Notes under the pieces: model-generated
Database searches by the model: none
What the model was told of the DNA's origin: nothing
Seen by the model: only the letters and a program-made list of their open reading frames with translations
In this document: piece by piece, positions 1 to 58,548 of the stretch
How the letters are laid out: the number at the start of each line of letters is the position of its first letter
How positions within the stretch are numbered: the first letter of the stretch is position 1
Made by a program: the position numbers and the translations under genes
Assembly (NCBI GenBank): GCA_027061995.1
Contig: JAMOUT010000018.1
Coordinates: 1-58,548, forward strand
Direction: 5' to 3'
Length of the DNA stretch: 58,548 nt
Source of the DNA: Candidatus Aminicenantota bacterium
GTDB taxonomy: Bacteria > Acidobacteriota > Aminicenantia > JAMOAD01

Positions 1-461
1 CATTTGCAAAGAATTTATACAGAGAGTATTCAGAACTTGAAAGAGATACAAAATTTGCAAAGGTGGGAGTAAAGATAGAAGACGGAGAGATAGAAGAAGC
101 GATAGAGATAATAAAAAGCATATATTCTGAGATACCATATACACAGATGAGAAAAGATAGGATAAACGAGGCATATTTTCATACGATATTTTACTTGATA
201 TTAACGGCATCAGGTGTAAATATCAGGACAGAGGTTCTGAATTACAAGGGGATAATGGATATGCTGATAGAAACAAAAGATAGATATTATATTATTGAGT
301 TTAAGTGCAATCAGAGTGCGGATAAAGCTATAGAGCAGATAAAAGAGAGAAGATACTATGAACCCTATTTAAACAAAGGAAAAGAGATGATTTTAATAGG
401 GATAAATTTTTCAACAGAAGAGAAAAATATTTCCGAATGGAAAACGGAAGAATTAAATTAA
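1..461 (+). CDS. PD-(D/E)XK nuclease domain protein, C-terminal part (5' truncated by window edge)
   Basis: The reading frame is open from the first bases of the window, so this is the end of a longer gene; the GTG at 63 is an internal codon, not a start. The visible 150 or so residues contain the signature of the PDDEXK_9 type nuclease domain that ends many AAA-ATPase-like proteins: an Asp in a GIMDML stretch, then YYIIEFK (the E-x-K half of the active site) and a QIKERRYYEPY helix. In this family the N-terminal part is usually a degenerate AAA-ATPase domain. Such proteins occur as multi-copy families of unknown function in many anaerobes. The other AAA-type gene in this window (7797-8690) is decayed and belongs to a different subfamily. 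The domain call is fairly secure; the role is unknown. Confidence 0.75.
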   Translation, partial: FAKNLYREYSELERDTKFAKVGVKIEDGEIEEAIEIIKSIYSEIPYTQMRKDRINEAYFHTIFYLILTASGVNIRTEVLNYKGIMDMLIETKDRYYIIEFKCNQSADKAIEQIKERRYYEPYLNKGKEMILIGINFSTEEKNISEWKTEELN

Positions 462-799
462 AGCCAAGAGTAGAAAGCATCAAAGGCAATATCGCACCAA
501 TTTTCTTGTTTCTTCTAATATTTGTTCTTTTAAAGTTTTCTTTCATTGTTATTCTCCCGATTTATAAATTTGTGCGGGAGCTTAACTTCATTTCGACTCT
601 CCGGTCTTAAAGCAATTAAAGCCACAATCATAAAGTATCAGAGTTATTTAATAGCTGAGCAGTGAATAATAATCTAAATTATGAGTTGTTAAAAGCTAAG
701 TTATGATGCCTTGTGAAATCCGTTTTTGAAATTGATTAATTAACCACCGATGTCATAAATAAAATATCGGGATAATAATAACAATCAAACAAATGTTTT
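462..799. other. Intergenic region, no gene supported
   Basis: This gap lies between the convergent ends of the nuclease gene and yicC. It holds no recognisable RNA gene. A minus-strand ORF starting near 546 has a plausible GGGAG ribosome site but runs backwards through the nuclease gene and resembles nothing. A small hairpin (CCGAT at 747-751 with ATCGG at 766-770) lies downstream of the yicC stop but has no clear T-run. Confidence 0.5.
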
Positions 800-1684
800 T
801 TATTCTATATTTAAAATCTGTTCTCTTATGTTTTCTATAAGTTCTTTTGTAAGAATGACCTCTTTGGATATCTCTTTGTCCTGAGATTTGGAGCCTATCG
901 TATTTATCTCCCTTAAACATTCTTGCATCAGAAAGCTTATCTTTCTTCCGACAGGTTCGGGAAATTCGGAATCAAGAAGTTCGTCAAGATAATTTATATG
1001 AGAGGCAAGTCTCTCTATCTCCTCATTTACATTCAGTTTATCAAGATAATATACTAATTCCTCATAAAATTTTTCTTCGGATATATCTTTAAGTTTATAA
1101 ATCTCTTTTAATCTGTCTTTGAATTTTGTTTTTACTCGATCAGGTTGTTTTTTGGCTATTTTCTTTATTTTTGATAATTGTTTTGTTAATTCTTTCGTGT
1201 ATTTTCTTAATGGGATTGCGAGTTTTTCCCCCTCTCTTTTCCTGTCTTCCGATACCTCTTCAAGTGCTGTTTTAAAGCTATCCGTGATAAATTTCATCTC
1301 CTTTTTATTAAAAGGGTAATCAACATAATTAATATTAAATACTCCGGGTAATTTTAAAAGGGAATCCATATTAAGAACTATGTTTTGACTTTTTTTCAGA
1401 TTAGGCTCTAACATAAATAATATCTCATTTAAAAGACTCGAATTAAGTTTGATTTTGAATTTTGTGGGATCGAAAAGTTCAAAATCAATCATAATATCTA
1501 TTTTCCCTCTTCTGAAATAATCTTCTATAATTTCCCTTAATGTAGGTTCCAAACCGAGCCATGTTACATTTCCTCTGAAATTAATCTCCAAAAATCTATG
1601 GTTTAATGATCTTATGGAGATATTAAAACTAAAAGTATCATACTGAAATGTTCTTGAAAAATGTCCTGTCATACTTCTTATCAT
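800..1684 (-). CDS. yicC: YicC/YloC family endoribonuclease
   Basis: A full-length (294 aa) YicC-family protein. The N-terminus MIRSMTGHFSR and the following SLNHRFLEI segment are the hallmark of the YicC N-terminal domain; the C-terminal GRKISFLMQECLREINT and KELIENIREQ segments match the DUF1732 domain. In characterised members the protein is a hexameric endoribonuclease acting on small RNAs and mRNAs. The start codon overlaps the stop of the upstream MsbA-like gene in an ATGA arrangement, so it is the last gene of the phospholipid/exporter operon that begins near 6034. YicC genes often sit beside gmk and rpoZ; that context is absent here. Confidence 0.9.
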   Translation of the reverse strand: MIRSMTGHFSRTFQYDTFSFNISIRSLNHRFLEINFRGNVTWLGLEPTLREIIEDYFRRGKIDIMIDFELFDPTKFKIKLNSSLLNEILFMLEPNLKKSQNIVLNMDSLLKLPGVFNINYVDYPFNKKEMKFITDSFKTALEEVSEDRKREGEKLAIPLRKYTKELTKQLSKIKKIAKKQPDRVKTKFKDRLKEIYKLKDISEEKFYEELVYYLDKLNVNEEIERLASHINYLDELLDSEFPEPVGRKISFLMQECLREINTIGSKSQDKEISKEVILTKELIENIREQILNIE

Positions 1685-3498
1685 AATTCTATCCTTTCGG
1701 GGAATTGCAATGAATAGAGATGAGCATATACCCCTTTTTTATTTAAAAGTTGTTTATGAGTGCCTTCTTCGATTAGCTCCCCATTGCTCAATACCAGAAT
1801 ATTATCGGCTGAAATGATTGTGGAAAGTCTGTGTGCCACTATTATTGTCGTTCTGTTTTGCATAAGGTTTAACAGTGCTTTTTGTATTATTGATTCTGAT
1901 TCTGAATCAAGAGCTGATGTTGCTTCATCCAAAATTATTATTGGCGGATCTTTCAGGAAAACTCTTGCGATTGATATCCTTTGTCTTTGACCGTTTGATA
2001 AAAATTGCCCCCTTTCTCCTACGAGAGTATCATATTTCTCAGGCAAAGATTCTATGAAATCATCTATTCTTGCGGCTTTTGCAGCTGATTTTACCTGCTC
2101 TATACTCTTTTGTTCTCCGCAAGTTATATTATTAAAAACAGTATCATTAAATAAAACTATATCTTGAGTAACCATCCCTATATTATCTCTTAGAGAGAGA
2201 AGATTATATTCCTTAATATCTGTTCCGTCTATATATATAGTTCCCGAAGTCGGGTCAAAAAATCGTGGTATGAGATTTACAAGAGATGTTTTCCCCGAAC
2301 CGCTTAAACCCACGATTGCAATTTTAGTTCCGTTTTTTATTTTAATGTTTATCCCTTTTAATACATATCCGTTTCCTTCATCATATTGAAAAAAGACATT
2401 ATCAAATTTTATATCCCCTTTTGCCCTGGATAGTTTTATTTTACCCGTGGATTTATCAACTTCATTTTTCTCGTTTAATATTGATTCCACCCTTTCAAGT
2501 CCCGCTATCCCCTGTTGTATGGATGTATTCGCTCTGCTTAGTTTTTTTATGGGGGGATACATTAAAAACATTGCGGTGAAAAATGACATAAATTGTCCGG
2601 GGGTTATGTTACCTGCGCGAATTTTATGAGAGCCGACGGTTAATATTATGGCTGCTACAACCCCTCCGAGAAATTCCATGAAAGGGGATGAGGCTGCCTG
2701 AATAAGGGATAGTTTCAGTTGTGATTTAAAATAATTATATGATTTTTTTAAGAATTTGTTTTTTTCAAACTCTTCCATATTATATGTTTTTATTATTCTG
2801 ATTCCATGGACAAGTTCATAGGTGGAGGTTGAGATATCACCGATTAATTCTTGAACCCGATGTCCCTCTTTTTTGGCGATAAAACTAAAATATTTTACGG
2901 GTAAAGCCGCAAGTGGAATTATTATGAAAGAGATTATTGCAAGATGCCAGTCCTGATAGAAAATAACAAAAAGCAGGGCTAAGAGAGTTAATGATTCCAC
3001 AACTATCTCCGATACAGTTGTTGTTACCGAATTTTTCACTTTTTCTATGTCATTTGTTATATGTGAAATTATCTCCCCTGTTTTTGATTTTGAGAAGAAT
3101 CGGATGGATTGTCTTAACAGATGAATGTATAATTTGTCTCTCATATCTCTTATAATTGTAAGACCTATGCTATTCATCTTATAATTCGAGAGAAAAGAGA
3201 AAAAAGCTTTTCCGAGAAAAATAAACGCCAAAGCTATAGGTATGTATTTTGCCAAATCAATATTTTGGGAAGAAACTAATTTTTCGATAAATTTTTTGAA
3301 AAGCAGTGAACCTGTCTTATGTGTTGTGGCTACAAGGTTATTCCCCTGTTTTAGAAATAATATATCCATTATAGGCTGAATGATTACCGAGATCAACATT
3401 GTAAAAAAGGCAACCATCGCCATTGAAAGGAATGCGATAAACACCCTTAATTTATAGGGTTTTAAAAGACTAAAGAGTTTTTTTATATCTTTGAACAA
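1681..3498 (-). CDS. MsbA-like ABC exporter (fused permease/ATPase)
   Basis: A 605-residue half transporter with a type-1 exporter membrane domain (about 1-330, six hydrophobic segments) followed by an ATPase domain. Walker A GLSGSGKTS is near residue 395, the signature LSNGQRQR near 500, Walker B IIILDEATSALD near 520 and the H-loop IVAHRLST near 554. Size and architecture fit lipid A/lipid flippases of the MsbA group, and the setting beside phosphatidylserine synthase and decarboxylase supports a lipid cargo, but drug or peptide export is not excluded. Translation probably starts at a TTG (3496-3498) 8 bases after a GGAG site; the gap to the upstream gene is 5 bases and its stop overlaps yicC. 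Confidence 0.85.
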   Translation of the reverse strand: MFKDIKKLFSLLKPYKLRVFIAFLSMAMVAFFTMLISVIIQPIMDILFLKQGNNLVATTHKTGSLLFKKFIEKLVSSQNIDLAKYIPIALAFIFLGKAFFSFLSNYKMNSIGLTIIRDMRDKLYIHLLRQSIRFFSKSKTGEIISHITNDIEKVKNSVTTTVSEIVVESLTLLALLFVIFYQDWHLAIISFIIIPLAALPVKYFSFIAKKEGHRVQELIGDISTSTYELVHGIRIIKTYNMEEFEKNKFLKKSYNYFKSQLKLSLIQAASSPFMEFLGGVVAAIILTVGSHKIRAGNITPGQFMSFFTAMFLMYPPIKKLSRANTSIQQGIAGLERVESILNEKNEVDKSTGKIKLSRAKGDIKFDNVFFQYDEGNGYVLKGINIKIKNGTKIAIVGLSGSGKTSLVNLIPRFFDPTSGTIYIDGTDIKEYNLLSLRDNIGMVTQDIVLFNDTVFNNITCGEQKSIEQVKSAAKAARIDDFIESLPEKYDTLVGERGQFLSNGQRQRISIARVFLKDPPIIILDEATSALDSESESIIQKALLNLMQNRTTIIVAHRLSTIISADNILVLSNGELIEEGTHKQLLNKKGVYAHLYSLQFPERIEL

Positions 3499-3503
3499 AT
3501 CTT

Positions 3504-4451
3504 TTACTCCAATATCTTTTTTAATAGTTTTATTACGCTATTGAAAATAGCTGTTTTATAATTATCCGCCGCAGCATTAATAAAAAATTCTGTTTTATTA
3601 AAATATTTTATATCCGATATCAGGATTTTATCTTGTTCAGCCGCTTTTTGCGGAGGGATAACTTTTTTATCGGTTAAATTAAAAAGATTCATTATATCAT
3701 AGGAGTATTTCAAAATATCCTTTTGAACGGGCTTTTTGCTCTTAATAAACATAAAGAATGAGATAGAGTGAAAAATCGGAGCGAGAAAACCCGTTATTCT
3801 TATGTTTTTGTTGTCAAGCAATATTTGAAGTTCATTGCTTATAATCTCTTCTTTTCCCGAGTCTATTTCGGAAAAACTGAAAGCTACCGGATTTGAAAAT
3901 ACTTCCGGTTTCACCGATTTAACATTTAGGGTATCAATTGTTTGTGATAATAATTCCTTAACTCCCCCCTCCTTTATTGAAACCGGAAACATTATAGTGG
4001 AATTGATATACTCCAATCCGAAATTATCTTGAATCGGTTTTAATATCTTGTATATTATAAAAGAGGAAGCCGAAGGGATTTTGATTGTTTTTATATTCTC
4101 ATAATCTGCTTCTTTATCTTCATTGTAAAGATAATCATATTTATTGAGAGAGTCCGTTATATCAATTAATATCCCTTTGTATCTCTTGGAAAATTCTTTG
4201 ATATCGTGAAATTCGGAAGCTATGATAATAATATCGTTTTTGATAAGGGAATCTATCTCGGGAAATTTTATTACAGTGGATTCCCCTTTGAAACTTCCTA
4301 CGATTGAAAATTCCTCTTTTGCATTATAATCATAAAATGTATAATCTATATTTGGTTCTGAAGAGTTCTCAAGTGATTTTAATAATTCTTTACTAAGTTC
4401 GGATTCATATCCGATAATACCGATTTTACGATTTTTTTGCTTTGAATTCAT
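3504..4451 (-). CDS. Usg-like aspartate-semialdehyde dehydrogenase homologue lacking the catalytic Cys
   Basis: A 315-aa protein with an N-terminal Rossmann-like segment (KIGIIGYESELSKELL) and a C-terminal half aligning with ASADH dimerisation/catalytic domains (FPVSIKEGGVKELLSQT, ITGFLAPIFHSISFF). At about residues 125-132, where true ASADH has NCST with the nucleophilic Cys, this protein reads PSASS. That matches the E. coli/Pseudomonas Usg group, which also lacks the Cys and has no assigned activity. It overlaps pssA by 26 bases and sits 5 bases before the MsbA-like gene, so it is cotranscribed with phospholipid genes. A role in lysine or threonine synthesis is unlikely; function unknown. 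Confidence 0.75.
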   Translation of the reverse strand: MNSKQKNRKIGIIGYESELSKELLKSLENSSEPNIDYTFYDYNAKEEFSIVGSFKGESTVIKFPEIDSLIKNDIIIIASEFHDIKEFSKRYKGILIDITDSLNKYDYLYNEDKEADYENIKTIKIPSASSFIIYKILKPIQDNFGLEYINSTIMFPVSIKEGGVKELLSQTIDTLNVKSVKPEVFSNPVAFSFSEIDSGKEEIISNELQILLDNKNIRITGFLAPIFHSISFFMFIKSKKPVQKDILKYSYDIMNLFNLTDKKVIPPQKAAEQDKILISDIKYFNKTEFFINAAADNYKTAIFNSVIKLLKKILE

Positions 4452-5208
4452 ATTCTTCCGTTTTAGCAGGTTTTTTCTTTAATAAAACAAGTCTGAAAAA
4501 ATTATATAATAGGTAAGAGTAAAGAACGATTGCTATTGTATAGCCTGTATAATAGACAAGTCCCAGAATTATTATGGATGAAAAAAGTAGAGGAAGAAAA
4601 TTCCTTGATTTCATCTTTAATTCTTTAAAACTTCTGAATTTTATTTTGGAAATCATAAAATATGCAAAAAGTATTACCCAAAATCCGAATAAAAGGGAGA
4701 AAGTTTTTGATGTTATTGGTTCGGGATGAATAAGAACCGCCGAGAATATTGATGAAGCTGCCATGGGGATTGGAAGACCCGTATATATTTGATTGCTTGA
4801 TGGGTTGTTCAAGTGAATTACATTAAATCTTGCAAGTCTGATAATTCCCGCCAACATGAATATTGAAGCGATTATAATTGAAAAAGGTTCCACCCCTTTT
4901 AAAGCCCATGAGTAAGCAAGGAAAGCGGGAGCTACTCCGAATGAAATAGCATCACATAAAGAATCCAATTCCGTGCCGAAATCGGATGCCACTTTGAGGA
5001 ATCTTGCTATTCTTCCGTCAAAAAAATCAAATATTGCGGCAAAAAAAATGAAGAGAGCCGCTTGAAAAAATTTGCCTTTAAAAGTATATATTATACTTAA
5101 AAAACCGAAAACAGCATTTCCTGCGGTAAACATGGATGGAATAAAATAAAAATCCAATTTCGGTTTTCTTGTGATTCTTGTGGTTCTTTTTTTATCGGTT
5201 TTTTTCAT
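4426..5208 (-). CDS. pssA: CDP-diacylglycerol-serine O-phosphatidyltransferase
   Basis: Catalyses CDP-diacylglycerol + L-serine to phosphatidylserine + CMP in the inner membrane. The 260-aa protein carries the complete CDP-alcohol phosphotransferase motif: D64-G65-x2-A68-R69-x8-G78-x3-D82-x3-D86, within a hydrophobic, multi-span protein. The first segment (FYFIPSMFTAGNAVFGF) is typical of the membrane-integral PssA type. It overlaps psd by an ATGA junction and the Usg-like gene by 26 bases. PssA next to Psd is the common arrangement for phosphatidylethanolamine synthesis. Confidence 0.93.
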   Translation of the reverse strand: MKKTDKKRTTRITRKPKLDFYFIPSMFTAGNAVFGFLSIIYTFKGKFFQAALFIFFAAIFDFFDGRIARFLKVASDFGTELDSLCDAISFGVAPAFLAYSWALKGVEPFSIIIASIFMLAGIIRLARFNVIHLNNPSSNQIYTGLPIPMAASSIFSAVLIHPEPITSKTFSLLFGFWVILFAYFMISKIKFRSFKELKMKSRNFLPLLFSSIIILGLVYYTGYTIAIVLYSYLLYNFFRLVLLKKKPAKTEEYEFKAKKS

Positions 5209-5807
5209 AAAAATCTCCCGATTTTTGTAAGTCCGCCCCTGACCTTATCTCCGATTTTAACATAAAGTTCGAAATTATCGGGGATATGGATATCGGTTCT
5301 CGAACCGAACATAACGATGCCCATTAAATCACCGGCTTTAACAGTATCATTCATCTTTTTCCAAGGTTTTATCCTTCGCGCGGCAACACCCGCTATTACA
5401 TCCATCTCCGAATAATGCTCCCCTTTTATACCAACCTTGACTCTTGAGTTTTCGGTCGATGCTTCCAATTTATAAGCGGGGTGATATTTTCCTTTGACTA
5501 TTTTAAGTGTCTCTATCTTTCCTGATATGGGAGCTCTGAAAACATGAACATTATATAAAGCGAGAAAAACACTTAATCTTTTACCCTCCTTTGTGTCCAC
5601 TATCTCAATAACTCTCCCGTCCGCCGGTGATAACATCTCTCCCGCTTGAAGTTCAGGTATTTTTCTCGGGGGATTTCTGAAAAAGAAGAGAAATGCTATT
5701 GTTAAGAGGAGGAAAAATGTGAAAGGGATATAGAGTCTGAAATACCAAAAGAGAGCTGTGAAAAACAGGGCGGGAATAATAAAAATCAGTCCGTCTTTAG
5801 CTATCAA
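5205..5807 (-). CDS. psd: Phosphatidylserine decarboxylase proenzyme (short, PSD-A type)
   Basis: Converts phosphatidylserine to phosphatidylethanolamine. At 200 aa this is the short form of the family. Two N-terminal hydrophobic segments (about 8-42) anchor it to the membrane; LSPADGRV at 59-66 and the self-cleavage motif FGSR at 167-170 are present, with cleavage expected between Gly168 and Ser169 so that Ser becomes the pyruvoyl group. The start appears to be a TTG that overlaps the upstream DUF465 stop codon, and the stop overlaps the pssA ATG, giving strict translational coupling. Confidence 0.93.
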   Translation of the reverse strand: MIAKDGLIFIIPALFFTALFWYFRLYIPFTFFLLLTIAFLFFFRNPPRKIPELQAGEMLSPADGRVIEIVDTKEGKRLSVFLALYNVHVFRAPISGKIETLKIVKGKYHPAYKLEASTENSRVKVGIKGEHYSEMDVIAGVAARRIKPWKKMNDTVKAGDLMGIVMFGSRTDIHIPDNFELYVKIGDKVRGGLTKIGRFL

Positions 5808-6034
5808 TTCTTTACCTCTTTATTTTCATAATTTTCAATCATCTCTTGCATCTTATCTTTTAATCTTAATTTTTTCTTTTTTATCTCTTTTATTAAAATC
5901 TCTTCATTATTTGTCAAATAATGCTTTTCTTTAAATTTATCCAACTCTTTTTCATAATTCTGGTGTTCATCATAAATCTTTTTAAATTCAGCATTATTGT
6001 TGATTAAAAGCTCCTTGATTTCGGTTTCTCTCAT
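5804..6034 (-). CDS. Small DUF465/YdcH-like coiled-coil protein
   Basis: A 76-aa, highly charged helical protein. The pattern EFKKIYDEHQNYEKEL followed by KKKLRLKDKMQEMI resembles the DUF465 (YdcH) family of short helical hairpins, whose function is unknown. It is preceded by AGGAGG and a promoter (6072-6100), making it the first gene of the operon that continues into psd, pssA and the lipid exporter. The family assignment rests on the K-x-K-L-x-LKD signature and length. Confidence 0.7.
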   Translation of the reverse strand: MRETEIKELLINNNAEFKKIYDEHQNYEKELDKFKEKHYLTNNEEILIKEIKKKKLRLKDKMQEMIENYENKEVKN

Positions 6035-6071
6035 AATACCTCCTTGATGATAAATAAAGAATTCATACGAT

Positions 6072-6100
6072 ATTTTACCACTTTATTAAAAAATAATCAA
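6072..6100 (-). promoter_or_regulatory. Promoter for the DUF465-psd-pssA operon
   Basis: On the minus strand, TTGATT (6095-6100) and TAAAAT (6072-6077) are separated by 17 bp and lie about 38 bases before the DUF465 start. It is the only good promoter seen ahead of the six-gene operon. Confidence 0.55.
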
Positions 6101-6102
6101 TT

Positions 6103-7515
6103 TTAATTGGGACAAACAGTTTTAAACATAGGATCCCAAGGGGGAAGAACCTCGGGTTCTTGTTTTAATATATTCAGGATTTTTTTTGGAACAAATTGTT
6201 TGTTTACAACTATTGCAAATACGAAATAATCAAACCAATTATCCTTCATGATAAGAAAACCGTTTTTCCCCGATTTCATTCCCCAACTGTTTTCTATTTT
6301 CCATTTTTCCGGTTTACCGTTTTGTATGTCAACGGCGGTTAATACCATTGCATGAGTGGGAATACTTTGTCTATAGAGAATTCTATCCCTTTTGCTCATT
6401 GAAAAATCCATTCCGAAGAGAGATTTATAATCATGAATTCCGGGTAGTAATAACCCCCTCTTACTGTCAAATTCTTTTCCGACATCGCAACCGAACCATA
6501 CGGGTTCACCCGCAATAATACTCTGTTTTGCCATCTGTTTAAGATAATTAACCGGTAGATTGATGAATGACATATCTCTCTTATCAGCCATATCCTTATC
6601 GTGTTTTATGGAATAAAGTTTATAAAACGGTTTATGAGGGGTATTGTAAATTATAACAAAATCATTAAGATTTATATCGATGAATTTCTTATAAAAGCTT
6701 ACAGGTGTATATTTTTTAACAGGGGATAATCTCCCTTTCTCCGTCTTATATCTGTAGCTGAATTCTTCGGGGGGGATTCCGAGAAAATACACAAGGAGTT
6801 TATAAACATCCTTTAGCATTTTTACTTTTTTAATATTGATTTTTTCAGAGGATACTTTATCATTGACCATTTTCCTCAATAAGACGGCATCCTTTCTTAA
6901 AAGTTTGGAGAGAATTCTGTTCATCATTCCGGAGTTACTTGAATTATATGTTTCAGGCATTATCTCTTTGGGAACAACCCCGTATTTTTCGACAAGGCTG
7001 ACAACCATATTCCATTGACCTCCGTCGGGAATGGGGTGATTAAGCCAATAATCGACCTCTCTGCTTAGTAGGGGTTTTTTTGCTGTTCCTATTATCCCTT
7101 CTAAAAAAAGATTGGCTTTTTCAAGCTTATCGTAAAATGTCCCGTAGTTTTGTGATAATTCAAAATTTTTAAGTTTTAATTTTTTTATTACCGCAAACCT
7201 CAGAACATTATAGCCTGCGAATAACCAGCATCTGCCCGATCTCTTTTGATTGGTTATCCCTTTTATATCTATTTTGTTTGAAAAATTAAAATCATGAAAT
7301 TTTTTTAATGCTTCTGTATTTACAACGAGAGTGGAAGGATTATTGTTTGATATTGCATTAAGCCTCATTTTAAAAATGGGATTATTCGGATCAACGGATT
7401 TCTTCAGTTCCATTAAGATTTTTTTTGAAATACCGAGCTCTTTTGAAAGAATAAAGTTTGAGGCGAATAATAAAATGAATAAAATTATTAATAAACTTTT
7501 GAAACCATTTTTCAT
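6103..7515 (-). CDS. Secreted C1-family cysteine peptidase (bleomycin hydrolase/PepC-like)
   Basis: A 470-aa papain-fold peptidase of the C1B group. Q90 and the nucleophile C96 lie in NQKRSGRCWLFA, the His in THAMVLTAVD (near 387), and the Asn in IENSWG (near 408), so the catalytic set is complete. Length matches bleomycin hydrolase/aminopeptidase C. Unlike the usual cytosolic enzymes, residues 1-24 form a clear signal peptide, pointing to export to the periplasm or outside. It is monocistronic, with its own promoter at 7550-7578 and a GGAGG site. Likely role: trimming or degrading peptides outside the cytoplasm. Confidence 0.85.
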   Translation of the reverse strand: MKNGFKSLLIILFILLFASNFILSKELGISKKILMELKKSVDPNNPIFKMRLNAISNNNPSTLVVNTEALKKFHDFNFSNKIDIKGITNQKRSGRCWLFAGYNVLRFAVIKKLKLKNFELSQNYGTFYDKLEKANLFLEGIIGTAKKPLLSREVDYWLNHPIPDGGQWNMVVSLVEKYGVVPKEIMPETYNSSNSGMMNRILSKLLRKDAVLLRKMVNDKVSSEKINIKKVKMLKDVYKLLVYFLGIPPEEFSYRYKTEKGRLSPVKKYTPVSFYKKFIDINLNDFVIIYNTPHKPFYKLYSIKHDKDMADKRDMSFINLPVNYLKQMAKQSIIAGEPVWFGCDVGKEFDSKRGLLLPGIHDYKSLFGMDFSMSKRDRILYRQSIPTHAMVLTAVDIQNGKPEKWKIENSWGMKSGKNGFLIMKDNWFDYFVFAIVVNKQFVPKKILNILKQEPEVLPPWDPMFKTVCPN

Positions 7516-7549
7516 ATTTTCCTCCTACGAATGGATGTGATAATTAACA

Positions 7550-7578
7550 ATTAAAACTCTTTTTGGGGAATTTGTCAA
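7550..7578 (-). promoter_or_regulatory. Promoter of the secreted C1 peptidase gene
   Basis: Minus-strand TTGACA (7573-7578) and TTTAAT (7550-7555) with exact 17-bp spacing, about 35 bases upstream of the peptidase ATG. Confidence 0.6.
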
Positions 7579-7796
7579 TGATAAAATTCAAAAAAGAGTT
7601 TTGCATACACGGGATATCAAGTGAAAAACCTTGGGAAAGTTAACTAATCAGCAGCATTTATTCGGTAGAAAAAATGTTTAACAAAATTAGTGTTTGAATG
7701 AGATAAAATATTTAAAATACGAGAAAAATGGAGATAAGGTTAAAAAACTCCCGAGTATTATTGATAGGAGTCTTAAATAGTAGTAATATTAAGTTA

Positions 7797-8690
7797 TGAT
7801 AAAAAGATATATGAATAAAAATGTGAATAATGATTTAAATCGGAAAATGGTTTTTATCGCAGGTCACGGATAAGCAGGAAGAACAACTCTTGCAAAAGAG
7901 ATAATAAATAAAATCGGGGTTTATCTTAATTGGGATATACCGGAAAACAGAGAGATAATCTTTAACAATGAAATCCTGATTCAAAAGAGATTATATTTGA
8001 TGAAATACGCATAAATATAGCGGCTGGAGAAATTATTTAAAAGGGGTATATGATAAATATTCAAACAAAAAAAGATACTTGTAATCGGGAGTGCTAAATT
8101 GGATTATTACAGATACGGGGGAGATTCATTGCAAGGAAGATATTTCTTTTACAGGCTTTATCCCTTTTCAGTAAAAGAATTAGATATAAAAAACAATGAT
8201 GAACTTGAAAAACTTTTAATTCTCGGTGGTTTCCCTGAACCATATCTGAGTAATTCCAAAATCGAAGCTAAAAGATGGTCAGAAAATTATAGAGATAGGG
8301 TTGTCTATGAGGAGATAAGAGATTTTGAAAGATATATCAAAAATGGAATTATTGCTGTTAAGGTTACCGGAATTAACAGGTTCTCCTCTCTCTATCAATT
8401 AAATCCGTCTCGGAAGATTTGCAAGTTTCTCATAAAACAGTTTCAGGGTATCTTTCTATTCTTGAAGGATTGTATATGATTTATAAAATCCCACTTTTGG
8501 TTCCCCGTTGATTAGAGCTGTTAAAAAAGAGTAAAAATATTACTTTTATAATTGGTCAATACTTAATGAAAATCCTTCAATTCAAGTTGTTTTTTAAGAA
8601 TATAATAAATGATATCGGCAATTTGTTTCTTACAAAAATTTATCTGATTTTAAAGGATTTTTCTTATAATTCCATGTTTTAAGTATTGTG
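7797..8690 (+). pseudogene. Decayed AAA+ ATPase / DUF4143 gene
   Basis: Pieces of one AAA+ATPase-DUF4143 protein can be read across different frames. From 7797: MIKRYMNK, then MVFIAGHG, a stop codon at the Walker A position, then AGRTTLAKEI and VYLNWDIPENREII; next IIFDEIRI (Walker B region), KGVYDKYSNKKRYL, IGSAKLDYYRYGG; then the intact stretch 8099-8400 with GDSLQGRYFFYRLYPFS; after a frameshift near 8400, SEDLQVSHKTVSGYLSILEG, and finally KYYFYNWSILNENP near 8525-8600. Multiple stops and frameshifts mean it is not functional. The family is often multi-copy; its members are usually regarded as selfish or toxin-related, with no settled function. Confidence 0.85.
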
Positions 8691-8845
8691 GAATTATTGA
8701 ATCCATTATACTTGGTTTTGCAGATTTTCATATTGCTGGATAGTTATTGAGGTTATTTCTCTGTTCTGTTTTAATACCGTTAACCTTCCTTTTCTTTTTC
8801 TGTTTCCATTTTTTACTTATACGAGGTTTCGAGAAAAAAAGGGTA

Positions 8846-8874
8846 TTGACAAAAATCAAAAGATATTTTATCTT
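8846..8874 (+). promoter_or_regulatory. tRNA-Gln promoter
   Basis: TTGACA (8846-8851) and TATCTT (8869-8874) at 17-bp spacing end 11 bases before the mature tRNA 5' end. Confidence 0.65.
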
Positions 8875-8885
8875 ATAGCCTATTC

Positions 8886-8957
8886 TGGGAAGTCGTCTAA
8901 CTGGCAGGACATCGGACTCTGGATCCGAGAGTTGGGGTTCGAATCCCTGCTTCCCAG
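8886..8957 (+). tRNA. tRNA-Gln (anticodon CTG)
   Basis: A complete cloverleaf: acceptor stem TGGGAAG with CTTCCCA, anticodon arm TCGGA-CTCTGGA-TCCGA giving anticodon CTG, T-arm with loop TTCGAAT, discriminator G at 8957. The 3' CCA is not encoded. Six T residues follow immediately, probably terminating transcription. Confidence 0.93.
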
Positions 8958-9023
8958 TTTTTTATCTCCTAATCCTTTATTTCCATTCTTTATATTTAAA
9001 AACATATCTGTTATAATAATTTT

Positions 9024-10040
9024 ATGAAATTAAAATATGAAAAATATTGGAAAAAAGGGAAAGATTTTTTAAGCGTTGATGTTCCTATTCTTGCGGGAGC
9101 AATGACATGGCTCAGCGATTCCAAGCTCGTTAAAGCTGTCAGCGATGCGGGCGGTTTCGGAGTATTGGCTGCAGGAAATATGCCTGTTGATTTGTTAGAG
9201 AAAGAGATAAACATATTAAGAGATGCTAAGGCAAAATTTGCCGTCAATCTTATAGTTATAGCTCCCAATTATCTCGAACACCTTAAAAAAGCTGTGGAAC
9301 TCGGGGTGAAATATATAGTTTTTGCCGGAAGCTTTCCACGAAAGGAGGAGGTTAGAATCGCAAAAGAGGGGGGAGCAAAAGTTATAACATTCGCTTCAAC
9401 GGAATCAATCGCTCAAAGGATGATTGATTATGGAGCGGATGCTCTTATTCTCGAAGGAAGTGAAGCGGGAGGGCATATAGGTCATGTTTCAACAATAGTT
9501 TTACTCCAGCAGGTTCTTTTTAGTTTTGCTGACAAAATACCTATATTCGTAGCCGGAGGGATTGCGACCGGCAAGATGATAGCACACCTTCTTCTGATGG
9601 GTGCTGCGGGAGTTCAGATGGGAACAATTTTTGCAATGTCCGAGGAGAGTCCCGCTCACATTAAATTTAAAGAGAGATATAAGAGAGCAAATGCAAGAGA
9701 AGCAGTGTCAACTCCGAGATATGATTCGGCACTTCCGGTTGTTTCTGTCAGAGCCATTTATAATAAAGGGATTAAAGAGTTCGGGAAACTCCAGCTTGAA
9801 CTTCTTAAAAAACTTAACAATGGTGAGATTTCAAGAAGGGATGCCATTTATAAAGTGGAAAGCTTTTGGATCGGAGCATTGAGAAAAGCTGTTCAAGAGG
9901 GAGATATAAACTATGGTTCTCTTATGGCTGGTCAGAGTGTGGGGCTTATTAATGAGATAAAACCGGTAAAACAAATTATGAAAGATTTGGTTTCGGAAGC
10001 GGAAGAAACTTTTGATAAGATATTTAATACTGCCGAATAG
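9024..10040 (+). CDS. FMN-dependent nitronate monooxygenase / FabK-like enoyl-ACP reductase
   Basis: A 338-aa TIM-barrel flavoprotein of the 2-nitropropane dioxygenase family. Diagnostic segments are VPILAGAMTWLSD (N-terminal FMN site), SDAGGFGVLAAG, EGSEAGGHIGH (phosphate/His motif), and AGGIATGKMIAHLLLMGAAGVQMGT. The C-terminal GDINYGSLMAGQSVGLI is closer to FabK enoyl-ACP reductases than to simple nitronate monooxygenases, so it could supply the last step of fatty acid elongation; no other fab gene adjoins it (fabH is at 31219). No Shine-Dalgarno is visible, and TATAAT at 9012-9017 lies six bases before the ATG, suggesting a leaderless mRNA. Confidence 0.8.
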   Translation: MKLKYEKYWKKGKDFLSVDVPILAGAMTWLSDSKLVKAVSDAGGFGVLAAGNMPVDLLEKEINILRDAKAKFAVNLIVIAPNYLEHLKKAVELGVKYIVFAGSFPRKEEVRIAKEGGAKVITFASTESIAQRMIDYGADALILEGSEAGGHIGHVSTIVLLQQVLFSFADKIPIFVAGGIATGKMIAHLLLMGAAGVQMGTIFAMSEESPAHIKFKERYKRANAREAVSTPRYDSALPVVSVRAIYNKGIKEFGKLQLELLKKLNNGEISRRDAIYKVESFWIGALRKAVQEGDINYGSLMAGQSVGLINEIKPVKQIMKDLVSEAEETFDKIFNTAE

Positions 10041-10106
10041 GGAAAAACATCTGTTACCATTTTATTATACAGATATAATTATAATGTTAACAGAGACGGA
10101 TATTAA

Positions 10107-10121
10107 CAACTAACATAGTTG
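10107..10121. terminator. Possible hairpin between convergent genes
   Basis: CAACTA and TAGTTG form a 6-bp stem with a 3-base loop between the ends of the convergent FabK-like and chemoreceptor genes. A second stem ATCTGT/ACAGAT lies at 10049-10074. Neither is followed by a strong T-run, so terminator function is only suggested by position. Confidence 0.3.
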
Positions 10122-10137
10122 GCATCATATCTAATAA

Positions 10138-12129
10138 TTAATCATCCTTGAGTTTGAATTTTTTTATACTTTCTTCCATTTGTTCGGATAGTTTTTTTAA
10201 TTCTTCGGAGAAAAGGGAAACATTATTTATTTCATTATTGGTTTCCAGCATTGCTTCGGCTATTTGTTGAATATTAAGATTTACATCATTAACAGTTCTG
10301 TTAAGTTCCTCTATGGAATTTGCTACAATATTCATCAAATCGCCTATACTTTCGCTCGATAGTTGAACTTCATTTAATGCACTAATACTTTTTTCTCCGA
10401 GTGATTTACCTTTATTTACTTCATCAATTGCTTGATTCATGGCTTCTTCGGCATCTTTTGATTCTCTTTGCAAGGTTTTTATTATCAACACTATCTCTTT
10501 TGTTGATTTTGCCGTTCTTTCAGCTAACTTTCTGACCTCGTCCGCAACAACCGCAAAACCTTTTCCCGCTTCTCCGGCTCTTGCGGCTTCGATGGAAGCA
10601 TTTAGAGCCAATAGATTCGTTTGATCCGCTATATCATTAATAACGGTAACTATTTCCGATATTGATATGGTTGATTCTCTTAATCTTTTGATAATTGATG
10701 ATAATGCTTCCGTTTTATTCGCGATATTCTGAATTATGTTTATGGTTTGAGATATTGTTTCCGAACTATTTTTAGTTAAATCGGTTGATTTGATAGCTCT
10801 TTCGTGTGTGTTTTTAATATTCTCGTTTATGTCGGAAAAAGTTGCAGTGAACTCCTCTACGGCTGAAGCAACCGAAGATGCCTGAGCAGTCTGATTATCT
10901 GATAATAGTGACATCTTGTTCATCGCTTCAACTATTTTATTTGAGGTTAAGCCTATGTTTATGGAACTGTTTTTTGTTTCTTTTATCAAGTTAGATAAAT
11001 TGTCAAAGAATGAATTTAAATGTTTATTAACTATCCCTATTTCATCATCCGAGTTAACCTCTATTCTTTCTCTTAAGTCTCCTTCTGCGGCTTTTATAAA
11101 AAGATTTTTAAGTCTGAAAAACCTACCGATGCTCTTATTTAGAATAATCACTAAGAGTAAAGCGATTATAGAGGTGAAAACAACGGTTATAATAATGATC
11201 TTGGTATTTGCTTTTCTGTTTTTATCAAATAAGAGGGTATTATCTCTATCATATACAAGAACTCCTTTTATTTTACCTGAAAAATCCTTAATGGGATTAA
11301 AAGACAATGAATGGGCTTTTTTAATTGTTTGAAAATGTTTTATCATGGCATTTTGAAGATCTTTTTCAGTTATATTTCTTTTTATTTTATCAAAAGGTAG
11401 TCCGAAATATTCTGATAAAGCGAAATCTCCCTTTCTATATTTATATTTGGAAGATGATTTTATGTTTTGATTTTTTTTCAGATTAAGAAAAACATATATT
11501 CCTTCGTTAGGCAAAAGATGCATCCCTTTAATCAGTTCTTTAAACGGAAACAAGATTTCTACCGAACCGATATATTCTTTATTACTAAAAATAGGGGAAA
11601 TACCTCTTATGACAAGCCCTCCTTTTCCCATCTCAATCCCCTTAACAGGTTTATGGGTTCTACTTACCTTTAAAATTGTTAATCTAAAACCGGATAAATC
11701 ATCACCTCCGTCACCTTTTCCCTCCTCCTTCCATACTCGAAGAAAACTTTTTGCCGGAGGTTTGTGGAAATGAATCTTTAATACTTTAAGGTTTGTTTCC
11801 TCTTTTATTTTCGATACTATTGGGGTTATATGTTGTCGTAAAAATGACCTCCCTTTAACTTCATTACTGATTTTGTATGCTGTCGGGACGAAGCTGTATT
11901 TTGATAATGCCGCCGATAAAAGTAAAGCTTTATCCGCAATTCTATCAATGCTTATCTTAATTTCATTAAATCTTTGGGCGGTGAATGAATTTAGCTCGGT
12001 ATTTATCGATTGTTTTTGATTGGAATAAAATAGTATGAATATCATGACAACCAAAATAATAATAAGTAATAAAACAGGAAGTATAAGTTTATACTTGATT
12101 GAAACACTTTTTAATGACCCTATCTTCAT
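10138..12129 (-). CDS. Methyl-accepting chemotaxis protein with double-Cache sensor
   Basis: A 663-aa transmembrane chemoreceptor. A hydrophobic segment at about 13-31 and a second near 306-328 bracket a periplasmic sensor. The sensor contains [16 protein letters not shown] and [18 protein letters not shown], the pattern of the dCache_3 family. A HAMP-like region (about 330-385) and a long signalling helix follow, with the conserved tip [18 protein letters not shown] and [15 protein letters not shown]. No CheB/CheR pentapeptide is seen at the C-terminus. It signals to CheA/CheW encoded elsewhere. It is a single gene with SD GGAG/AAGGAG upstream and its own likely promoter. Confidence 0.92.
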
Positions 12130-12516
12130 CGTTTACTCCTTTCTCCTTAATATTTATATTTGCACTTTTTATTGTATTTGTCAATATCACGATATTTTTT
12201 TTGAAAAAAGGGGACAATATCATTTATTATCAAACTTAATTGATTGCGGGGAAAATTCAAAGATATCAATATGGAAAATCATATTTCAAAAAAAGGGGGA
12301 GATATATAATTGACAAACGAAGTAGAACAATAAGTCGGCATAATATATTTAATATTATCATAAGGGAGATATTAGCTCTTTATTTTATCAGTTCTTTGGA
12401 TTTTCCAACCTTATTTTATTTTAAGAAAATTCTGAAATCGGTTGAAGTTATTCTTGGTTTGTAATATATTTATTAATTAGTAATTTTTTTAATATATTAA
12501 AGTTAGGAGGTAAAAG
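12130..12516. other. Divergent intergenic region between chemoreceptor and ompA-like genes
   Basis: The 387-base A+T-rich gap separates two divergent genes. On the minus side TTGACA (rc at 12179-12184) with AAATAT 17 bp away, or TATAAA 20 bp away, is a plausible chemoreceptor promoter. The plus side ends in AGGAGG before the OmpA-family start but has no good promoter match. A plus-strand ORF of 74 codons here has a TTG start and no ribosome site and was not accepted. Confidence 0.45.
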
Positions 12517-13458
12517 ATGAGGAAAAATTATTCTTTGATATTATTTATTCTTCTTGCGTTTGCCATAATATTAAGTGGCTATTTATATCTTAATTACAGT
12601 GGCAAACTATCCGATTGTGAAAAGAATCTGAAGGAGAATAAAGGGTATATAAAGATGATGAGATATAGATTGTCTCAACTTAAAAAAGATATGGGTTTAA
12701 ATATTACAAAAGAGGATATGCAAAACTTATTGCTGTCTGATCTTTCGTATAAAAAACTATTGGCAAAAGAGAGGATAACTGATACCGAAGATATAAAAGA
12801 TATAAAAGAACAGCATAATAAGATTATGAAAGATATTTTTAATGTAACGAGAGAGATACTTAATACCAAGATAGAAGCATTAAACGAGGAGTTAAAAAAT
12901 AGAAACGAGGAATTGAATAAAAAGAATGAAGAGCTTGAAAATAAAATCAATGAAATTAATAAATATCAGAAAGAGATTGACGAGATGAAAAAAAGGAACA
13001 AAGAGCTTGAAAAAATCAGAGATGAGCTTTCCGAAAAGATAAAGGGGCTTGAAGTTGTGGTTGAAAACGGAAAAGTCAAGGTTACATATAAAGGTGATCT
13101 TCTTTTTGGTTTGGGGAGCAGACGGATAAAGAGCGGGGGCAAGAAAATACTTGATAAAATTGCACCCGAGATAATCAAAAATATCGGTAAATACGATATA
13201 TATATCGCCGGACATACGGATAATATACCGATAAAAAAAGACAATAAAAAATTTGAATCCAACTGGGATCTTTCTTCATACAGAGCTATCGAGGTCGCAA
13301 AATATCTTATGTCTAAAGGGGTTCCGCCCGAATCAATTACTGCCGCAGGTTATGGAAAATACAGACCTTTGGTTAATAATGATTCGGTTGAAAACAGATC
13401 GAAAAACAGAAGGGTTGAAATCTATCTGATTCCGAAGATTATTAAAAGGAGCGAGTAA
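12517..13458 (+). CDS. OmpA/MotB-domain protein with N-terminal anchor and coiled coil
   Basis: A 313-aa protein: hydrophobic anchor at about 6-27, a long coiled coil (about 100-185, rich in EELNKKNEELENK-type heptads), then an OmpA-like peptidoglycan-binding domain at about 190-312. The domain holds IYIAGHTDNIPI, SSYRAIEVAKYL and NRRVEIYLIP; the D and R of the diaminopimelate-binding set are retained. It is probably anchored in the inner membrane or exported as a lipid-free anchor and tethers to peptidoglycan; without a MotA partner, a flagellar stator is unlikely. The start is fixed by AGGAGG 6 bases upstream. Confidence 0.85.
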   Translation: MRKNYSLILFILLAFAIILSGYLYLNYSGKLSDCEKNLKENKGYIKMMRYRLSQLKKDMGLNITKEDMQNLLLSDLSYKKLLAKERITDTEDIKDIKEQHNKIMKDIFNVTREILNTKIEALNEELKNRNEELNKKNEELENKINEINKYQKEIDEMKKRNKELEKIRDELSEKIKGLEVVVENGKVKVTYKGDLLFGLGSRRIKSGGKKILDKIAPEIIKNIGKYDIYIAGHTDNIPIKKDNKKFESNWDLSSYRAIEVAKYLMSKGVPPESITAAGYGKYRPLVNNDSVENRSKNRRVEIYLIPKIIKRSE

Positions 13459-13571
13459 ACGGTTAAAGATGAAGTAAATTAAGATTGTTTGAAAACCGAC
13501 CAGCCGTTTCAATTTTCGATTTTCACAAATTTTAACCATCTCTTTGAGCGGTTATATTATTTTTTTTGTAT

Positions 13572-14765
13572 TTATCTTTTATTAATAATGGTGAGTTCAT
13601 ATACGGAATAAACAAGCTTGTTAGAGACTATTTGTTCTTCCGTAATCATCTTAGCATAAATCCCCGGTTTATCATTTATCATCCAATATTTTACCTTTGT
13701 CTCTCCGTCAAATCCCTCTACAACAGTGCATCTGAATTTACCTGCGGGAACCTCTATTGTTTCAATTCCTGTTATTCTGTATGGCATAGGTTCTTCTTTA
13801 GGGAAAAAATAGTTATACATCTCATTCAATCCCCCTTTGTATCTCTCGGAATACCGATTTTTATTATCTCGGTTAATGGTATAATTTGTAAATATAACCT
13901 TTTGTTTTTCTTCATCAACTTTAATTTCGGAAAGAATTTCCGAATATACAAAAACATTTAATTCATTAACCAGAGTGGATTTTTTGTATTTAACGGATTT
14001 TATGTTTTTAAGAACAGAGCTCATCTCCTGAAACTCTCTCCAAGGAAGTTTTTCCTCATCATTATTATCTTCGGGAAAATCATCCTCTTTGAATAATAAT
14101 CTCTCAATCTTGTTTTTTTCGGGGACTTGCCTGATAAGTTTTACCTGTTTTCCATTGTTTTTCCAAATAAACTCTTTTGAACCGAAATTAAGGATTTTCC
14201 TTTTACCGCGAAAAAGTGGGGAAAATGATATTATTAACACCTCTTTATCTTTCGGGTTAAATATCCAACTTCCGGTTACTGTGTCAGTCATCCCTCCGTC
14301 AATGTGAAGAAAAAGAAATGAATCGGGAGTATCAAACTTAATATATTTAACAGAGTTATCATCGGTTAATATTTTCCATACTCCCGTAAGGTTTGAATTA
14401 TTATTTTTATCTTTAATTTTATTCTTATCTATTTTTAAATAATAAAACATTATCCCCTCTTTTTCCAAAACCATCTTTTTATCGGTTAATTCCAATATCT
14501 TATTTTCACCGTTAAGTTTTCTGAGCCTTGGAGATTTTATTATAATTTTATCCCCTGTTTTATTGATTACCCAAGAGCCGACTTTGTTTCCCATTATTTT
14601 TACCGTCCCGTTTTTATCAAAGTCCGTAAAAAAATAGCTTTCTATGAGTTTATCTCCCGATTTAACTTTCACCATAAGCCAATTCCCTGTTATATTTATC
14701 CCGTTTGCCATAATAGGGGATAAAAAAAGTGCTAAAATAAAAAACATTATCATAATCTTTTTCAT
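13572..14765 (-). CDS. Secreted beta-rich protein with lipocalin-like repeats and DUF3108-like C-terminus
   Basis: A 397-aa exported protein (signal peptide 1-20, cleavage after MANG or before). The first 215 residues contain two similar units beginning ITGNWLMVKV and LTGVWKILTD, each with a G-x-W core and later a SWxxN/SWIFN segment, resembling lipocalin-like stress-test domains. The last 100 residues (YRITGIETIEVPAGKFRCTVVEG, KYWMINDKPGIYAKM) resemble the C-terminal module of DUF3108-like periplasmic proteins. No enzyme motif is seen. It lies 65 bases after the malate dehydrogenase gene, with an AGGAG site. Confidence 0.6.
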   Translation of the reverse strand: MKKIMIMFFILALFLSPIMANGINITGNWLMVKVKSGDKLIESYFFTDFDKNGTVKIMGNKVGSWVINKTGDKIIIKSPRLRKLNGENKILELTDKKMVLEKEGIMFYYLKIDKNKIKDKNNNSNLTGVWKILTDDNSVKYIKFDTPDSFLFLHIDGGMTDTVTGSWIFNPKDKEVLIISFSPLFRGKRKILNFGSKEFIWKNNGKQVKLIRQVPEKNKIERLLFKEDDFPEDNNDEEKLPWREFQEMSSVLKNIKSVKYKKSTLVNELNVFVYSEILSEIKVDEEKQKVIFTNYTINRDNKNRYSERYKGGLNEMYNYFFPKEEPMPYRITGIETIEVPAGKFRCTVVEGFDGETKVKYWMINDKPGIYAKMITEEQIVSNKLVYSVYELTIINKR

Positions 14766-14830
14766 ATAATTCTCCTTCAGATATTTTTAATAAAATGTTA
14801 CCGTGATTAAATATTATTACGATTTCAGGT

Positions 14831-15916
14831 TTATTCTATATCGAACGGGATATTTAACTCTTTTCCTATCTCTTGCATAACTTGATAAACTTTATCTTGA
14901 ATAGGAACGGTATGTTCATGCTTTACCGAAAGCTCATATTCTTTTTCTCCTGCAATATATATCCTGTCTTTTCCTTCGGCTTTTTCCGAATCCTTCATTG
15001 TTCCCTGAATCTTATCCATTCCCTCTCGAATTCCATCAACTCCGATAAAAGCTTCCGGATTAATTATCCCTATAAAATGGGATACATCGGCGGGTTGTCC
15101 TTTTTTACCATAGACAAAAGGACCGAAAGAGCCGCCTGCGAAAATTCCCGTAAATATTTCAACTATCATACCGAGGCCATACCCTTTATGACCTCCGGTT
15201 AATTCTTCTCCACCTCCGAGAGGTAAAAGACCTCCCCCTTTTCTCTCTTTCAAATTATCCAAAACTTTTTGAGGATCATCGGTGGGTGTTCCGTGTTCAT
15301 CCGTTGCCCAAACCTTAGGGATGTTTTTACCTTTTCTTGCATAAACTTCAAGTTTACCTCGCGGCACGGTGGATGTAGCCATATCAAGAAGAAAATCGGG
15401 GTGCTTTCCGGCCGGAACTCCCACGGCGATAGGATTTGTTCCGATTAAAGCATTTTTCCCGAAAGTTGGAACAACAAGGGGAAAAGTGTTTGTCATGGAA
15501 ATTCCTATCATCCCCTCTTTTAATGCCATTAATGGATAATAACCGGCTATACCATAATGATTTGAATTTCTTATTACAGCGAAACAGATAAAATTTTTCC
15601 TGGCTTTTTCAATACATTTTTTTGTAATATCATAAGTTATAATCTGACCGAGCCCCCCTTGTCCGTTGGCAACTATTGAAACAGGGGTCTCTTTCTCGAT
15701 TACTGGTTTTGCATCCGGAATCATAACTCCGTTTTTAATTCCGTCAACATATCTTTTAAGTCTTGCAACACCGTGTGATTCAACCCCCCTTCTGTCAGCC
15801 TCAACAAGAACATCCGCTACTATTCTTGCGGATTGCTCATCAACATTAAGCTCTTTAAACACATTTGTAACATAATCAACTAACTTATTAATTTTAACAT
15901 CCGTATATTTTGCCAT
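14831..15916 (-). CDS. Ldh2-family NAD(P)-dependent malate/L-lactate dehydrogenase
   Basis: A 361-aa member of the malate/L-lactate/ureidoglycolate dehydrogenase (Ldh2) fold, distinct from Rossmann-type Mdh. Family landmarks are EADRRGVESHGVARL, the SNHYGIAGYY segment with the catalytic His, GTNPIAVGVP and LLDMATSTVPRGK. Lying at the end of the citrate synthase-aconitase-IDH operon (31 bases after the TPR gene), it most likely oxidises malate to oxaloacetate and supplies citrate synthase, although family members vary between malate, lactate and other 2-hydroxy acids. It has an AGGA ribosome site. Confidence 0.85.
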   Translation of the reverse strand: MAKYTDVKINKLVDYVTNVFKELNVDEQSARIVADVLVEADRRGVESHGVARLKRYVDGIKNGVMIPDAKPVIEKETPVSIVANGQGGLGQIITYDITKKCIEKARKNFICFAVIRNSNHYGIAGYYPLMALKEGMIGISMTNTFPLVVPTFGKNALIGTNPIAVGVPAGKHPDFLLDMATSTVPRGKLEVYARKGKNIPKVWATDEHGTPTDDPQKVLDNLKERKGGGLLPLGGGEELTGGHKGYGLGMIVEIFTGIFAGGSFGPFVYGKKGQPADVSHFIGIINPEAFIGVDGIREGMDKIQGTMKDSEKAEGKDRIYIAGEKEYELSVKHEHTVPIQDKVYQVMQEIGKELNIPFDIE

Positions 15917-15947
15917 CCTTTCCTCCGTTTATTATTAATTCCATTAT

Positions 15948-16688
15948 TTATTGAGAAAAGAGCGCTAATAACTCTTTTACTCTGCTATCATCGGGATTAA
16001 TGTGAAGAGCTTTTTGAAGAACGGATTTTGCCTCTTTTATCTTATGAGTCATATAATAAGCATAACCGAGATGATAAAAAAGCGTTGCATGATTAGGGTC
16101 TATACTCTCCATCTTTTTCAGATATTCGATTGCCTCTTCATATTTACCGATTGCATTTAAAGCTATCCCGAGATGATAATTAGCTATGGCTGACTGGGGA
16201 TTTTTAATAAGTAAAGTCTTAAAGCTTTCTATGGATTTCTCATATTTTCCCATATGATAATAAACAACACCAAGCCAGTAATGAGCCATTGAAAAACTCT
16301 CGTTTAATTCAAGTGTTTTTTCAAAACTTTCAACAGCCTCCTCTAACATTCCAGCCCTGTAGTATGAGACTGCAAGAGCATAATGAAGGTCGGCGAAATC
16401 AGGATTATAATTCAAAGCTTTTCTAAAATGATAGATAGCTTTTGTCAATATCCCCATAAGATAATAACTGTCTCCGAGACTTTTATGTATATATTCGTTT
16501 TTCTCGTATTGAAGAGCTTTTTCACAATATGCAACAGCATCTTTTAGTTTGCCTTTGTTCTTTAAATCTCTGGATTTTCTAATGTAATAAATAGCTTTAT
16601 CCTCTGTTAGAGGAAATCCGCAAAAGGGACAATATTTCCAACCTACGGCAATCTCTTTTCCGCAATTAGGGCATAGATTTGACATCAA
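15948..16688 (-). CDS. Zinc-ribbon TPR protein
   Basis: A 246-aa protein with an N-terminal zinc ribbon (C6-x2-C9 and C20-x2-C23 in LCPNCGKEIAVGWKYCPFCGFPL) followed by six or so tetratricopeptide repeats covering about 27-240, with consensus pieces such as ADLHYALAVSYYRAGMLEEAVESFEKTL. No signal peptide; probably a cytoplasmic scaffold. Its ribbon is nearly identical to the separate 50-aa protein encoded just upstream at 16730-16882, so one was probably copied from the other. It sits inside the TCA operon; a link to that pathway is by position only. Confidence 0.85.
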   Translation of the reverse strand: MMSNLCPNCGKEIAVGWKYCPFCGFPLTEDKAIYYIRKSRDLKNKGKLKDAVAYCEKALQYEKNEYIHKSLGDSYYLMGILTKAIYHFRKALNYNPDFADLHYALAVSYYRAGMLEEAVESFEKTLELNESFSMAHYWLGVVYYHMGKYEKSIESFKTLLIKNPQSAIANYHLGIALNAIGKYEEAIEYLKKMESIDPNHATLFYHLGYAYYMTHKIKEAKSVLQKALHINPDDSRVKELLALFSQ

Positions 16689-16729
16689 TACCTCCTTATA
16701 TCTATTTTACAATTAATTCTTAATTATAT

Positions 16730-16882
16730 CTATTTATCTTTGTCTTCTTTTACCTCTTTTCCCCCTTTTTCAACGCTCTTGCTTTTAATTGTTTCAGTTA
16801 AAGGAAACCCGCAAAACGGACAATATTTCCATCCTTCAAAAACATCTTTTCCGCAATTAGGACAAATTAATTCAGTTGGCAT
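16730..16882 (-). CDS. 50-aa zinc-ribbon microprotein
   Basis: A short gene: ATG at 16880-16882, stop TAG at 16730-16732, preceded by AAGGAGG. The protein starts MPTELICPNCGKDVFEGWKYC and has two CxxC pairs (CPNC, CPFC) making one zinc ribbon, then a charged KSKSVEKGGKEVKEDKDK tail. It shares CPNCGK, GWKYCPFCGFPLTE with the TPR protein that follows 41 bases downstream. Located 80 bases after icd in the same direction, it is probably cotranscribed with the TCA genes. Function unknown; small ribbons of this type often mediate protein or RNA contacts. Confidence 0.8.
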   Translation of the reverse strand: MPTELICPNCGKDVFEGWKYCPFCGFPLTETIKSKSVEKGGKEVKEDKDK

Positions 16883-16962
16883 TTATAACCTCCTTATCTT
16901 GTAATTTAAAATTATAGCTCTTTCCCGCAAAAAAATCATCTTTTTTTTATTTTTTAATCTTT

Positions 16963-18168
16963 TCAACCGATTCTTTTTACTATTTCATTTGCAAATTCAG
17001 AGGTTTTGATGGGGGTAATATTTTCCATCTGTCTTGCCAAATCATAAGTTACTTTTTTATCCTGCACTGTTTTCTCCATAGCTTTAACAATCATATCAGC
17101 CGCTTTGTTCCAGCCGAGATATTCAAGCATCATAACACCGGATAAAATCAATGAGCCCGGATTCACTTTATCAAGCCCTGCATATTTAGGTGCTGTTCCG
17201 TGCGTGGCTTCAAAAAGAGCTACGAAATCTCCTATATTTGCTCCCGGAGCCATTCCGAGACCACCAACCTGAGCTGCACAAGCATCTGATATATAATCAC
17301 CGTTAAGATTAGGTAAAACCAAAACATCATATTCGGAAGAACGGGTTAAAATCTGTTGCAGCATATTATCCGCAATTCTGTCATTTATCAAAAGCTTATC
17401 TTCGGGAATATCCCCTTTAAGCTCTGATTCAATAATAATTTTATCTCCGAATTCTTCTTTTGCCAAATCATAAGCCCATTTTTTAAATGCTCCTTCGGTG
17501 AATTTCATAATATTGCCTTTATGAACAATTGTAACACTTCTTCTATTGTTTTCAAGAGCAAAGTTAATAGCTTTTCTCATCAATCTTTTTGTTGCAAACT
17601 CACTTATTGGTTTAATCCCGATTCCGGAATCCTCTCTTATATTGATTCCAAACTGCTCTTTAAGAAAATCAAGGATTTTCTTAACTTCGTCAGAGCCTCT
17701 TTCCCACTCTATCCCGGCATAAACATCTTCGGTATTCTCCCTGTAAATAACAACATCAAGATTTTCCGGTTTTTTTACGGGAGCGGGGACTCCTTTAATC
17801 CATTTAACAGGTCTAATACATGCATAAAGATCGAGCTTTTTTCTTAAAGCAACATTCAAACTTCTGAATCCGCCGCCTATCGGAGTGGTCAGAGGACCCT
17901 TTATCGCTACAATATGTTCGGTTATCTCGTCAAGAGTTTCCTGCGGAAGATAACCACCTTTTAACTCATTCGCTTTTTCGCCAGCATATATCTCCTTCCA
18001 TACGATTTTTTTGTCTCCTCCGTAAGCTTTTTCAACAGCACCATCAATAACAATTTTCATTGCATTTGTAATATCAGGACCTATTCCGTCCCCCTCTATA
18101 AAAGGGATAACGGGGTTATCGGGAACTACGATTTTTCCATTCTCGATTTTTATTTTTTCTCCGTTCAT
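16963..18168 (-). CDS. icd: NADP-type isocitrate dehydrogenase
   Basis: Oxidative decarboxylation of isocitrate to 2-oxoglutarate. The 401-aa protein has family landmarks [13 protein letters not shown] near the N-terminus, [23 protein letters not shown] (isocitrate-binding Ser/Arg), [28 protein letters not shown] and [27 protein letters not shown]. Length matches E. coli-type Icd. ATG is preceded by AGGAG. It is the fourth gene of an operon in the order citrate synthase, aconitase large, aconitase small, IDH, which follows the reaction order of the pathway. Confidence 0.95.
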
Positions 18169-18185
18169 TTATTTTCTCCTTATTT

Positions 18186-18686
18186 TTATAATTTATAATC
18201 TCCGTATTTTTGGATATAATTTTCTATGCCACCCTCACCTATAACATCAAGCATGAATTTGGGCATAGGTATAAATCTGTATTCCTCGTTTTTTGTTGTA
18301 TTACGAACAATTCCGTTTTGCAAATCTATCTCAAGAACATCTCCCTCGTCTATATTGTCAACCTCTTTAATCTCAATTAACGGAAGACCGATATTTACGG
18401 CATTTCTGTAAAATATTCTTGCAAAAGAATTTGCAATTATAGCTGAAACTCCCGCAAGTTTTATTATTCTCGGAGCATGTTCCCTTGATGAACCGAGTCC
18501 GAAATTTCTTCTCGCTACAATAATATCCCCTTTTTGAACTTTGGAAGCAAAATCTTCTCTCGCATCTTCAAGAACATGTTTCGCAAGTTCGGGGAGATTG
18601 GTTCTTAAATGGAAATATCTCCCGGGTGCAATGTGATCAGTTGATATATCATCACCGAATTTCCAAACTTTTCCTTTTAATATCAT
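18186..18686 (-). CDS. Aconitase-like (LeuD-type) small subunit
   Basis: The 166-aa swivel-domain subunit of a two-subunit hydro-lyase. Landmarks: [45 protein letters not shown]. The specificity loop reads LRT (27-29) with Arg28; in methanogen homoaconitase the YLRT loop Arg recognises the extra carboxylate, whereas isopropylmalate isomerases have YLV-type loops. Together with the setting between citrate synthase and IDH this favours aconitase (citrate-isocitrate) rather than leucine synthesis. Separated by 11 bases from the large subunit gene. Confidence 0.85.
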
Positions 18687-18697
18687 CTTTATCCTCC

Positions 18698-19951
18698 TTA
18701 TCCTAAATATTTTCTCGGGTCGGTTATAACACCCTCTATTGCTGTGGCCGCGGCTGTTGCAGGGGAAGCAAGATATATCTCCCCTTTCGGATTTCCCATT
18801 CTTCCGAGAAAATTTCTATTTTGAGTTGATAAAACTTTTTCACCGTCTCCGAGAACACCTTCATGAACACCGACACATGGCCCGCAACCCGGAGCCATAA
18901 CAGTTCCGCCGGCTTCAACAAATATCTCCAACAACCCCTCTTTAAGAGCCTGAAGATAAACCTCTTTTGAGGCGGGAACAATGATTAATCTTAAATCTTT
19001 ATTTTTCTTTTTCCCTTTTAATATTGAAGCTGCGATTCTCAGATCTTCAATTCTTCCGTTTGTGCATGAGCCGAGAAATACCTGATCAACTTTAATCCCT
19101 TCGGCTTCCTTGATAGTTCTTGTATTATCAACGGTGTGAGGAAAAGAGACGACAGGTTCAAGGGATGAAACATCTATATCAAAAACTTTTTCATATTTTG
19201 CATCAGGATCCGCTTTAATCTCGCTAAAATCTTCCTCTCTTCCCCTCATTTTAAGATATTCTCTTGTTGTTTCATCTGTGGGGATAAGACCTACTTTTGC
19301 TCCTGCTTCCACAGCCATATTTGAAATTGTAAGTCTTGCTTCCTGAGTTAATTGATTTAAAACTTCGCCCGTAAACTCCATCGCTTTATAGGTAGCACCG
19401 TCAGCACCTATTTTACCGATTATATGAAGTATTATATCTTTGGAATAAACACCTTTCGGTAGTTTTCCCTTAAGATTAAATAAAAAAGTTTCGGGAACTT
19501 TAAGCCAAACTTTTCCGAGACCGAAAGCAAGAGCGAGATCTGTCGAACCCATCCCAGTTGAAAAAGCACCGAGGGCTCCTCCCGTGCAAGTATGTGAATC
19601 AGCTCCTACGAGTAAATCACCCGGTTTCACATATCTTTCAGCCATAATTTGGTGAGATACTCCCTCTCCCACATCGGATACCATTGCATCGGTTCTTTTT
19701 GAAAAATCCCTTAAAATATTATGAGCATTGGATAACTCTTTTCTCGGACTTGGTGCGGCATGATCTATGAATAAAACTGATTTTGAAGGTTTAACTTTTT
19801 TAAATCCGAATTTATCAAAGACCTCCACTGTTAAAGGACCTGTTCCGTCCTGCACGAGAGCCAAGTCAACCTTAGCCACTATTATTTCTCCGGGAAGGAC
19901 ATCTTTTCCCGCTTTTACCGAAAGTATTTTTTCAGCAATTGTTTTTCCCAT
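18698..19951 (-). CDS. Aconitase-like (LeuC-type) large subunit
   Basis: A 417-aa [4Fe-4S] hydro-lyase large subunit. The three cluster cysteines are in GSCTNG (near 297) and PGCGPC (near 357 and 360). Other landmarks are FIDHAAPSPRKE, VGADSHTCTGGALGAF and ATAIEGVITDPR at the C-terminus. The size matches archaeal-type LeuC/homoaconitase/aconitase. Flanked by gltA upstream (11 bases) and the small subunit downstream, it probably converts citrate to isocitrate. A leucine-pathway role cannot be excluded by motif alone, but no other leu gene is nearby. Confidence 0.85.
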   Translation of the reverse strand: MGKTIAEKILSVKAGKDVLPGEIIVAKVDLALVQDGTGPLTVEVFDKFGFKKVKPSKSVLFIDHAAPSPRKELSNAHNILRDFSKRTDAMVSDVGEGVSHQIMAERYVKPGDLLVGADSHTCTGGALGAFSTGMGSTDLALAFGLGKVWLKVPETFLFNLKGKLPKGVYSKDIILHIIGKIGADGATYKAMEFTGEVLNQLTQEARLTISNMAVEAGAKVGLIPTDETTREYLKMRGREEDFSEIKADPDAKYEKVFDIDVSSLEPVVSFPHTVDNTRTIKEAEGIKVDQVFLGSCTNGRIEDLRIAASILKGKKKNKDLRLIIVPASKEVYLQALKEGLLEIFVEAGGTVMAPGCGPCVGVHEGVLGDGEKVLSTQNRNFLGRMGNPKGEIYLASPATAAATAIEGVITDPRKYLG

Positions 19952-19962
19952 TGTTTTCCTCC

Positions 19963-21120
19963 TTATTCTTCTCTTTGTTCCATAGGAATATATTCAAGAT
20001 CTATAGGACCATTATAAATTGCTCGTGGTCTGTAGATTCTATTTGATTCAAGATATTCCAATATATGAGCTGTCCAACCAACTGATCTTGACATTGCAAA
20101 AACCGGTGTAAATATGTCTCTCGGAATACCGAGATGAGTGTAAACAAGACCCGAATAAAAATCAACATTAGGGTATATCCCTCTTTTGCCAACCTTTTCT
20201 ATCATAATTTTCTCTATCTCATCTCCCATTTTAAAATGGAGCAGATCTCCTTTCATCTCACAGAGTTTATACGCCCAATCTTTTAAAATCTTTGCTCTCG
20301 GATCATAAGCTTTATAAACTCTATGACCAAATCCCATTATCTTTCTTTTTTCCGCAAGAGCGGATTCTATGAAAGGTTTTACATCTTCCAAGGATTTTAT
20401 CTCATCAAGCATGCTCATAACCCTTTCATTGGCTCCTCCGTGAAGAGGTCCTTTGAGAGTTCCGATAGCTGATGTTACGGCGGAATATATATCAGACAAT
20501 GATGAAGCTGTAACCATCCCCGAAAAAGTAGAGGCATTCATTCCGTGTTCGGCATGAAGTATAAGAGCGATGTCAAGCACTTTAGCACTTAATTCATCCG
20601 GTTTTTCCCCGAACATCATATAAAGGAAATTTTCAGAATATGTCAGAGATTTATCGGGAGAAATAATCTCTTTTCCCTCTCTTAACCTGTGAAAAGCGGC
20701 AATCATAGTCGGGATTTTTGCAATAACTCTAATAGCTTTCAGGTATTTCGCCTCTCTTGAAAATTCCCTTTTGTCCTTACAAAAAATCCCCATCATTGAG
20801 ACCATGCTTCTTATAACATCCATAGGGTGTGCATCCATCATAAAATTTTTTATGGTATCTATCATCCCCGGATGAAGTTCATAATTGCTTTTTATATTTT
20901 CTCTGAAATCTTCAAACTCTTTTTCGGTAGGAAGATGTCCGTATAAAATCAGGAAAGCGGTTTCAAGGTATGTTGAATACTTTGCAAGAACCTCTATCGG
21001 ATAACCTCGATAAATAAGATTCCCCTCATCTCCGTCAATACAAGAGATTGAACTTATTGCAGCAATTACTCCTTCCAATCCCCTTGAATATTTTTGCTCA
21101 CCGGCAGTAAGGCAACCCAT
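19963..21120 (-). CDS. gltA: Citrate synthase
   Basis: Condenses acetyl-CoA and oxaloacetate. The 385-aa protein shows all three catalytic regions: GPLHGGANERV (His), MGFGHRVYKAYDPRA (His, Arg) and YPNVDFYSGLVY (Asp), plus LHAEHGMNASTFSG. The size is that of the short, dimeric/methylcitrate synthase-like type, so methylcitrate synthase is an alternative, but the neighbouring aconitase and IDH genes support a TCA role. It is the first gene of the operon, with AGGAGG and a strong promoter at 21159-21187. Confidence 0.95.
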   Translation of the reverse strand: MGCLTAGEQKYSRGLEGVIAAISSISCIDGDEGNLIYRGYPIEVLAKYSTYLETAFLILYGHLPTEKEFEDFRENIKSNYELHPGMIDTIKNFMMDAHPMDVIRSMVSMMGIFCKDKREFSREAKYLKAIRVIAKIPTMIAAFHRLREGKEIISPDKSLTYSENFLYMMFGEKPDELSAKVLDIALILHAEHGMNASTFSGMVTASSLSDIYSAVTSAIGTLKGPLHGGANERVMSMLDEIKSLEDVKPFIESALAEKRKIMGFGHRVYKAYDPRAKILKDWAYKLCEMKGDLLHFKMGDEIEKIMIEKVGKRGIYPNVDFYSGLVYTHLGIPRDIFTPVFAMSRSVGWTAHILEYLESNRIYRPRAIYNGPIDLEYIPMEQREE

Positions 21121-21158
21121 ATTATACCTCCTATTATATATAATTTTATTACTTTTTA

Positions 21159-21187
21159 ATAATAGATTAATAATCGGTTTTTGTCAA
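21159..21187 (-). promoter_or_regulatory. Promoter of the gltA-aconitase-icd operon
   Basis: Minus-strand TTGACA (21182-21187) and TATTAT (21159-21164) with exact 17-bp spacing, about 38 bases before the gltA ATG. No operator palindrome is apparent. Confidence 0.75.
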
Positions 21188-21229
21188 TAAAAAAAGGGTA
21201 TTAGTTTATAAAATAACAAATAAACAGGC

Positions 21230-21817
21230 TTATACTATATATCTGATAAGTATAAAACCTCCTACTAATAATATCATGAATATGATTGACAATAAATTAA
21301 AATATTTATCAATAAACCTCTTTATTCCCGGGCCGAAAAAATAAAAAAGGGTTGAGACAAGAAAAAATCTCGCACTTCTTGAAAAACCGGAAGCAATCAG
21401 AAAAATCCCGAAATTAATTTTCCAAAATCCGGAAGTGATGGTAATCAATTTATAAGGAATAGGGGTGAATCCGGCTATTCCTACAATCCATGCCGAATAT
21501 TTGCTGTAAAGTCCGCCTACTGTTTCAAACTGTTTTGCCAATTTATAAAACTCAATCAAAGGTTTACCTATTGAATTAAAAAAGAAATATCCTATTCCGT
21601 AGCCCGCTATTCCGCCGAGAATAGAGCCTATGGAAGTAATTAATGCAAATCTGAAAGATTTCTTAGGCTCGGCAACCTCCATCGCCATCATAAGTATATC
21701 CGGTGGAACCGGGAAAAAACTTGATTCCGCAAAAGCATTAAAAAAAAGCGCCCATTCACTATAAGGGCTATCAGCCCATTTTATAACTTTATCATACCAT
21801 TTCTTTAAAAATTTCAT
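21230..21817 (-). CDS. YqaA/DedA-type VTT-domain membrane protein
   Basis: A 195-aa integral membrane protein with several hydrophobic spans. It contains ESSFFPVPPDILMMAM near the N-terminus and the Gly-rich GSILGGIAGYGIGYFF, typical of the YqaA branch of the VTT/DedA family. DedA proteins are implicated in lipid-carrier flipping and envelope homeostasis; the YqaA branch is not well characterised. The gene overlaps surE by 26 bases. Confidence 0.8.
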   Translation of the reverse strand: MKFLKKWYDKVIKWADSPYSEWALFFNAFAESSFFPVPPDILMMAMEVAEPKKSFRFALITSIGSILGGIAGYGIGYFFFNSIGKPLIEFYKLAKQFETVGGLYSKYSAWIVGIAGFTPIPYKLITITSGFWKINFGIFLIASGFSRSARFFLVSTLFYFFGPGIKRFIDKYFNLLSIIFMILLVGGFILIRYIV

Positions 21818-22553
21818 TCTCTTTCCCTTTTAATTCTTCGTAAAGTTCATTGTCGAAAAAATTCAAAGACAGGGGAACAACCGAAGTATAGCCCTCTTTA
21901 GTAACATTGACATCCGAATTATTGGATCCGAATGTTGTAATATTACCGGGGCCTATCCAATAATATTCCCTCCCTCTCGGATCACTTTTCTTGATTATCT
22001 CGGCATCATATCTTTTATGTCCCAAGCGGGTTATCTTAATCCCTTTCGGAGAGGGGGGAACATTTATTGATAAAATCTTTCCTTCGGGCAAAGTATTATT
22101 TAGGATATATTTTGCGATATTTTCAATAATGCCACCTGCGGCTTCCAAATCATATCCCCCTTTACCATCCTCGATTGCGGAAATGGCAATTGAGGGAATA
22201 CCGAGAAGTGAGGCTTGAAAAGCTCCCGCGACCGTTCCCGAGTAAATCGTATCTTCGCCAAGGTTTGCTCCGAGATTAATACCGGAGATAACAATATCCG
22301 GTTTTCTGTTCACTATTATTTTTGTTGCCATATAAACACAGTCAACCGGGGTTCCGCTTATCGCATAATGTGTTTCATCCACTTTATTGATTCTTAAAGG
22401 TTGAGTTGTTGTTAAACCGAATGAAACAGCACTTTTTTCTCTATCGGGAGCAACGACCATTATGTCTCCGATATTTCTCAAGTATTTTTCCAAAATTTTT
22501 ATCCCGGGTGAAAATATGGAATCATCATTTGTTAATAGTATAAAATGATTCAA
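21792..22553 (-). CDS. surE: 5'/3'-nucleotidase SurE
   Basis: A 253-aa SurE-family phosphatase. Metal-ligand regions are LLTNDDS at 6-12 (usual NDDG, here Ser replaces Gly), EKSAVSFGLT and SGINLGANLGEDTIYSGTVAGA. It hydrolyses nucleoside monophosphates in the cytoplasm. The likely start is a TTG at 22551-22553, 8 bases after AAGGAGG, since no ATG fits. tRNA-Pro lies 28 bases upstream in the same direction, so the tRNA promoter may drive surE-yqaA as well. Confidence 0.92.
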   Translation of the reverse strand: MNHFILLTNDDSIFSPGIKILEKYLRNIGDIMVVAPDREKSAVSFGLTTTQPLRINKVDETHYAISGTPVDCVYMATKIIVNRKPDIVISGINLGANLGEDTIYSGTVAGAFQASLLGIPSIAISAIEDGKGGYDLEAAGGIIENIAKYILNNTLPEGKILSINVPPSPKGIKITRLGHKRYDAEIIKKSDPRGREYYWIGPGNITTFGSNNSDVNVTKEGYTSVVPLSLNFFDNELYEELKGKENEIFKEMV

Positions 22554-22581
22554 GAGTCCTCCTTGGAATTAAAATAAAAAA

Positions 22582-22655
22582 TCGGGACGAGTGGATTTGA
22601 ACCACCGGCCCCACGCACCCCAAGCGTGTGCGCTACCAGGCTGCGCCACGTCCCG
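22582..22655 (-). tRNA. tRNA-Pro (anticodon GGG)
   Basis: On the minus strand the acceptor stem CGGGACG pairs with CGTCCCG; the anticodon arm CACGC-TTGGGGT-GCGTG gives anticodon GGG; the T-loop is TTCAAAT; discriminator A. 74 nt, CCA not encoded. It lies between merR and surE. Confidence 0.93.
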
Positions 22656-22666
22656 AAATTGTAGCT

Positions 22667-22695
22667 ATTATTAACTATTTTTTTAAAATTGTCAA
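22667..22695 (-). promoter_or_regulatory. tRNA-Pro promoter
   Basis: Minus-strand TTGACA (22690-22695) and AATAAT (22667-22672), 17-bp spacing, 11 bases before the tRNA. The -35 box lies inside the last codons of the MerR-family gene. Confidence 0.6.
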
Positions 22696-23031
22696 GATCT
22701 CACTAATTTCTTTTTTTATCTCTTTAAGAATTAAAGACTCAATTCCCTTTTTTTGTTTAGGTTTTCCCCCTTTTTCTTTTATATCATCTGTTTTCAATAT
22801 TTCATACACCTCTTCAAATGATTTGTTTTCCCCCATTATTAAATCTTTAATCCTTAAGAATAATAAAAGTTCGCCTCTTGAATAAAGTTTTTCATTCCGA
22901 GAATTTGTTTCAGGGGAAAAAACAGGGATTTTTGTTTCCCAAAAAAATATGACTCTCTTTGATACACTTGCAATTTTAGCTACTTCCGTATCTTTAAAAT
23001 ATTTTTTATTCGGTATTTTAAAACTATCCAT
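22675..23031 (-). CDS. MerR-family transcriptional regulator
   Basis: A 118-aa protein whose first 75 residues match the winged-helix MerR fold: KYFKDTEVAKIASVSKRVIFFWETKIPVFSPETNSRNEKLYSRGELLLFLRIKDLI. The rest is a short KSFEEVYEIL segment and a lysine-rich dimerisation helix. There is no effector domain or metal-binding Cys, so it resembles the short MerR-like regulators found beside division or stress genes. No SD is visible and the -10 element ends 5 bases before the ATG, so translation may be leaderless. Target unknown. Confidence 0.8.
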   Translation of the reverse strand: MDSFKIPNKKYFKDTEVAKIASVSKRVIFFWETKIPVFSPETNSRNEKLYSRGELLLFLRIKDLIMGENKSFEEVYEILKTDDIKEKGGKPKQKKGIESLILKEIKKEISEILTILKK

Positions 23032-23036
23032 TCTTT

Positions 23037-23065
23037 ATTATTCATTAAAACGGTGAAATTTTCAA
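23037..23065 (-). promoter_or_regulatory. Promoter of the MerR-family gene (leaderless arrangement)
   Basis: Minus-strand TTGAAA (23060-23065) and AATAAT (23037-23042), 17-bp spacing. The predicted transcription start falls on or next to the ATG at 23031. Confidence 0.45.
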
Positions 23066-23134
23066 GCTTGTTTTCATTTTATTTATATAATCCGAAAAAC
23101 AAAACAATTCAATAATAATTTTCGTAAGCTTTAT

Positions 23135-23734
23135 ATGAAGAAAAAAATATTATTAATAATTATTGTAACAATATTTGTTGGGGTTTCTTTGTTCGGGGAT
23201 GTGTTGTTTTTCGTATCAAGTTCCCATGATTTCTCTCTGTCGGATTCATTTCATAATACAATTGTAACAGATTACGGATTATACACGATTAATGAAAGAG
23301 ATAGTCTCGGAATTAAACTTGAATCAGGCTTTAAAATCGGAATCTCGAAAAAAGGGTATCTGAATCTAAGCGGTGGTTATTTTACGATTAATGAAAAATA
23401 TGATAAAAAGTTTACAACAAACGGAAAAACCTTTAATAGAACATCCTACAAACACTACAAAAATTATTTTGTCAAACTATATCCCGAATACAGATGGGGA
23501 AAGGACGAGCGATATTCTGTATATCTCGGGTTCGGTCTTAATTTTTGTGATTTTAACGGGGATTTTTCGTCAGGTAAGATAGACGGCTCTATCATAGGAG
23601 GGATAAATTATATCATAAGAGCAACCGACAATCTTAATGTTACCATGGGAATTGAAGCCGGATACTATTATCTCTATAAACGGTTTTCTTTTTTTGCACT
23701 CGGAATCGGGATAGAGAAAAAGATTATTAATTGA
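23135..23734 (+). CDS. Small exported beta-barrel-like protein
   Basis: A 199-aa protein with a signal peptide (about 1-22, ending VSLFG). The mature part alternates hydrophobic and polar residues in strand-like stretches (YSVYLGFGLNF, GSIIGGINYIIR, NVTMGIEAGYYY, FFALGIGIEKK), as in eight-strand outer-membrane barrels. It resembles generic porin-family/opacity-like proteins; no specific homologue is recognised. TATAAT occurs at 23086-23091, but no ribosome site is obvious. Confidence 0.6.
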   Translation: MKKKILLIIIVTIFVGVSLFGDVLFFVSSSHDFSLSDSFHNTIVTDYGLYTINERDSLGIKLESGFKIGISKKGYLNLSGGYFTINEKYDKKFTTNGKTFNRTSYKHYKNYFVKLYPEYRWGKDERYSVYLGFGLNFCDFNGDFSSGKIDGSIIGGINYIIRATDNLNVTMGIEAGYYYLYKRFSFFALGIGIEKKIIN

Positions 23735-23868
23735 GGGCAGGAAATAATCATGGTGAATGAAATGAGCGGAAATATTACGATTGAGACTTAAATTTCCATA
23801 TACAACCCTGAGCTTTTAATCTCTTTTTTTATATCTATTTATATTGTATAATTTTAAAGGTGAGACAA

Positions 23869-24165
23869 GTGGATAAAAAGGATAAAAACTGTATTCTTAA
23901 TGAATTTAAACAGATTCCCGGAGTAGGGGATAAAATAAGTGAGGATATGTATAATATGGGTTTAAGAGGGAAAGATGATTTGAAAAACCGCTCCCCCGAA
24001 CTTTTATATGCAAAATTGTGCAAACTTCAAAAAACAAAGGTGGACAGATGTATGCTTTATGTGTTTAGAACTGCGGTATATTTTGTTTCCAATGATGTTC
24101 ATGAGCCCGAATTATTAAAATGGTGGAACCATAAAGATAAAAAAACGGGAGAAAATAATGGATGA
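23869..24165 (+). CDS. Helix-hairpin-helix protein of the Cdd1 (pathogenicity locus) type
   Basis: A 98-aa protein built around a helix-hairpin-helix: FKQIPGVGDKISEDMYNMGLRGKDDLKNRSPELLYAKLC, followed by KVDRCMLYVFRTAVYFVSN, which matches the Cdd1 family. The family is assumed to bind DNA, but its role is not established. GTG at 23869 is preferred because AAAGGTGA lies 5-6 bases upstream; a GTG at 23860 would add three residues. It overlaps the next gene by 8 bases and heads a compact group with a DUF6429 protein and a SRAP protein. Confidence 0.75.
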   Translation: MDKKDKNCILNEFKQIPGVGDKISEDMYNMGLRGKDDLKNRSPELLYAKLCKLQKTKVDRCMLYVFRTAVYFVSNDVHEPELLKWWNHKDKKTGENNG

Positions 24166-24430
24166 AACAAATATTAATTATGATGAAATCCTTGAAGAAT
24201 TAACTTTGTTGATGCTTTATCTTACCTCTTTTAAAGATAAAAGAATGTTTAAAGGGGAAGATACTTTAAGAGCATGGAAAGGTTATCCGTTTGAATTTTT
24301 AAATGCTCTTGAATCAAAGGAATTTATTATTCAATCGCGTAGAGCGAAATCAGTTGTGATTACGGATGAAGGGGTGGAAAAAGCTGAAAAAATCAAAGAA
24401 AAATATCTGAAATTTTGGAAAGATTATTAA
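24158..24430 (+). CDS. DUF6429-like small protein
   Basis: A 90-aa protein with YDEILEELTLLMLYLTSF at the N-terminus, TLRAWKGYPFEFLNALESKEFI in the middle and RRAKSVVITDEGVEKAEKI at the end; this order fits the DUF6429 family. The C-terminal half resembles a winged-helix (ITDEG ending), so nucleic-acid binding is possible. It is translationally coupled to the HHH gene (8-base overlap) and 6 bases from the SRAP gene. Function unknown. Confidence 0.65.
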   Translation: MDETNINYDEILEELTLLMLYLTSFKDKRMFKGEDTLRAWKGYPFEFLNALESKEFIIQSRRAKSVVITDEGVEKAEKIKEKYLKFWKDY

Positions 24431-24436
24431 AATCGA

Positions 24437-25144
24437 ATGTGTTATTTTGTATCTGTTATTAAAAGTAGAATAGAGCTGGAAAAAAGATTTAATTCCAAAT
24501 TCTCCGAACCTGATAAATATTCCCCTTTGTATTTTACCTCGGCGTTTGAGCTTCCGAAACTTCCTTTTATAAGAGGGGATTCTGCCGGGAGTATAGAGCT
24601 TTTTAATTGGGGACTTATACCACGGTGGGTTAAAGATATTGATTTTGCAAAAAAAATAAGGTATAAAACTTTTAATGCAAGATTTGAAACTATCTTTGAA
24701 AAACCCTCTTTCAAACATTTGATTCGAGATAAAAGGGGGATATTACCGGTTAGCGGATTTTTTGAATGGAAAAAAATCAAAGATGAAAAATATCCCTATT
24801 TTATAAAGTTAAATAGTGAAGAGATCTTTTCTCTCGGGGGGATTTGGGACTTTTGGAAAAATCCTGATAATGGCGATATAATTAAAACTTTTTCGATAAT
24901 AACTCTTCCAGCCAATGGTTTTATGAGAAAAATTCATACCACTCAAAATAGAATGCCCCTTATTTTGAGCGGTGGAACTGAAAAAGATTGGCTTGATTTT
25001 TCTTTGACCAAAAAACAATTGAAAGATTTTGTCACGGGAAACAAAGTTGAATCTCTTTCGGCGTATCCTGTTGATAAAAGGATAAGAAAACTCGGGAATA
25101 GAAAAGAGGTTCTGTATAGGTTTGAATATGATAATATAAGATGA
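24437..25144 (+). CDS. SRAP-domain protein (HMCES/YedK family)
   Basis: A 235-aa member of the SOS-response-associated-peptidase family. All key features are present: the catalytic Cys2 exposed after removal of Met1 (MCYFVS), the Asn in TFNARFET, the Glu in GFFEWKK and the His in HTTQNRMPLIL. These proteins form a thiazolidine crosslink with abasic sites in single-stranded DNA and shield them from breakage. Its grouping with a Cdd1-like HHH protein and a DUF6429 protein suggests a DNA-damage unit. No SD is visible; translation may be coupled to the preceding stop six bases upstream. Confidence 0.9.
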   Translation: MCYFVSVIKSRIELEKRFNSKFSEPDKYSPLYFTSAFELPKLPFIRGDSAGSIELFNWGLIPRWVKDIDFAKKIRYKTFNARFETIFEKPSFKHLIRDKRGILPVSGFFEWKKIKDEKYPYFIKLNSEEIFSLGGIWDFWKNPDNGDIIKTFSIITLPANGFMRKIHTTQNRMPLILSGGTEKDWLDFSLTKKQLKDFVTGNKVESLSAYPVDKRIRKLGNRKEVLYRFEYDNIR

Positions 25145-26457
25145 AAAATATTGATAATATAGATATTTGCAAAATATTTTTTATTGTTTTATCTTTGGTT
25201 TTCACGGTTAAAATCGGGCTCTCTAATGAAATTAAAAATATTACCAAAATAGGTTTATGGTCGGGTGGCACTGAATTAAGGGGAGTTAATATCTATCAGA
25301 GAAGAGTTTATCCCGAGCTTGATGATGGTTTGTTGGGAGATAAAGCGGTGGGACCCGTTTATACGGTTGATGATTTTTTGAAATTGAGAGCTTCGGGGGT
25401 GAACTTTGTAAATATCTCTCATCCCGGGATTTTCACCGAAAATCCCCCTTATGTTGTGGATAAAGAGATTCTCGCTAATCTTGAAAGATTATTGCGGATG
25501 ATAAAAGATGCCGATATGTTTGCGGTTATTAGTTTCAGAACAGGTCCCGGCAGAAGTGAATTTACATTTTTTTACGGAGAGGATTATGAATCTGACCCTG
25601 ATGACGGATGGTTTGATAAGAGTTACTATAATGAAAAAGTATGGACGGATAGAAAAGCACAGCAAGCTTGGGTCGATATGTGGAAACAAACAGCGGAATA
25701 TTTCAAGGATAATCTTGTGGTTGTGGGTTATGATCTTATGGTTGAGCCTAATTCAAACGGAGTCCTTCTTGATATATGGAAACCTTCTGAATTTTATCCC
25801 AAATACAAAGGAACAACTTATGATTGGAATACGATTTATCCTGATATAGTTGATGCGATTAGATCCGTTGATAGTGATACTCCTATTTTGATTCAATCTC
25901 TGTCTTACGGGGATATCCCGTGGTTAAAGTATATGACAATTCTTGATGATAAAAAGATTGTTTATACTATTCATCATTATGAACCTTTTGTTTATACCCA
26001 TCAAACCGAGGATTCTTTTAAAGGATATCCCGGATTTTATGATATAGATTATGACGGACAATCTGATAATTTTAATAAGGAATGGTTGGAGAAATATCTT
26101 GCAGAGATTAGGAATTTTAAAGAAGAGAATAATGTCATAACTTCAATTAATGAGTTTGGAGCTGTTAGGTGGGCACCGAGCGTTGCCCTGTTTATCGGTG
26201 ATAATTTTAAATTGTTTGAAAAACTCGGTGTTAATAATGCCATATGGATGTGGTATCCTTCAATGTGGCTTAGAGAACCCATGGCAAGTATGTTCTCCGA
26301 TTTTAATTTTTTGTTCGGACCTAATCCAAATAATTTTATTGAAATTGAAAATGATTTTTACGAAGTATTAAAAAAATATTGGGGTAAAAATCGATATTTT
26401 CCGTCAAATATAAGGTTTATATCGGGTAAAAAGAAGAAAGGAGGGATAAGACGATAA
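25141..26457 (+). CDS. Secreted glycoside hydrolase, family GH5-like
   Basis: A 438-aa protein with a signal peptide (about 1-28) and a GH5-type TIM barrel: LRGVNIYQRR, the strand VNFVNISHPG, the acid/base candidate E202 in MVEPNSNG, HHYEP, and the nucleophile candidate E338 in SINEFGA. In classic GH5 the acid/base Glu is preceded by Asn; here it is Val, so activity may be altered. Probable substrate is a beta-glucan or mannan. Its ATG overlaps the SRAP stop by four bases, although a functional link to DNA repair is not evident. Confidence 0.75.
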   Translation: MKNIDNIDICKIFFIVLSLVFTVKIGLSNEIKNITKIGLWSGGTELRGVNIYQRRVYPELDDGLLGDKAVGPVYTVDDFLKLRASGVNFVNISHPGIFTENPPYVVDKEILANLERLLRMIKDADMFAVISFRTGPGRSEFTFFYGEDYESDPDDGWFDKSYYNEKVWTDRKAQQAWVDMWKQTAEYFKDNLVVVGYDLMVEPNSNGVLLDIWKPSEFYPKYKGTTYDWNTIYPDIVDAIRSVDSDTPILIQSLSYGDIPWLKYMTILDDKKIVYTIHHYEPFVYTHQTEDSFKGYPGFYDIDYDGQSDNFNKEWLEKYLAEIRNFKEENNVITSINEFGAVRWAPSVALFIGDNFKLFEKLGVNNAIWMWYPSMWLREPMASMFSDFNFLFGPNPNNFIEIENDFYEVLKKYWGKNRYFPSNIRFISGKKKKGGIRR

Positions 26458-26472
26458 GAATGTCTCTCACTC

Positions 26473-26501
26473 TTGAAAAAAATCGTAATAGGTTGTAGTA
26501 T
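26473..26501 (+). promoter_or_regulatory. Promoter of the Ser/Thr kinase gene (leaderless arrangement)
   Basis: TTGAAA (26473-26478) and TAGTAT (26496-26501) at 17-bp spacing; the -10 ends six bases before the kinase ATG at 26508, and no ribosome site is present in between. Confidence 0.45.
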
Positions 26502-26507
26502 AAACCA

Positions 26508-29300
26508 ATGGAGGAAAAGAAGAAAATTATTTGTCCTTTATGCGGAACAGAAAACAGTGAAGATTCAAACTTTTGTGTAAAATGCGGATATGCTTTAAAA
26601 GATGATGATATCCCCACGATGCTATCAGATCAACGATTTTTTTCCAAGGGCGCTATACTTGACGGAAGATATGAGATTATAAGAACAATCGGAGAGGGTG
26701 GGATGGGGGTTGTCTTTTATGCAAAAGATAAAAAACTGAAGAAGGATGTTGCAATAAAAGCACTCTCTTTCACATTGATAAAAGATAGGGAATTTAAGGA
26801 TAGATTATTAAGAGAAGCGATAACTTTAGGTCAGATAGATCATCCGAATATCTGTAGTGTTTATGATGTGGTTATAAAAAAAGAGTATTCGTATATAGTT
26901 ATGCAGTTTATTGAGGGGGAAAATCTTGCGAAAATTCTGAAAAAAGGAAAGCTTCCAGTTGAGAAAGCCATAGATATAGGGATTCAGCTTGCCGAAGGTT
27001 TGAATGCCGCTCATAAGAAAGGGATTGTTCACAGAGATATCAAACCGTCAAATATAGTTATTTCAAAAGACGGTTATGTCAAAATACTTGATTTCGGTCT
27101 TGCGAAACCTTACCTTTATGAAGATGATGGAAACGATAGCAGTATGGATAATTATGAGATAACGAAAACAGGTATTATTGTCGGAACGGTTTCTTATATG
27201 TCTCCTGAACAAGCGGAAGGCGAGAAAGTCGATTATAGATCCGATATTTTTTCTTTGGGGATTATCCTTTATGAGATGTTTACGGGTAAAAAACCTTTTG
27301 AAGGTAGATCACATATCTCTGTTATGGCAAATATTATTAATGCTGAAGTTATTCCTCCGAGTAATATTGCTAAAAATGTTCCTTCGGGTGTGGATGATAT
27401 TATAATAAAAGCTTTGATGAAAAAACCTGATGAAAGATATCAGAATGCCGAGGAAATTAAAAAAGAACTTTTAAAAATCAGGGACGGAGAAAAGTTGAGA
27501 GAGAATGGAATCGGGAAAAAAAGGGATAAGGTGAAGGCAGGTTTAAGGAAAAGATTAACTTCGATAATAATTATTATTCTAATTCTGATGCTTGGTCTTT
27601 TATCACCCATTATTTTTAATCGTAAAAAACCTATGATTGTTGTTCTAAATGCAAAAGTTGACAATAATCTCAGTAAAATAGTGGGGGAGGAGGTTAGCTT
27701 TTTATTGGTAAAATCATTATCCCAATTTGAAAATCATGAAATAATGAATCAAAATTCATTTGATGATTTAAGAAAAAAATGGGGTGATAAAAAAAAGGCT
27801 GTTCAAAAAGAAAATGTAATCCTCTTTATTAAACCTGAAATTAAAAAGATAGGGGAGATGATTAATATTGATACACATCTTATCTATTCCGAGGAGGAGA
27901 AAATACTTACCATAAACGGGATAGGGAAAAAGAGTATTTTGGATTATCAGATAGATAATATAGTGGAGAGATTAAACAATAGTATTAATAAAAAAGGGAA
28001 GATAAAAGTTAGAAAAATATCGGAAATATTAACTTCTGATTGGGAGGCATTTGTTAATTTTTTTCACGGATACAAATTCTGGAAAAAACTTTATATATCG
28101 CAGGCGACCGAATTTTTTAAAAGAGGGTTGAAAAATGATAATAAATTCGCATTGTCATACTATTATTTAACCGAGATATCCATATTTAACGGAGATTATA
28201 TCTCTGCGAAAAAATATATTGATTTGGCAAATAAAAACCTGAAAAAACTTATTAACTATGATAAATATAAGATACTCGCTATGGAAGAAAATTTATCTCT
28301 TAATTTTGACAAACAGAGAGAGTATCTTAAGAAAATTATAAAAATCAAACCGAGAGATAAATTATCTTATTATGCTCTGGCCGAGTCATACTTTCATAGG
28401 GGAGAGGCAAAAAAAGCTTTGAAATATTATGCGAAAGTTTTAAACATTGATGCTGAATTTTCTCCCGCTTTAAATCATGCGGGATTTTGTTTTTCATATA
28501 TAGGTTATCATCTGAAAGCACTTGATTATCTTGAGAAATACAAAGAATTGAACGGGGGAGCAAACGCATATGATAGTCTTGGTGACGGTTATTTTTATCT
28601 CGGGGATTATCTGAATGCTCAAAATAATAAACTGACAGCTTTAAATATGGATCCTAATCTTGATTGGATTTATTATTCCCTCGGTTATATATATTTTATG
28701 GAGCATAAGTTTGATGAAGCGATTAGTGTTAATAAGAAGTATTTTAACAAATCCAAGATAAACAAATATAAAGCTCTTGCCATGGTTCAACTCTCTTTTT
28801 TTAATTATTTCGCCAATAATATGAAAGAGGCTGAACAATATATTAATGATGCCGAAAAAATGTATTCCATCAAAGAGATATATGGTTTTACCCCTGAAAT
28901 ATATTATTTCAAGGGGCTAATTAATCTTAAACAAGGGAAGATGAGAATAGCTAAGGATACACTTTTGGTGTTTGAAAAAATTATTAAAAAACATAATATT
29001 AATAAAAAAAGATTTTTTCCATTACTAAAATTTTATCTTTCTTTAAAGGCTCATATTCAATTCAATGAGAAAAATTATAAAGCTGCTTTTAATAGTATGG
29101 AAAAACTTTTGTCTATGAAGGAAAAACTCGGATATTGGAGCACTTTTTATAATTATCCCTATTTTGTAAATGATTATCTTGAATTATTAAAAAATAGAAA
29201 TAAAGAAAAAAAGTTTAATTATTGGTTAAAGGTTATAAATGATTACAATCCCTATTTTTGGGAAAAATTCAATAATATAAGGACTGATATGGACAAATGA
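26508..29300 (+). CDS. Membrane Ser/Thr protein kinase with zinc ribbon and TPR sensor
   Basis: A 930-aa multi-domain kinase. Residues 9-26 are a zinc ribbon (C9, C12, C23, C26). Kinase domain about 54-325: glycine loop IGEGGMGVVF, Lys84 in DVAIKAL, H175-R176-D177 with IKPSN, D195-F-G, SPEQAEGE and RSDIFSLGIILYEMFTGKKPF, so it should be active. A transmembrane span follows at about 350-372, then an extracytoplasmic part with tetratricopeptide-like repeats (about 510-880). This layout is common in bacteria with large eukaryote-like kinase sets. It precedes a pseudokinase-TonB protein by 37 bases, a likely partner or substrate. Confidence 0.92.
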   Translation: MEEKKKIICPLCGTENSEDSNFCVKCGYALKDDDIPTMLSDQRFFSKGAILDGRYEIIRTIGEGGMGVVFYAKDKKLKKDVAIKALSFTLIKDREFKDRLLREAITLGQIDHPNICSVYDVVIKKEYSYIVMQFIEGENLAKILKKGKLPVEKAIDIGIQLAEGLNAAHKKGIVHRDIKPSNIVISKDGYVKILDFGLAKPYLYEDDGNDSSMDNYEITKTGIIVGTVSYMSPEQAEGEKVDYRSDIFSLGIILYEMFTGKKPFEGRSHISVMANIINAEVIPPSNIAKNVPSGVDDIIIKALMKKPDERYQNAEEIKKELLKIRDGEKLRENGIGKKRDKVKAGLRKRLTSIIIIILILMLGLLSPIIFNRKKPMIVVLNAKVDNNLSKIVGEEVSFLLVKSLSQFENHEIMNQNSFDDLRKKWGDKKKAVQKENVILFIKPEIKKIGEMINIDTHLIYSEEEKILTINGIGKKSILDYQIDNIVERLNNSINKKGKIKVRKISEILTSDWEAFVNFFHGYKFWKKLYISQATEFFKRGLKNDNKFALSYYYLTEISIFNGDYISAKKYIDLANKNLKKLINYDKYKILAMEENLSLNFDKQREYLKKIIKIKPRDKLSYYALAESYFHRGEAKKALKYYAKVLNIDAEFSPALNHAGFCFSYIGYHLKALDYLEKYKELNGGANAYDSLGDGYFYLGDYLNAQNNKLTALNMDPNLDWIYYSLGYIYFMEHKFDEAISVNKKYFNKSKINKYKALAMVQLSFFNYFANNMKEAEQYINDAEKMYSIKEIYGFTPEIYYFKGLINLKQGKMRIAKDTLLVFEKIIKKHNINKKRFFPLLKFYLSLKAHIQFNEKNYKAAFNSMEKLLSMKEKLGYWSTFYNYPYFVNDYLELLKNRNKEKKFNYWLKVINDYNPYFWEKFNNIRTDMDK

Positions 29301-29337
29301 TTGATATTTTGATATAAAATAATTTGTGAGGTGAAAA

Positions 29338-31191
29338 ATGGAAGGAAAAAGGTTTGGTAATCTTTATTTTACAAAAAAAATAAGAGAAGTTTATCTTGGA
29401 GAGGAATTCAGAACTATCGAGATTGAGAATGATAGTTTTAAAGAATTTAAAAAAGCATTGGTTTTATCAAAAGAGATTAGGATTTCTATGGATGAGTTAA
29501 AATCGTATTTCAGATTATTTCGGAAAAAGAATATCAAGAATGTTATTACGAGTGATACGATAGAATTTATACAGGGAAGACCCGTTATACTGTCTGAATA
29601 TCAAAAAGCGAAAACACTAACCGAAGTTGTTGAGCAAGGTAAAAAAATAAATAATCCGGTTTCACTTGATAATGCTTTGCATATTTTTATGACTATTTTT
29701 GATCTTGCTTTATCTTTTAAAAATGAGTTTTCCAATGATGGACAAAAAGTCTATTTTCTCCCTGTTCCCGATGATATCATAATAGATGAAGAGGGGGCTA
29801 TCTTTTATCAATATCCTTTATGTAATATATTGTTAGGTAAAGATAAGGGGGTTGAAAAACTTCTTTATAATAAATTTCCGCATTTAATGAAAGATAAGGG
29901 AAAAATCGAGTTAAAAAAAGAGATTTATTGGTTTACTTCTCTTTTTTATTGCATGATAACAGGTGAGAAATTACCTTCCGAAATTAAGGTGGATACAACC
30001 TATATAGCTTCTAAAAAATTATTAAATCCGTATCAATCGTATAGGAATATACCGGAATTTATAGTTCCTATTATTGACAAAGGGATAAACGGAGATTATA
30101 AATCATTAGCCCAGATGTGGAAAGATTATGAAGAGATAATAATGGACGGGGATATAACCCCTTCAACTTTTAATCTTGCATTTTATTATAATTCACTCTT
30201 TAAAGAGGAGAGAAAAATTGAAGAAAGTGAGATGGAAAAAGAGAAAAACGGGGAAATCCCTCAAGATACATTTTTATTGGAAAAGGAAAAAACTGAAAAA
30301 ATGGAAAAAGAGATTTTTTCGGTTATGGATGAAATTGAGGACAAAACAGGGGCTAATAAAGGGCTTATTCTTGGTATAGTCGGGATAGTGGCCATAGTTG
30401 TTTTACTTGCCATTCTTATTCCTAAATTTATTAATAAACGGCAACCGGTGGTTCAGCAACAAAAAGTTGATATTAATAAGATAACTAAACAGATAGAACA
30501 AAAACTGTCCGAGAAGTATGATGAGCAGATAAAACAGATGAAAGAGGAATTTCAACAAAAGTTATCTCAGGCCAAAGATGAAGAAAAGAGAAAAGCTTTG
30601 ATAGCGGAACAAAAGAGGAGAATAGCCGCTATTAACAGGCAGAGAAAACAGGAGACGCAACAGACACTCGCACAAGTTACGAAAAAGATAAATACTCAAC
30701 AATCAGTGAAAGAACAGCAATCCGTAAAAAAAGAACCTGCGAAAACCGATAATAAAGAAACGGATACGGACAATACATTAATCGTAAGAGAACAAAAGAA
30801 ACCTTCCGAACAAATTAAGTCTGAAGAGAACAAAATCAAAGAGGTGGAACCTGTGAAAAAGGAGACACCGAAGCCAAAAAAACCCATAGTCAGAGAGGGG
30901 GATATAGTTCCGATTACGGAGCTTGATAAACCCTTACAAATTCTTAAAAATCCTGTCCCGAGATTAACTTATACTGAGACAAAACTCGGTGCCGTTAGGC
31001 TTATCATGCAGGTTCTTGTTAATACTAAAGGAAGAGCGGAAAAATTCAGAATTTTGAGGATTATTCCTAAAATAGCCGGTCTTGATGCAAGGATGAAAAA
31101 AGTTATTAAGGATTGGAAATTTTCAATACCTACTAAAAATGGGATTAAAGTTAAAACATGGAGAACAATTTCTATGCTTATCAAAAAATAA
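29338..31191 (+). CDS. Pseudokinase-like domain fused to TM, coiled coil and TonB C-terminal domain
   Basis: A 617-aa protein. The first 285 or so residues align in layout with the neighbouring kinase but lack its motifs: there is no glycine loop and no HRD (the position reads VPDDIIIDEEG), no DFG, while EIYWFTSLFYCMITGEKLP corresponds to DIFSLGIILYEMFTGKKP. A TM span (about 342-362) is followed by a Lys/Glu/Gln coiled coil (about 370-445), a Pro/Lys linker, and a C-terminal domain (about 520-615; GAVRLIMQVLVNTKGRAEKF, DWKFSIPT) resembling TonB_C. SD is GTGAGGTG. It could couple kinase signalling to an outer-membrane component. Confidence 0.7.
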   Translation: MEGKRFGNLYFTKKIREVYLGEEFRTIEIENDSFKEFKKALVLSKEIRISMDELKSYFRLFRKKNIKNVITSDTIEFIQGRPVILSEYQKAKTLTEVVEQGKKINNPVSLDNALHIFMTIFDLALSFKNEFSNDGQKVYFLPVPDDIIIDEEGAIFYQYPLCNILLGKDKGVEKLLYNKFPHLMKDKGKIELKKEIYWFTSLFYCMITGEKLPSEIKVDTTYIASKKLLNPYQSYRNIPEFIVPIIDKGINGDYKSLAQMWKDYEEIIMDGDITPSTFNLAFYYNSLFKEERKIEESEMEKEKNGEIPQDTFLLEKEKTEKMEKEIFSVMDEIEDKTGANKGLILGIVGIVAIVVLLAILIPKFINKRQPVVQQQKVDINKITKQIEQKLSEKYDEQIKQMKEEFQQKLSQAKDEEKRKALIAEQKRRIAAINRQRKQETQQTLAQVTKKINTQQSVKEQQSVKKEPAKTDNKETDTDNTLIVREQKKPSEQIKSEENKIKEVEPVKKETPKPKKPIVREGDIVPITELDKPLQILKNPVPRLTYTETKLGAVRLIMQVLVNTKGRAEKFRILRIIPKIAGLDARMKKVIKDWKFSIPTKNGIKVKTWRTISMLIKK

Positions 31192-31218
31192 ACAAAAATC
31201 ACAAAGGAGTTATTTATA

Positions 31219-32199
31219 ATGAAACAGACGAAAATAATATCCACAGGCTCTTATTTACCCGAGAAAGTTTTAACGAATTTTGATCTTGAAAAGATCGTTG
31301 ATACCACGGATGAATGGATTACCACAAGAACAGGTATTAAAGAGAGACATCTTGCTGCTGAAAATGAGGCAACATCCGATTTGGTTATTAAGGCGGCTAA
31401 GATAGCTCTCGAAAGAGCTAACCTTGAGGCAAAGGATTTAGACGGCATTATAGTTGCAACTATTACACCCGATAATACATACCCTTCAACAGCATGCTGG
31501 GTTGAAAAAGGGTTAGGAATTAAGGGGATTCCCGTTTTTGATGTATCCGCCGCATGCACAGGTTTTGTTTATGCTCTTGCAATTGCTGATTCCTTGATAA
31601 AAACCGGGACAATGAAAAGAATACTTGTCGCGGGAGCTGAAACCCTAACTAAGTTTACTAATTGGGAAGATAGAAGCACTTGTGTTTTATTTGGTGATGG
31701 AGCCGGAGTTGTAATCCTTGAAGAAAGTGATGATGAATCCGGTATATTAAGCACTTTTTGGGGAGCCGACGGAAACCTCGGTGAGCTGTTAATACAACCT
31801 GCAGGAGGTTCCAAGATGCCACCCACGGAAGAGACCGTTAAAAATAAATTGCATACGGTTCATATGGAAGGTAATAAGGTTTTCAGATGGGCTGTCAGAT
31901 ATATGCAGGAAGCCGCTGAAAAAGCCCTTGAAAAAGCCGGTTTGACCGGTGAGGATATTGATCTTTTTATCCCTCATCAAGCTAATCTCAGAATTATAGA
32001 GCAGACTGTGAAATATGCTAAAATTGATCCTAAGAAAACATATATAGTTATAGACAAAATAGCGAATATATCAGCGGGAACAATTCCCATTGCTCTTGAT
32101 ATGGCAGTCAATGAAGGGAAAATTAAAAAAGGAGATATTCTTCTTTTCGCAGCTTTCGGAGGAGGTTTTACTTGGGGAGCCGCAACTCTTAGGTGGTAA
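31219..32199 (+). CDS. fabH: 3-oxoacyl-ACP synthase III
   Basis: Initiates fatty acid synthesis by condensing acyl-CoA with malonyl-ACP. The 326-aa protein has the complete triad: Cys113 in DVSAACTGF, His253 in PHQAN and Asn283 in ANISAG; DEWITTRTGIKERH at 31-44 is characteristic. ATG is preceded by AAAGGAG. It lies 27 bases after the pseudokinase gene and before folP, not in a fab cluster. Confidence 0.95.
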   Translation: MKQTKIISTGSYLPEKVLTNFDLEKIVDTTDEWITTRTGIKERHLAAENEATSDLVIKAAKIALERANLEAKDLDGIIVATITPDNTYPSTACWVEKGLGIKGIPVFDVSAACTGFVYALAIADSLIKTGTMKRILVAGAETLTKFTNWEDRSTCVLFGDGAGVVILEESDDESGILSTFWGADGNLGELLIQPAGGSKMPPTEETVKNKLHTVHMEGNKVFRWAVRYMQEAAEKALEKAGLTGEDIDLFIPHQANLRIIEQTVKYAKIDPKKTYIVIDKIANISAGTIPIALDMAVNEGKIKKGDILLFAAFGGGFTWGAATLRW

Positions 32200-32232
32200 A
32201 AGATATTATAATAATATTTTTGATTTAAGATA

Positions 32233-33045
32233 ATGAATACTAATAATTCCGATATACTTATAATGGGTATATTAAATGTAACCCCGGATTCATTTTCCGA
32301 CGGCGGAAAATATCTTAATACGGACAAAGCGGTGGAGAGAGCTTTAAACATGAAGAATGAAGGAGCCGATATAATTGATATAGGTGGTGAGAGCACCAGA
32401 CCTTTTGCCGACCCTGTGTCTCTAACAGAAGAGTTGGAGAGAGTGGTTCCCGTTATAGAAAGAATAAGGGAAAAAAGTGATATAAAAATTTCAATTGATA
32501 CATATAAATCTAAGGTAGCTGAAGAAGCTATAAAAGCGGGAGCTGATATTGTAAATGATATTAGCGGGACGACATTTGACAAAAGGATGAAAGAGGTTGT
32601 TAAAAAATATGATAAACCTATTATTATTATGCATATAAAGGGAACCCCTAAGAATATGCAGATTAATCCCGAATATAATGATTTAATAGGTGAGATAAAA
32701 AGATTCTTAATTGATCGAAAAAAAGAGTTGAATGAGTTCGGGATAGGGGATGATAAAATAATAATAGATCCGGGGATAGGTTTCGGTAAAAAAATGGAAC
32801 AAAATTATATTATTATTAACAGACTTAAAGAGTTTAAATCAATAGGTTTGCCTATACTTATAGGAGCATCCCGGAAATCTTTTCTCGGAAAACCATTCGA
32901 TTATTCCATTGACGAAAGGGAGGAGGGAACATGTGTTTCTTCCGTCATATCCATTATTAATGGAGTTAGTATTTTAAGGGTTCATAATATTGTTTCAACA
33001 AAAAGGGTGATTAATACCATGAAGATGTTTAAGAGGTATGAATGA
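32233..33045 (+). CDS. folP: Dihydropteroate synthase
   Basis: Joins p-aminobenzoate to dihydropterin pyrophosphate in folate synthesis. The 270-aa TIM barrel has MGILNVTPDSFSDGG near the N-terminus, IDIGGESTRPF, SIDTYKSKVAEEAI, GADIVNDISG, IIDPGIGFGKK and GASRKSFLG, all diagnostic. The stop overlaps the lptB start by four bases. No clear SD precedes the ATG, which lies 33 bases after fabH. Confidence 0.95.
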   Translation: MNTNNSDILIMGILNVTPDSFSDGGKYLNTDKAVERALNMKNEGADIIDIGGESTRPFADPVSLTEELERVVPVIERIREKSDIKISIDTYKSKVAEEAIKAGADIVNDISGTTFDKRMKEVVKKYDKPIIIMHIKGTPKNMQINPEYNDLIGEIKRFLIDRKKELNEFGIGDDKIIIDPGIGFGKKMEQNYIIINRLKEFKSIGLPILIGASRKSFLGKPFDYSIDEREEGTCVSSVISIINGVSILRVHNIVSTKRVINTMKMFKRYE

Positions 33046-33761
33046 GTTTAAAAACTGACAATCTTAAAAAAATATACGGGAGTCGTGAAGTTGTCAAAGG
33101 GATGAATATTGAGATTAATAAAGGGGAGATAGTTGCACTTTTGGGGAAAAACGGAGCGGGAAAAACCACAACTTTCAAAATGATTCTCGGGGTTGTCAGA
33201 CCGGATTCGGGAGATATCCTGTTTGAAGATAGTGTTATAACGAGACTTCCGCCTGATAAAAGGGCGAGGACAGGGATTACATATCTGCCTCAGGAACCAT
33301 CCGTATTTAAAAAAGCGAGTGTTGCCGATAATTTCAGGATTATTATGGAAGAGATAGGATATGGTAAGGAAACTGCGGAAAAGAGGATTGATGATCTTTT
33401 AAAAGAATTTGATATAGAGAATCTTAAAGATTCAATGGCATATACTTTGTCAGGCGGGGAAAGAAGAAGAGTTGAGATTGCAAGAGCTCTTATTATTGAT
33501 CCTCATTATTTTCTTCTTGACGAACCTTTTTCAGGGGTTGATCCTTTAACAATAGTGGAACTCCAAAAATTGATTAAATATCTGAGTTCAAGAGAGATAG
33601 GGATTCTTATTTCGGATCATAATGTGCATGATACATTTGATATTGCAAATAGGGTTTATATAATTGAGGATGGGGTTGTTATTGCGGAGGGGCTTCCCGA
33701 AGAGATGGCTTATAATTCTCTTGCGAAAGAAAAATTTCTTGGTAAGGATTTTATCTTTTAA
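33042..33761 (+). CDS. lptB: LPS export ABC transporter ATPase
   Basis: A 239-aa cytoplasmic ATPase. Walker A GKNGAGKTT at 35-43, Q-loop LPQEPSVFKK, signature LSGGERRRVEIAR, Walker B FLLDEPFSGVDP, and the H-loop SDHNVHDT. The VFKKASVADN segment after the Q-loop and the SGVDPLTI D-loop are those of LptB, which powers lipopolysaccharide extraction through LptFG. The other lpt genes are not in the window. This is one of the best markers of an LPS outer membrane here. Confidence 0.92.
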   Translation: MSLKTDNLKKIYGSREVVKGMNIEINKGEIVALLGKNGAGKTTTFKMILGVVRPDSGDILFEDSVITRLPPDKRARTGITYLPQEPSVFKKASVADNFRIIMEEIGYGKETAEKRIDDLLKEFDIENLKDSMAYTLSGGERRRVEIARALIIDPHYFLLDEPFSGVDPLTIVELQKLIKYLSSREIGILISDHNVHDTFDIANRVYIIEDGVVIAEGLPEEMAYNSLAKEKFLGKDFIF

Positions 33762-33790
33762 TTTAACATGATAAATAGAGGAGTTTTTTT

Positions 33791-35821
33791 ATGAAAAAAA
33801 TCACTTTCTTGATTTTTCTCTCTATGTTGATAGTTATAGGTGTAAATTTTATGTTTTCTTGCACTGTTGGCGTGGCTTCGGGAAAAGCTACCTTGGACGG
33901 AAGACCATTGCTTTGGAAAAACAGAGATTCTTCGGGATTTGAGAATTATGTCCAATATTTTATAAGTAATGGTTATAATTTTCTCGGCTTGTTTAGCAGA
34001 GGAATTCCATCTTCGATGTATGGGGGGATGAATGAGAGAGGATTTGCCATAATGAATTCAGTTGCTTATGATAAAGGGAAGACAGGGGGATTTGATAATG
34101 GACGATTGATGAAGAGAGCTCTTGAAGAATGCGGAAGCGTGAGTGAATTTGAGTTATTGTTAAAAAAAGTGATGGGAAAATATGATCTCGCAGCGAATTT
34201 CGGAGTTATTGACTCACAGGGGCGTGCGGTCATCTATGAGACTTCCTCAAATTCATATGAAAAATATGATGCTGCTAAAACAAAAGATGGGTATATATTA
34301 AGAACGAATTTTTCCATCTCCGGTGGTGGAAAAGTGGGAATAAGAAGGTTTGTGCGAGAAAAGGAGATATTCGAGAAAAAATTATCAAATAAAAAACTTA
34401 CGGTGAATTTTCTTTTAAAAAAGGTTTTCAGAGATATAAAAGATGAAAGCGGAACAATTTTTAATTATGATAAAGGTTATTCAGCGGGTGATAAAAGATT
34501 CTATAATACGAAAAATTCCATATGCAGACCATATTCTGTATCAGGCATGGTTTTCAGAGGGGTAAAACCCGATGAACCGGAATATTTGTCAACCTTTTAT
34601 ATAATACTCGGCAACCCTTTAACGGGAAGTGTTTTACCTCTATGGGTTGCTGCCGGTGATGTCCCCGAGATTGTCGGCAGGTATAAAAATTCTCTGTTGA
34701 ATTTTGAGCAAATGAAAATTTATCATTATATATATCCTCATGATAAAGAATATACTCTTGATGTTTCATATCTTGCAGGTGAGAGATCCCCAAACCTTAT
34801 AAGAAAATTATTTTCTCTTGAAAATAGCATAATCGGTGAGAGTGAACAAGCTCTTAAAAGTTGGCGAAAATCTTTTCCCGGAGAAAAAGCGATTTCAGCT
34901 TTTCAAAATTATCTTGCTGAAAAGCTTTATTCTAATTATAGAAAAATAAACAAAGAACTTTACTATTTAAATAAATTTAGAAACATAAATATTAAACCCG
35001 CACTAAAAATTAATAAAAACATAATCTCAAATATATTATCCGATGGAAAAAAACTCTATTTTATTAGTTCCGATAATAGATTAAATATTTTTAACACGGG
35101 AAATCGGAAGATAAAAAGGATTAAATTAGGGTTTAAAACCGGTAAGCATTTGCTTATGGAAAAAGGGTTTGATAATACCTTACTTTTATTACAAGAGAAT
35201 AAACTGATAAAAATCACTCCTCCTTTATATAAAAAGATGAAAATCATCGGATTGTCCGATTTCCATGGTTATGACAGATATCTGAAAAACAATAAAACAA
35301 GCTTTTTTATCAGGGTTAGAAATAATCTTTTGGTTGGTGTTCCCGAAAAACATATTATTATTAATATTGATATATCAAAAAAAAGAATTACAAAAAAAGC
35401 CGGTAAATACGGATTTTCCGGATTCAGAGACGGGACAAGCTCGTTATCACTTTTGAAAACCCCCTATTCCGCTTTTAAGAATAATAAAGATGAACTGATT
35501 TTTAGCGATAAGGGCAATAATTCTATAAGATGTTTAACTCAAGCGGGGGTTGTTTTTACTATTGTCGGCAAAGGGAGAAGAGGGGTTGAGTCGGGATGGA
35601 AACACGAGGTTCAAATTGATGAACCGATGCAAATAATCGAGAATGAGGAGGGAGATATTTTTCTAATTACAAATATCGGATTAAGGATAATTGATAAAGA
35701 ATATTTCTCTTTTTTATTAATTAAGAATAACAAGTTTAAGAATTATAATCTTGTATATTTAAATGGTAAAATTCATATTTATGATAATTTGAAAAAAATA
35801 TTAGAAAGATTGAATATGTAA
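33791..35821 (+). CDS. Exported Ntn-hydrolase (C45/linear amide hydrolase-like) with extra C-terminal region
   Basis: A 676-aa protein. Residues 1-23 form a signal peptide that ends exactly before Cys24 (CTVGVASGKATLDGRPLLWKN), the expected N-terminal nucleophile of the choloylglycine/acyltransferase (Ntn) group; the RDSSGFEN and GGMNERGFAIMNS segments fit as well. The hydrolase part extends to about 330. The last 270 residues have recurring strand-like pieces (LYFISSDNRLNIFNTG, TLLLLQENKLIKI, DEPMQIIENEEGDIFLITNIG) suggestive of an NHL-like beta-propeller. Likely cleaves an amide bond outside the cytoplasm; substrate unknown. SD is GAGGAG. Confidence 0.7.
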   Translation: MKKITFLIFLSMLIVIGVNFMFSCTVGVASGKATLDGRPLLWKNRDSSGFENYVQYFISNGYNFLGLFSRGIPSSMYGGMNERGFAIMNSVAYDKGKTGGFDNGRLMKRALEECGSVSEFELLLKKVMGKYDLAANFGVIDSQGRAVIYETSSNSYEKYDAAKTKDGYILRTNFSISGGGKVGIRRFVREKEIFEKKLSNKKLTVNFLLKKVFRDIKDESGTIFNYDKGYSAGDKRFYNTKNSICRPYSVSGMVFRGVKPDEPEYLSTFYIILGNPLTGSVLPLWVAAGDVPEIVGRYKNSLLNFEQMKIYHYIYPHDKEYTLDVSYLAGERSPNLIRKLFSLENSIIGESEQALKSWRKSFPGEKAISAFQNYLAEKLYSNYRKINKELYYLNKFRNINIKPALKINKNIISNILSDGKKLYFISSDNRLNIFNTGNRKIKRIKLGFKTGKHLLMEKGFDNTLLLLQENKLIKITPPLYKKMKIIGLSDFHGYDRYLKNNKTSFFIRVRNNLLVGVPEKHIIINIDISKKRITKKAGKYGFSGFRDGTSSLSLLKTPYSAFKNNKDELIFSDKGNNSIRCLTQAGVVFTIVGKGRRGVESGWKHEVQIDEPMQIIENEEGDIFLITNIGLRIIDKEYFSFLLIKNNKFKNYNLVYLNGKIHIYDNLKKILERLNM

Positions 35822-36043
35822 TAAGACATTCAACTTATAAAAGTTACAAAAACATTGGCTTATCACTCTTTTTTCCATGTGAGAGATTAAAACTTCCATG
35901 TTCAAAGGATTACCCTTGGCACTCTTCTGTTTCCCTCCTCGCTCCTTTTTACTCTGTTTTCTCTTTTTTATCATTTAGGTTTGTTCTGTGGGGATGGGAT
36001 AAGGCCTATCTGTCGGTTTGATTGTTTTTTGACGAATAAGGTA

Positions 36044-36075
36044 TTGACAAAAAATAACAGATTGTTTAATATAAT
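36044..36075 (+). promoter_or_regulatory. tRNA-Leu (and probably sucCD) promoter
   Basis: TTGACA at 36044-36049, then TAATAT at 36067-36072 (17-bp spacing) overlapping TATAAT at 36070-36075 (20-bp). The preceding GGTATTGACAAAAA is shared with the tRNA-Gln promoter. No separate promoter is seen between the tRNA and sucC. Confidence 0.6.
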
Positions 36076-36083
36076 ACCTGTTT

Positions 36084-36167
36084 GCCGAAGTGGTGGAATT
36101 GGAAGACGCGTCGGACTCAAAATCCGATGAGGTTCGCCTCGTGTGGGTTCGAGTCCCACCTTCGGCA
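36084..36167 (+). tRNA. tRNA-Leu (anticodon CAA)
   Basis: Class II tRNA with long variable arm (TGAGGTTCGCCTCG). Acceptor GCCGAAG with CTTCGGC, anticodon arm TCGGA-CTCAAAA-TCCGA giving CAA, T-loop TTCGAGT, discriminator A at 36167. CCA not encoded. The 3' end is only 22 bases before the sucC ATG, so read-through into sucCD is likely. Confidence 0.94.
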
Positions 36168-36189
36168 TATTTTATAACAAGGAGACAAA

Positions 36190-37353
36190 ATGAAAGTTCA
36201 TGAGTATCAGGCAAAAAATTTTCTGAAAAAATACGGAATAACAGTGCCTAACGGTATTGTTACAGATGATATCTCAAAAGTCAAAGAGATAGCCGAACAA
36301 CTCGGAGGAAAAGTTGTTGTTAAAGCTCAGGTTCTTGCGGGGGGCAGAGGAAAAGCCGGAGGGGTTAAACTCGCAAAAACAGCGGAAGAAGCGGAACAAG
36401 TTGCAAAAACAATCCTCGGCGCAAAACTCCACACGCATCAGACGGGTCCCGAAGGGGTTTTGGTAAAAAAAATATTGATAGAGGAAGCTGCAAATATAGA
36501 AAAAGAGTTTTATGTGGGAATAGTTCTTGATAGAGCGGCTGAAAAATATATATTTATGGTCTCCCCTTTCGGTGGAATGGAGATTGAGGAAGTTGCAAAA
36601 GAACATCCAGATGCACTTTTTAAAGTTTTCATAGATTATCTTGAATTATTTCCATTTCAAGCGAGACAGCTTGCTTTTAATCTCGGATTATCGGGAGACG
36701 CTTTTAAACAGGCGGTGAAACTTTTTCTTAAATTATTCAAACTTCATATTGAACTTGATGCCTCACTTACGGAGATAAATCCTTTGATATTAACAAAAGA
36801 GGGTAATATAGTCGCTCTTGATGCAAAAATGAATTTTGATGATAATGCTTTATACAGACATAAAGATATAGCTGAAATTAAAGATGATTCCGAAGATGAT
36901 AAACTTGAAGTTGAAGCAAAAAAATATGATTTAAATTATGTTAAACTTGACGGTGAAGTAGGTTGTATGGTTAATGGGGCTGGCCTTGCAATGGCAACCA
37001 TGGATATAATTAAATACTACGGAAGCATGCCCGCTAATTTTCTTGATGTCGGAGGAGGAGCATCTGTTGAAACCGTTAGAAATGCTTTTAAAATTCTTCT
37101 CGAGGATAAATCGGTTAAGGTTGTTTTAATAAATATTTTCGGAGGAATTGTCAGATGTGATAGAATAGCAAACGGAGTTATACAAGCGGCAAAAGAGATT
37201 GGGGTTGACAGACCTATGGTTATAAGACTCGTGGGAACAAATCAGGAGGAGGGAAGAGAGATTTTGAAAAATGCACCATTCTCTTTTTATACTTTTGATA
37301 CTATGAGTGAAGCTGCCAAAAAAGCGGTTGAATTAACCAAAGGAGGTAATTGA
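36190..37353 (+). CDS. sucC: Succinyl-CoA synthetase (ADP/GDP-forming) beta subunit
   Basis: Forms succinate, CoA and NTP from succinyl-CoA with the alpha subunit. The 387-aa protein begins [20 protein letters not shown], has [19 protein letters not shown] (ATP-grasp), [26 protein letters not shown], and [23 protein letters not shown] and [11 protein letters not shown]. Length matches the family. Preceded by AAGGAGA and closely following tRNA-Leu. The stop TGA overlaps the sucD start. Confidence 0.96.
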
Positions 37354-38225
37354 TGAGTATTTTATTACATAAAAACACAAGAGTTGTTGTCCAGGGTTTT
37401 ACCGGAAAAGAGGGAAGTTTTCATGCCGAACAGATGATAGAATACGGAACAAATGTTGTCGCGGGTGTTACTCCCGGAAAAGGGGGGCAGACTCATCTTG
37501 GCAAACCCGTTTATAATACTGTTCATGAAGCTGTTGAAAAAGAGGGGGCAGATGCATCGATAATTTTTGTTCCCGCTCCATTTGCCGCTGATGCTGTTAT
37601 TGAAGCCGCTGATGCCGGAGCAAAACTAATAGTGTGTATAACAGAGGGAATCCCTACAGATGATATGATTAAAGCCAAAAGATTTGTTGTTAGTAGAGGG
37701 GCAACAATGATTGGTCCTAATTGCCCCGGAATAATATCTCCGGGGAAAGCCAAAATGGGTATAATGCCGGCAAGAATTTTCAGGGAAGGTTCAATAGGAG
37801 TCATTTCCAGGTCGGGAACTCTAACTTATGAAGCTGTAAATCAGGTTACAGAGCTCGGAATGGGGCAAAGCACGGCTGTTGGAATCGGTGGAGACCCCAT
37901 AATAGGCTCAACTTTTGTTGATATATTAAAACTCTTTAATGAGGATGATGAGACTGAAGCTGTTATAATGATTGGTGAAATCGGTGGAACAGCAGAGGAA
38001 ACAGCAGCGGAATATATAAAAGAGTATTTCAAAAAACCGGTTGTATCTTTTATAGCCGGTAGAACAGCTCCTCCGGGTAAAAGGATGGGACATGCCGGAG
38101 CAATAATCATGGGTGGAAAAGGGACTGCGGAAGGCAAGATAAAAGCCCTTGAAAAAGCGGGAGTTAAGGTTGCCGAAAGTCCGGCACTGATAGGTGAGAC
38201 ATTGAAAGAGGTCATTAAAAAATAA
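37353..38225 (+). CDS. sucD: Succinyl-CoA synthetase alpha subunit
   Basis: A 290-aa subunit with the CoA-binding N-terminal domain ([35 protein letters not shown]) and the phosphorylated active-site His247 in KRMGHAGAI. Other landmarks: [19 protein letters not shown]. The start ATG at 37353 is chosen because AGGAGG lies 7 bases upstream and the A is shared with the sucC stop; a TTG one codon earlier is less likely. With gltA-acn-icd-mdh elsewhere in the window it covers much of the TCA cycle. Confidence 0.96.
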
Positions 38226-38229
38226 ATTT

Positions 38230-39189
38230 ATGAATTTAAAAAAAATAGTTGCTCCTGTTAAAAAAGAGGTAAATGATTTAGAGATAAAATTTGCAAATGT
38301 TTTAACAAATACAGTTTTAAAAGAAAATTTTAATAATACCTTTCTTACCAAAGGGAAAAAAATAAGACCGATTTTTCTTTTTCTTTTGGCAAGAGGGTTA
38401 GGATATATGTCGGATGATATTATTGATTATGGGATAATTGTGGAACTTTTACATAATGCAAGCCTTGTCCATGATGATATAATCGATCATTCCGATAAAA
38501 GGAGAGGATTGGCTTCATTTAATTCAATTTATTCAAATGATATAGCTGTTCTTATGGGGGATTATCTGTTTCTTCTTGCTAATAGAACAGCGCTTGATAA
38601 AAATAATATCCGATTACTCAAAACAATATCAGAACATAATGAAAGGTTGTTGCTGGGAGAGATTCTCGAAGGGTTCAACAGTTTCAGAATAGATATTAGT
38701 GAGCAGGAGTATATGAGTATTATTAAGGATAAAACAGCTTCTCTTTTTGAACTTGTGGGGGATGTAACCTCAATATTAATAGATGCGGATACCCGATTAG
38801 GAAACAAACTTACTGAATTGGGTTCAATGATAGGGTTAAGTTTTCAGATAATAGATGATATCCTTGATTATAAAGCTGACAAAACCCGAATGGGTAAACC
38901 CGTAATGAATGATTTGGTTGAGGGGACAATAACCTTACCACTAATATATTCGATGAAAAATTCCCCGGAGTTAAAACAATTGATAAAGCACTATTTTAAA
39001 ACAAAAGATAAAAGACTTTATGAGGAAATAAGAGATAAAATTGAGAAATTCGGTGGGTTTGAATACTCTAATCAAATAGTTAAAGGATATATGATGAAAG
39101 CTAAAGAGGTAATCTCCTCTTTTAAAGATTCCGTTTATACAGACGCACTGAATCAGCTTTTTGATTTCATTATTAAAAGAGCTTTTTAA
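38230..39189 (+). CDS. Polyprenyl diphosphate synthase (long-chain trans type)
   Basis: A 319-aa isoprenyl synthase. Both aspartate-rich motifs are present: LVHDDIIDHSDKRRG (first DDxxD) and QIIDDILDYKADKT (second). KGKKIRPIFLFLLARGL fits the isopentenyl-binding start. It elongates prenyl diphosphates for quinone side chains (octa-/heptaprenyl type), although chain length cannot be read reliably. It follows sucD by 4 bases without a visible SD, so translation is coupled. Stop overlaps the next gene by one base. Confidence 0.9.
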   Translation: MNLKKIVAPVKKEVNDLEIKFANVLTNTVLKENFNNTFLTKGKKIRPIFLFLLARGLGYMSDDIIDYGIIVELLHNASLVHDDIIDHSDKRRGLASFNSIYSNDIAVLMGDYLFLLANRTALDKNNIRLLKTISEHNERLLLGEILEGFNSFRIDISEQEYMSIIKDKTASLFELVGDVTSILIDADTRLGNKLTELGSMIGLSFQIIDDILDYKADKTRMGKPVMNDLVEGTITLPLIYSMKNSPELKQLIKHYFKTKDKRLYEEIRDKIEKFGGFEYSNQIVKGYMMKAKEVISSFKDSVYTDALNQLFDFIIKRAF

Positions 39190-39965
39190 TGGTCGAAGTT
39201 TGCAGTTTATCAAGTGGTTCAAAAGGAAATTCGTATTTTGTAAGAACCGGTGATAAGAAAATTCTTATTGATGTTGGAATAAGCGGTAAACAGATAGCCA
39301 AAAAATTATCGGAAATAGGATACTCTGTTTTCGATATTGATTATATATTTATAACACATGAGCATTCGGATCATGTGAGAGGATTGAAAACACTGGTTAA
39401 AAAGCATGATATTCCGGTTTTTATTACAAAAAAAACTTATGATATTCTTAATTTAGATTTAAACCCGGAACTTATACGATATATACGGAAAAATAGTGAG
39501 CTCTATCTTGGCGAGACTATTGTTCAAATAATAGAAAAACCACATGATGCGGTTGATCCCGTATTTTTTAATTTTTTATATATGGATAAAAAGATAAGTA
39601 TAATAACAGACTTAGGCTCTATTACCCAATCTGTGATAGATAGTGTGAAAAACTCTGATATACTTTTTCTTGAAACTAATTATGATAAGAAAATGCTTTA
39701 TAATGGTCCGTATGAAAAATTTTTAAAAAAAAGGATAGACGGGAGATTCGGGCATCTATCAAATTGTGATGCGGCTTCCACTATTGAAAATCATGCAACA
39801 AAAAGTTTAAAACATCTTTTTTTATCCCATATTTCGGAAAAAAACAATGATTATGTATTGGTAAAACATATTTTTGATAATATTCTTTCCAAAAGAAAGG
39901 ATTTAAAAGAGATGGAAATCAATATCACTCTTCAGAAACAAATATCAAAGATAGTAAAGATATAA
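39189..39965 (+). CDS. Metallo-beta-lactamase fold hydrolase (YycJ/WalJ-like)
   Basis: A 258-aa protein that begins VEVCSLSSGSKGNSYFV, typical of the YycJ/WalJ group, followed by the metal-binding motif THEHSDHVRG, ITDLGSITQSV and the C-terminal HLSNCDAASTIE and FLSHISEKNND. Family members bind two zinc ions; WalJ-like enzymes are 5'-3' exonucleases or link to cell-wall and DNA metabolism. The ATG overlaps the prenyl synthase stop by one base. Confidence 0.88.
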   Translation: MVEVCSLSSGSKGNSYFVRTGDKKILIDVGISGKQIAKKLSEIGYSVFDIDYIFITHEHSDHVRGLKTLVKKHDIPVFITKKTYDILNLDLNPELIRYIRKNSELYLGETIVQIIEKPHDAVDPVFFNFLYMDKKISIITDLGSITQSVIDSVKNSDILFLETNYDKKMLYNGPYEKFLKKRIDGRFGHLSNCDAASTIENHATKSLKHLFLSHISEKNNDYVLVKHIFDNILSKRKDLKEMEINITLQKQISKIVKI

Positions 39966-39975
39966 AGGAGATATT

Positions 39976-40395
39976 ATGAAAGGCAAAAAAATAGGAGACA
40001 GGTGGGTTTTAAGGCTTGACAAAGGGGATGAGATAATAGAGTCCTTAACAAATTTTTTGGAAAATAATAATATTAAAACCGGTTATCTTACGGGTATAGG
40101 TGCTACTAATAATATAGAAATAGGGCTTTTTGCTGCCGAAAACAAAAAGTTTGTTACCAAAAAATTTAAAGGTGATTATGAGATAATCTCATTAATGGGG
40201 AATATATCAATGCAAATGAATAAAATCAAACTTCATATACATATAACTATTGCGGATAAAGAATTAAGAGCTTTTGGCGGACACCTTTATTCGGCAAAAA
40301 TCAGTGCTGTTTGCGAAATTTTTATTAAAGAAATTCCTGAAGAATTAAATAGAAAAGAAGATAGTATGACCGGTCTTTATCTTTTTGATTTGTAA
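39976..40395 (+). CDS. PPC/DUF296-domain protein
   Basis: A 139-aa protein of the plant-prokaryote-conserved (DUF296) fold: RWVLRLDKGDEIIESLTNFL, IKTGYLTGIGATNNIEIGLF, and the conserved metal-site segment KLHIHITIADKELRAFGGHLYSA with three His. Bacterial members form trimers and are annotated as DNA-binding by analogy with plant AHL proteins; their true role is unclear. SD AAGGAG precedes the ATG by 5 bases. Last gene of the sucCD unit. Confidence 0.85.
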   Translation: MKGKKIGDRWVLRLDKGDEIIESLTNFLENNNIKTGYLTGIGATNNIEIGLFAAENKKFVTKKFKGDYEIISLMGNISMQMNKIKLHIHITIADKELRAFGGHLYSAKISAVCEIFIKEIPEELNRKEDSMTGLYLFDL

Positions 40396-40398
40396 GAA

Positions 40399-40791
40399 TT
40401 ATTTATCCGGATCTATCTCATTTTTAACCCAATCTGAAGCTACCTTTTCCCAATCGGAAACTTTTGATGCATTAACATATCTTTCGGTTTTATATATTCC
40501 GCTTTTTTGAGCGATTCTTTTGAATTGCAGTGTTAAAACAGCACTATTTAGAATAACCGCCGAACGAACCATCCCTTTTTGTTTGTAAAGTTTTTGTCCC
40601 TCTTCCATCTTCTTTTTCACATCTTCCGCAATCGGTTTCAGATCTCTCATATCAATTACGACTCCGAAAGATAAAGGAGCTCCGATTAGAGCTTTTTTTG
40701 AATCTTCAACCCATTTTGACATCTCATCAAGATTAATCATTCCTGAAAAAGTTAGAAGATAACCATAATCTTTTTTATCAATCTTATACAT
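40399..40791 (-). CDS. STAS/SpoIIAA-like protein
   Basis: A 130-aa protein with no signal peptide or TM span. Strand-helix pattern (DYGYLLTFSGMINLDEMSKWVEDSKKAL, LSFGVVIDMRDLKPIAEDVKKKMEEGQKLY, RSAVILNSAVLTLQFKRIAQKSG) matches the SpoIIAA-like STAS fold. There is no conserved phosphorylatable Ser in the usual DSS motif. Such single-domain proteins may act in signalling or membrane association. Own promoter (40848-40876) with a palindrome between it and the start codon. Confidence 0.65.
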   Translation of the reverse strand: MYKIDKKDYGYLLTFSGMINLDEMSKWVEDSKKALIGAPLSFGVVIDMRDLKPIAEDVKKKMEEGQKLYKQKGMVRSAVILNSAVLTLQFKRIAQKSGIYKTERYVNASKVSDWEKVASDWVKNEIDPDK

Positions 40792-40820
40792 TATCGCCTC
40801 CTATCGGCATGTGGTTTTTT

Positions 40821-40836
40821 GATAAAATATTTTATC
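40821..40836. promoter_or_regulatory. Perfect 16-bp palindrome, candidate operator
   Basis: GATAAAATATTTTATC reads the same on both strands. It lies between the predicted promoter (-10 at 40848-40853) and the start of the STAS-like gene (40791), a location suited to repressor binding. Because the region is A+T-rich, chance occurrence is possible. Confidence 0.4.
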
Positions 40837-40847
40837 CATGATGTAAA

Positions 40848-40876
40848 AGTTTATGTTTTATTTTTTTACTTGTCAA
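40848..40876 (-). promoter_or_regulatory. Promoter of the STAS-like gene
   Basis: Minus-strand TTGACA (40871-40876) and TAAACT (40848-40853), 17-bp spacing. Confidence 0.55.
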
Positions 40877-41023
40877 GTTTTCTATATTCGTTGAAAAAAT
40901 ATAATTTTGACAAATATTATAGTTAGATGAGTATTATGCTCCTAAAATCTCGAATAAGAATCTTTAAAACGGTCAACCTATTTTAGGACAAGATAAGTTC
41001 CGGTGCCCCTGAAATAATTATTA

Positions 41024-41052
41024 TTGAAATTATTATTGATTTTGTATAGAAT
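41024..41052 (+). promoter_or_regulatory. Promoter of the sodium symporter gene
   Basis: TTGAAA (41024-41029) and TAGAAT (41047-41052), 17-bp spacing, 30 bases before the symporter ATG. A second plus-strand candidate (TTGAAA 40891-40896, TATTAT 40915-40920) lies further upstream. Confidence 0.55.
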
Positions 41053-41081
41053 AATTATTAAATAAATATAGGGAGAGAGAG

Positions 41082-42512
41082 ATGGTTATTATATTTGTCG
41101 GATATCTTTTATTTACGATAGGGTTAGGTTTATGGCATGCACAGAAAACAAAATCACAATCAGATTTTGTTCTCGGAGGCTCCAAATTACCCGGTTGGAT
41201 GTTGGCTCTTTCGGAAAGAGCTACGGGAGAATCAGCTTGGCTTCTTTTGGGACTTTCGGGGTTTATATATGCAAACGGGTTTTCGGGGATATGGATTGCG
41301 ATAGGGTGTTTAATGGGGATTAGCACTGCTTGGATTGTTCTTGCTAAAAAATTCAGAGCTGAAGCCGAGAAATATAATGCTCTTACAATGCCTGAATATT
41401 TTTCAGCAAAATTTCCGGAACAGGATAAAACAATAAGAATCCTTTCAACTTTTATAATTGTTTTCTTTTTTATTTTTTATGTCGGAGCTCAATTTGCGGG
41501 GGCGGGTAAAACAATATTTCAGACATTTGGTCTTGATCCTTTTTGGGGACAGATAATAGCTGCTATTGTTATTCTGATATACGCAACCGTAGGCGGTTTT
41601 GTAAGTGTTGTTGCCGTTGATACTTTTCAATCCATACTAATGATAACAACACTTGTTGTAACTCCCGTAATAATTATTATTAAAATATTTTCAAACCATA
41701 TAAATATCTCACAAGCATTATCACATGCTCCTGCGGGATTTACATCATTTACTGGTGCTGCCACAGGTTTTGCCGCAGGAATTATTATCTTTAATAATCT
41801 TGCTTGGTTTTTCGGATATCTCGGAGGTCAGCCTCAATTAAATGCCAGATTTATGGGGATGAGGGATGAAAAAAATGTTAGAATCGGAAGGAATATTGCC
41901 GTTGCATGGACATTTCTTGCATATATCGGAGTTTTTATAATAGGAGTGGGAGCAATGATACTCTACGGTCCTAATGCTGTTAAAGATCCCGAGATGATTT
42001 TACCCCACATTCTGACAAATCTGTTTCCCGGATGGTTAGCGGCGATTTTATTGGCGGGAGCTGTTGCCGCCATGATATCAACGGCGGAAAGCATGCTTCT
42101 TGTTGCAGCTTCTTCAATAAGTCAGGATGTTTATAAAGGGATAATAAAAAAAGGTGATGCTCCCGATAAAAAACTTTTATTAATATCGAGAATCGCAACT
42201 TTGGGTGTGGGAATATTCGCTTTAATACTTTCCCTTTCAACAACAAAATTGATATATACTATTGTAAGTTATGCTTGGGCGGGAATAGGTTGTTCTTTTG
42301 CGCCCGCCATACTTTTATCTTTTTATTGGGATAAATTTAATTCAAACGGGGTTATAACCTCATTAATAGCGGGGCTTTTAACAACGGTAATATGGATTGC
42401 GGCAGGTCTTGAAAAAACCATAACGGCAAGAGCCGGAACATTTGTAATAGCCATAACTCTTGCAATCATAGTCTCTCTTTTGACGAATAAAAAGAAAAAC
42501 GAACTTGCTTGA
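41082..42512 (+). CDS. Sodium:solute symporter, PutP-like
   Basis: A 476-aa integral membrane protein of the SSS family with about 12-13 hydrophobic spans. LGGSKLPGWMLALSERATGESAWLLLGLSGFIYANG covers the first sodium-binding region; FGYLGGQPQLNARFMGMRDEKN and LLAGAVAAMISTAESMLLVAASSISQDVYK are hallmarks of proline/sodium symporters. Proline is the most likely substrate, consistent with a peptide-degrading lifestyle, but the exact solute is uncertain. SD GGGAG precedes the ATG. The gene converges on tex. Confidence 0.88.
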   Translation: MVIIFVGYLLFTIGLGLWHAQKTKSQSDFVLGGSKLPGWMLALSERATGESAWLLLGLSGFIYANGFSGIWIAIGCLMGISTAWIVLAKKFRAEAEKYNALTMPEYFSAKFPEQDKTIRILSTFIIVFFFIFYVGAQFAGAGKTIFQTFGLDPFWGQIIAAIVILIYATVGGFVSVVAVDTFQSILMITTLVVTPVIIIIKIFSNHINISQALSHAPAGFTSFTGAATGFAAGIIIFNNLAWFFGYLGGQPQLNARFMGMRDEKNVRIGRNIAVAWTFLAYIGVFIIGVGAMILYGPNAVKDPEMILPHILTNLFPGWLAAILLAGAVAAMISTAESMLLVAASSISQDVYKGIIKKGDAPDKKLLLISRIATLGVGIFALILSLSTTKLIYTIVSYAWAGIGCSFAPAILLSFYWDKFNSNGVITSLIAGLLTTVIWIAAGLEKTITARAGTFVIAITLAIIVSLLTNKKKNELA

Positions 42513-42521
42513 ATATTCCTA

Positions 42522-42553
42522 ATAAAAAAACAGGGAAACCTATTATTTTGCAC
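42522..42553. terminator. Possible bidirectional terminator between symporter and tex
   Basis: AGG-GAAA-CCT (42532-42541), a short stem capped by a GNRA-type loop, is flanked by an A-run on one side and T-rich sequence on the other, between two convergent genes. The stem is short, so the call is weak. Confidence 0.35.
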
Positions 42554-44792
42554 CCCATTTGTTGATTAATTTTTTCAAGGAATCCTCTTTTTTATTTTGC
42601 TTATGATTTTTGTTTCCATCTTTTTTTATATTTCTGTTTTTATTTTCTTTTTTATAATTTGTAAGGGCTTTTATACTTAAACCTATCCTTTTTAATTCTT
42701 TATCTATACTTATGGCTTTTACCTGAACCTTTTCCCCGACAGATACAACCTCTTCGGGTGATTTTATGAAATTATGAGAGAGCTCCGAAATATGAATGAG
42801 TCCGTCCTGATGAACACCTATATCAACAAATGCTCCGAAATTTGTAACATTCGTAATCACCCCTTTAAGTATCATCCCCTCTTCAATATCATCAAACTCT
42901 TTTATGTTTTCGTCGAATTCAAAGACTTCAAAATCTTTTCTCGGATCTCTTCCCGGGTTTTTTAATTCCTTTATTATATCCGAGATTGTAGGGATTCCGA
43001 ATTGTTCGGTTATAAATTTTTCAGGTTCTATCTTATTTAGAATCTCTTTATTATTGATAAGTTCATTGATTTTAATCCCATACGATTTTGCCATGTTTTC
43101 CACGATAAAATAGGTCTCGGGGTGAATTCCAGTTTTATCCAAAGGATTGCTTCCGTCTGAGATTCTAAGAAAACCCGCACTCTGTTGAAAAGCTTTATCT
43201 CCGAATGATTTTATATTTTTAAAATTATCTCTGCTCTTGAACATTCCATTATTATCTCTGTATTCAACAATGTTTTTCGCAAGAACGGGTCCTATGCCCG
43301 AAACATATTTAAGAAGGTATTCGGAAGCTGAATTTATATTTACTCCCACTCTGTTTACAACGGAGACAACAACATTATCCAATTTTTTCTTTAAAAGTGA
43401 TTGATTAACATCATGTTGATACTGCCCGACCCCTATCGCTTTCGGATCTATTTTTACAAGTTCCGCAAGCGGATCTTGGAATCTTCTGCCTATTGATACC
43501 GCTCCTCTGACTGTTAAATCATAGTCGGGAAACTCTTTTCTCGCTATTTCCGAAGCTGAATAAATAGAAGCTCCCGCTTCATTGACAACACTAACTATAA
43601 TTGAATTATCAACGATTTGTTTAAAAAAATCTCTTGTTTCTCTTGAAGCTGTCCCGTTTCCTATTGCAACAGCTTCAATATTATATTTTTTTATAAGCGA
43701 TAGGACGATTTTTTCAGCCTCTTCCGTTTTTTCATGAGGTTTCGTAGGATATATGGTTGCGGTATCGAGGAGTTTTCCTGTTTCATCCAAAACAGCTATC
43801 TTACAACCGGTCCTGAATCCGGGGTCAACCCCCATTGTTCTTTTATTTCCCGCCGGAGGGGATAACAGAAGATTTTCAAGATTTAAGGCGAATACAATTA
43901 TCGCTTCTTCATCAGCTCTTTTTTTTAGTTCGAGTCTTACTTCAAGTTCAATGGAGGGATAGATCAATCTTTTTAAAGAATCATCAAAAAATTTCTCAAG
44001 AAATTCTTTTTTCGGATGATTTTTGTCGAAAAGTATCCTGATTGAGTTTTCCTTGAGATATTCATTATCCATCATGATTTTTGATTTTAAAACCTTTTCC
44101 TTCTCCCCCCGTCTGATTGCCAGAATTCTATGGGAAGGGATGGTTTTCACAGCTTCTTTATAATCATAGTATTGTTCGAATTTTGATCTTTTCTCTTTCC
44201 ATTCTGTAGTAACTTCCACTCTTAAAACACCTTGTTCTGACATGGTTTTTCTTATGAATTGCCTTAAATCCGAGTTTTCGGAAAATCTCTCGGCTATTAT
44301 AAACCCCGCTCCTTCTATAGCCTCTTCAATGGAATTTACATTTTTCTCTTTTGATATGAATTTTTCAGCAAATTCTTCCACGGAGTCGGAATTGTTTTTA
44401 TCGAGAATAAATTCTGCCAAAGGTTCAAGTCCCTTTTCTTTGGCAATCGTCGCTTTTGTCCTTTTTTTAGGTTTATAGGGTAGGTAAAGATCCTCCAATT
44501 CATTCTTAGAATAAGTCTTTTTTATCTTTCTCTCTAATTCGGGGGTTAATTTTTTCTGAGATTCTATTGTTTTTAAGATTGTTTTTTTTCTATCATTTAA
44601 TTCCGTTAAAAAATCATAATATTCCTTAACTTCACTTATCTTAACTTCATCAAGGCTTCCCGTCTTCTCTTTTCTGTATCTTGATATAAACGGGATGCTC
44701 ATCCCTTCTGCAAAAAGGGATATAATATTGTCAATTTGCCATTCATTAAGATTTGTTTTTTCAAGTAAAAATTTTTTATCTTCTGTCTGCAT
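42543..44792 (-). CDS. tex: Tex-family RNA-binding transcription accessory protein
   Basis: A 749-aa protein with the full Tex layout: N-terminal helical region (IPFISRYRKEKTGSLDEV), YqgF/RNase H-like domain (MGVDPGFRTGCKIAVLDETGKLL), helix-hairpin-helix region (NSASEYLLKYVSGIGPVLAKNIVEYR) and an S1 domain near 630-700 (GMILKGVITNVTNFGAFVDIGVHQDGLIHISEL). A Lys-rich tail ends the protein. Tex binds nucleic acids and affects transcription. Single gene transcribed towards the symporter. Confidence 0.95.
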   Translation of the reverse strand: MQTEDKKFLLEKTNLNEWQIDNIISLFAEGMSIPFISRYRKEKTGSLDEVKISEVKEYYDFLTELNDRKKTILKTIESQKKLTPELERKIKKTYSKNELEDLYLPYKPKKRTKATIAKEKGLEPLAEFILDKNNSDSVEEFAEKFISKEKNVNSIEEAIEGAGFIIAERFSENSDLRQFIRKTMSEQGVLRVEVTTEWKEKRSKFEQYYDYKEAVKTIPSHRILAIRRGEKEKVLKSKIMMDNEYLKENSIRILFDKNHPKKEFLEKFFDDSLKRLIYPSIELEVRLELKKRADEEAIIVFALNLENLLLSPPAGNKRTMGVDPGFRTGCKIAVLDETGKLLDTATIYPTKPHEKTEEAEKIVLSLIKKYNIEAVAIGNGTASRETRDFFKQIVDNSIIVSVVNEAGASIYSASEIARKEFPDYDLTVRGAVSIGRRFQDPLAELVKIDPKAIGVGQYQHDVNQSLLKKKLDNVVVSVVNRVGVNINSASEYLLKYVSGIGPVLAKNIVEYRDNNGMFKSRDNFKNIKSFGDKAFQQSAGFLRISDGSNPLDKTGIHPETYFIVENMAKSYGIKINELINNKEILNKIEPEKFITEQFGIPTISDIIKELKNPGRDPRKDFEVFEFDENIKEFDDIEEGMILKGVITNVTNFGAFVDIGVHQDGLIHISELSHNFIKSPEEVVSVGEKVQVKAISIDKELKRIGLSIKALTNYKKENKNRNIKKDGNKNHKQNKKEDSLKKLINKWGAK

Positions 44793-44942
44793 GAATCCTC
44801 CGAATAAATTTATTAAATGTGTGATTTTATCATTAATTTCAGGGTTTTAAAATAGTATTTTTTTGATGTATATATTCCTAACTATTAATACCGGTGGAAT
44901 ATAATGGAGAGATATTATATGATTTTTACCATATGATATTAA

Positions 44943-44971
44943 TTGACATTATTAATTGTTTTTTTTATAAT
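44943..44971 (+). promoter_or_regulatory. Consensus promoter of the C10 peptidase gene
   Basis: TTGACA (44943-44948) and TATAAT (44966-44971), exact consensus hexamers at 17-bp spacing, 26 bases before the ATG at 44997. This excludes the longer in-frame start at 44943, which is the -35 box itself. Confidence 0.85.
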
Positions 44972-44996
44972 GAGATTTAAAAAGAAGGAGGTATAT

Positions 44997-46484
44997 ATGA
45001 GAGTGAAAAAAATAGTGATGTTTTTCAGTTTTTTTCTACTTATTAGTATTGTTTTATTTTCAATGAACTTTAAAGTCAACTCTGAAGAAGCCAGAAATTT
45101 TGCAAATAATTGGATAAGTTATCAGGTAAGTTCATTAAAAACATATGGTGTTCAAGGGTTAAGATGGAAAATAATTTCTATGCAAGAGGTTAAACAGGGG
45201 AATGAAATTCTCGCTTATAATTTTTCCCTATATCCGAATGGTCATGTTCTTGTTTCCGCATATAAATATCTCCCCCCTGTAAAAATATATTCATATACAA
45301 GTTCTCTTGAAAATAGTGAGCTTATTCTTTTGATAAAATCAATTTTTTCAAAAACGGTTAAAAAGATGAGAACGATTAGCGAGAATGAAGTTTTAAAAAT
45401 CGCTAAAGATAATATAGATAGTTGGAAAAGATTTAATAAAAGAATGGCTATGGGACTTCCCCTTACGGTTACAATTAAAGGACCGATAGTCCAGACAAGG
45501 TGGAATCAGAATAACCCGTATAATAAATATTCCCCTGTTGTGAACGGGAGTAGAAGTTATGCGGGATGTGTTGCTACATCATTTTCACAAATTATGAAAT
45601 ATTGGAATTATCCTCCGAGAGGTGTGGGTTCACACTCTTATACAACGGATACTCATCATATAAATGTTTCTGCGAATTTTAATCATGATTATTATTGGAA
45701 TAAAATGCCGAATAGTATAGATGCGGCAAGTCCGGCTTCGCAAATTGATGCTGTGTCAAAATTAATTTTTGATGTCGGAGTTGCGGTCAATATGGATTTC
45801 ACTCCGACCGGTTCGGGAGCTTACCCGTCCATAATGGTTAGAAATATGCCAAGATATTTTAAATATTCATCAAACATTAAATATGATGAATACTCAAATT
45901 ATAATAATTTGGATGCATGGTTTAGGGTTGTTAAAGCTGAAATTGACAAAAACAGACCTGTAAACCTTGCCATATATTCCGAAGATAGCGGACATTCTGT
46001 TGTTGTTGACGGATATAAGATAGATGGAAAAGATAACTATTTTCACATAAATATGGGTTGGAGTGGTTCTTATGACGGATATTATAAGCCTGATAGAATA
46101 AATAATTTTCGTAAAATAGAGTGGGAAAATGCAGTTTTAAGTATTTATCCTTCCGAATTACCCAATGCTCCGAAACCACCTGTTAATATAGCAATTCAAA
46201 GAACTGCGAGAAATTTTCTTTTATATAGCCTCTATTATGATATAATTACTTGGGGAGCAAGTCCTACGGGAGATTCCAAGTTGAAAGAATACAGAGTTTA
46301 TGAGAAAACATTTAATGATAAGGGTGATTATACGGAAAGGATAGTTGCTACGGTTGCAATTGGTAAAATGAAATCCTTAATGATTCCGAGAGGTGTTAAA
46401 AAGGATAAGATAGGTTATACGGTAACTGCGGTAGGGAAAAATGGGATAGAGAGCAAAAAACCTGATTATAAGATTGTTCAATAG
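44997..46484 (+). CDS. Secreted C10-family cysteine peptidase (streptopain-like)
   Basis: A 495-aa exported zymogen-type peptidase. Signal peptide about 1-22; propeptide-like region to about 150 with EEARNFANNWISYQV. Catalytic Cys191 in SYAGCVATSFSQIMKYW and His333 in SGHSVVVDGY are in canonical C10 contexts; FHINMGWSGSYDGYY follows. A C-terminal fibronectin-like segment (about 405-495) may help substrate binding. Start chosen at 44997 because AAGGAGG lies 7 bases upstream and a consensus promoter precedes it. It degrades extracellular protein. A barrel protein follows 9 bases later. Confidence 0.9.
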   Translation: MRVKKIVMFFSFFLLISIVLFSMNFKVNSEEARNFANNWISYQVSSLKTYGVQGLRWKIISMQEVKQGNEILAYNFSLYPNGHVLVSAYKYLPPVKIYSYTSSLENSELILLIKSIFSKTVKKMRTISENEVLKIAKDNIDSWKRFNKRMAMGLPLTVTIKGPIVQTRWNQNNPYNKYSPVVNGSRSYAGCVATSFSQIMKYWNYPPRGVGSHSYTTDTHHINVSANFNHDYYWNKMPNSIDAASPASQIDAVSKLIFDVGVAVNMDFTPTGSGAYPSIMVRNMPRYFKYSSNIKYDEYSNYNNLDAWFRVVKAEIDKNRPVNLAIYSEDSGHSVVVDGYKIDGKDNYFHINMGWSGSYDGYYKPDRINNFRKIEWENAVLSIYPSELPNAPKPPVNIAIQRTARNFLLYSLYYDIITWGASPTGDSKLKEYRVYEKTFNDKGDYTERIVATVAIGKMKSLMIPRGVKKDKIGYTVTAVGKNGIESKKPDYKIVQ

Positions 46485-46493
46485 GAGGAGAAA

Positions 46494-47444
46494 ATGAGAT
46501 TAAAAAACATATTATTAATAACTTTTATTACTATATTTTCGGTATCGTTTTCCATGGCAAAAGTCGAATTTAATTTTTCTTACGGTTTATCAAAACCTAA
46601 TCTCGGAGATATGAGTTATCTTTACTCGGCTCAAAATGATGAGATAACAAACCTTAAAAATCAAGGATTTACGACTGTAACAGACTTTAAATTTACAACT
46701 CCCGATTATTTCAAGAATTTCGGAGGTGAGTTAAAGTTCGCAATCTCAAATTCCTTATGGATGGGGATTGAATATACGAACATGAGTGTGAATCATACGC
46801 AAAGAGGTAATTGGGAATTAAATAAACAAGAGAATTTCATAACGGAAAATATTACCGCTAACATTGAAAAATTTTCAACAGAATTTAAGGCGAATATAGT
46901 GGGGGTGAATTTGTATTGGAAATATAGCCTTTCTTCATTTGTTGAGATTGAGGCGGGTGTAGGAGTTTCCTATCTTATGATGAAAGATAATAATAGTTAT
47001 TCTTCAGTGATAAATGATAAAGTATCATATGGGCAGGAGTATGCGAATAATAATATTAAAATTACTCAAAGCGGCTCCATGAGCGTTAATACATTCGGAG
47101 GAAAAGCGGGATTAAGATTAAATCTAAAAATTTTAAAAAGTTCGGGAATTTTTGCCGGAGTGTATTATACATATTATTCATCTAAGAATCTGAATGGATA
47201 TTTCAGATATACGGCTACAACCACTTTTAAATCATCTTTTGATGAAAGTGAATATACCAATAGTATTACATATAATGGCGATGGTGATTATCATGTGATA
47301 ATAAGAAAAGGGGTTGGCTCGGATATAAAATATCTTAGACCTGAAGTAAAACCGACAACACCAGGATCAGAAACTGATGAAGGCACCGTTAAATCAAATT
47401 TTTCAGGGATGAGAGTTCTCTTAGGAGTATTTTTCAGATTATAA
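46494..47444 (+). CDS. Outer-membrane beta-barrel-like protein
   Basis: A 316-aa exported protein: signal peptide about 1-22 (ending FSMA), then alternating strand-like stretches (KVEFNFSYGL, WMGIEYTNMSVNH, NIVGVNLYWKYSL, FVEIEAGVGVSYLM, GIFAGVYYTYYSS) and a C-terminal strand LLGVFFRL ending in an aromatic/hydrophobic pattern typical of barrel proteins. SD AGGAGG. Nine bases separate it from the C10 peptidase gene, implying joint expression; it could act as its outer-membrane partner, but that is inference. Confidence 0.6.
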   Translation: MRLKNILLITFITIFSVSFSMAKVEFNFSYGLSKPNLGDMSYLYSAQNDEITNLKNQGFTTVTDFKFTTPDYFKNFGGELKFAISNSLWMGIEYTNMSVNHTQRGNWELNKQENFITENITANIEKFSTEFKANIVGVNLYWKYSLSSFVEIEAGVGVSYLMMKDNNSYSSVINDKVSYGQEYANNNIKITQSGSMSVNTFGGKAGLRLNLKILKSSGIFAGVYYTYYSSKNLNGYFRYTATTTFKSSFDESEYTNSITYNGDGDYHVIIRKGVGSDIKYLRPEVKPTTPGSETDEGTVKSNFSGMRVLLGVFFRL

Positions 47445-47457
47445 TATCTGTTTTAGA

Positions 47458-48360
47458 TTAGATATTCCGAAAGAATCTTAAAAACTCAGCTGGAATTTCA
47501 GTTTTAAAGCAAAATATCTGTTTTTTTACGGGATGAATTAATCTTATCTCTTTGGCATGTAGAGCGAGTCTATTAAAATATTTCTTAGCGCTGCTTCCAT
47601 AAAGTTGATCTCCTATTATAGGTTTTCCGCTTTCAAAAAAATGAACTCTTATCTGATGAGTTCTTCCTGTTTTCGGCATTGCTTCAACAAGAGAAAATCC
47701 TTTTTTCTCAAAAATAACTTTATAATAAGTTAACGCCTCTCTGCTTTTATTTGTTCTGCGAGATATTTTTTTTCGGTTTTTAATACTTCTTCCTATGGAA
47801 AAATTGATTTTTCCCGCATTATTGTTAAATATACCTTTTGTTATCAGGATATATTTTTTTTGAATTATTCTTCGGGAAAATTGTTTCTGAAGTTCAAGAT
47901 ATGTTTTATTATCTTTTGCTATTACCATGATTCCCGAAGTATCTTTATCAAGTCTATGGACTATCCCTGGTCTTTTCTCCCCCCCCACACCGGCTATTTC
48001 AGGCCTTAACGATAAAAGAGCGTTTACCAATGTTCCCGAATAATTTCCCGCTCCCGGATGCACAACCATACCCTCTTTTTTATTAATAACCATGATATTC
48101 GAATCTTCGTAAATTATATCAATTTCGATATTTTCCGGAATAATCGTATCTATCTTTTTATCTGGAATAATTAATGAAATGGAATCATTGGGTTTTAATT
48201 CATAACCGGGTTTTATAGTAGGTTTACCATTTATTGTTAACAGTCCCTCTTTTATATACTTTTTTATCTCCGACCTGCTTATATCCTCTAATTTAGAAGC
48301 TATAAAGATATCAACTCTTACATGATTTCCGTCTGAAATTAATTCAATCTTTTTTACCAT
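47458..48360 (-). CDS. RluD-like 23S rRNA pseudouridine synthase
   Basis: A 300-aa RluA-family enzyme: N-terminal S4 domain (DISRSEIKKYIKEGLLTINGK) and catalytic domain with HRLDKDTSGIMVIAK, where the Asp of RLD is the nucleophile, plus PKTGRTHQIRVHF and GDQLYG. RluD/RluC-type synthases modify 23S rRNA. The exact target cannot be read. The upstream DUF4105 gene lies 43 bases away in the same direction. Confidence 0.9.
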   Translation of the reverse strand: MVKKIELISDGNHVRVDIFIASKLEDISRSEIKKYIKEGLLTINGKPTIKPGYELKPNDSISLIIPDKKIDTIIPENIEIDIIYEDSNIMVINKKEGMVVHPGAGNYSGTLVNALLSLRPEIAGVGGEKRPGIVHRLDKDTSGIMVIAKDNKTYLELQKQFSRRIIQKKYILITKGIFNNNAGKINFSIGRSIKNRKKISRRTNKSREALTYYKVIFEKKGFSLVEAMPKTGRTHQIRVHFFESGKPIIGDQLYGSSAKKYFNRLALHAKEIRLIHPVKKQIFCFKTEIPAEFLRFFRNI

Positions 48361-48403
48361 TATCCGATATTTTATATTGAATATTATTTATTTTCAATTG
48401 TTA

Positions 48404-50224
48404 TTATTTAAAAAAAATGTCAATAGGAAATACTATACCTGAATTATAAATAATATGGTGTTTTCTGGTATTGTAAAAAACAATCTTTTTATATCTTACT
48501 TCTGAAAACAGTGCTATATTCGAACTTTTTGAAAATAGAAAATTTAATCTTACCCCCATATTAAAATTCTTAATTAAATTGTTAGAAAAATCATATTTTA
48601 TAGAAAATCTTAATTCATTATCATAATAATAACCGAGATTCGTTTTTCCTTCAAGTTCAAATTGATAATTAAGATGGGTTTCATGAGAATTATTATGTTT
48701 ATAATGTGAATATCCCAATCCGAAATGTAGATTAATATAGCGGAGAAAATCGTTTGTCTCAAGAAAATTAATTATATATTCTCCGGTAAGAATATTGTTT
48801 TCATAAATCCCCCGTTCCGCATCAATTATTTTATTATTTAATAATTTAAAACCGAAACCAAAATTCAGAAATTTTGAATAATTCATTTTATCCGATTTAT
48901 AAACCTTATTAAAGTTAAATAAACAGCTTTCTGATATTATCTTTCTATTATTAATTATTTTTTTAAATGATAACATCTTTATTCTTGTATTATGATTAAG
49001 AGAGAAAAGGCTGTGATCTCCCATCTCTTGATATAAAAGTATATAATTCATATACGGAAGTATGAATTTATTATAAGATATAGCTCCAATCTCTACCAAT
49101 GAAAGAGAGGGTTTAACGGATTCCCTTTTCCTTAGTAATATTGTTTCTCTTATTTGTGAATTTATGATGCTCTTTTCTATTCGGGCTGGTTTTGCAATTC
49201 TACCTCTTAATTTTAAAATTAATTCGGTAAGTTTTATCATGGTATCTGAGTTTGTTTTTTTATATTTTATTTTATCTTTTGATAATTTGTTTTTAATAAT
49301 TTTTTTATAGGCAAAGTATTTTTCAATATCTTTGGAATATAAAAAAAAACGATAAATATCGGATAAAAATCTGGTTTTATCAATAATATTATTTATTTGT
49401 TCGGAGAAAAGAAGAAAATGGTTAAATAAGATTTCATACTCTTTATCAGTTAGTGGATATCCCGATAATATATCAGATAATCTTTTTTTTAGGCCGAAAG
49501 ATTTTTTTTCACCCTCTTTTTCAATTATAGCATTAAGTTCTTTTATTATACTATCTCTTTTTTGTTTCGAGTTTTTAAAAATTGAACTCATACTATAATA
49601 TTCGGGATAATAAAACTTAACAATCCCTTTTAAATAAAATTTTCTTCCTATATTTAAAGGTAAATCAAGAAAATCGGAATCTTTTATCTTTTGTTTTTTA
49701 TCAAGGGCTGAATTTATCAATTTAATCATAAAACTTGAGCAGTTTCTATTAATAAAATAGTATCTTTTTTTAGTTTTGGCTTTTCCGAATTTATCAAGTT
49801 CATTAAGGATTATTCTGATTTGTTTTTTATTAAAATTGAAAATAAGTCTGTATATATCTCTGTTTTCCGATACTGTATTTCTTGCAACCATTTGATAAAG
49901 AGTCTCCTCTTGAATAATTGTTTTATATGCACCAACCAATCCCTTAAAGGAGTATAATAATGTGCTTATTCCGTTTCTTTCATCCTCCCCGCTATTTGCA
50001 ACAAATCCTATAACCCTTGATAATCCGTTTATATCATTTTTCTCTTTTATCAAAAGATACATGTGTCCTGCTATTGATGCAACCGACACATTTGAAGGTG
50101 CCGCAACAAGAAGTTCAATATGCTCAATATTATTAATATCAATATTATTAAAAGTTTTGGAAGTTGGTAATAATATTGTTACGCCAATGACAAGTAGAAA
50201 TAAAACATATGATAATCTCTTCAT
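48404..50224 (-). CDS. DUF4105-like protein with C-terminal barrel-like region
   Basis: A 606-aa exported protein (signal peptide about 1-22). The first half contains PSNVSVASIAGHMYLLI, GFVANSGEDERNG and RYYFINRNCSSFMIKLIN, the pattern of DUF4105-type membrane/envelope proteins, with a conserved Cys at the NCSSF. The second half (about 360-606) has repeated amphipathic strands (INLHFGLGYSHYKH, FSIKYDFSNNLI, LNFLFSKSSNIALFSEV) and may form a beta-barrel. No catalytic assignment is made. No ribosome site of note; gap upstream of 55 bases to the next gene. Confidence 0.65.
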   Translation of the reverse strand: MKRLSYVLFLLVIGVTILLPTSKTFNNIDINNIEHIELLVAAPSNVSVASIAGHMYLLIKEKNDINGLSRVIGFVANSGEDERNGISTLLYSFKGLVGAYKTIIQEETLYQMVARNTVSENRDIYRLIFNFNKKQIRIILNELDKFGKAKTKKRYYFINRNCSSFMIKLINSALDKKQKIKDSDFLDLPLNIGRKFYLKGIVKFYYPEYYSMSSIFKNSKQKRDSIIKELNAIIEKEGEKKSFGLKKRLSDILSGYPLTDKEYEILFNHFLLFSEQINNIIDKTRFLSDIYRFFLYSKDIEKYFAYKKIIKNKLSKDKIKYKKTNSDTMIKLTELILKLRGRIAKPARIEKSIINSQIRETILLRKRESVKPSLSLVEIGAISYNKFILPYMNYILLYQEMGDHSLFSLNHNTRIKMLSFKKIINNRKIISESCLFNFNKVYKSDKMNYSKFLNFGFGFKLLNNKIIDAERGIYENNILTGEYIINFLETNDFLRYINLHFGLGYSHYKHNNSHETHLNYQFELEGKTNLGYYYDNELRFSIKYDFSNNLIKNFNMGVRLNFLFSKSSNIALFSEVRYKKIVFYNTRKHHIIYNSGIVFPIDIFFK

Positions 50225-50279
50225 AAAATAATAATTAGCAATTATTTTGTTCGATTAAATGATAATCGGATAAAATTTA

Positions 50280-50870
50280 TTATTCTGTTAAAATCTTGGA
50301 AAGACAAACTATATCTTTGAAAGATATCTCTTTATTATCTTTTGTTTTATCTTTAAACCATTTTTTTATTATTTTAAGTTTTTCCGAATTAAACCTATTT
50401 TCACTCATAGCTTTGTTTTTTAGTGATTCAGATATTATTTTCATGGATTTTACAGCTTCATTATTATTTTTCAAAGATTTATTAACATCAATCTCCCCTT
50501 TGGTTACAAGTTTACTTATTTCTGATTTAACCTCTTCATTTGTAAGGCTATACATCCTTGCTATTATTTCAAGATTAGGTGTTAAAGCTGTGGGCGAGGT
50601 AATCTCATTTAAAAGAGCTGCCATCTCCTTTTTCTCTTTATCTTTATCCTTACTTTTTGAAATTGATTGACTTATTTTTGTGCTTGCAAAACCTCCAAAT
50701 GCCGCAACAATCAAAGTAACAACCGCAACAGCAACAACAAGGGTAACAAAAATTTCTCCGGTTGATTCCCCTATGGCTTTACCACTCGCTTCTCCGCTTT
50801 GTTCTCCCGTCCATCCGTAAAGGGTGAAAATAAAAGTAAAAATTAAAATAAAAGAGATTAATTTCTTCAT
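50280..50870 (-). CDS. Exported glycine-zipper membrane protein, function unknown
   Basis: A 196-aa protein; ATG at 50870 is preferred over the longer frame because GGAGG lies 7 bases before it. Residues 1-19 form a signal peptide or anchor. Gly at 22, 26, 30, 34 and 38 are spaced exactly four apart (TGEQSGEASGKAIGESTGE), then a hydrophobic span at about 40-60 ending AAFGGFAS, then a Lys/Glu-rich helical tail. Such GxxxG repeats pack helices in membranes. No family recognised. A strong promoter is at 50910-50938. Confidence 0.6.
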   Translation of the reverse strand: MKKLISFILIFTFIFTLYGWTGEQSGEASGKAIGESTGEIFVTLVVAVAVVTLIVAAFGGFASTKISQSISKSKDKDKEKKEMAALLNEITSPTALTPNLEIIARMYSLTNEEVKSEISKLVTKGEIDVNKSLKNNNEAVKSMKIISESLKNKAMSENRFNSEKLKIIKKWFKDKTKDNKEISFKDIVCLSKILTE

Positions 50871-50909
50871 TTTAATCCTCCTTACTATTTTAATCATATA
50901 TTATAATAT

Positions 50910-50938
50910 AATATATAATGGTTGCTTTTAATTGTCAA
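50910..50938 (-). promoter_or_regulatory. Promoter of the glycine-zipper protein gene
   Basis: Minus-strand TTGACA (50933-50938) and TATATT (50910-50915), 17-bp spacing, about 40 bases before the ATG at 50870. Confidence 0.65.
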
Positions 50939-51263
50939 GTCTTTGTCAGAAACCCGCGTCATCGAATAAAAATGGTGGCAATGGTGGAAAAGTCCGAAAA
51001 ATATTATCAGATACAGCAGTATCCCGAATAAAATTACAACGATGAGTAGTAGAGTGGATATTTCATTCTCCGAGGCTGTTTCCACGATTGTAATATTCAG
51101 CAGGTATAGTATATGATAATAAGATTTAATCTTGTGTATATGCACAAACAGACTATGGGAAATTGTTTTAAAAAATTTATTGTTTATACTGTATCCGTAT
51201 AAAAATATAAACGATTAAGTATTTTAAAAAGGAACAAAATTTATCCTGTTTCGTATTATTCTT
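50939..51263. other. Divergent intergenic region before the ABC operon
   Basis: A+T-rich sequence. A minus-strand ORF (50894-51145, GTG start, 83 codons) contains one hydrophobic stretch ending FFGLFHHCHHF, but it has no ribosome site and its end overlaps the promoter of the glycine-zipper gene, so it is doubtful. TATTAT at 51254-51259 lies just before the ABC ATG. Confidence 0.4.
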
Positions 51264-52190
51264 ATGATGAATATCGTTTTGCAAATAGAAAATCTCAGCT
51301 TCAAATACGGAAAATTAAAAGCGCTTGATAATATATCGATAAATTTGGAACCCGGAGTTTACGGTCTTCTTGGTCCGAACGGAGCGGGAAAATCAACTTT
51401 AATAAAAACTATTCTCGGTTTTCTGAAACCTTATGCGGGAACAGGGAAAATTTTAAATTATGATTTAAAAGATGTTAGAGAGATTAGAAAAAGGATAGGT
51501 TATATGCCCGAGAATGATTCTATGATAGCAGGCCTTGACGGGGTAACTTTTGTATCATATCTTGCCGAGTTAAGCGGAATTTCTCCCGACAAAGCTAAAA
51601 AAAGAGCGCATGATGTTCTCTTTTTTGTCGGACTTGAAGAGGAGAGATATAGAAAAACAGAGCAATATTCTTCGGGAATGAAACAAAAACTAAAACTTGC
51701 TCAGGCTATTGTTCATTCCCCCGAACTCCTCCTGCTTGATGAACCAACTTCCGGAATGGACCCTCAAGGAAGGAAAGATTTGATAAAACTTATAAAAACA
51801 ATATCGGAAGAGGAGAATATTACGATTATATATTCATCTCACCTTCTTGCTGATATTGAAGAGGCTTGTGAGAAAGTTATAATAATGAACAAAGGCAAAA
51901 TCCTTACTGTTGACAGTATAGAAAATCTAAAGAAGAGAGATTATAATTCATACGAATTAAAACTAAAGAATAATATTGATAATTTCTTAATAAAGATAAA
52001 AGATTTGGGAATGAAGTATGATTTGAATAGCAAAGGGATATATACTCTTATAGTCCCTAAGGATTTTCCCGTAAAAGAGTTATTTAAGATTGCTTATAAT
52101 GAAGGAACTCAAATCAGGTATTTTAAAAACAGGAGATCGACTCTTGAACAAAAGTTTTTGAAATTGATAGGGGAAACCAATGGGAATTAG
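51264..52190 (+). CDS. ABC transporter ATPase (first of ABC-2 set)
   Basis: A 308-aa ATPase. Walker A GPNGAGKST at 37-45, signature-like YSSGMKQKL, Walker B LLLLDEPTSGMDP and H-loop SSHLLADIEE. A C-terminal extension of about 85 residues is as in NatA/GldA-type ABC-2 exporters. Two ATGs stand at 51264 and 51267; no SD is visible and TATTAT lies about 5 bases upstream, suggesting a leaderless start. It overlaps the permease gene by 11 bases. Confidence 0.9.
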   Translation: MMNIVLQIENLSFKYGKLKALDNISINLEPGVYGLLGPNGAGKSTLIKTILGFLKPYAGTGKILNYDLKDVREIRKRIGYMPENDSMIAGLDGVTFVSYLAELSGISPDKAKKRAHDVLFFVGLEEERYRKTEQYSSGMKQKLKLAQAIVHSPELLLLDEPTSGMDPQGRKDLIKLIKTISEEENITIIYSSHLLADIEEACEKVIIMNKGKILTVDSIENLKKRDYNSYELKLKNNIDNFLIKIKDLGMKYDLNSKGIYTLIVPKDFPVKELFKIAYNEGTQIRYFKNRRSTLEQKFLKLIGETNGN

Positions 52191-53025
52191 AAGATATAAA
52201 ATTTTTGATAAAGATATTAACGACAGAAAGAATAAACTATTGTGGGTTCCTATTTTAATCAGAGGTATAAAAGATGTGTTTAAGAAAAGATTCGGCAAAC
52301 TTTTATTCTCATTCTCCCTTCTTCCCCTGATATCTTTTATTGTTCCCCTTTATATTACGGTCAGACCCGAACTAAAATATATGTTAAGAAGAATAAAATT
52401 CTTGGCGAATGATTCTTCATTTTTTTATGCTTTTTTCACGAATAATCTTCTGATATTCATATTACTTATCCTATCGATTTTCACGGGGGCGGAACTTATT
52501 TCGCGAGATTTTAAATCGAATGCGATTCCCCTTTATTTTGCGAGACCTATTACGAAAATAGATTATATTAAAGGAAAACTTTCAATAATTCTTTTATATC
52601 TCTTATCATTTTCATTGATTCCCGGCTTATTATTGATTATTTTTAAACTACTTTTTTCAGGACAATTAGTGAGTTTTCATATTTTTATTGCTTCTATTTT
52701 GTATCCTATAATTGTAGCACTGTTTTTCTCTTCATATACCCTTCTAATATCATCTTTAAGTAATAATGAAAAATTTGTTAAAATAGCGATATTCTTTATC
52801 TATTTACTATCGGATATTGTTTTTCGTATCATTCATAATATAATAAAAAACAGTTATATCGGTTTAATTTCAATAAGGGTAAATATTAAAAATTTCGCAT
52901 CCGCTGTTTTCGGAACTCAATCTAATTTTAATTTTTCGGGTTGGTATTCAGGTGCTTTTTTGGTTTTGCTGACAGGTATATTTATTTATATTTTATATAA
53001 AAGGATAGATAGGGTGAGTAATTAA
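52180..53025 (+). CDS. ABC-2 type permease (first)
   Basis: A 281-aa membrane protein with about six hydrophobic spans; the segment LIFILLILSIFTGAELISRDFKSNAIPLYFARPITKIDYIKGK is the ABC-2 permease hallmark (TLxLxxxRPxxRxxxLxGK). It pairs with the preceding ATPase. SD GGGGA lies within the end of the ATPase gene. Cargo unknown. Confidence 0.85.
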   Translation: MGIRRYKIFDKDINDRKNKLLWVPILIRGIKDVFKKRFGKLLFSFSLLPLISFIVPLYITVRPELKYMLRRIKFLANDSSFFYAFFTNNLLIFILLILSIFTGAELISRDFKSNAIPLYFARPITKIDYIKGKLSIILLYLLSFSLIPGLLLIIFKLLFSGQLVSFHIFIASILYPIIVALFFSSYTLLISSLSNNEKFVKIAIFFIYLLSDIVFRIIHNIIKNSYIGLISIRVNIKNFASAVFGTQSNFNFSGWYSGAFLVLLTGIFIYILYKRIDRVSN

Positions 53026-53026
53026 A

Positions 53027-53950
53027 ATGGGAGTTATAAAAGCTGTAAATCTGTCAAAATGGTATGGTAATGTCCTCGGGATTAGTGAAGTATCCGTTGA
53101 TATAAATAAAGGAGTTGTGGGGCTACTTGGTCCAAATGGAGCGGGTAAATCAACTTTTCTTAAAATTCTTGCTGGTATGTTAAAACCAAATCTCGGAAAG
53201 ATAATGATAAAAGGGAAAAATATTCTTAAAGACAGGGAATTATATAAAATAATAGGATATTGTCCTGAAACAGATTCCTTTTATATGGAGATGACAGGAT
53301 TTGAGTTTATTTTTTCACTTCTGAAATTATATGGATTTTCAAAGAACGAAAGTAAAATACTTGCGGAAGCAGCGATTGAAAAAGTGGGATTAATTGCAAG
53401 GATGAATGATTCTGTTACAACTTACAGCCTTGGGATGAGGCAAAGGTTAAAATTCGCTCAAAGCATTGCTCATGAGCCTGAGATAATGATTTTTGACGAG
53501 CCTTTAAGAGGGATAGATCCATTGTGGAAATCAAAACTAATTGATTTGATAAAAGAGTTCAAAGAAAACGGTAAAACAATCATAGTATCTTCCCATATTT
53601 TACCGGAGATTGAATCCATCACGGAAAATATAATTTTGATTCATCAGGGGAAAATATTTGCCGAAGGAAATATCCATTATATAAGAGATCTTATAGATAC
53701 GCATCCTCACATGATTTCAATAATCTCAAAAGATAATAGAGAGTTGGCTTCAGTTTTGATAAAAGAGAACTTTGTGAGTGATATAAGTTTTAAAGAGAAG
53801 AAAATAATAGTTAAAACCGATAATCGGGAACTGTTTTATAATCATTTTATGAGATATATCGCTGAAAACAATATTGAGATATTTGAACTTACTTCCCCCG
53901 ATGATAATTTGCAAGCTGTCTTTGATTATCTTGTTGGAGCAAAAAGATGA
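53027..53950 (+). CDS. ABC transporter ATPase (second of ABC-2 set)
   Basis: A 307-aa ATPase paralogous to that at 51264. Walker A GPNGAGKST at 35-43, signature YSLGMRQRL, Walker B IMIFDEPLRGIDP (note Arg-Gly-Ile instead of the usual Ser-Gly), H-loop SSHILPEIES. One base separates it from the first permease stop; GGTGAG is the ribosome site. It overlaps the second permease by four bases. Confidence 0.9.
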   Translation: MGVIKAVNLSKWYGNVLGISEVSVDINKGVVGLLGPNGAGKSTFLKILAGMLKPNLGKIMIKGKNILKDRELYKIIGYCPETDSFYMEMTGFEFIFSLLKLYGFSKNESKILAEAAIEKVGLIARMNDSVTTYSLGMRQRLKFAQSIAHEPEIMIFDEPLRGIDPLWKSKLIDLIKEFKENGKTIIVSSHILPEIESITENIILIHQGKIFAEGNIHYIRDLIDTHPHMISIISKDNRELASVLIKENFVSDISFKEKKIIVKTDNRELFYNHFMRYIAENNIEIFELTSPDDNLQAVFDYLVGAKR

Positions 53951-54723
53951 GTTTTATAAAAGGATTAAAAGAGATATATCTTTTATTTATAAAGATAGGG
54001 ATAAGAAAAAAAAGAACAATCCTGTTAACACTGTTGAGTTTTACCCCTGTTTTATTATTATTAATAGCCAAGATCATAGAGATTACAAAACCCCATTCAA
54101 GTATCTCCGCTTCTCATCTGTATTCAAATATAATCGTAGCTTTTTATATCCAATTTATAATAGGGATTCTGTCTATTTTCTATGGTTCATCGGTAATAGA
54201 TGAAGAGGTTGAGGGTAAAACTCTGATTTATTTATTTTCCAAACCTATTTCAAAATCTTCGATTATTCTCGGCAAATTTTTATCTTATATATCAATAATT
54301 GTCATAACAATAATGTCCGGATTGATAATATCTTTTATTATCGCTTATATTAACGCATATATCAGTCATAAGATAATTATTATGTTTTTTAAATATATGA
54401 TTGCATCATTTTTCGCCATTATGGCTTATACATCCCTTTTTACAATGTTGGCGACATTTTTTAAAAGAACAGCTATAGTCGGACTATTATTCATATTCGG
54501 TTGGGAATCCATCATAAATTATATGCCGGGGAAAACTCAAAAATTAACCATAATTCATTATGTTAAATCTCTGATTCCTCAAACAGCGGTAAATAGGAAT
54601 TTCCTGTTATTTCATCTTGAACCTTCCTCAGCTCTAACCGCTATTATTGTTCTGTCTCTAATATCAATCATCTCGTTAATCATAGGAATTTGGGTTTTTA
54701 AGTATAAGGAATATATAATATAG
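53947..54723 (+). CDS. ABC-2 type permease (second)
   Basis: A 258-aa protein with about six hydrophobic spans. IGILSIFYGSSVIDEEVEGKTLIYLFSKPISKSSIILGKFLSYI is the ABC-2 permease signature. With the first three genes it forms two ATPase/permease pairs in one operon, likely a heteromeric exporter for lipid, polysaccharide or protein; the cargo is not shown by the sequence. Confidence 0.85.
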   Translation: MSFIKGLKEIYLLFIKIGIRKKRTILLTLLSFTPVLLLLIAKIIEITKPHSSISASHLYSNIIVAFYIQFIIGILSIFYGSSVIDEEVEGKTLIYLFSKPISKSSIILGKFLSYISIIVITIMSGLIISFIIAYINAYISHKIIIMFFKYMIASFFAIMAYTSLFTMLATFFKRTAIVGLLFIFGWESIINYMPGKTQKLTIIHYVKSLIPQTAVNRNFLLFHLEPSSALTAIIVLSLISIISLIIGIWVFKYKEYII

Positions 54724-54733
54724 TGATTTATAC

Positions 54734-54901
54734 AGAGTTGTGGAATTAGAAGGGTTAATGATTAATTAAAGGATTATTTTCAATAACATCGGAAATATCG
54801 GAAAAAAATATCAAAAAACAGAAAGTCTTAAAAAATAAAATATTTGACAAAAAGGGTGCTATTTTTTATATTAAAATATTATCCGAAAAGGGGAGGAAAA
54901 T
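54734..54901 (+). repeat. Direct repeat copy 1 (~168 bp), upstream of glmS
   Basis: This stretch is almost the same as 58047-58216: by hand alignment about nine mismatches and two single-base gaps. It includes GGGTTAATGATTAATTAAAGG, two ATCGGAA units, a TTGACA/TATATT promoter and GGGGAGG. In this copy the ribosome site is followed by ATATTT rather than ATG, so it no longer begins a reading frame. Confidence 0.9.
54844..54872 (+). promoter_or_regulatory. Promoter in repeat copy 1, ahead of glmS
   Basis: TTGACA (54844-54849) and TATATT (54867-54872), 17-bp spacing. It probably drives glmS and the chitinase gene with a leader of roughly 165 bases. That leader (54880-55043) shows no glmS ribozyme core. 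Confidence 0.6.
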
Positions 54902-55043
54902 ATTTATTGATATTAAAATTGATGTAAGAATAATAAACTAAAATATTAAATAGCGAAAAATTTAAAAACCATAAAAAAAGTTGAGGATATTCGTTGTTTC
55001 TGATAAGATATATCATCGATTTAATTAATAAAAGGAGAATCTA

Positions 55044-56846
55044 ATGTGCGGAATATTCGGTATTCAATTTTCGGAAGAAAAAAAAGATTTGGGAAAGATT
55101 CTAAAAAAAGCTGCTGAAAAACTTACATACAGAGGGTATGATTCTGTAGGTTTTGCCACAATAGGCGGGGATAATAAAATCGATCTTAGAAAAGATAAAG
55201 GGAAAATCGACAAAGTTTATACCGAGCTTAAAATGGAAGAGATGAAAGGTTCAAGAGGGATTATTCAGCTCAGATGGGCGACATTCGGTATCCCCTCAAA
55301 AGAGAATGCTCAACCCCATTTGGGATGTAAAGGGAATTTGGTATCAGCTCATAATGGTAATATCGTAAATACAACCGAATTGATAAAAGAACTTACGGAT
55401 AAAGGGCATATTTTTACGGGGGAAAATGATGGTGAGGCTCTCTGTCATCAGGTTGAAGATTGGACTGAAAAAGGGGATACTCTTGAGAAAGCGGTTATTA
55501 AGGCGAATAAAAAAATTGACGGACATTATGCTTGTGTTTGCACTATAAAGGATATCCCTTATATGGTGGCGGTAAAACAGGGGTCCTCACTCTTTCTCGG
55601 AAAAGGGGATGATTTTGTATGCGTATCTTCCGACCTTCCCTCGATTCTCGAATATACAAGGGAATACATCCCTTTGATGGATGGTGAATTTGTTGTTTTT
55701 GATGATAAAAAATATGAGATAAAGGATTTAATGACAGGTGATACAATAGAGAGAGAACCTATTAAATACGATGATGATATACATATAGCTGACAAAGGGG
55801 AGTTTCCCCACTATATGCTCAAAGAGATTTATGAGCAACCCTCCAATATAAAAGAGTTGCTGAATTTTATTCTTAAAAACAGTGAATATCAGGAGAATAT
55901 GAAAAATCTTTTTTCTCATGAAAGGGTGTTTATTGTCGGTGCGGGTTCATCCTATAATGCTTCTGTTACAGGCTCTTTTTATCTGCAAAATCTTATTAAT
56001 AAAACTGTTATTGTATCCAATGCGGGTGAATTTATCCAAAGATGGGGTAAAGTTTTAAACAATGATGATGCTTTTCTCCTTATATCTCAAAGCGGTGAGA
56101 CAAAAGATGTTATGATAGTTCTTGATTTTCTTGAAAATAAAGGATATGAAAATATATTCTCAATGGTAAATGTAACAGGCTCAACCCTTCATATGAGGGT
56201 CCCCGAAAGATTCCCCATACTTTCCAATCTTGAAATAGGTGTGGCTGCAACAAAAACATTTATCAATCAGGTGGTAGCATTTCTAACTATGGCGGCTGTT
56301 TTGGGTAAAAGGGAAGATATATTAAAGGAGTTATCATCACTTTCGGAATATATTGAGGAATTTATAAAAAAATATGATTCGGAGACAAAAACTCTTGCGA
56401 AAAATCTTTTAAATCATTCCGCTTTTTATTTTCTCGGATACGGTATCTCATACGGCGGAGTTATAGAAGGTGCCTTAAAAGTAAAGGAGCTTGCTTATAT
56501 CCCCGGAGAGGGATTTTATTCGTCCGAATTCAAACACGGGCCTCTTGCTCTCATATCCGAAGATCAACCCGTTGTTTTCCTCTCCTCAAACGAGGATTCA
56601 CGAATAACGGTTTCTCATATAAATGAGATTAAAGTCAGAAAGGGAAAGATATATACGATTGCTCCCGAGAATGAAAAACTTAGAAAAGAATCGGATATTT
56701 TTTATCCGTTAAATTCGGATTTCTATTATTTTATCCCTATTTTCGGTGTTATATTTTTCCAACTTCTCGCATATCATATGGGTGTTTTAAAGGGGGAAAA
56801 TCCGGATACTCCGAGAAATTTATCAAAATCCATAACAGTGGACTGA
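55044..56846 (+). CDS. glmS: Glutamine-fructose-6-phosphate aminotransferase
   Basis: Makes glucosamine 6-phosphate from fructose 6-phosphate and glutamine. The 600-aa protein has the N-terminal nucleophile Cys2 (MCGIFGIQ), LRWATFGIP, AHNGNIVN and ENDGEALCH of the glutaminase domain, two SIS domains (GAGSSYNASVTG; ISQSGETKDV), EFKHGPLAL and the C-terminal Lys in NLSKSITVD. The RWAT motif reads QLRWATFG in place of HTRWATHG, a mild divergence. SD AAAAGGAG. Only 2 bases separate it from the chitinase gene, so the pair is an operon. Confidence 0.92.
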   Translation: MCGIFGIQFSEEKKDLGKILKKAAEKLTYRGYDSVGFATIGGDNKIDLRKDKGKIDKVYTELKMEEMKGSRGIIQLRWATFGIPSKENAQPHLGCKGNLVSAHNGNIVNTTELIKELTDKGHIFTGENDGEALCHQVEDWTEKGDTLEKAVIKANKKIDGHYACVCTIKDIPYMVAVKQGSSLFLGKGDDFVCVSSDLPSILEYTREYIPLMDGEFVVFDDKKYEIKDLMTGDTIEREPIKYDDDIHIADKGEFPHYMLKEIYEQPSNIKELLNFILKNSEYQENMKNLFSHERVFIVGAGSSYNASVTGSFYLQNLINKTVIVSNAGEFIQRWGKVLNNDDAFLLISQSGETKDVMIVLDFLENKGYENIFSMVNVTGSTLHMRVPERFPILSNLEIGVAATKTFINQVVAFLTMAAVLGKREDILKELSSLSEYIEEFIKKYDSETKTLAKNLLNHSAFYFLGYGISYGGVIEGALKVKELAYIPGEGFYSSEFKHGPLALISEDQPVVFLSSNEDSRITVSHINEIKVRKGKIYTIAPENEKLRKESDIFYPLNSDFYYFIPIFGVIFFQLLAYHMGVLKGENPDTPRNLSKSITVD

Positions 56847-56848
56847 AT

Positions 56849-58039
56849 ATGCTTAGATATTTTATTATATTAATTGGTTTTTTGATTTTGGGATTCTCAG
56901 GATGCAATAATGAGACTGATTCTTCCGTCTCATCTTATCAAGGCAGAATTATCTCATATATAAGGACATGGGAATTAAGAAAGGATAACGGAAAAAATAT
57001 ATTTTGGACGGCCGAGGATATTGACGGGGAGATGTTAACAGATTTGAATATAGCTTTTGCTATTATAAAAAACGGAGATGATTTGACAATCGAGAGTATG
57101 AATTGGGATGACGGTTTTTTTAATCTTTTTTCCGAGATTCAAAAACTTAAAGAGATATATCCTTTTCTCAGAGTGAATCTGTCGATAGGGGGATGGGGAG
57201 CGGACGGATTTTCCGATATGGCGGCGGATGGAGATCTAAGATCAGGATTTGTTGATAATGTTATGGAATGGGTTAAAAAACACGGATTTGATGGTATAGA
57301 TATAGATTGGGAGTATCCTGTTGACGGAGCGGATGGTATGATTAAATCTCGCCCCGAAGATAAAACCAATTTTACCCTCTTAATGAAAGAGTTGAAAGAG
57401 GCTCTCGATGCTTTATCGAATGAAAACGGAAAAACATACACACTCTCTTTTGCGGCGGCAGCATCTTCAGATTATCTTAATTGGATTGAGCCGAAAAAAC
57501 TATCGGATATTGTTGATTATGTGAATCTCATGACTTATGATTTTTACGGAGAATGGTCGAATACAACCGGGCATCACTCGAATCTGTATAATAGTGATAT
57601 TAAACCGAGTGCTCAGAGCGGGGATAAAGCTGTCAGAGATTTTATCACAGCGGGATTTTCACCGAATCAAATCGTATTGGGCATCCCTTTTTTCGGAAAG
57701 GGTTGGAGGGGAGTTAATAACAAAAATAACGGGTTGTATCAAAGGTTTACGGCTGTATATAATTATAAGGATATGGGGTTTGATGATATTGAAAAACTGA
57801 TTGTTTCCGATAATCTTAAAGAGTATTGGGATGATAGTGCAAAAGCACCATATCTGTATAACGGAGATATCTGGATATCTTATGATAATGAGCAATCGGT
57901 GGAAATTAAAACGGATTATATTAAAAAGAAAAATCTCGGAGGGATAATGATTTGGGAATACTCCCATGATTTTTCCAAAAAACTTTTAACCGTGATTTAT
58001 CAAAATATCAAAAAGAAAACAATCGTAAAAAAGAGATAA
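56849..58039 (+). CDS. Lipoprotein chitinase-like GH18 enzyme
   Basis: A 396-aa GH18 TIM-barrel protein. The active-site motif FDGIDIDWEYP has D148, D151, D153 and the acid E155, all intact; VNLSIGGWG and VNLMTYDFYGEW also match, as does MIWEYSHD at the end. Residues 1-20 form a signal peptide with FSGC as a possible lipobox (Cys20 or so), implying membrane anchoring. It hydrolyses chitin or related GlcNAc polymers. Directly behind glmS, which links amino-sugar supply and chitin use. Confidence 0.9.
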   Translation: MLRYFIILIGFLILGFSGCNNETDSSVSSYQGRIISYIRTWELRKDNGKNIFWTAEDIDGEMLTDLNIAFAIIKNGDDLTIESMNWDDGFFNLFSEIQKLKEIYPFLRVNLSIGGWGADGFSDMAADGDLRSGFVDNVMEWVKKHGFDGIDIDWEYPVDGADGMIKSRPEDKTNFTLLMKELKEALDALSNENGKTYTLSFAAAASSDYLNWIEPKKLSDIVDYVNLMTYDFYGEWSNTTGHHSNLYNSDIKPSAQSGDKAVRDFITAGFSPNQIVLGIPFFGKGWRGVNNKNNGLYQRFTAVYNYKDMGFDDIEKLIVSDNLKEYWDDSAKAPYLYNGDIWISYDNEQSVEIKTDYIKKKNLGGIMIWEYSHDFSKKLLTVIYQNIKKKTIVKKR

Positions 58040-58046
58040 AAGGGGT

Positions 58047-58216
58047 AGAGCTGTAGGATTAGAAGGGTTAATGATTAATTAAAGGATTATTTTAAATAAC
58101 ATCGGAAAATATCGGAAAAAAATATCAAAAAACAGAAAGTCTTAAAAAACAAAATAATTTGACAAAAATGGTGGTATTTTTTATATTAAAATATTGTCCG
58201 AAAAGGGGAGGAAAAT
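58047..58216 (+). repeat. Direct repeat copy 2 (~170 bp), downstream of chitinase gene
   Basis: Second copy of the repeat at 54734-54901, at about 93 percent identity by eye. Here the promoter and GGGGAGG site are followed at once by ATG (58215-58217). Copies 1 and 2 bracket glmS and the GH18 gene in direct orientation. Confidence 0.9.
58159..58187 (+). promoter_or_regulatory. Promoter in repeat copy 2
   Basis: TTGACA (58159-58164) and TATATT (58182-58187), 17-bp spacing, identical in layout to the copy-1 promoter. It would transcribe the hairpin-rich segment that follows. Confidence 0.6.
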
Positions 58217-58346
58217 GAATGCTGAATTATTCAAAGCCTCGAAGCCAAAAGCCAAGAGCATCGAAGCTCTTTCAAAACCGTGCTGTGCAAAGCCCTTCAA
58301 TCCTTTGCTTTTTATAAAGAGCAAAGAGTTGAGGAGCAAGAGCTGA
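58215..58346 (+). CDS. Possible 43-aa peptide ORF
   Basis: ATG at 58215 follows GGGGAGG with 4-base spacing, and the frame runs to TGA at 58344-58346. The peptide is Lys/Ser/Ala-rich with a CC pair (MNAELFKASKPKAKSIEALS then KPCCAKPF). The codons lie in an unusually G+C-rich, inverted-repeat-rich segment, so this may be a chance frame within a structured RNA; a leader peptide is an alternative. Confidence 0.35.
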   Translation: MNAELFKASKPKAKSIEALSKPCCAKPFNPLLFIKSKELRSKS

Positions 58347-58405
58347 GAGCTTTGATAGCTTTATGCCCAAGAAGCTGCCCGAAACGATTTTAGCTTCGAG
58401 GCTTT
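58233..58405 (+). ncRNA. Candidate structured RNA with nested hairpins
   Basis: AAAGCCTCGAAGC (58233-58245) pairs perfectly with GCTTCGAGGCTTT (58393-58405), extended inward by four A-T pairs after one mismatch. Inside are a 6-bp hairpin AAGAGC-ATCGAA-GCTCTT (58254-58271) and a hairpin CTTTGCTTTT with AAAGAGCAAAG (58303-58326). G+C is visibly higher than in neighbours. It follows a promoter. It could be a small RNA, a leader element or the remnant of a mobile element end; no known family is recognised. Confidence 0.4.
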
Positions 58406-58517
58406 ATGCTTTAAGCTTTATAATGAGTTGTCCTAAAAAAGGTTTACAAAAAAATATGCTAAAAGCTAAAGAAAAAATGGTATCATTAAGAGAGAAAAGA
58501 AAAAAGGAGACGCGAGG

Positions 58518-58548
58518 ATGAGTATGAGGAAGAGAATAATAAAAAGAT
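58518..58548 (+). CDS. Start of an unidentified gene (3' truncated by window edge)
   Basis: AAAAAGGAG is followed after eight bases by ATG and the frame MSMRKRIIKR, open to the window end. Too short to identify. It stands about 110 bases after the structured segment. Confidence 0.5.
   Translation, partial: MSMRKRIIKR

Follow-up and report, generated by a model that had tools for sequence, protein, structure and literature searches.

In M. tuberculosis, the pseudokinase domain of the membrane protein MviN (MurJ), which represents the family ActPs3, has lost all catalytic motifs and carries a shortened activation loop. As a PknB substrate that recruits FhaA and holds back the synthesis of peptidoglycan, MviN ties this polymer to signalling by Ser/Thr kinases and FHA proteins (PMC12599244). 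EssB/YukC of the type VII secretion systems of Firmicutes is a single-span membrane pseudokinase scaffold as well (PMC12599244). The combination of a cytoplasmic signalling domain, one transmembrane (TM) span, a periplasmic region and a C-terminal TonB_C domain is found in GltG/PglI of the Myxococcus gliding machinery. GltG comprises 640 aa with an FHA domain at 26-90 and TonB_C at 570-637, and binds the ExbB-like AglR (PMC3169522).

Here, a 617-aa protein of a Candidatus Aminicenantota bacterium is described, encoded on a stretch of 58,548 nucleotides (the window). It resembles MviN in the loss of all catalytic motifs, the shortened activation segment and the membrane location, and the same link to peptidoglycan is proposed for it. 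However, the pseudokinase of MviN is joined to a flippase and to a carbohydrate-binding domain outside the cell, lacks TonB_C and belongs to an actinobacterial family. A Pfam search found no MurJ domain in the target, and its HRD region and that of its relatives reads HGF, HGL or YFL and not the VALT / Lsidhpsr set, so that by these two marks it is not an ActPs3 member. GLW in place of HRD occurred in no member inspected, which also sets the family apart from the GLW pseudokinases as defined in PMC12599244. EssB/YukC shares the single-span pseudokinase plan but has no TonB_C and acts in a secretion system. GltG shares the overall layout, whereas its cytoplasmic domain is FHA instead of a kinase fold and it belongs to an ExbB-type motor complex. 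The target does not have the FHA or zinc-ribbon/GYF domain of GltG/GltJ, and no glt-like gliding context was seen in the neighbourhoods inspected. Gram-negative TonB matches the target in the fold of the C-terminal domain, but its cytoplasmic tail is short, its TM contains a histidine and its partners are ExbB and ExbD.

Organization of the locus

The features of the locus, all on the plus strand, are as follows.

26508..29300, +, adjacent active Ser/Thr kinase with zinc ribbon, kinase domain (26670-27461), TM and TPR (Pkinase 1.2e-55)
29338..31191, +, whole target gene, predicted pseudokinase-TM-coiled coil-TonB_C protein, 617 aa (ORF and orthologs)
29347..30213, +, predicted pseudokinase domain, residues 4-292 (AlphaFold and fold search, Z 20; profile matches to PknB)
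29752..29775, +, lost catalytic loop site, HRDxxPxN replaced by YFLPVPDD, residues 139-146 (alignment to active kinases)
29809..29817, +, lost DFG site, QYP, residues 158-160 (alignment)
30157..30201, +, family motif TPSTFNLAFYYNSLF, residues 274-288, in the helix after the C-lobe (alignments)
30361..30420, +, single transmembrane span, residues 342-361 (hydropathy scan, mean hydropathy 3.45)
30472..30723, +, long predicted helix, probable coiled coil, residues 379-462 (AlphaFold secondary structure)
30724..30897, +, disordered Lys/Glu/Gln-rich linker, residues 463-520 (pLDDT below 50 over 462-514)
30898..31188, +, predicted TonB-type C-terminal domain, residues 521-617 (AlphaFold, TonB CTD matches, Pfam in alignment members)
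31219-32199, +, fabH (NCBIfam TIGR00747 above cut-off)
32233-33045, +, folP (NCBIfam TIGR01496 above cut-off)
33042-33761, +, lptB (NCBIfam TIGR04406 above cut-off)

The bounds of the target ORF are exact, with an ATG at 29338 and a stop at 31191. The gaps to the kinase ORF and to the fabH start are short (37 and 27 bp, respectively), the genes share one strand and no terminator-like site was located on the plus strand in the gaps between kinase, target and fabH. Thus, co-transcription of kinase, target, fabH, folP and lptB is likely, and the order fabH-folP-lptB is retained in the sister genomes. By motif reading, the upstream kinase has GxGGMG, VAIK, HRD and DFG intact. A GH5-type cellulase-like protein is encoded upstream of the kinase (25141-26457), and lptB is followed by the gene of a C45-family acyltransferase/peptidase-like protein (33791-35821).

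A kinase-like domain without catalytic residues and a TonB-type C-terminus

When the window protein was searched alone, Pfam gave no kinase match at the N-terminus and phmmer found no kinase in the PDB. An HMM built from only the active kinases of these bacteria matched residues 67-270 (19 bits, E 1.3e-4). Single-protein searches against Pfam and NCBIfam yielded only sub-threshold matches and were therefore not accepted as a basis for assigning either the kinase or the TonB_C domain. In the ortholog alignment Pkinase was matched by 16 of 21 members (best 1.6e-18), the ortholog profile retrieved S. aureus PknB from the PDB at 8e-21, and profile-profile comparison of the family with its active paralogues (hhalign) gave 99.7% over 303 columns. 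The AlphaFold model of residues 4-292 superposed on solved kinases with a Z of about 20 (252 residues aligned, 3.2 Å, VIA-align). The alignment used for the model contained clearer kinase relatives, so that the model draws in part on the sequence evidence. From ortholog profiles and predicted fold together, a protein kinase-like fold (Pkinase clan) is clear for the N-terminus.

The criteria that define a catalytically active Ser/Thr kinase by sequence are the β3 lysine, the HRD aspartate and the DFG aspartate, and the target has none of them. In the window protein the proline is the only residue of the catalytic loop that is retained, HRD is replaced by YFL (139-141), a deletion has removed the DFG aspartate (leaving YP, 159-160), and the β3 (ATP) lysine and the first two glycines of the glycine loop are absent in the alignment. 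The three catalytic residues are likewise gone in every inspected member in which the motif region is present, a comparison covering the motif-selected relatives, a few of them fragments without part of the region, and 21 profile-chosen members from across the phylum. The replacements differ between lineages: at the HRD position, where the window protein has YFL, sister families within Aminicenantes show HGF or HNL and other lineages HGL, HGA or similar triplets, and the substitutes of the β3 lysine vary as well. Conserved in place of the catalytic motifs are P144, G153, T208-G209 and TFNL, which are invariant in the alignments. The TFNL residues T277-F278-N279-L280, invariant in alignments A1 and A4, form the core of a motif of the form [ST]PxTFNLAF, and the 21 profile-found members include the variants TFNM, TFNI, TFNT, TFNF, TFHL, PFHL and PFDL.

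At the other end of the protein, PF03544 scored 14.7 bits against the window protein alone, under the cut-off of 24.6, and was matched by all 21 alignment members (best 7.9e-16). The last 110 residues were modeled with a pLDDT of 90. Foldseek returned TonB and its homologue FusB as top matches of the predicted domain (3e-5), and the best superposition on a TonB CTD, 6i97_D, reached a Z of 10.4 over 87 residues at 2.2 Å. By the profile of the ortholog alignment and by predicted fold, the C-terminus is a TonB C-terminal domain (PF03544). These results bear out the sequence-only reading, made from the DNA letters, which had described a kinase-like layout lacking glycine loop, HRD and DFG, followed by a TM span, a coiled coil and a TonB_C-like domain. 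The two outcomes that it had named as refuting it, an N-terminal fold unrelated to kinases and a C-terminus failing to match TonB_C, were both checked for, and neither was observed. That reading had also connected a cytoplasmic pseudokinase directly to the periplasm or outer membrane; the pseudokinase-TM-periplasmic TonB_C architecture is supported, whereas the reach to the outer membrane stays hypothetical. TonB_C domains may remain in the periplasm or contact peptidoglycan as well, and the TM of the target lacks the histidine of ExbBD-coupled TonBs in its genome.

The TM span is not of the type expected for an energized TonB. It contains a histidine in none of 58 family members, and SxxxH is likewise missing, unlike in two exbBD-linked TonB-type proteins of the window genome that carry the TM histidine (IFHV, SILLH). 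This makes it unlikely that the target is driven by ExbBD. No exbBD genes were found beside the target gene in the window. The genome encodes ExbD (4), TonB-dependent receptor plugs (7) and other TonB_C proteins, which indicates that a normal TonB system is present apart from the target. An ExbBD-energized TonB was thus rejected on the TM sequence and the lack of adjacent exbBD. An N-in orientation of the family proteins is what we infer; the positive-inside rule is uninformative on this point, since Lys/Arg residues are about as frequent on one side of the TM as on the other (3.0 against 2.9).

Distribution, origin and gene neighbourhoods of the family

Three sister genomes encode full-length orthologs that share 45-47% identity with the target, and a fourth encodes one at 38%; these orthologs are from Candidatus Aminicenantes. 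A scan of genome contigs for close relatives, with the single protein as query, gave no match. Searching 84,980 species with an alignment as query yielded 66 confirmed loci, among which conservation of the family motif holds by construction, as TFNLA was the one pattern of the scan and distant forms may exist elsewhere. All carry Acidobacteriota-type names, with the exception of one labelled Chrysiogenales (L100). Some relatives come from records labelled Holophagae, Thermoanaerobaculia and Vicinamibacteria, others from the cultured isolates Acanthopleuribacter pedis and Sulfidibacter corallicola; the members checked span at least 13 GTDB families. The target is therefore no oddity of one genome, but belongs to an Acidobacteriota-wide family.

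In a tree of kinase domains, with kinases from the fetched loci as the only outgroup, the family forms one clade (support 1.0, stem 1.06). Its sister group consists of active receiver-kinase-TM-TonB_C proteins, the pair being supported at 1.0. The subfamily of the window lies on the longest internal branch of the tree (1.63), and the activation segment is shortened in this lineage. Since the dead members form one clade that is sister to active proteins, catalytic inactivation is probably ancient. The simplest reading is that a kinase-TM-TonB_C gene was duplicated, lost catalysis before the sampled classes diverged and has been retained for long. The active sister group is represented in Aminicenantes by Ser/Thr kinases with TM and TonB_C at L052:11122-13479 (contig C22 of the window's own genome), L055, L057, L058 and L061, most of which also have an N-terminal receiver domain. 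Across the last 239 residues of the target, the L052 protein is 48% identical to it. Such proteins, with receiver-kinase-TM-TonB_C (for example L057), receiver-TM-TonB_C (for example L063) or kinase-TM-TonB_C (L052) layouts, share the TM-TonB_C module with the target and include the closest relatives of its kinase domain in the tree, but their HRD and DFG are intact or they have no kinase domain, and they lack the TFNLA motif. Receiver-TM-TonB_C proteins (L063:7765-9552, L066:6517-8343, L064:6274-8130, L068, L069, L070) are common in other Aminicenantes families; their receiver output would lie in the periplasm.

The gene neighbourhoods differ among classes. The active kinase is found next to the pseudokinase gene in all four genomes of the window's own GTDB family in which the upstream gene is visible (the window and three sisters), the contig of the fourth sister ending at this position, and it is absent elsewhere. 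The sequence-only reading had suggested that homologous operons be surveyed for conservation of the pair; as a general rule the pair was rejected, other lineages showing mltG, HIT/SLT/Ddl, ATP synthase or FHA-GAF-cyclase and TPR genes instead. Being conserved only in the window's own family, the adjacent kinase is not the general partner. Its phosphorylation or binding of the target, which had been proposed too, is possible in the window's lineage and not in general.

In at least six families, mltG lies directly upstream on the same strand with a gap of 0-190 bp. This arrangement was seen at 21 loci, of which 12 were motif-selected and nine came from 20 loci that were not. At L141:1543-5603 two family members stand in tandem directly behind mltG, which suggests a local duplication. 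In another group the pseudokinase gene is followed by HIT at seven loci, six of which also have an SLT lytic transglycosylase, and three of these six have Ddl and MurF-Alr in front as well. Yet another group has the pseudokinase gene ahead of the ATP synthase operon. At L075:3705-5959, in a sister Aminicenantes family, an FHA-GAF-adenylate/guanylate cyclase gene (two genes upstream of the pseudokinase) and a TPR gene lie directly upstream. Some neighbour genes in Vicinamibacteria had no Pfam or NCBIfam match, and no link to type IV pili is claimed. In the window's own family the gene adjoins neither mltG nor SLT, its neighbours there being fabH, folP and lptB. As the neighbourhoods vary among classes, with ATP synthase in one, no single partner is universal. 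The loci within each neighbourhood group are related and hence are not independent events, and the mltG linkage can be inherited synteny without function. That lytic transglycosylases recur in two different arrangements provides the best lead to a function.

Possible roles of the family

Given that catalysis is lost, that the TM does not conform to the ExbBD type, and that the neighbours in different lineages include peptidoglycan enzymes, a kinase and an FHA protein, the best supported reading is that of a phospho-regulated membrane pseudokinase scaffold which, by analogy to MviN, would couple cytoplasmic phospho-signals to envelope growth; a probability of about 0.45 is assigned to it. The target would thus be the membrane-anchored scaffold of an ancient Acidobacteriota family. 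Its kinase-fold domain would lie in the cytoplasm and, being non-catalytic, offer a docking site to an active Ser/Thr kinase, an FHA protein or other partners. The TM and periplasmic helices would carry the TonB-type domain, not energized by ExbBD, to envelope partners. The most plausible ones would be MltG or SLT-type lytic transglycosylases of the peptidoglycan machinery, or else a protein of the outer membrane or periplasm. In streptococci, the Ser/Thr-kinase substrates DivIVA and EloR bind MltG (PMC10269899). That the plan is workable is shown by GltG, in which one TM links a cytoplasmic signalling domain to TonB_C (PMC3169522). It is more doubtful whether, phylum-wide, such pseudokinases use a non-energized TonB domain to relay Ser/Thr phospho-signals physically through the inner membrane, to lytic transglycosylases or to proteins of the outer membrane.

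Signals might also run from the outside in, the TonB_C domain sensing the occupancy of TonB-dependent receptors or a periplasmic ligand and the pseudokinase acting as an allosteric switch of an active kinase, which in the window's lineage would be its neighbour. The TonB CTD fold, the receptor plugs, ExbD and separate TonBs of the genome, the active kinase immediately upstream and the sister proteins with receiver and active kinase domains on the same module are in line with such a sensor. It is nevertheless rather unlikely, as the kinase pairing is limited to one GTDB family and no receptor gene was seen beside family members in the neighbourhoods inspected. Pseudokinase allostery over another kinase is known chiefly in eukaryotes, which also counts against a sensor. 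Still less probable is a structural strut of an envelope-spanning machine, with the pseudokinase as its cytoplasmic plug. GltG of the Myxococcus gliding motor provides the precedent with a different cytoplasmic domain (FHA-TM-TonB_C), but the family TM lacks the histidine expected for contact with an ExbB-type motor, and the neighbourhoods inspected contained no motor or glt-like gene set. Residual ATP-dependent activity of an unusual kind, as in SelO and SidJ, would fit the constraint on fold and family and the existence of noncanonical pseudokinase enzymes (PMC12599244). It is very improbable, since SelO and SidJ retain ATP- and metal-binding residues, whereas the corresponding lysine and aspartates are absent here and replaced differently among lineages. 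That the target is a decaying kinase on its way to loss, as its long branch and shortened activation segment might suggest, is scarcely credible given intact full-length ORFs, the identity among sisters and retention in at least 13 families, and a degenerate pseudogene was rejected on conservation.

The scaffold reading concerns an architecture for which the sequence-only reading knew of no characterised protein, and no published description was found in the open literature. Searches there for TonB with pseudokinase and threonine kinase, or for the TonB C-terminal domain with a kinase domain, returned none; kinome surveys in subscription journals may contain it as an unnamed cluster. TonB and Acidobacteria both go unmentioned in a 2025 review of bacterial pseudokinase families (PMC12599244). 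Taken singly, membrane pseudokinases, TonB_C tails and links from kinases to the cell wall are known, and it is their combination as a phylum-wide family that was not found described. Bacterial pseudokinases of known function are few. The present family is old and has been conserved throughout a major phylum of soil and subsurface bacteria, cultured species included, and in several lineages its genes are linked to those of lytic transglycosylases. It is thus a concrete and testable candidate for linking Ser/Thr kinase signalling to cell-wall growth in these Gram-negative bacteria. If such proteins do relay phospho-signals through the inner membrane phylum-wide, this would be an undescribed way of coupling cytoplasmic signalling to envelope growth. 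TonB domains are seen here as tails of signalling proteins (pseudokinase, active kinase and receiver) and not as energy transducers.

Follow-up and report, generated by a model that had tools for sequence, protein, structure and literature searches.

Direct repeats with a promoter-like core around a glmS-GH18 gene pair in a draft genome of a Candidatus Aminicenantota bacterium

Results and discussion

The window analysed here, 58,548 bp long, is contig C18 in its entirety, one of the 104 contigs of a 2.36-Mb draft genome (G000). Near the 3′ end of the window a glmS gene and a chitinase-like gene of family GH18 are bracketed by two direct repeats, R1 and R2. In our reading, R1 and R2 probably belong to a family of intergenic repeats that is dispersed and non-autonomous and carries a portable promoter, and the bracketing of the gene pair would have followed incidentally from the copying of repeats and from rearrangement nearby, and would not mark a mobile cassette. 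The following features, all on the plus strand, were assigned:

54734-54901, plus strand: repeat copy R1, between glmS and the preceding ABC-2 permease gene, whose stop codon is at 54723; an upstream part of about 95 bp (U) and a promoter/RBS core (P)
54844-54872, plus strand: promoter-like sequence TTGACA-17-TATATT of R1
54890-54896, plus strand: ribosome-site-like motif GGGGAGG of R1, with no ATG at the usual spacing; it looks orphaned
55044-56846, plus strand: glmS, 600 aa, isomerizing glutamine-fructose-6-phosphate transaminase (NCBIfam TIGR01135, 487 bits)
56849-58039, plus strand: GH18 chitinase-like predicted lipoprotein, 396 aa (Pfam PF00704, E=4e-81), with a DxxDxDxE motif (DGIDIDWE)
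58047-58216, plus strand: repeat copy R2 (U and P), downstream of the GH18 gene
58159-58187, plus strand: promoter-like sequence TTGACA-17-TATATT of R2
58217-58423, plus strand: leader-like and mosaic region made of short repeats that recur across the genome
58424-58548, plus strand: left end of an IS3-family element, truncated where the contig stops

The two repeat copies in the window

Local alignment of R1 with R2 ended exactly at the coordinates listed above; of its 170 columns, 160 were identical (94.1%), 8 were mismatched and 2 were one-base gaps, and the longest uninterrupted match spanned 43 bp. The alignment scored 140, while none of 300 mononucleotide shuffles exceeded 17, and the pair was the stronger of only two off-diagonal self-matches in the window (BLASTN E=4e-68); the other, a weaker direct repeat (16603-16715 versus 16794-16914), had 75% identity over 121 columns. 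Both copies are intergenic, begin about 10 bp or less past the stop codon of the preceding gene (permease or GH18) and end just past GGGGAGGAAAAT, and the G+C content of R1 is 24% versus 33% for the window. The initial annotation was accurate in describing near-identical, non-coding and A+T-rich repeats, each with a TTGACA/TATATT promoter and a GGGGAGG motif, that enclose exactly glmS and the GH18 gene, which are 2 bp apart, and no other gene. Neither terminal inverted repeats nor a target duplication were found around the 168-bp repeat with a repeat finder and by reading of its borders; the lack of such a transposition signature counts against the preferred reading.

Among the best 40 of the 141-162 candidates scored in the genome, the upstream part of about 95 bp was present in R1 and R2 only. 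Since this private stretch is common to both, one window copy was probably derived from the other, or both from a single source, later than the rest of the family.

Dispersed copies of the promoter core

When the genome was searched with R1, the last 73-81 bp recurred at contigs C98, C49, C47 and C22 (best 40 of 141-162 candidates), so that at least 6 copies of the core, 83-94% identical to R1 over the matched part, lie on five contigs. At least 4 of these copies, of about 75 bp, occupy unrelated loci without the cassette, which in part is what the initial annotation had named as evidence against its own reading. For each of the four copies outside the window a contig end is no more than 320 bp away, and because the repeats concentrate near contig ends, copy numbers in this genome are probably underestimated; the six visible copies are few for a mobile family, and copies at contig ends may have been lost.

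The core was also found ahead of several genes in G003, which belongs to a different genus of the same family and is one of the relatives compared (G001-G004). Matches to it were seen in 4 of 142 genomes of the class, two of them weak and with cross-binning between G000 and G003 possible. Three contig-end segments from the two genera (G000:C22:1-127, G003:C47:1-127 and G003:C3:4196-4322) matched perfectly over exactly 127 bp, which suggests a k-mer overlap and a single shared assembly for G000 and G003; some small contigs may consequently have been misbinned. This 127-bp match is absent from the G003 copies in C87 and C180.

Each copy whose downstream side was assembled points toward a gene on the same strand, namely glmS for R1, orfA of the IS3-family element for R2, a DUF6150 gene for the copy in C49, and the genes that follow five G003 copies. 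As these genes are non-homologous (glmS, IS3 orfA, the DUF6150 gene, and secreted or RHS-like genes in G003), duplication of genes does not explain the copies. In G003 (C3, C47, C87 and C180) the core stands ahead of several secreted-looking or RHS-core-like genes, the RHS likeness being judged by eye; three of these proteins had no Pfam match.

Sequence constraint in the core

The core looks like a sigma-70-type promoter followed by a Shine-Dalgarno sequence. Eight complete copies aligned on the -10 hexamer had in common TTGAC(A/G), a spacer of exactly 17 bp in every copy, TATATT and AAAATATT. Of the 20 columns formed by the two hexamers and the 8 bp that follow the -10, only 1 was variable, versus 9 of 17 in the spacer (Fisher p=0.002, a guide only, as the copies are related). 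Such a distribution, variable at positions that a promoter can spare and constant at the others, is the best evidence in the sequence that this module works as a promoter or did so until recently. As a point against it, promoter-like sites were only slightly commoner here than in shuffled sequences (23 versus 15.7, sd 4.3).

Most copies have a start codon after the ribosome-binding site, and with it a short reading frame built from repeats; a short leader reading frame follows the core in G003 contigs C3 and C47, and in C3 it overlaps the start of the next gene. R1 is without the start codon present in the other copies and continues into the 142 bp preceding glmS, and for this reason it can be considered for glmS only as an extra promoter, a putative role next to a promoter that glmS may have of its own. 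By the proposed mechanism, the core of about 75-80 bp would be the conserved part and serve as a portable promoter, R1 would add transcription to glmS-GH18 via a leader of about 165 nt, and R2 would transcribe outward from GH18 into the mosaic of repeats, at whose far end the IS3-family element now lies.

The mosaic and the IS3-family element beyond R2

From the end of R2 to the contig end there are 332 bp. This stretch (58217-58548), used as a query, gave 62 matches in the genome, and 17 of the 30 best mosaic matches, the query included, were located less than 500 bp from a contig end (hand count), a zone that covers about 4% of the assembly. The IS3-family element on C69 (minus strand) is about 1,398 bp long, its inverted ends match at 20 of 28 positions, and it contains orfA (HTH_Tnp_1) and orfB (rve). 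Additional copies have their ends at the starts of C26, C24 and C72, indicating that this insertion sequence breaks the assembly. Comparison of target-site duplications, by which the sequence past the element might be placed, gave no clear match in the flanks of C69, C24 and C72.

At the other end of the window, positions 3-458 encode the C-terminus of a PD-(D/E)XK nuclease (PF08011) cut by the window start. The copy at G000:C16:24167-24610 belongs to a full AAA-ATPase_like plus PDDEXK_9 protein with dispersed repeats on either side in opposite orientation, and G000:C5:15951-16331 is a further location listed with this nuclease. The 5′-end ATPase/PD-DEXK gene was considered as the gene behind R2 and ruled out, since C69 shows that the 3′ end is the IS3-family element.

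Gene order in relatives

The window copy is the sole true GlmS found in the assembly, the other match (C49) being 31% identical and N-terminal only; the nearest homologs of the upstream ABC-2 permease are 42% identical. The glmS genes of G003 and G002 are 78% and 57% identical to that of the window, respectively; neither has the same neighbours, and in both the GH18 gene is absent beside glmS. A scan of public contigs with a single GlmS sequence as the query returned no matches, and the best matches in a scan with a three-sequence alignment came from named Acidobacteriota/Aminicenantes relatives, including Candidatus Aminicenantes MAGs. At the 13 best public glmS loci (L139-L151, of which L139 apparently equals G002), GH18 was absent beside glmS within the DNA examined.

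The GH18 gene is located 2-5 bp behind accA in G001 (C45) and G003 (C128), and in G004 (C242) the copy behind accA is a pseudogene broken by stops. In G000 itself, accA (C98) lies in the same seven-gene order, followed by a repeat array including a copy of the core, and GH18 is absent there. In a tree of five GH18 sequences, G000, G001 and G003 formed one group, separate from the sequences of two outgroup genomes, which is what a native gene that had changed its place would show; the branching order within the trio was not resolved. Comparison of gene order, which the initial annotation had proposed, showed glmS and GH18 to be unlinked in the relatives. Because of this, of the position of GH18 after accA there and of the repeat copy at accA in G000, glmS and GH18 were probably brought together by a rearrangement specific to this lineage, in which GH18 was probably relocated from accA to behind glmS, the reverse direction of change being possible. 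There is no repeat at the glmS-GH18 junction, so that this step is not explainable by simple recombination between repeats.

Alternative explanations

The initial annotation had suggested that the arrangement arose by insertion or duplication of a cassette. Its promoter reading and the duplication of a module do hold. Entry of glmS-GH18 as one unit, for instance as a circle integrated through homologous recombination with a repeat already present, or through segmental duplication, leaving direct repeats on both sides, is nevertheless unlikely in our view. It would account for the exact bracketing of the pair by repeats that have a private 95-bp part in common, for the different neighbours of glmS in both relatives that have a close copy, and for the lack of GH18 at the site behind accA. 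On the other hand, no empty site or donor was found; the genes look native, with a housekeeping glmS that has an ortholog in G003 and a GH18 that groups with the family's own copies; and an identity of 94% with exact runs of at most 43 bp does not suggest a recent event. That the only glmS found lies inside, that the two genes are unlinked in relatives, and that GH18 follows accA there while the accA site of G000 has the repeat array instead, also speaks against a mobile cassette. Excision, another proposal of that annotation, is unlikely as a programmed event because recombination between R1 and R2, though possible in principle, would delete this only glmS.

Two other explanations are far less probable. 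A misjoin at the repeat during assembly could be suspected in a draft of 104 contigs with a repeat-rich 3′ flank and a contig break inside an insertion sequence, but we consider it very unlikely, as the longest exact run between R1 and R2 (43 bp) is far under the overlaps of about 125-127 bp seen between contig ends; besides, each copy has differences of its own, and unique genes anchor R1 as well as the left side of R2. Least probable of all, though close to the misjoin, is that R1 and R2 form a co-regulatory module for amino-sugar genes, as had also been proposed. The same promoter is indeed present in both, and GlmS and GH18 both relate to N-acetylglucosamine metabolism. However, R2 comes after GH18 and is directed outward, other copies are ahead of unrelated genes such as that for DUF6150, glmS and GH18 are unlinked in relatives, and no glmS ribozyme, riboswitch or other Rfam RNA was matched from the permease to the contig end up to E=1.

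We therefore retain dispersed copies of a promoter-bearing repeat as the preferred reading, with the gene pair bracketed as a by-product. A more far-reaching version, which we regard as doubtful, is that a promoter-plus-leader element without its own transposase moves between genera of uncultured Aminicenantia-like bacteria, favouring sites before secreted or RHS-like genes, and in G000 was placed before a probably essential gene for cell-wall precursors. If the preferred reading were confirmed, an uncultured lineage of Acidobacteriota (likely of the class Aminicenantia) would join those with promoters that apparently propagate as repeats, and there would be a case of a repeat-borne promoter ahead of a probably essential gene. 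It would also caution that a gene pair between direct repeats is not necessarily a cassette.

Comparison with known systems

Short repeats assumed to act as promoters are described as mobile promoters in PMC8049555, and PMC8049555 and PMC4596501 cite reports of putative mobile promoters by Matus-Garcia et al. 2012 and van Passel et al. 2014. According to PMC4596501, BrickBuilt, a MITE of Porphyromonas gingivalis, is proposed to act like a mobile promoter. The repeat described here is likewise, as MITEs such as BrickBuilt are, a non-coding dispersed repeat near genes, but around the 168-bp repeat no terminal inverted repeats or target duplications were seen. REP/REPIN-type repeats resemble the adjacent AAGCCTCGAAGC-type mosaic in being short, intergenic and dispersed, whereas the promoter core is not palindromic. 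The closest likeness is to putative mobile promoters, in that a near-identical promoter-bearing intergenic sequence is found at several unrelated loci of one genome; the difference is that the copies here lie within a larger mosaic of other repeats, and that their promoter activity and horizontal spread are putative. By the features that a sequence comparison can assess, this repeat family is probably to be counted among the putative mobile promoters.

Follow-up and report, generated by a model that had tools for sequence, protein, structure and literature searches.

A probable composite of dispersed, modular repeats with an adjoining IS3-family element in a Candidatus Aminicenantota genome

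A contig of Candidatus Aminicenantota (JAMOUT010000018.1), analysed over its whole stretch of 58,548 nucleotides (the window), carries near its end a hairpin-rich segment that is probably a composite of a dispersed, modular and mostly intergenic repeat family of BIME/BOX-like type, with an IS3-family element inserted directly to its right. Its bricks measure about 20-80 nt and comprise a promoter module, AAGC words, a hairpin (E) and a further brick (F); they occur in variable order and orientation, copied presumably by recombination or by a transposase acting in trans, and the family would have spread recently or been exchanged between genera. The source genome (G000; 2.36 Mb in 104 contigs, 95% complete, low G+C) has these bricks in common with G003 (JAMOVU01), a Candidatus Aminicenantes MAG of the same family and another genus, the latter including G001 and G004 as well.

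All parts of the segment are read on the plus strand. A duplicated promoter/ribosome-site module (58047-58216), with the -35 box TTGACA at 58159, the -10 box TATATT ending at 58187 and a GGGGAGG ribosome site, is followed by GAATGCT/GAATTAT heptad words (58216-58232), which by eye border many other copies too. Brick B (58233-58267) contains AAGC words and the left arm of a 13-bp inverted repeat, and brick C (58268-58290), a CTTTCAAAACCGTGC linker, recurs together with B and E. Brick E (58291-58337) is a 47-nt hairpin with 8 whole copies in the source genome and 10 in G003. Brick F (58339-58380) includes a 22-nt core (58358-58379) present in 26 copies in the source genome and 20 in G003, and brick B' (58388-58423) possesses reversed AAGC words and the right arm of the inverted repeat. 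The left end of the IS3-family element (TGAGTTGTCCT..., 58424-58548) closes the window; its orfA start codon is located at 58518, and the contig end cuts the element.

Two features described in the sequence-only reading, an inverted repeat enclosing further hairpins and a G+C shift with recurring AAGC-type words, are confirmed and exceed chance. The arms AAAGCCTCGAAGC (58233-58245) and GCTTCGAGGCTTT (58393-58405) are perfectly complementary over 13 bp and extend to 58233-58250/58388-58405 with 94% complementarity over 18 nt. No longer perfect inverted repeat is found in 58200-58430, and a length of at least 13 nt occurs in none of 100 dinucleotide shuffles (mean 8.2, maximum 12); the repeat consists of two AAGC-word bricks placed face to face. 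Further hairpins are formed by 58292-58314/58315-58337 and by shorter pairs. The RNA fold of 58200-58430 reaches -74 kcal/mol (z -3.6), a value as low in none of 200 shuffles. G+C content is 0.42 in the segment vs 0.33 in the window, and the words AAGC, GCTT, GAGC, GCTC, AGCC and GGCT are nowhere denser in the window than in this segment (13 per 100 nt vs a mean of 1.5). The second-densest AAGC/GCTT stretch of the window, at 17149-17252, lies inside a 401-aa open frame and is probably ordinary coding sequence.

The sigma-70-like promoter (TTGACA-17-TATATT, 58159-58187) agrees with the consensus at 11 of 12 positions; promoter-like sites number 2 in 58000-58548, vs 1.4 expected. Its module is 94% identical over 168 nt to 54734-54901, located upstream of glmS (55044-56846), and the duplicated promoter and ribosome site previously proposed ahead of the segment are thereby upheld. 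On the left side of the module lies the gene of a GH18-family protein (56849-58039). The two module copies diverge after GGGGAGGAAAAT (58216 and 54901, respectively), with ordinary sequence following at glmS and the hairpin-rich mosaic at the other, and because they part at this point the mosaic has a clean left boundary. In the loci examined, 58135-58216 is found again at four other places in the source genome and at two in G003, and the promoter modules keep TTGAC(A/G), the 17-nt spacer length and TATATT with a variable spacer sequence.

Copies of the segment are numerous. With a 251-nt query (58190-58440), blastn against the source genome gives 124 matches at E<=10 and 63 at E<=0.001; after merging, the latter leave 40 sites, among them the query and the glmS promoter copy, with a total of 3,832 bases or 0.16% of the genome. 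On contigs of known length, 17 of 34 sites lie less than 500 bp from a contig end (4.4% expected), the usual picture for repeats at which assemblies break; the actual number of copies is therefore probably larger. The matches at different sites correspond to different parts of the query, in variable order and orientation and in bricks of 20-80 nt. Bricks read by eye as recurring across loci are the promoter module, GAATNNT heptads, AAGC words, TTTAAAACCGTGC, hairpin E, brick F and reversed AAGC words. In the examined loci most stretches of AAGC-type words are intergenic, and a few overlap open frames. On G003 contig C40 (L059:326-1066), mosaic bricks encode the N-terminal part of a 246-aa open frame and are read in phase with the gene that follows. 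The block 58296-58424, from E via brick F into the right arm, is matched in G003 contig C127 with 81% identity (query positions 107-235), and since it recurs there, the brick order of the window is not a misassembly.

Discrete element ends, target duplications or a mobilising enzyme were not found for the composites, nor was an empty site or a constant outer boundary. Fold z-scores of 16 composites, calculated on the strand taken as sense, range from -5.75 (window copy) to -0.5, and several composites fold barely below their shuffles (e.g. C78, z -1.1; C10, z -0.8; C16, z -0.7; C47, z -0.5); on this range, structure of the whole composite is rejected as a conserved feature. A phage or plasmid origin is likewise rejected, as blastn of 58190-58440 yields no match at E<=1e-5 in either the phage or the plasmid collection.

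The distribution of the bricks is patchy. Among 40 genomes, the source genome included, blastn finds 28 matches in G003 and a single weak one in G011; the segment is unmatched in the remaining relatives of this set. A search of a genome collection of 84,980 species for the exact hairpin E pattern returns five stretches, all of JAMOVU01 (records of the source genome itself are possibly absent from this collection), and a covariance model of hairpin E matches two of 142 genomes of the class, the source genome and G003. The brick F core is absent from G001, G002 and G004, and a reversed-pattern control for it gives no hit in any of the five genomes G000-G004. The longer brick-bearing stretches are mostly 80-97% identical between the source genome and G003, some falling to 69-78% where gaps or rearrangement intervene, as compared with DNA identities of 73% for glmS and 68% for the GH18 gene. 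Such high brick identity across genera points to recent exchange or to strong constraint, and the patchy distribution favours exchange. Contamination of the bin as the sole source of the G003 copies is rejected, because G003 contig C27 bears bricks 92-97% identical to those of the source genome beside a coding stretch only 70% identical. A stretch of 664 bp with 97% identity, shared by C26 of the source genome (L085:2625-3288) and C127 of G003 (L079:1-664), could be a recent transfer or a case of mis-binning.

At its right edge the composite abuts the IS3-family element, which we take to start at exactly 58424 from the TG...CA rule of IS3 ends. The 125 nt of 58424-58548 recur unchanged at the ends of contigs C69 and C26 (100% vs C69), and the copy on C69 is complete, with an orfA of 129 aa and an orfB of 288 aa. 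OrfB scores 226.6 bits with the IS3 transposase model NF033516 (cut-off 160); Pfam matches are PF01527 (HTH) in orfA with 36 bits and PF00665 (rve) in orfB with 63 bits. The two ends of the element read TTGTCCTAAAAAAGGTTTACA and, reversed, TTGTCCTGAAATAGGTTGACA, and about 2-3 copies are present in the source genome. A solo fragment of its right end, 89% identical over 35 nt, is located at 40962-40996, where the rest of the element is absent. Five junction flanks are available, left ones on C18 (the window) and C26 and right ones on C69, C24 and C72. Mosaic repeats form the flank on C18, C26 and C72, not on C69, and C24 has short AGC-like words only. Three of five is far from random for a mosaic covering 0.16% of the genome; the flanks may have a common ancestry. 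With regard to a target duplication of the element, the left flank ATAA is unmatched by the candidate right flanks AATG, AAGA and CCTC, which perhaps belong to other copies of the element.

Whether the bricks are themselves remnants of a family of MITEs or degraded transposon ends, moved by a specific transposase, bears on the same evidence. The inverted-repeat arms, the dispersal, the high identity across genera, the patchy distribution and the adjoining IS3 element would all agree with such an origin, which is nevertheless distinctly unlikely, given that the bricks possess no constant ends, vary in order and orientation and show no target duplication. The ends of the IS3 element (TTGTCCT...), the one insertion sequence compared, are absent from the bricks and brick ends, and the element was not found in brick-bearing G003; lacking there, it is unlikely to have spread the bricks and is rejected in this role. 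The earlier suggestion of a degraded mobile-element end is right in part: the segment is dispersed repeat DNA, and a recognisable IS3-family element follows it directly from about 58424.

Among the bricks, hairpin E looks to be preserved as sense-strand RNA, judging from the base pairing of its copies. The alignment comprises 18 whole copies (8 from the source genome, 10 from G003) with 16 distinct sequences and 21 pairs. On the sense strand, 304 of 304 cells are paired in 19 of the 21 pairs, with changes that preserve G-U pairing; as to the other two, 8 of the 16 distinct sequences have a mismatch at columns 4/45 and 14 at columns 12/37. On the reverse strand 69 of 304 cells of the same 19 pairs are unpaired. 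Three pairs are changed on both sides. By hand count, all eight distinct one-sided changes from a Watson-Crick majority keep the sense pair and each breaks the pair of the reverse strand, a pattern with a chance of 1 in 256 at equal odds. A shuffle control within the alignment gives 24/500 for cells paired and 42/500 for pairs changed on both sides, and is weak because most changes are one-sided and independent events are few. In single folds the sense strand is more stable in all five copies tested. The sense-strand pattern could also be due to a strand bias in C->T and A->G mutation. A lack of other copies and stems not maintained would have refuted the sequence-only reading; the segment has many copies, and one of its stems is maintained.

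An independent small RNA gene at the segment would account for the promoter, the strong fold and the sense-strand pairing of E. At the Rfam gathering thresholds, however, the window contains three tRNAs only, and the region gives no family at E<=1, its two microRNA matches being chance ones (E 4 and 4.7); no terminator-like site was found at the segment, and the other copies have bricks in common, in varying order, rather than one molecule. A small RNA gene is therefore highly improbable, and the undescribed small RNA of the sequence-only reading is rejected as the main reading, even though hairpin E looks preserved as RNA.

For 20 copies of E, two of them partial, the downstream gene is co-directional in all 12 resolvable cases. 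Brick F, used as an internal control, has 13 co-directional and 9 opposite downstream genes (22 with a downstream gene among 30 examined), and the two bricks differ in orientation with a Fisher p of 0.009. By their N-termini the 12 genes downstream of E reduce to about 7 independent groups, and the effect is accordingly suggestive only; co-directional neighbouring genes are common in bacteria. As brick F has no orientation bias, the data do not support a function of the composite as a whole. Several E copies are situated just upstream of a promoter module, after another co-directional gene, which favours an intercistronic or 3'-end hairpin over a place in the promoter's leader. No T-run follows E in the window, and for want of such a terminator E would probably act within mRNA, between genes of the same direction, as a hairpin for stability or processing in the manner of an intercistronic REP.

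The same data bear on a structured 5' leader, in which RNA from the promoter at 58159 would form a long hairpin controlling a gene that was downstream before the insertion of the IS. The promoter and ribosome site, boxes and spacer length kept despite spacer divergence, the strong fold, and promoter and mosaic preceding co-directional genes where resolvable speak for it. Yet the glmS copy of the promoter has no mosaic behind it, hairpin E lies upstream of the promoter in other copies and hence outside its transcript, brick F occurs in either orientation, and no terminator-like site was found; a leader is thus unlikely. The previously proposed leader with an attenuator peptide retains its first part to some degree, in that E lies upstream of co-directional genes, and loses its second. 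The 43-codon frame is present (58215-58346), but its length is no greater than shuffles give (a same-strand open stretch as long or longer in 42% of 1000 dinucleotide shuffles), and the segment is also open for 55 codons in another frame. As the phase of the frame relative to AAAGCC words differs between promoter-module copies, there is no conserved peptide. An attenuator peptide is rejected on its chance length, its phase and the missing terminator-like site.

The composite, as a modular repeat mosaic, invites comparison with known families. REP/BIME, as described in PMC1525189, consist of short, imperfect palindromes that form intergenic mosaics together with other motifs, and are targets of insertion sequences, IS1397 and ISKpn1 of the IS3 family inserting into REPs. 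The present repeats are similar to BIMEs and REP palindromic units of Enterobacteria and Pseudomonas in forming mosaics of palindromes and motifs between genes, and a short palindrome occurs in many, mostly intergenic copies (E, 8 + 10; F core, 26 + 20). They likewise resemble the targets of IS1397, ISKpn1 and ISPsy8 in that an IS3-family element adjoins them at 3 of 5 flanks, its target specificity being putative. A REP palindrome bears a GTAG or CGTC tag, according to PMC3733652; in contrast, neither these tetranucleotides nor their complements occur in any of the 18 copies of E with 6-nt flanks. A RAYT (Y1_Tnp, PF01797) is matched by one protein in G003 and by none in the source genome (95% complete), and a RAYT-driven REP is rejected on the latter result. 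Unlike in REP/BIME, then, no resident RAYT was found in the source genome, and AAGC words and a promoter module belong to the mosaic.

BOX, RUP and SPRITE of Streptococcus pneumoniae, as described in PMC3049150, are modular or small interspersed repeats, highly structured and restricted to close relatives; BOX elements form open frames and are transcribed together with operons, which they extend at the 5' or 3' end. By description, modular structure and restriction to close relatives are similar here, whereas brick order appears far less fixed than the A-B-C of BOX.

Integron attC sites have the core sites GTTRRRY and RYYYAAC; they are found in none of the 18 E copies with 6-nt flanks, and attC is rejected. 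In the literature searched, no paper on intergenic repeats of Aminicenantes was found, and the brick family appears undescribed.

Brick exchange may also reach into gene starts. In the loci examined, ten secreted-protein genes have DNA in common, to a varying degree, from -50 to +130 of the start codon (up to 88% pairwise), while from +150 to +300 identity is near random (baseline about 0.50) in 44 of 45 pairs, the exception being the orthologue pair C64/G003 C127. Their N-termini are signal-peptide-like by eye, several with the palindrome CCCGCAATAGCGGG inside the coding start, and some mature parts are distantly related according to blastp. Shared leader/signal-peptide DNA with unrelated or strongly diverged mature parts is located at L012:1743-2168, L047:1586-2608, L048:2858-3949, L082:2772-3965, L082:4435-5601, L053:1-926 and L025:285-1397. 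Ten proteins scanned with Pfam give, above the curated cut-off, CarboxypepD_reg and SpaA in one, DUF6150 in one and RHS_repeat in one; the latter two belong to genes behind bricks and not to the ten secreted-protein genes. Shared 5' ends with diverged mature parts suggest that bricks are exchanged into gene starts. It is a tentative idea, with a rather low chance of being right, that promoter, ribosome site, hairpin and signal-peptide start would be exchangeable bricks that join onto unrelated secreted proteins, both inside a genus and across genera of this lineage, with the hairpin selected as RNA. Nothing fitting was found in the literature searched on shuffling of leaders or signal peptides.

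Modular intergenic repeats such as REP/BIME and pneumococcal BOX are already known from other bacterial groups. The present family looks undescribed, belongs to an uncultured lineage whose source genome gave no RAYT match, and has an identity across genera far above that of genes; it adds a further case for asking how such mosaics spread. Should promoters and signal-peptide starts be brought to unrelated genes by its bricks, this would be a route to new secreted proteins.
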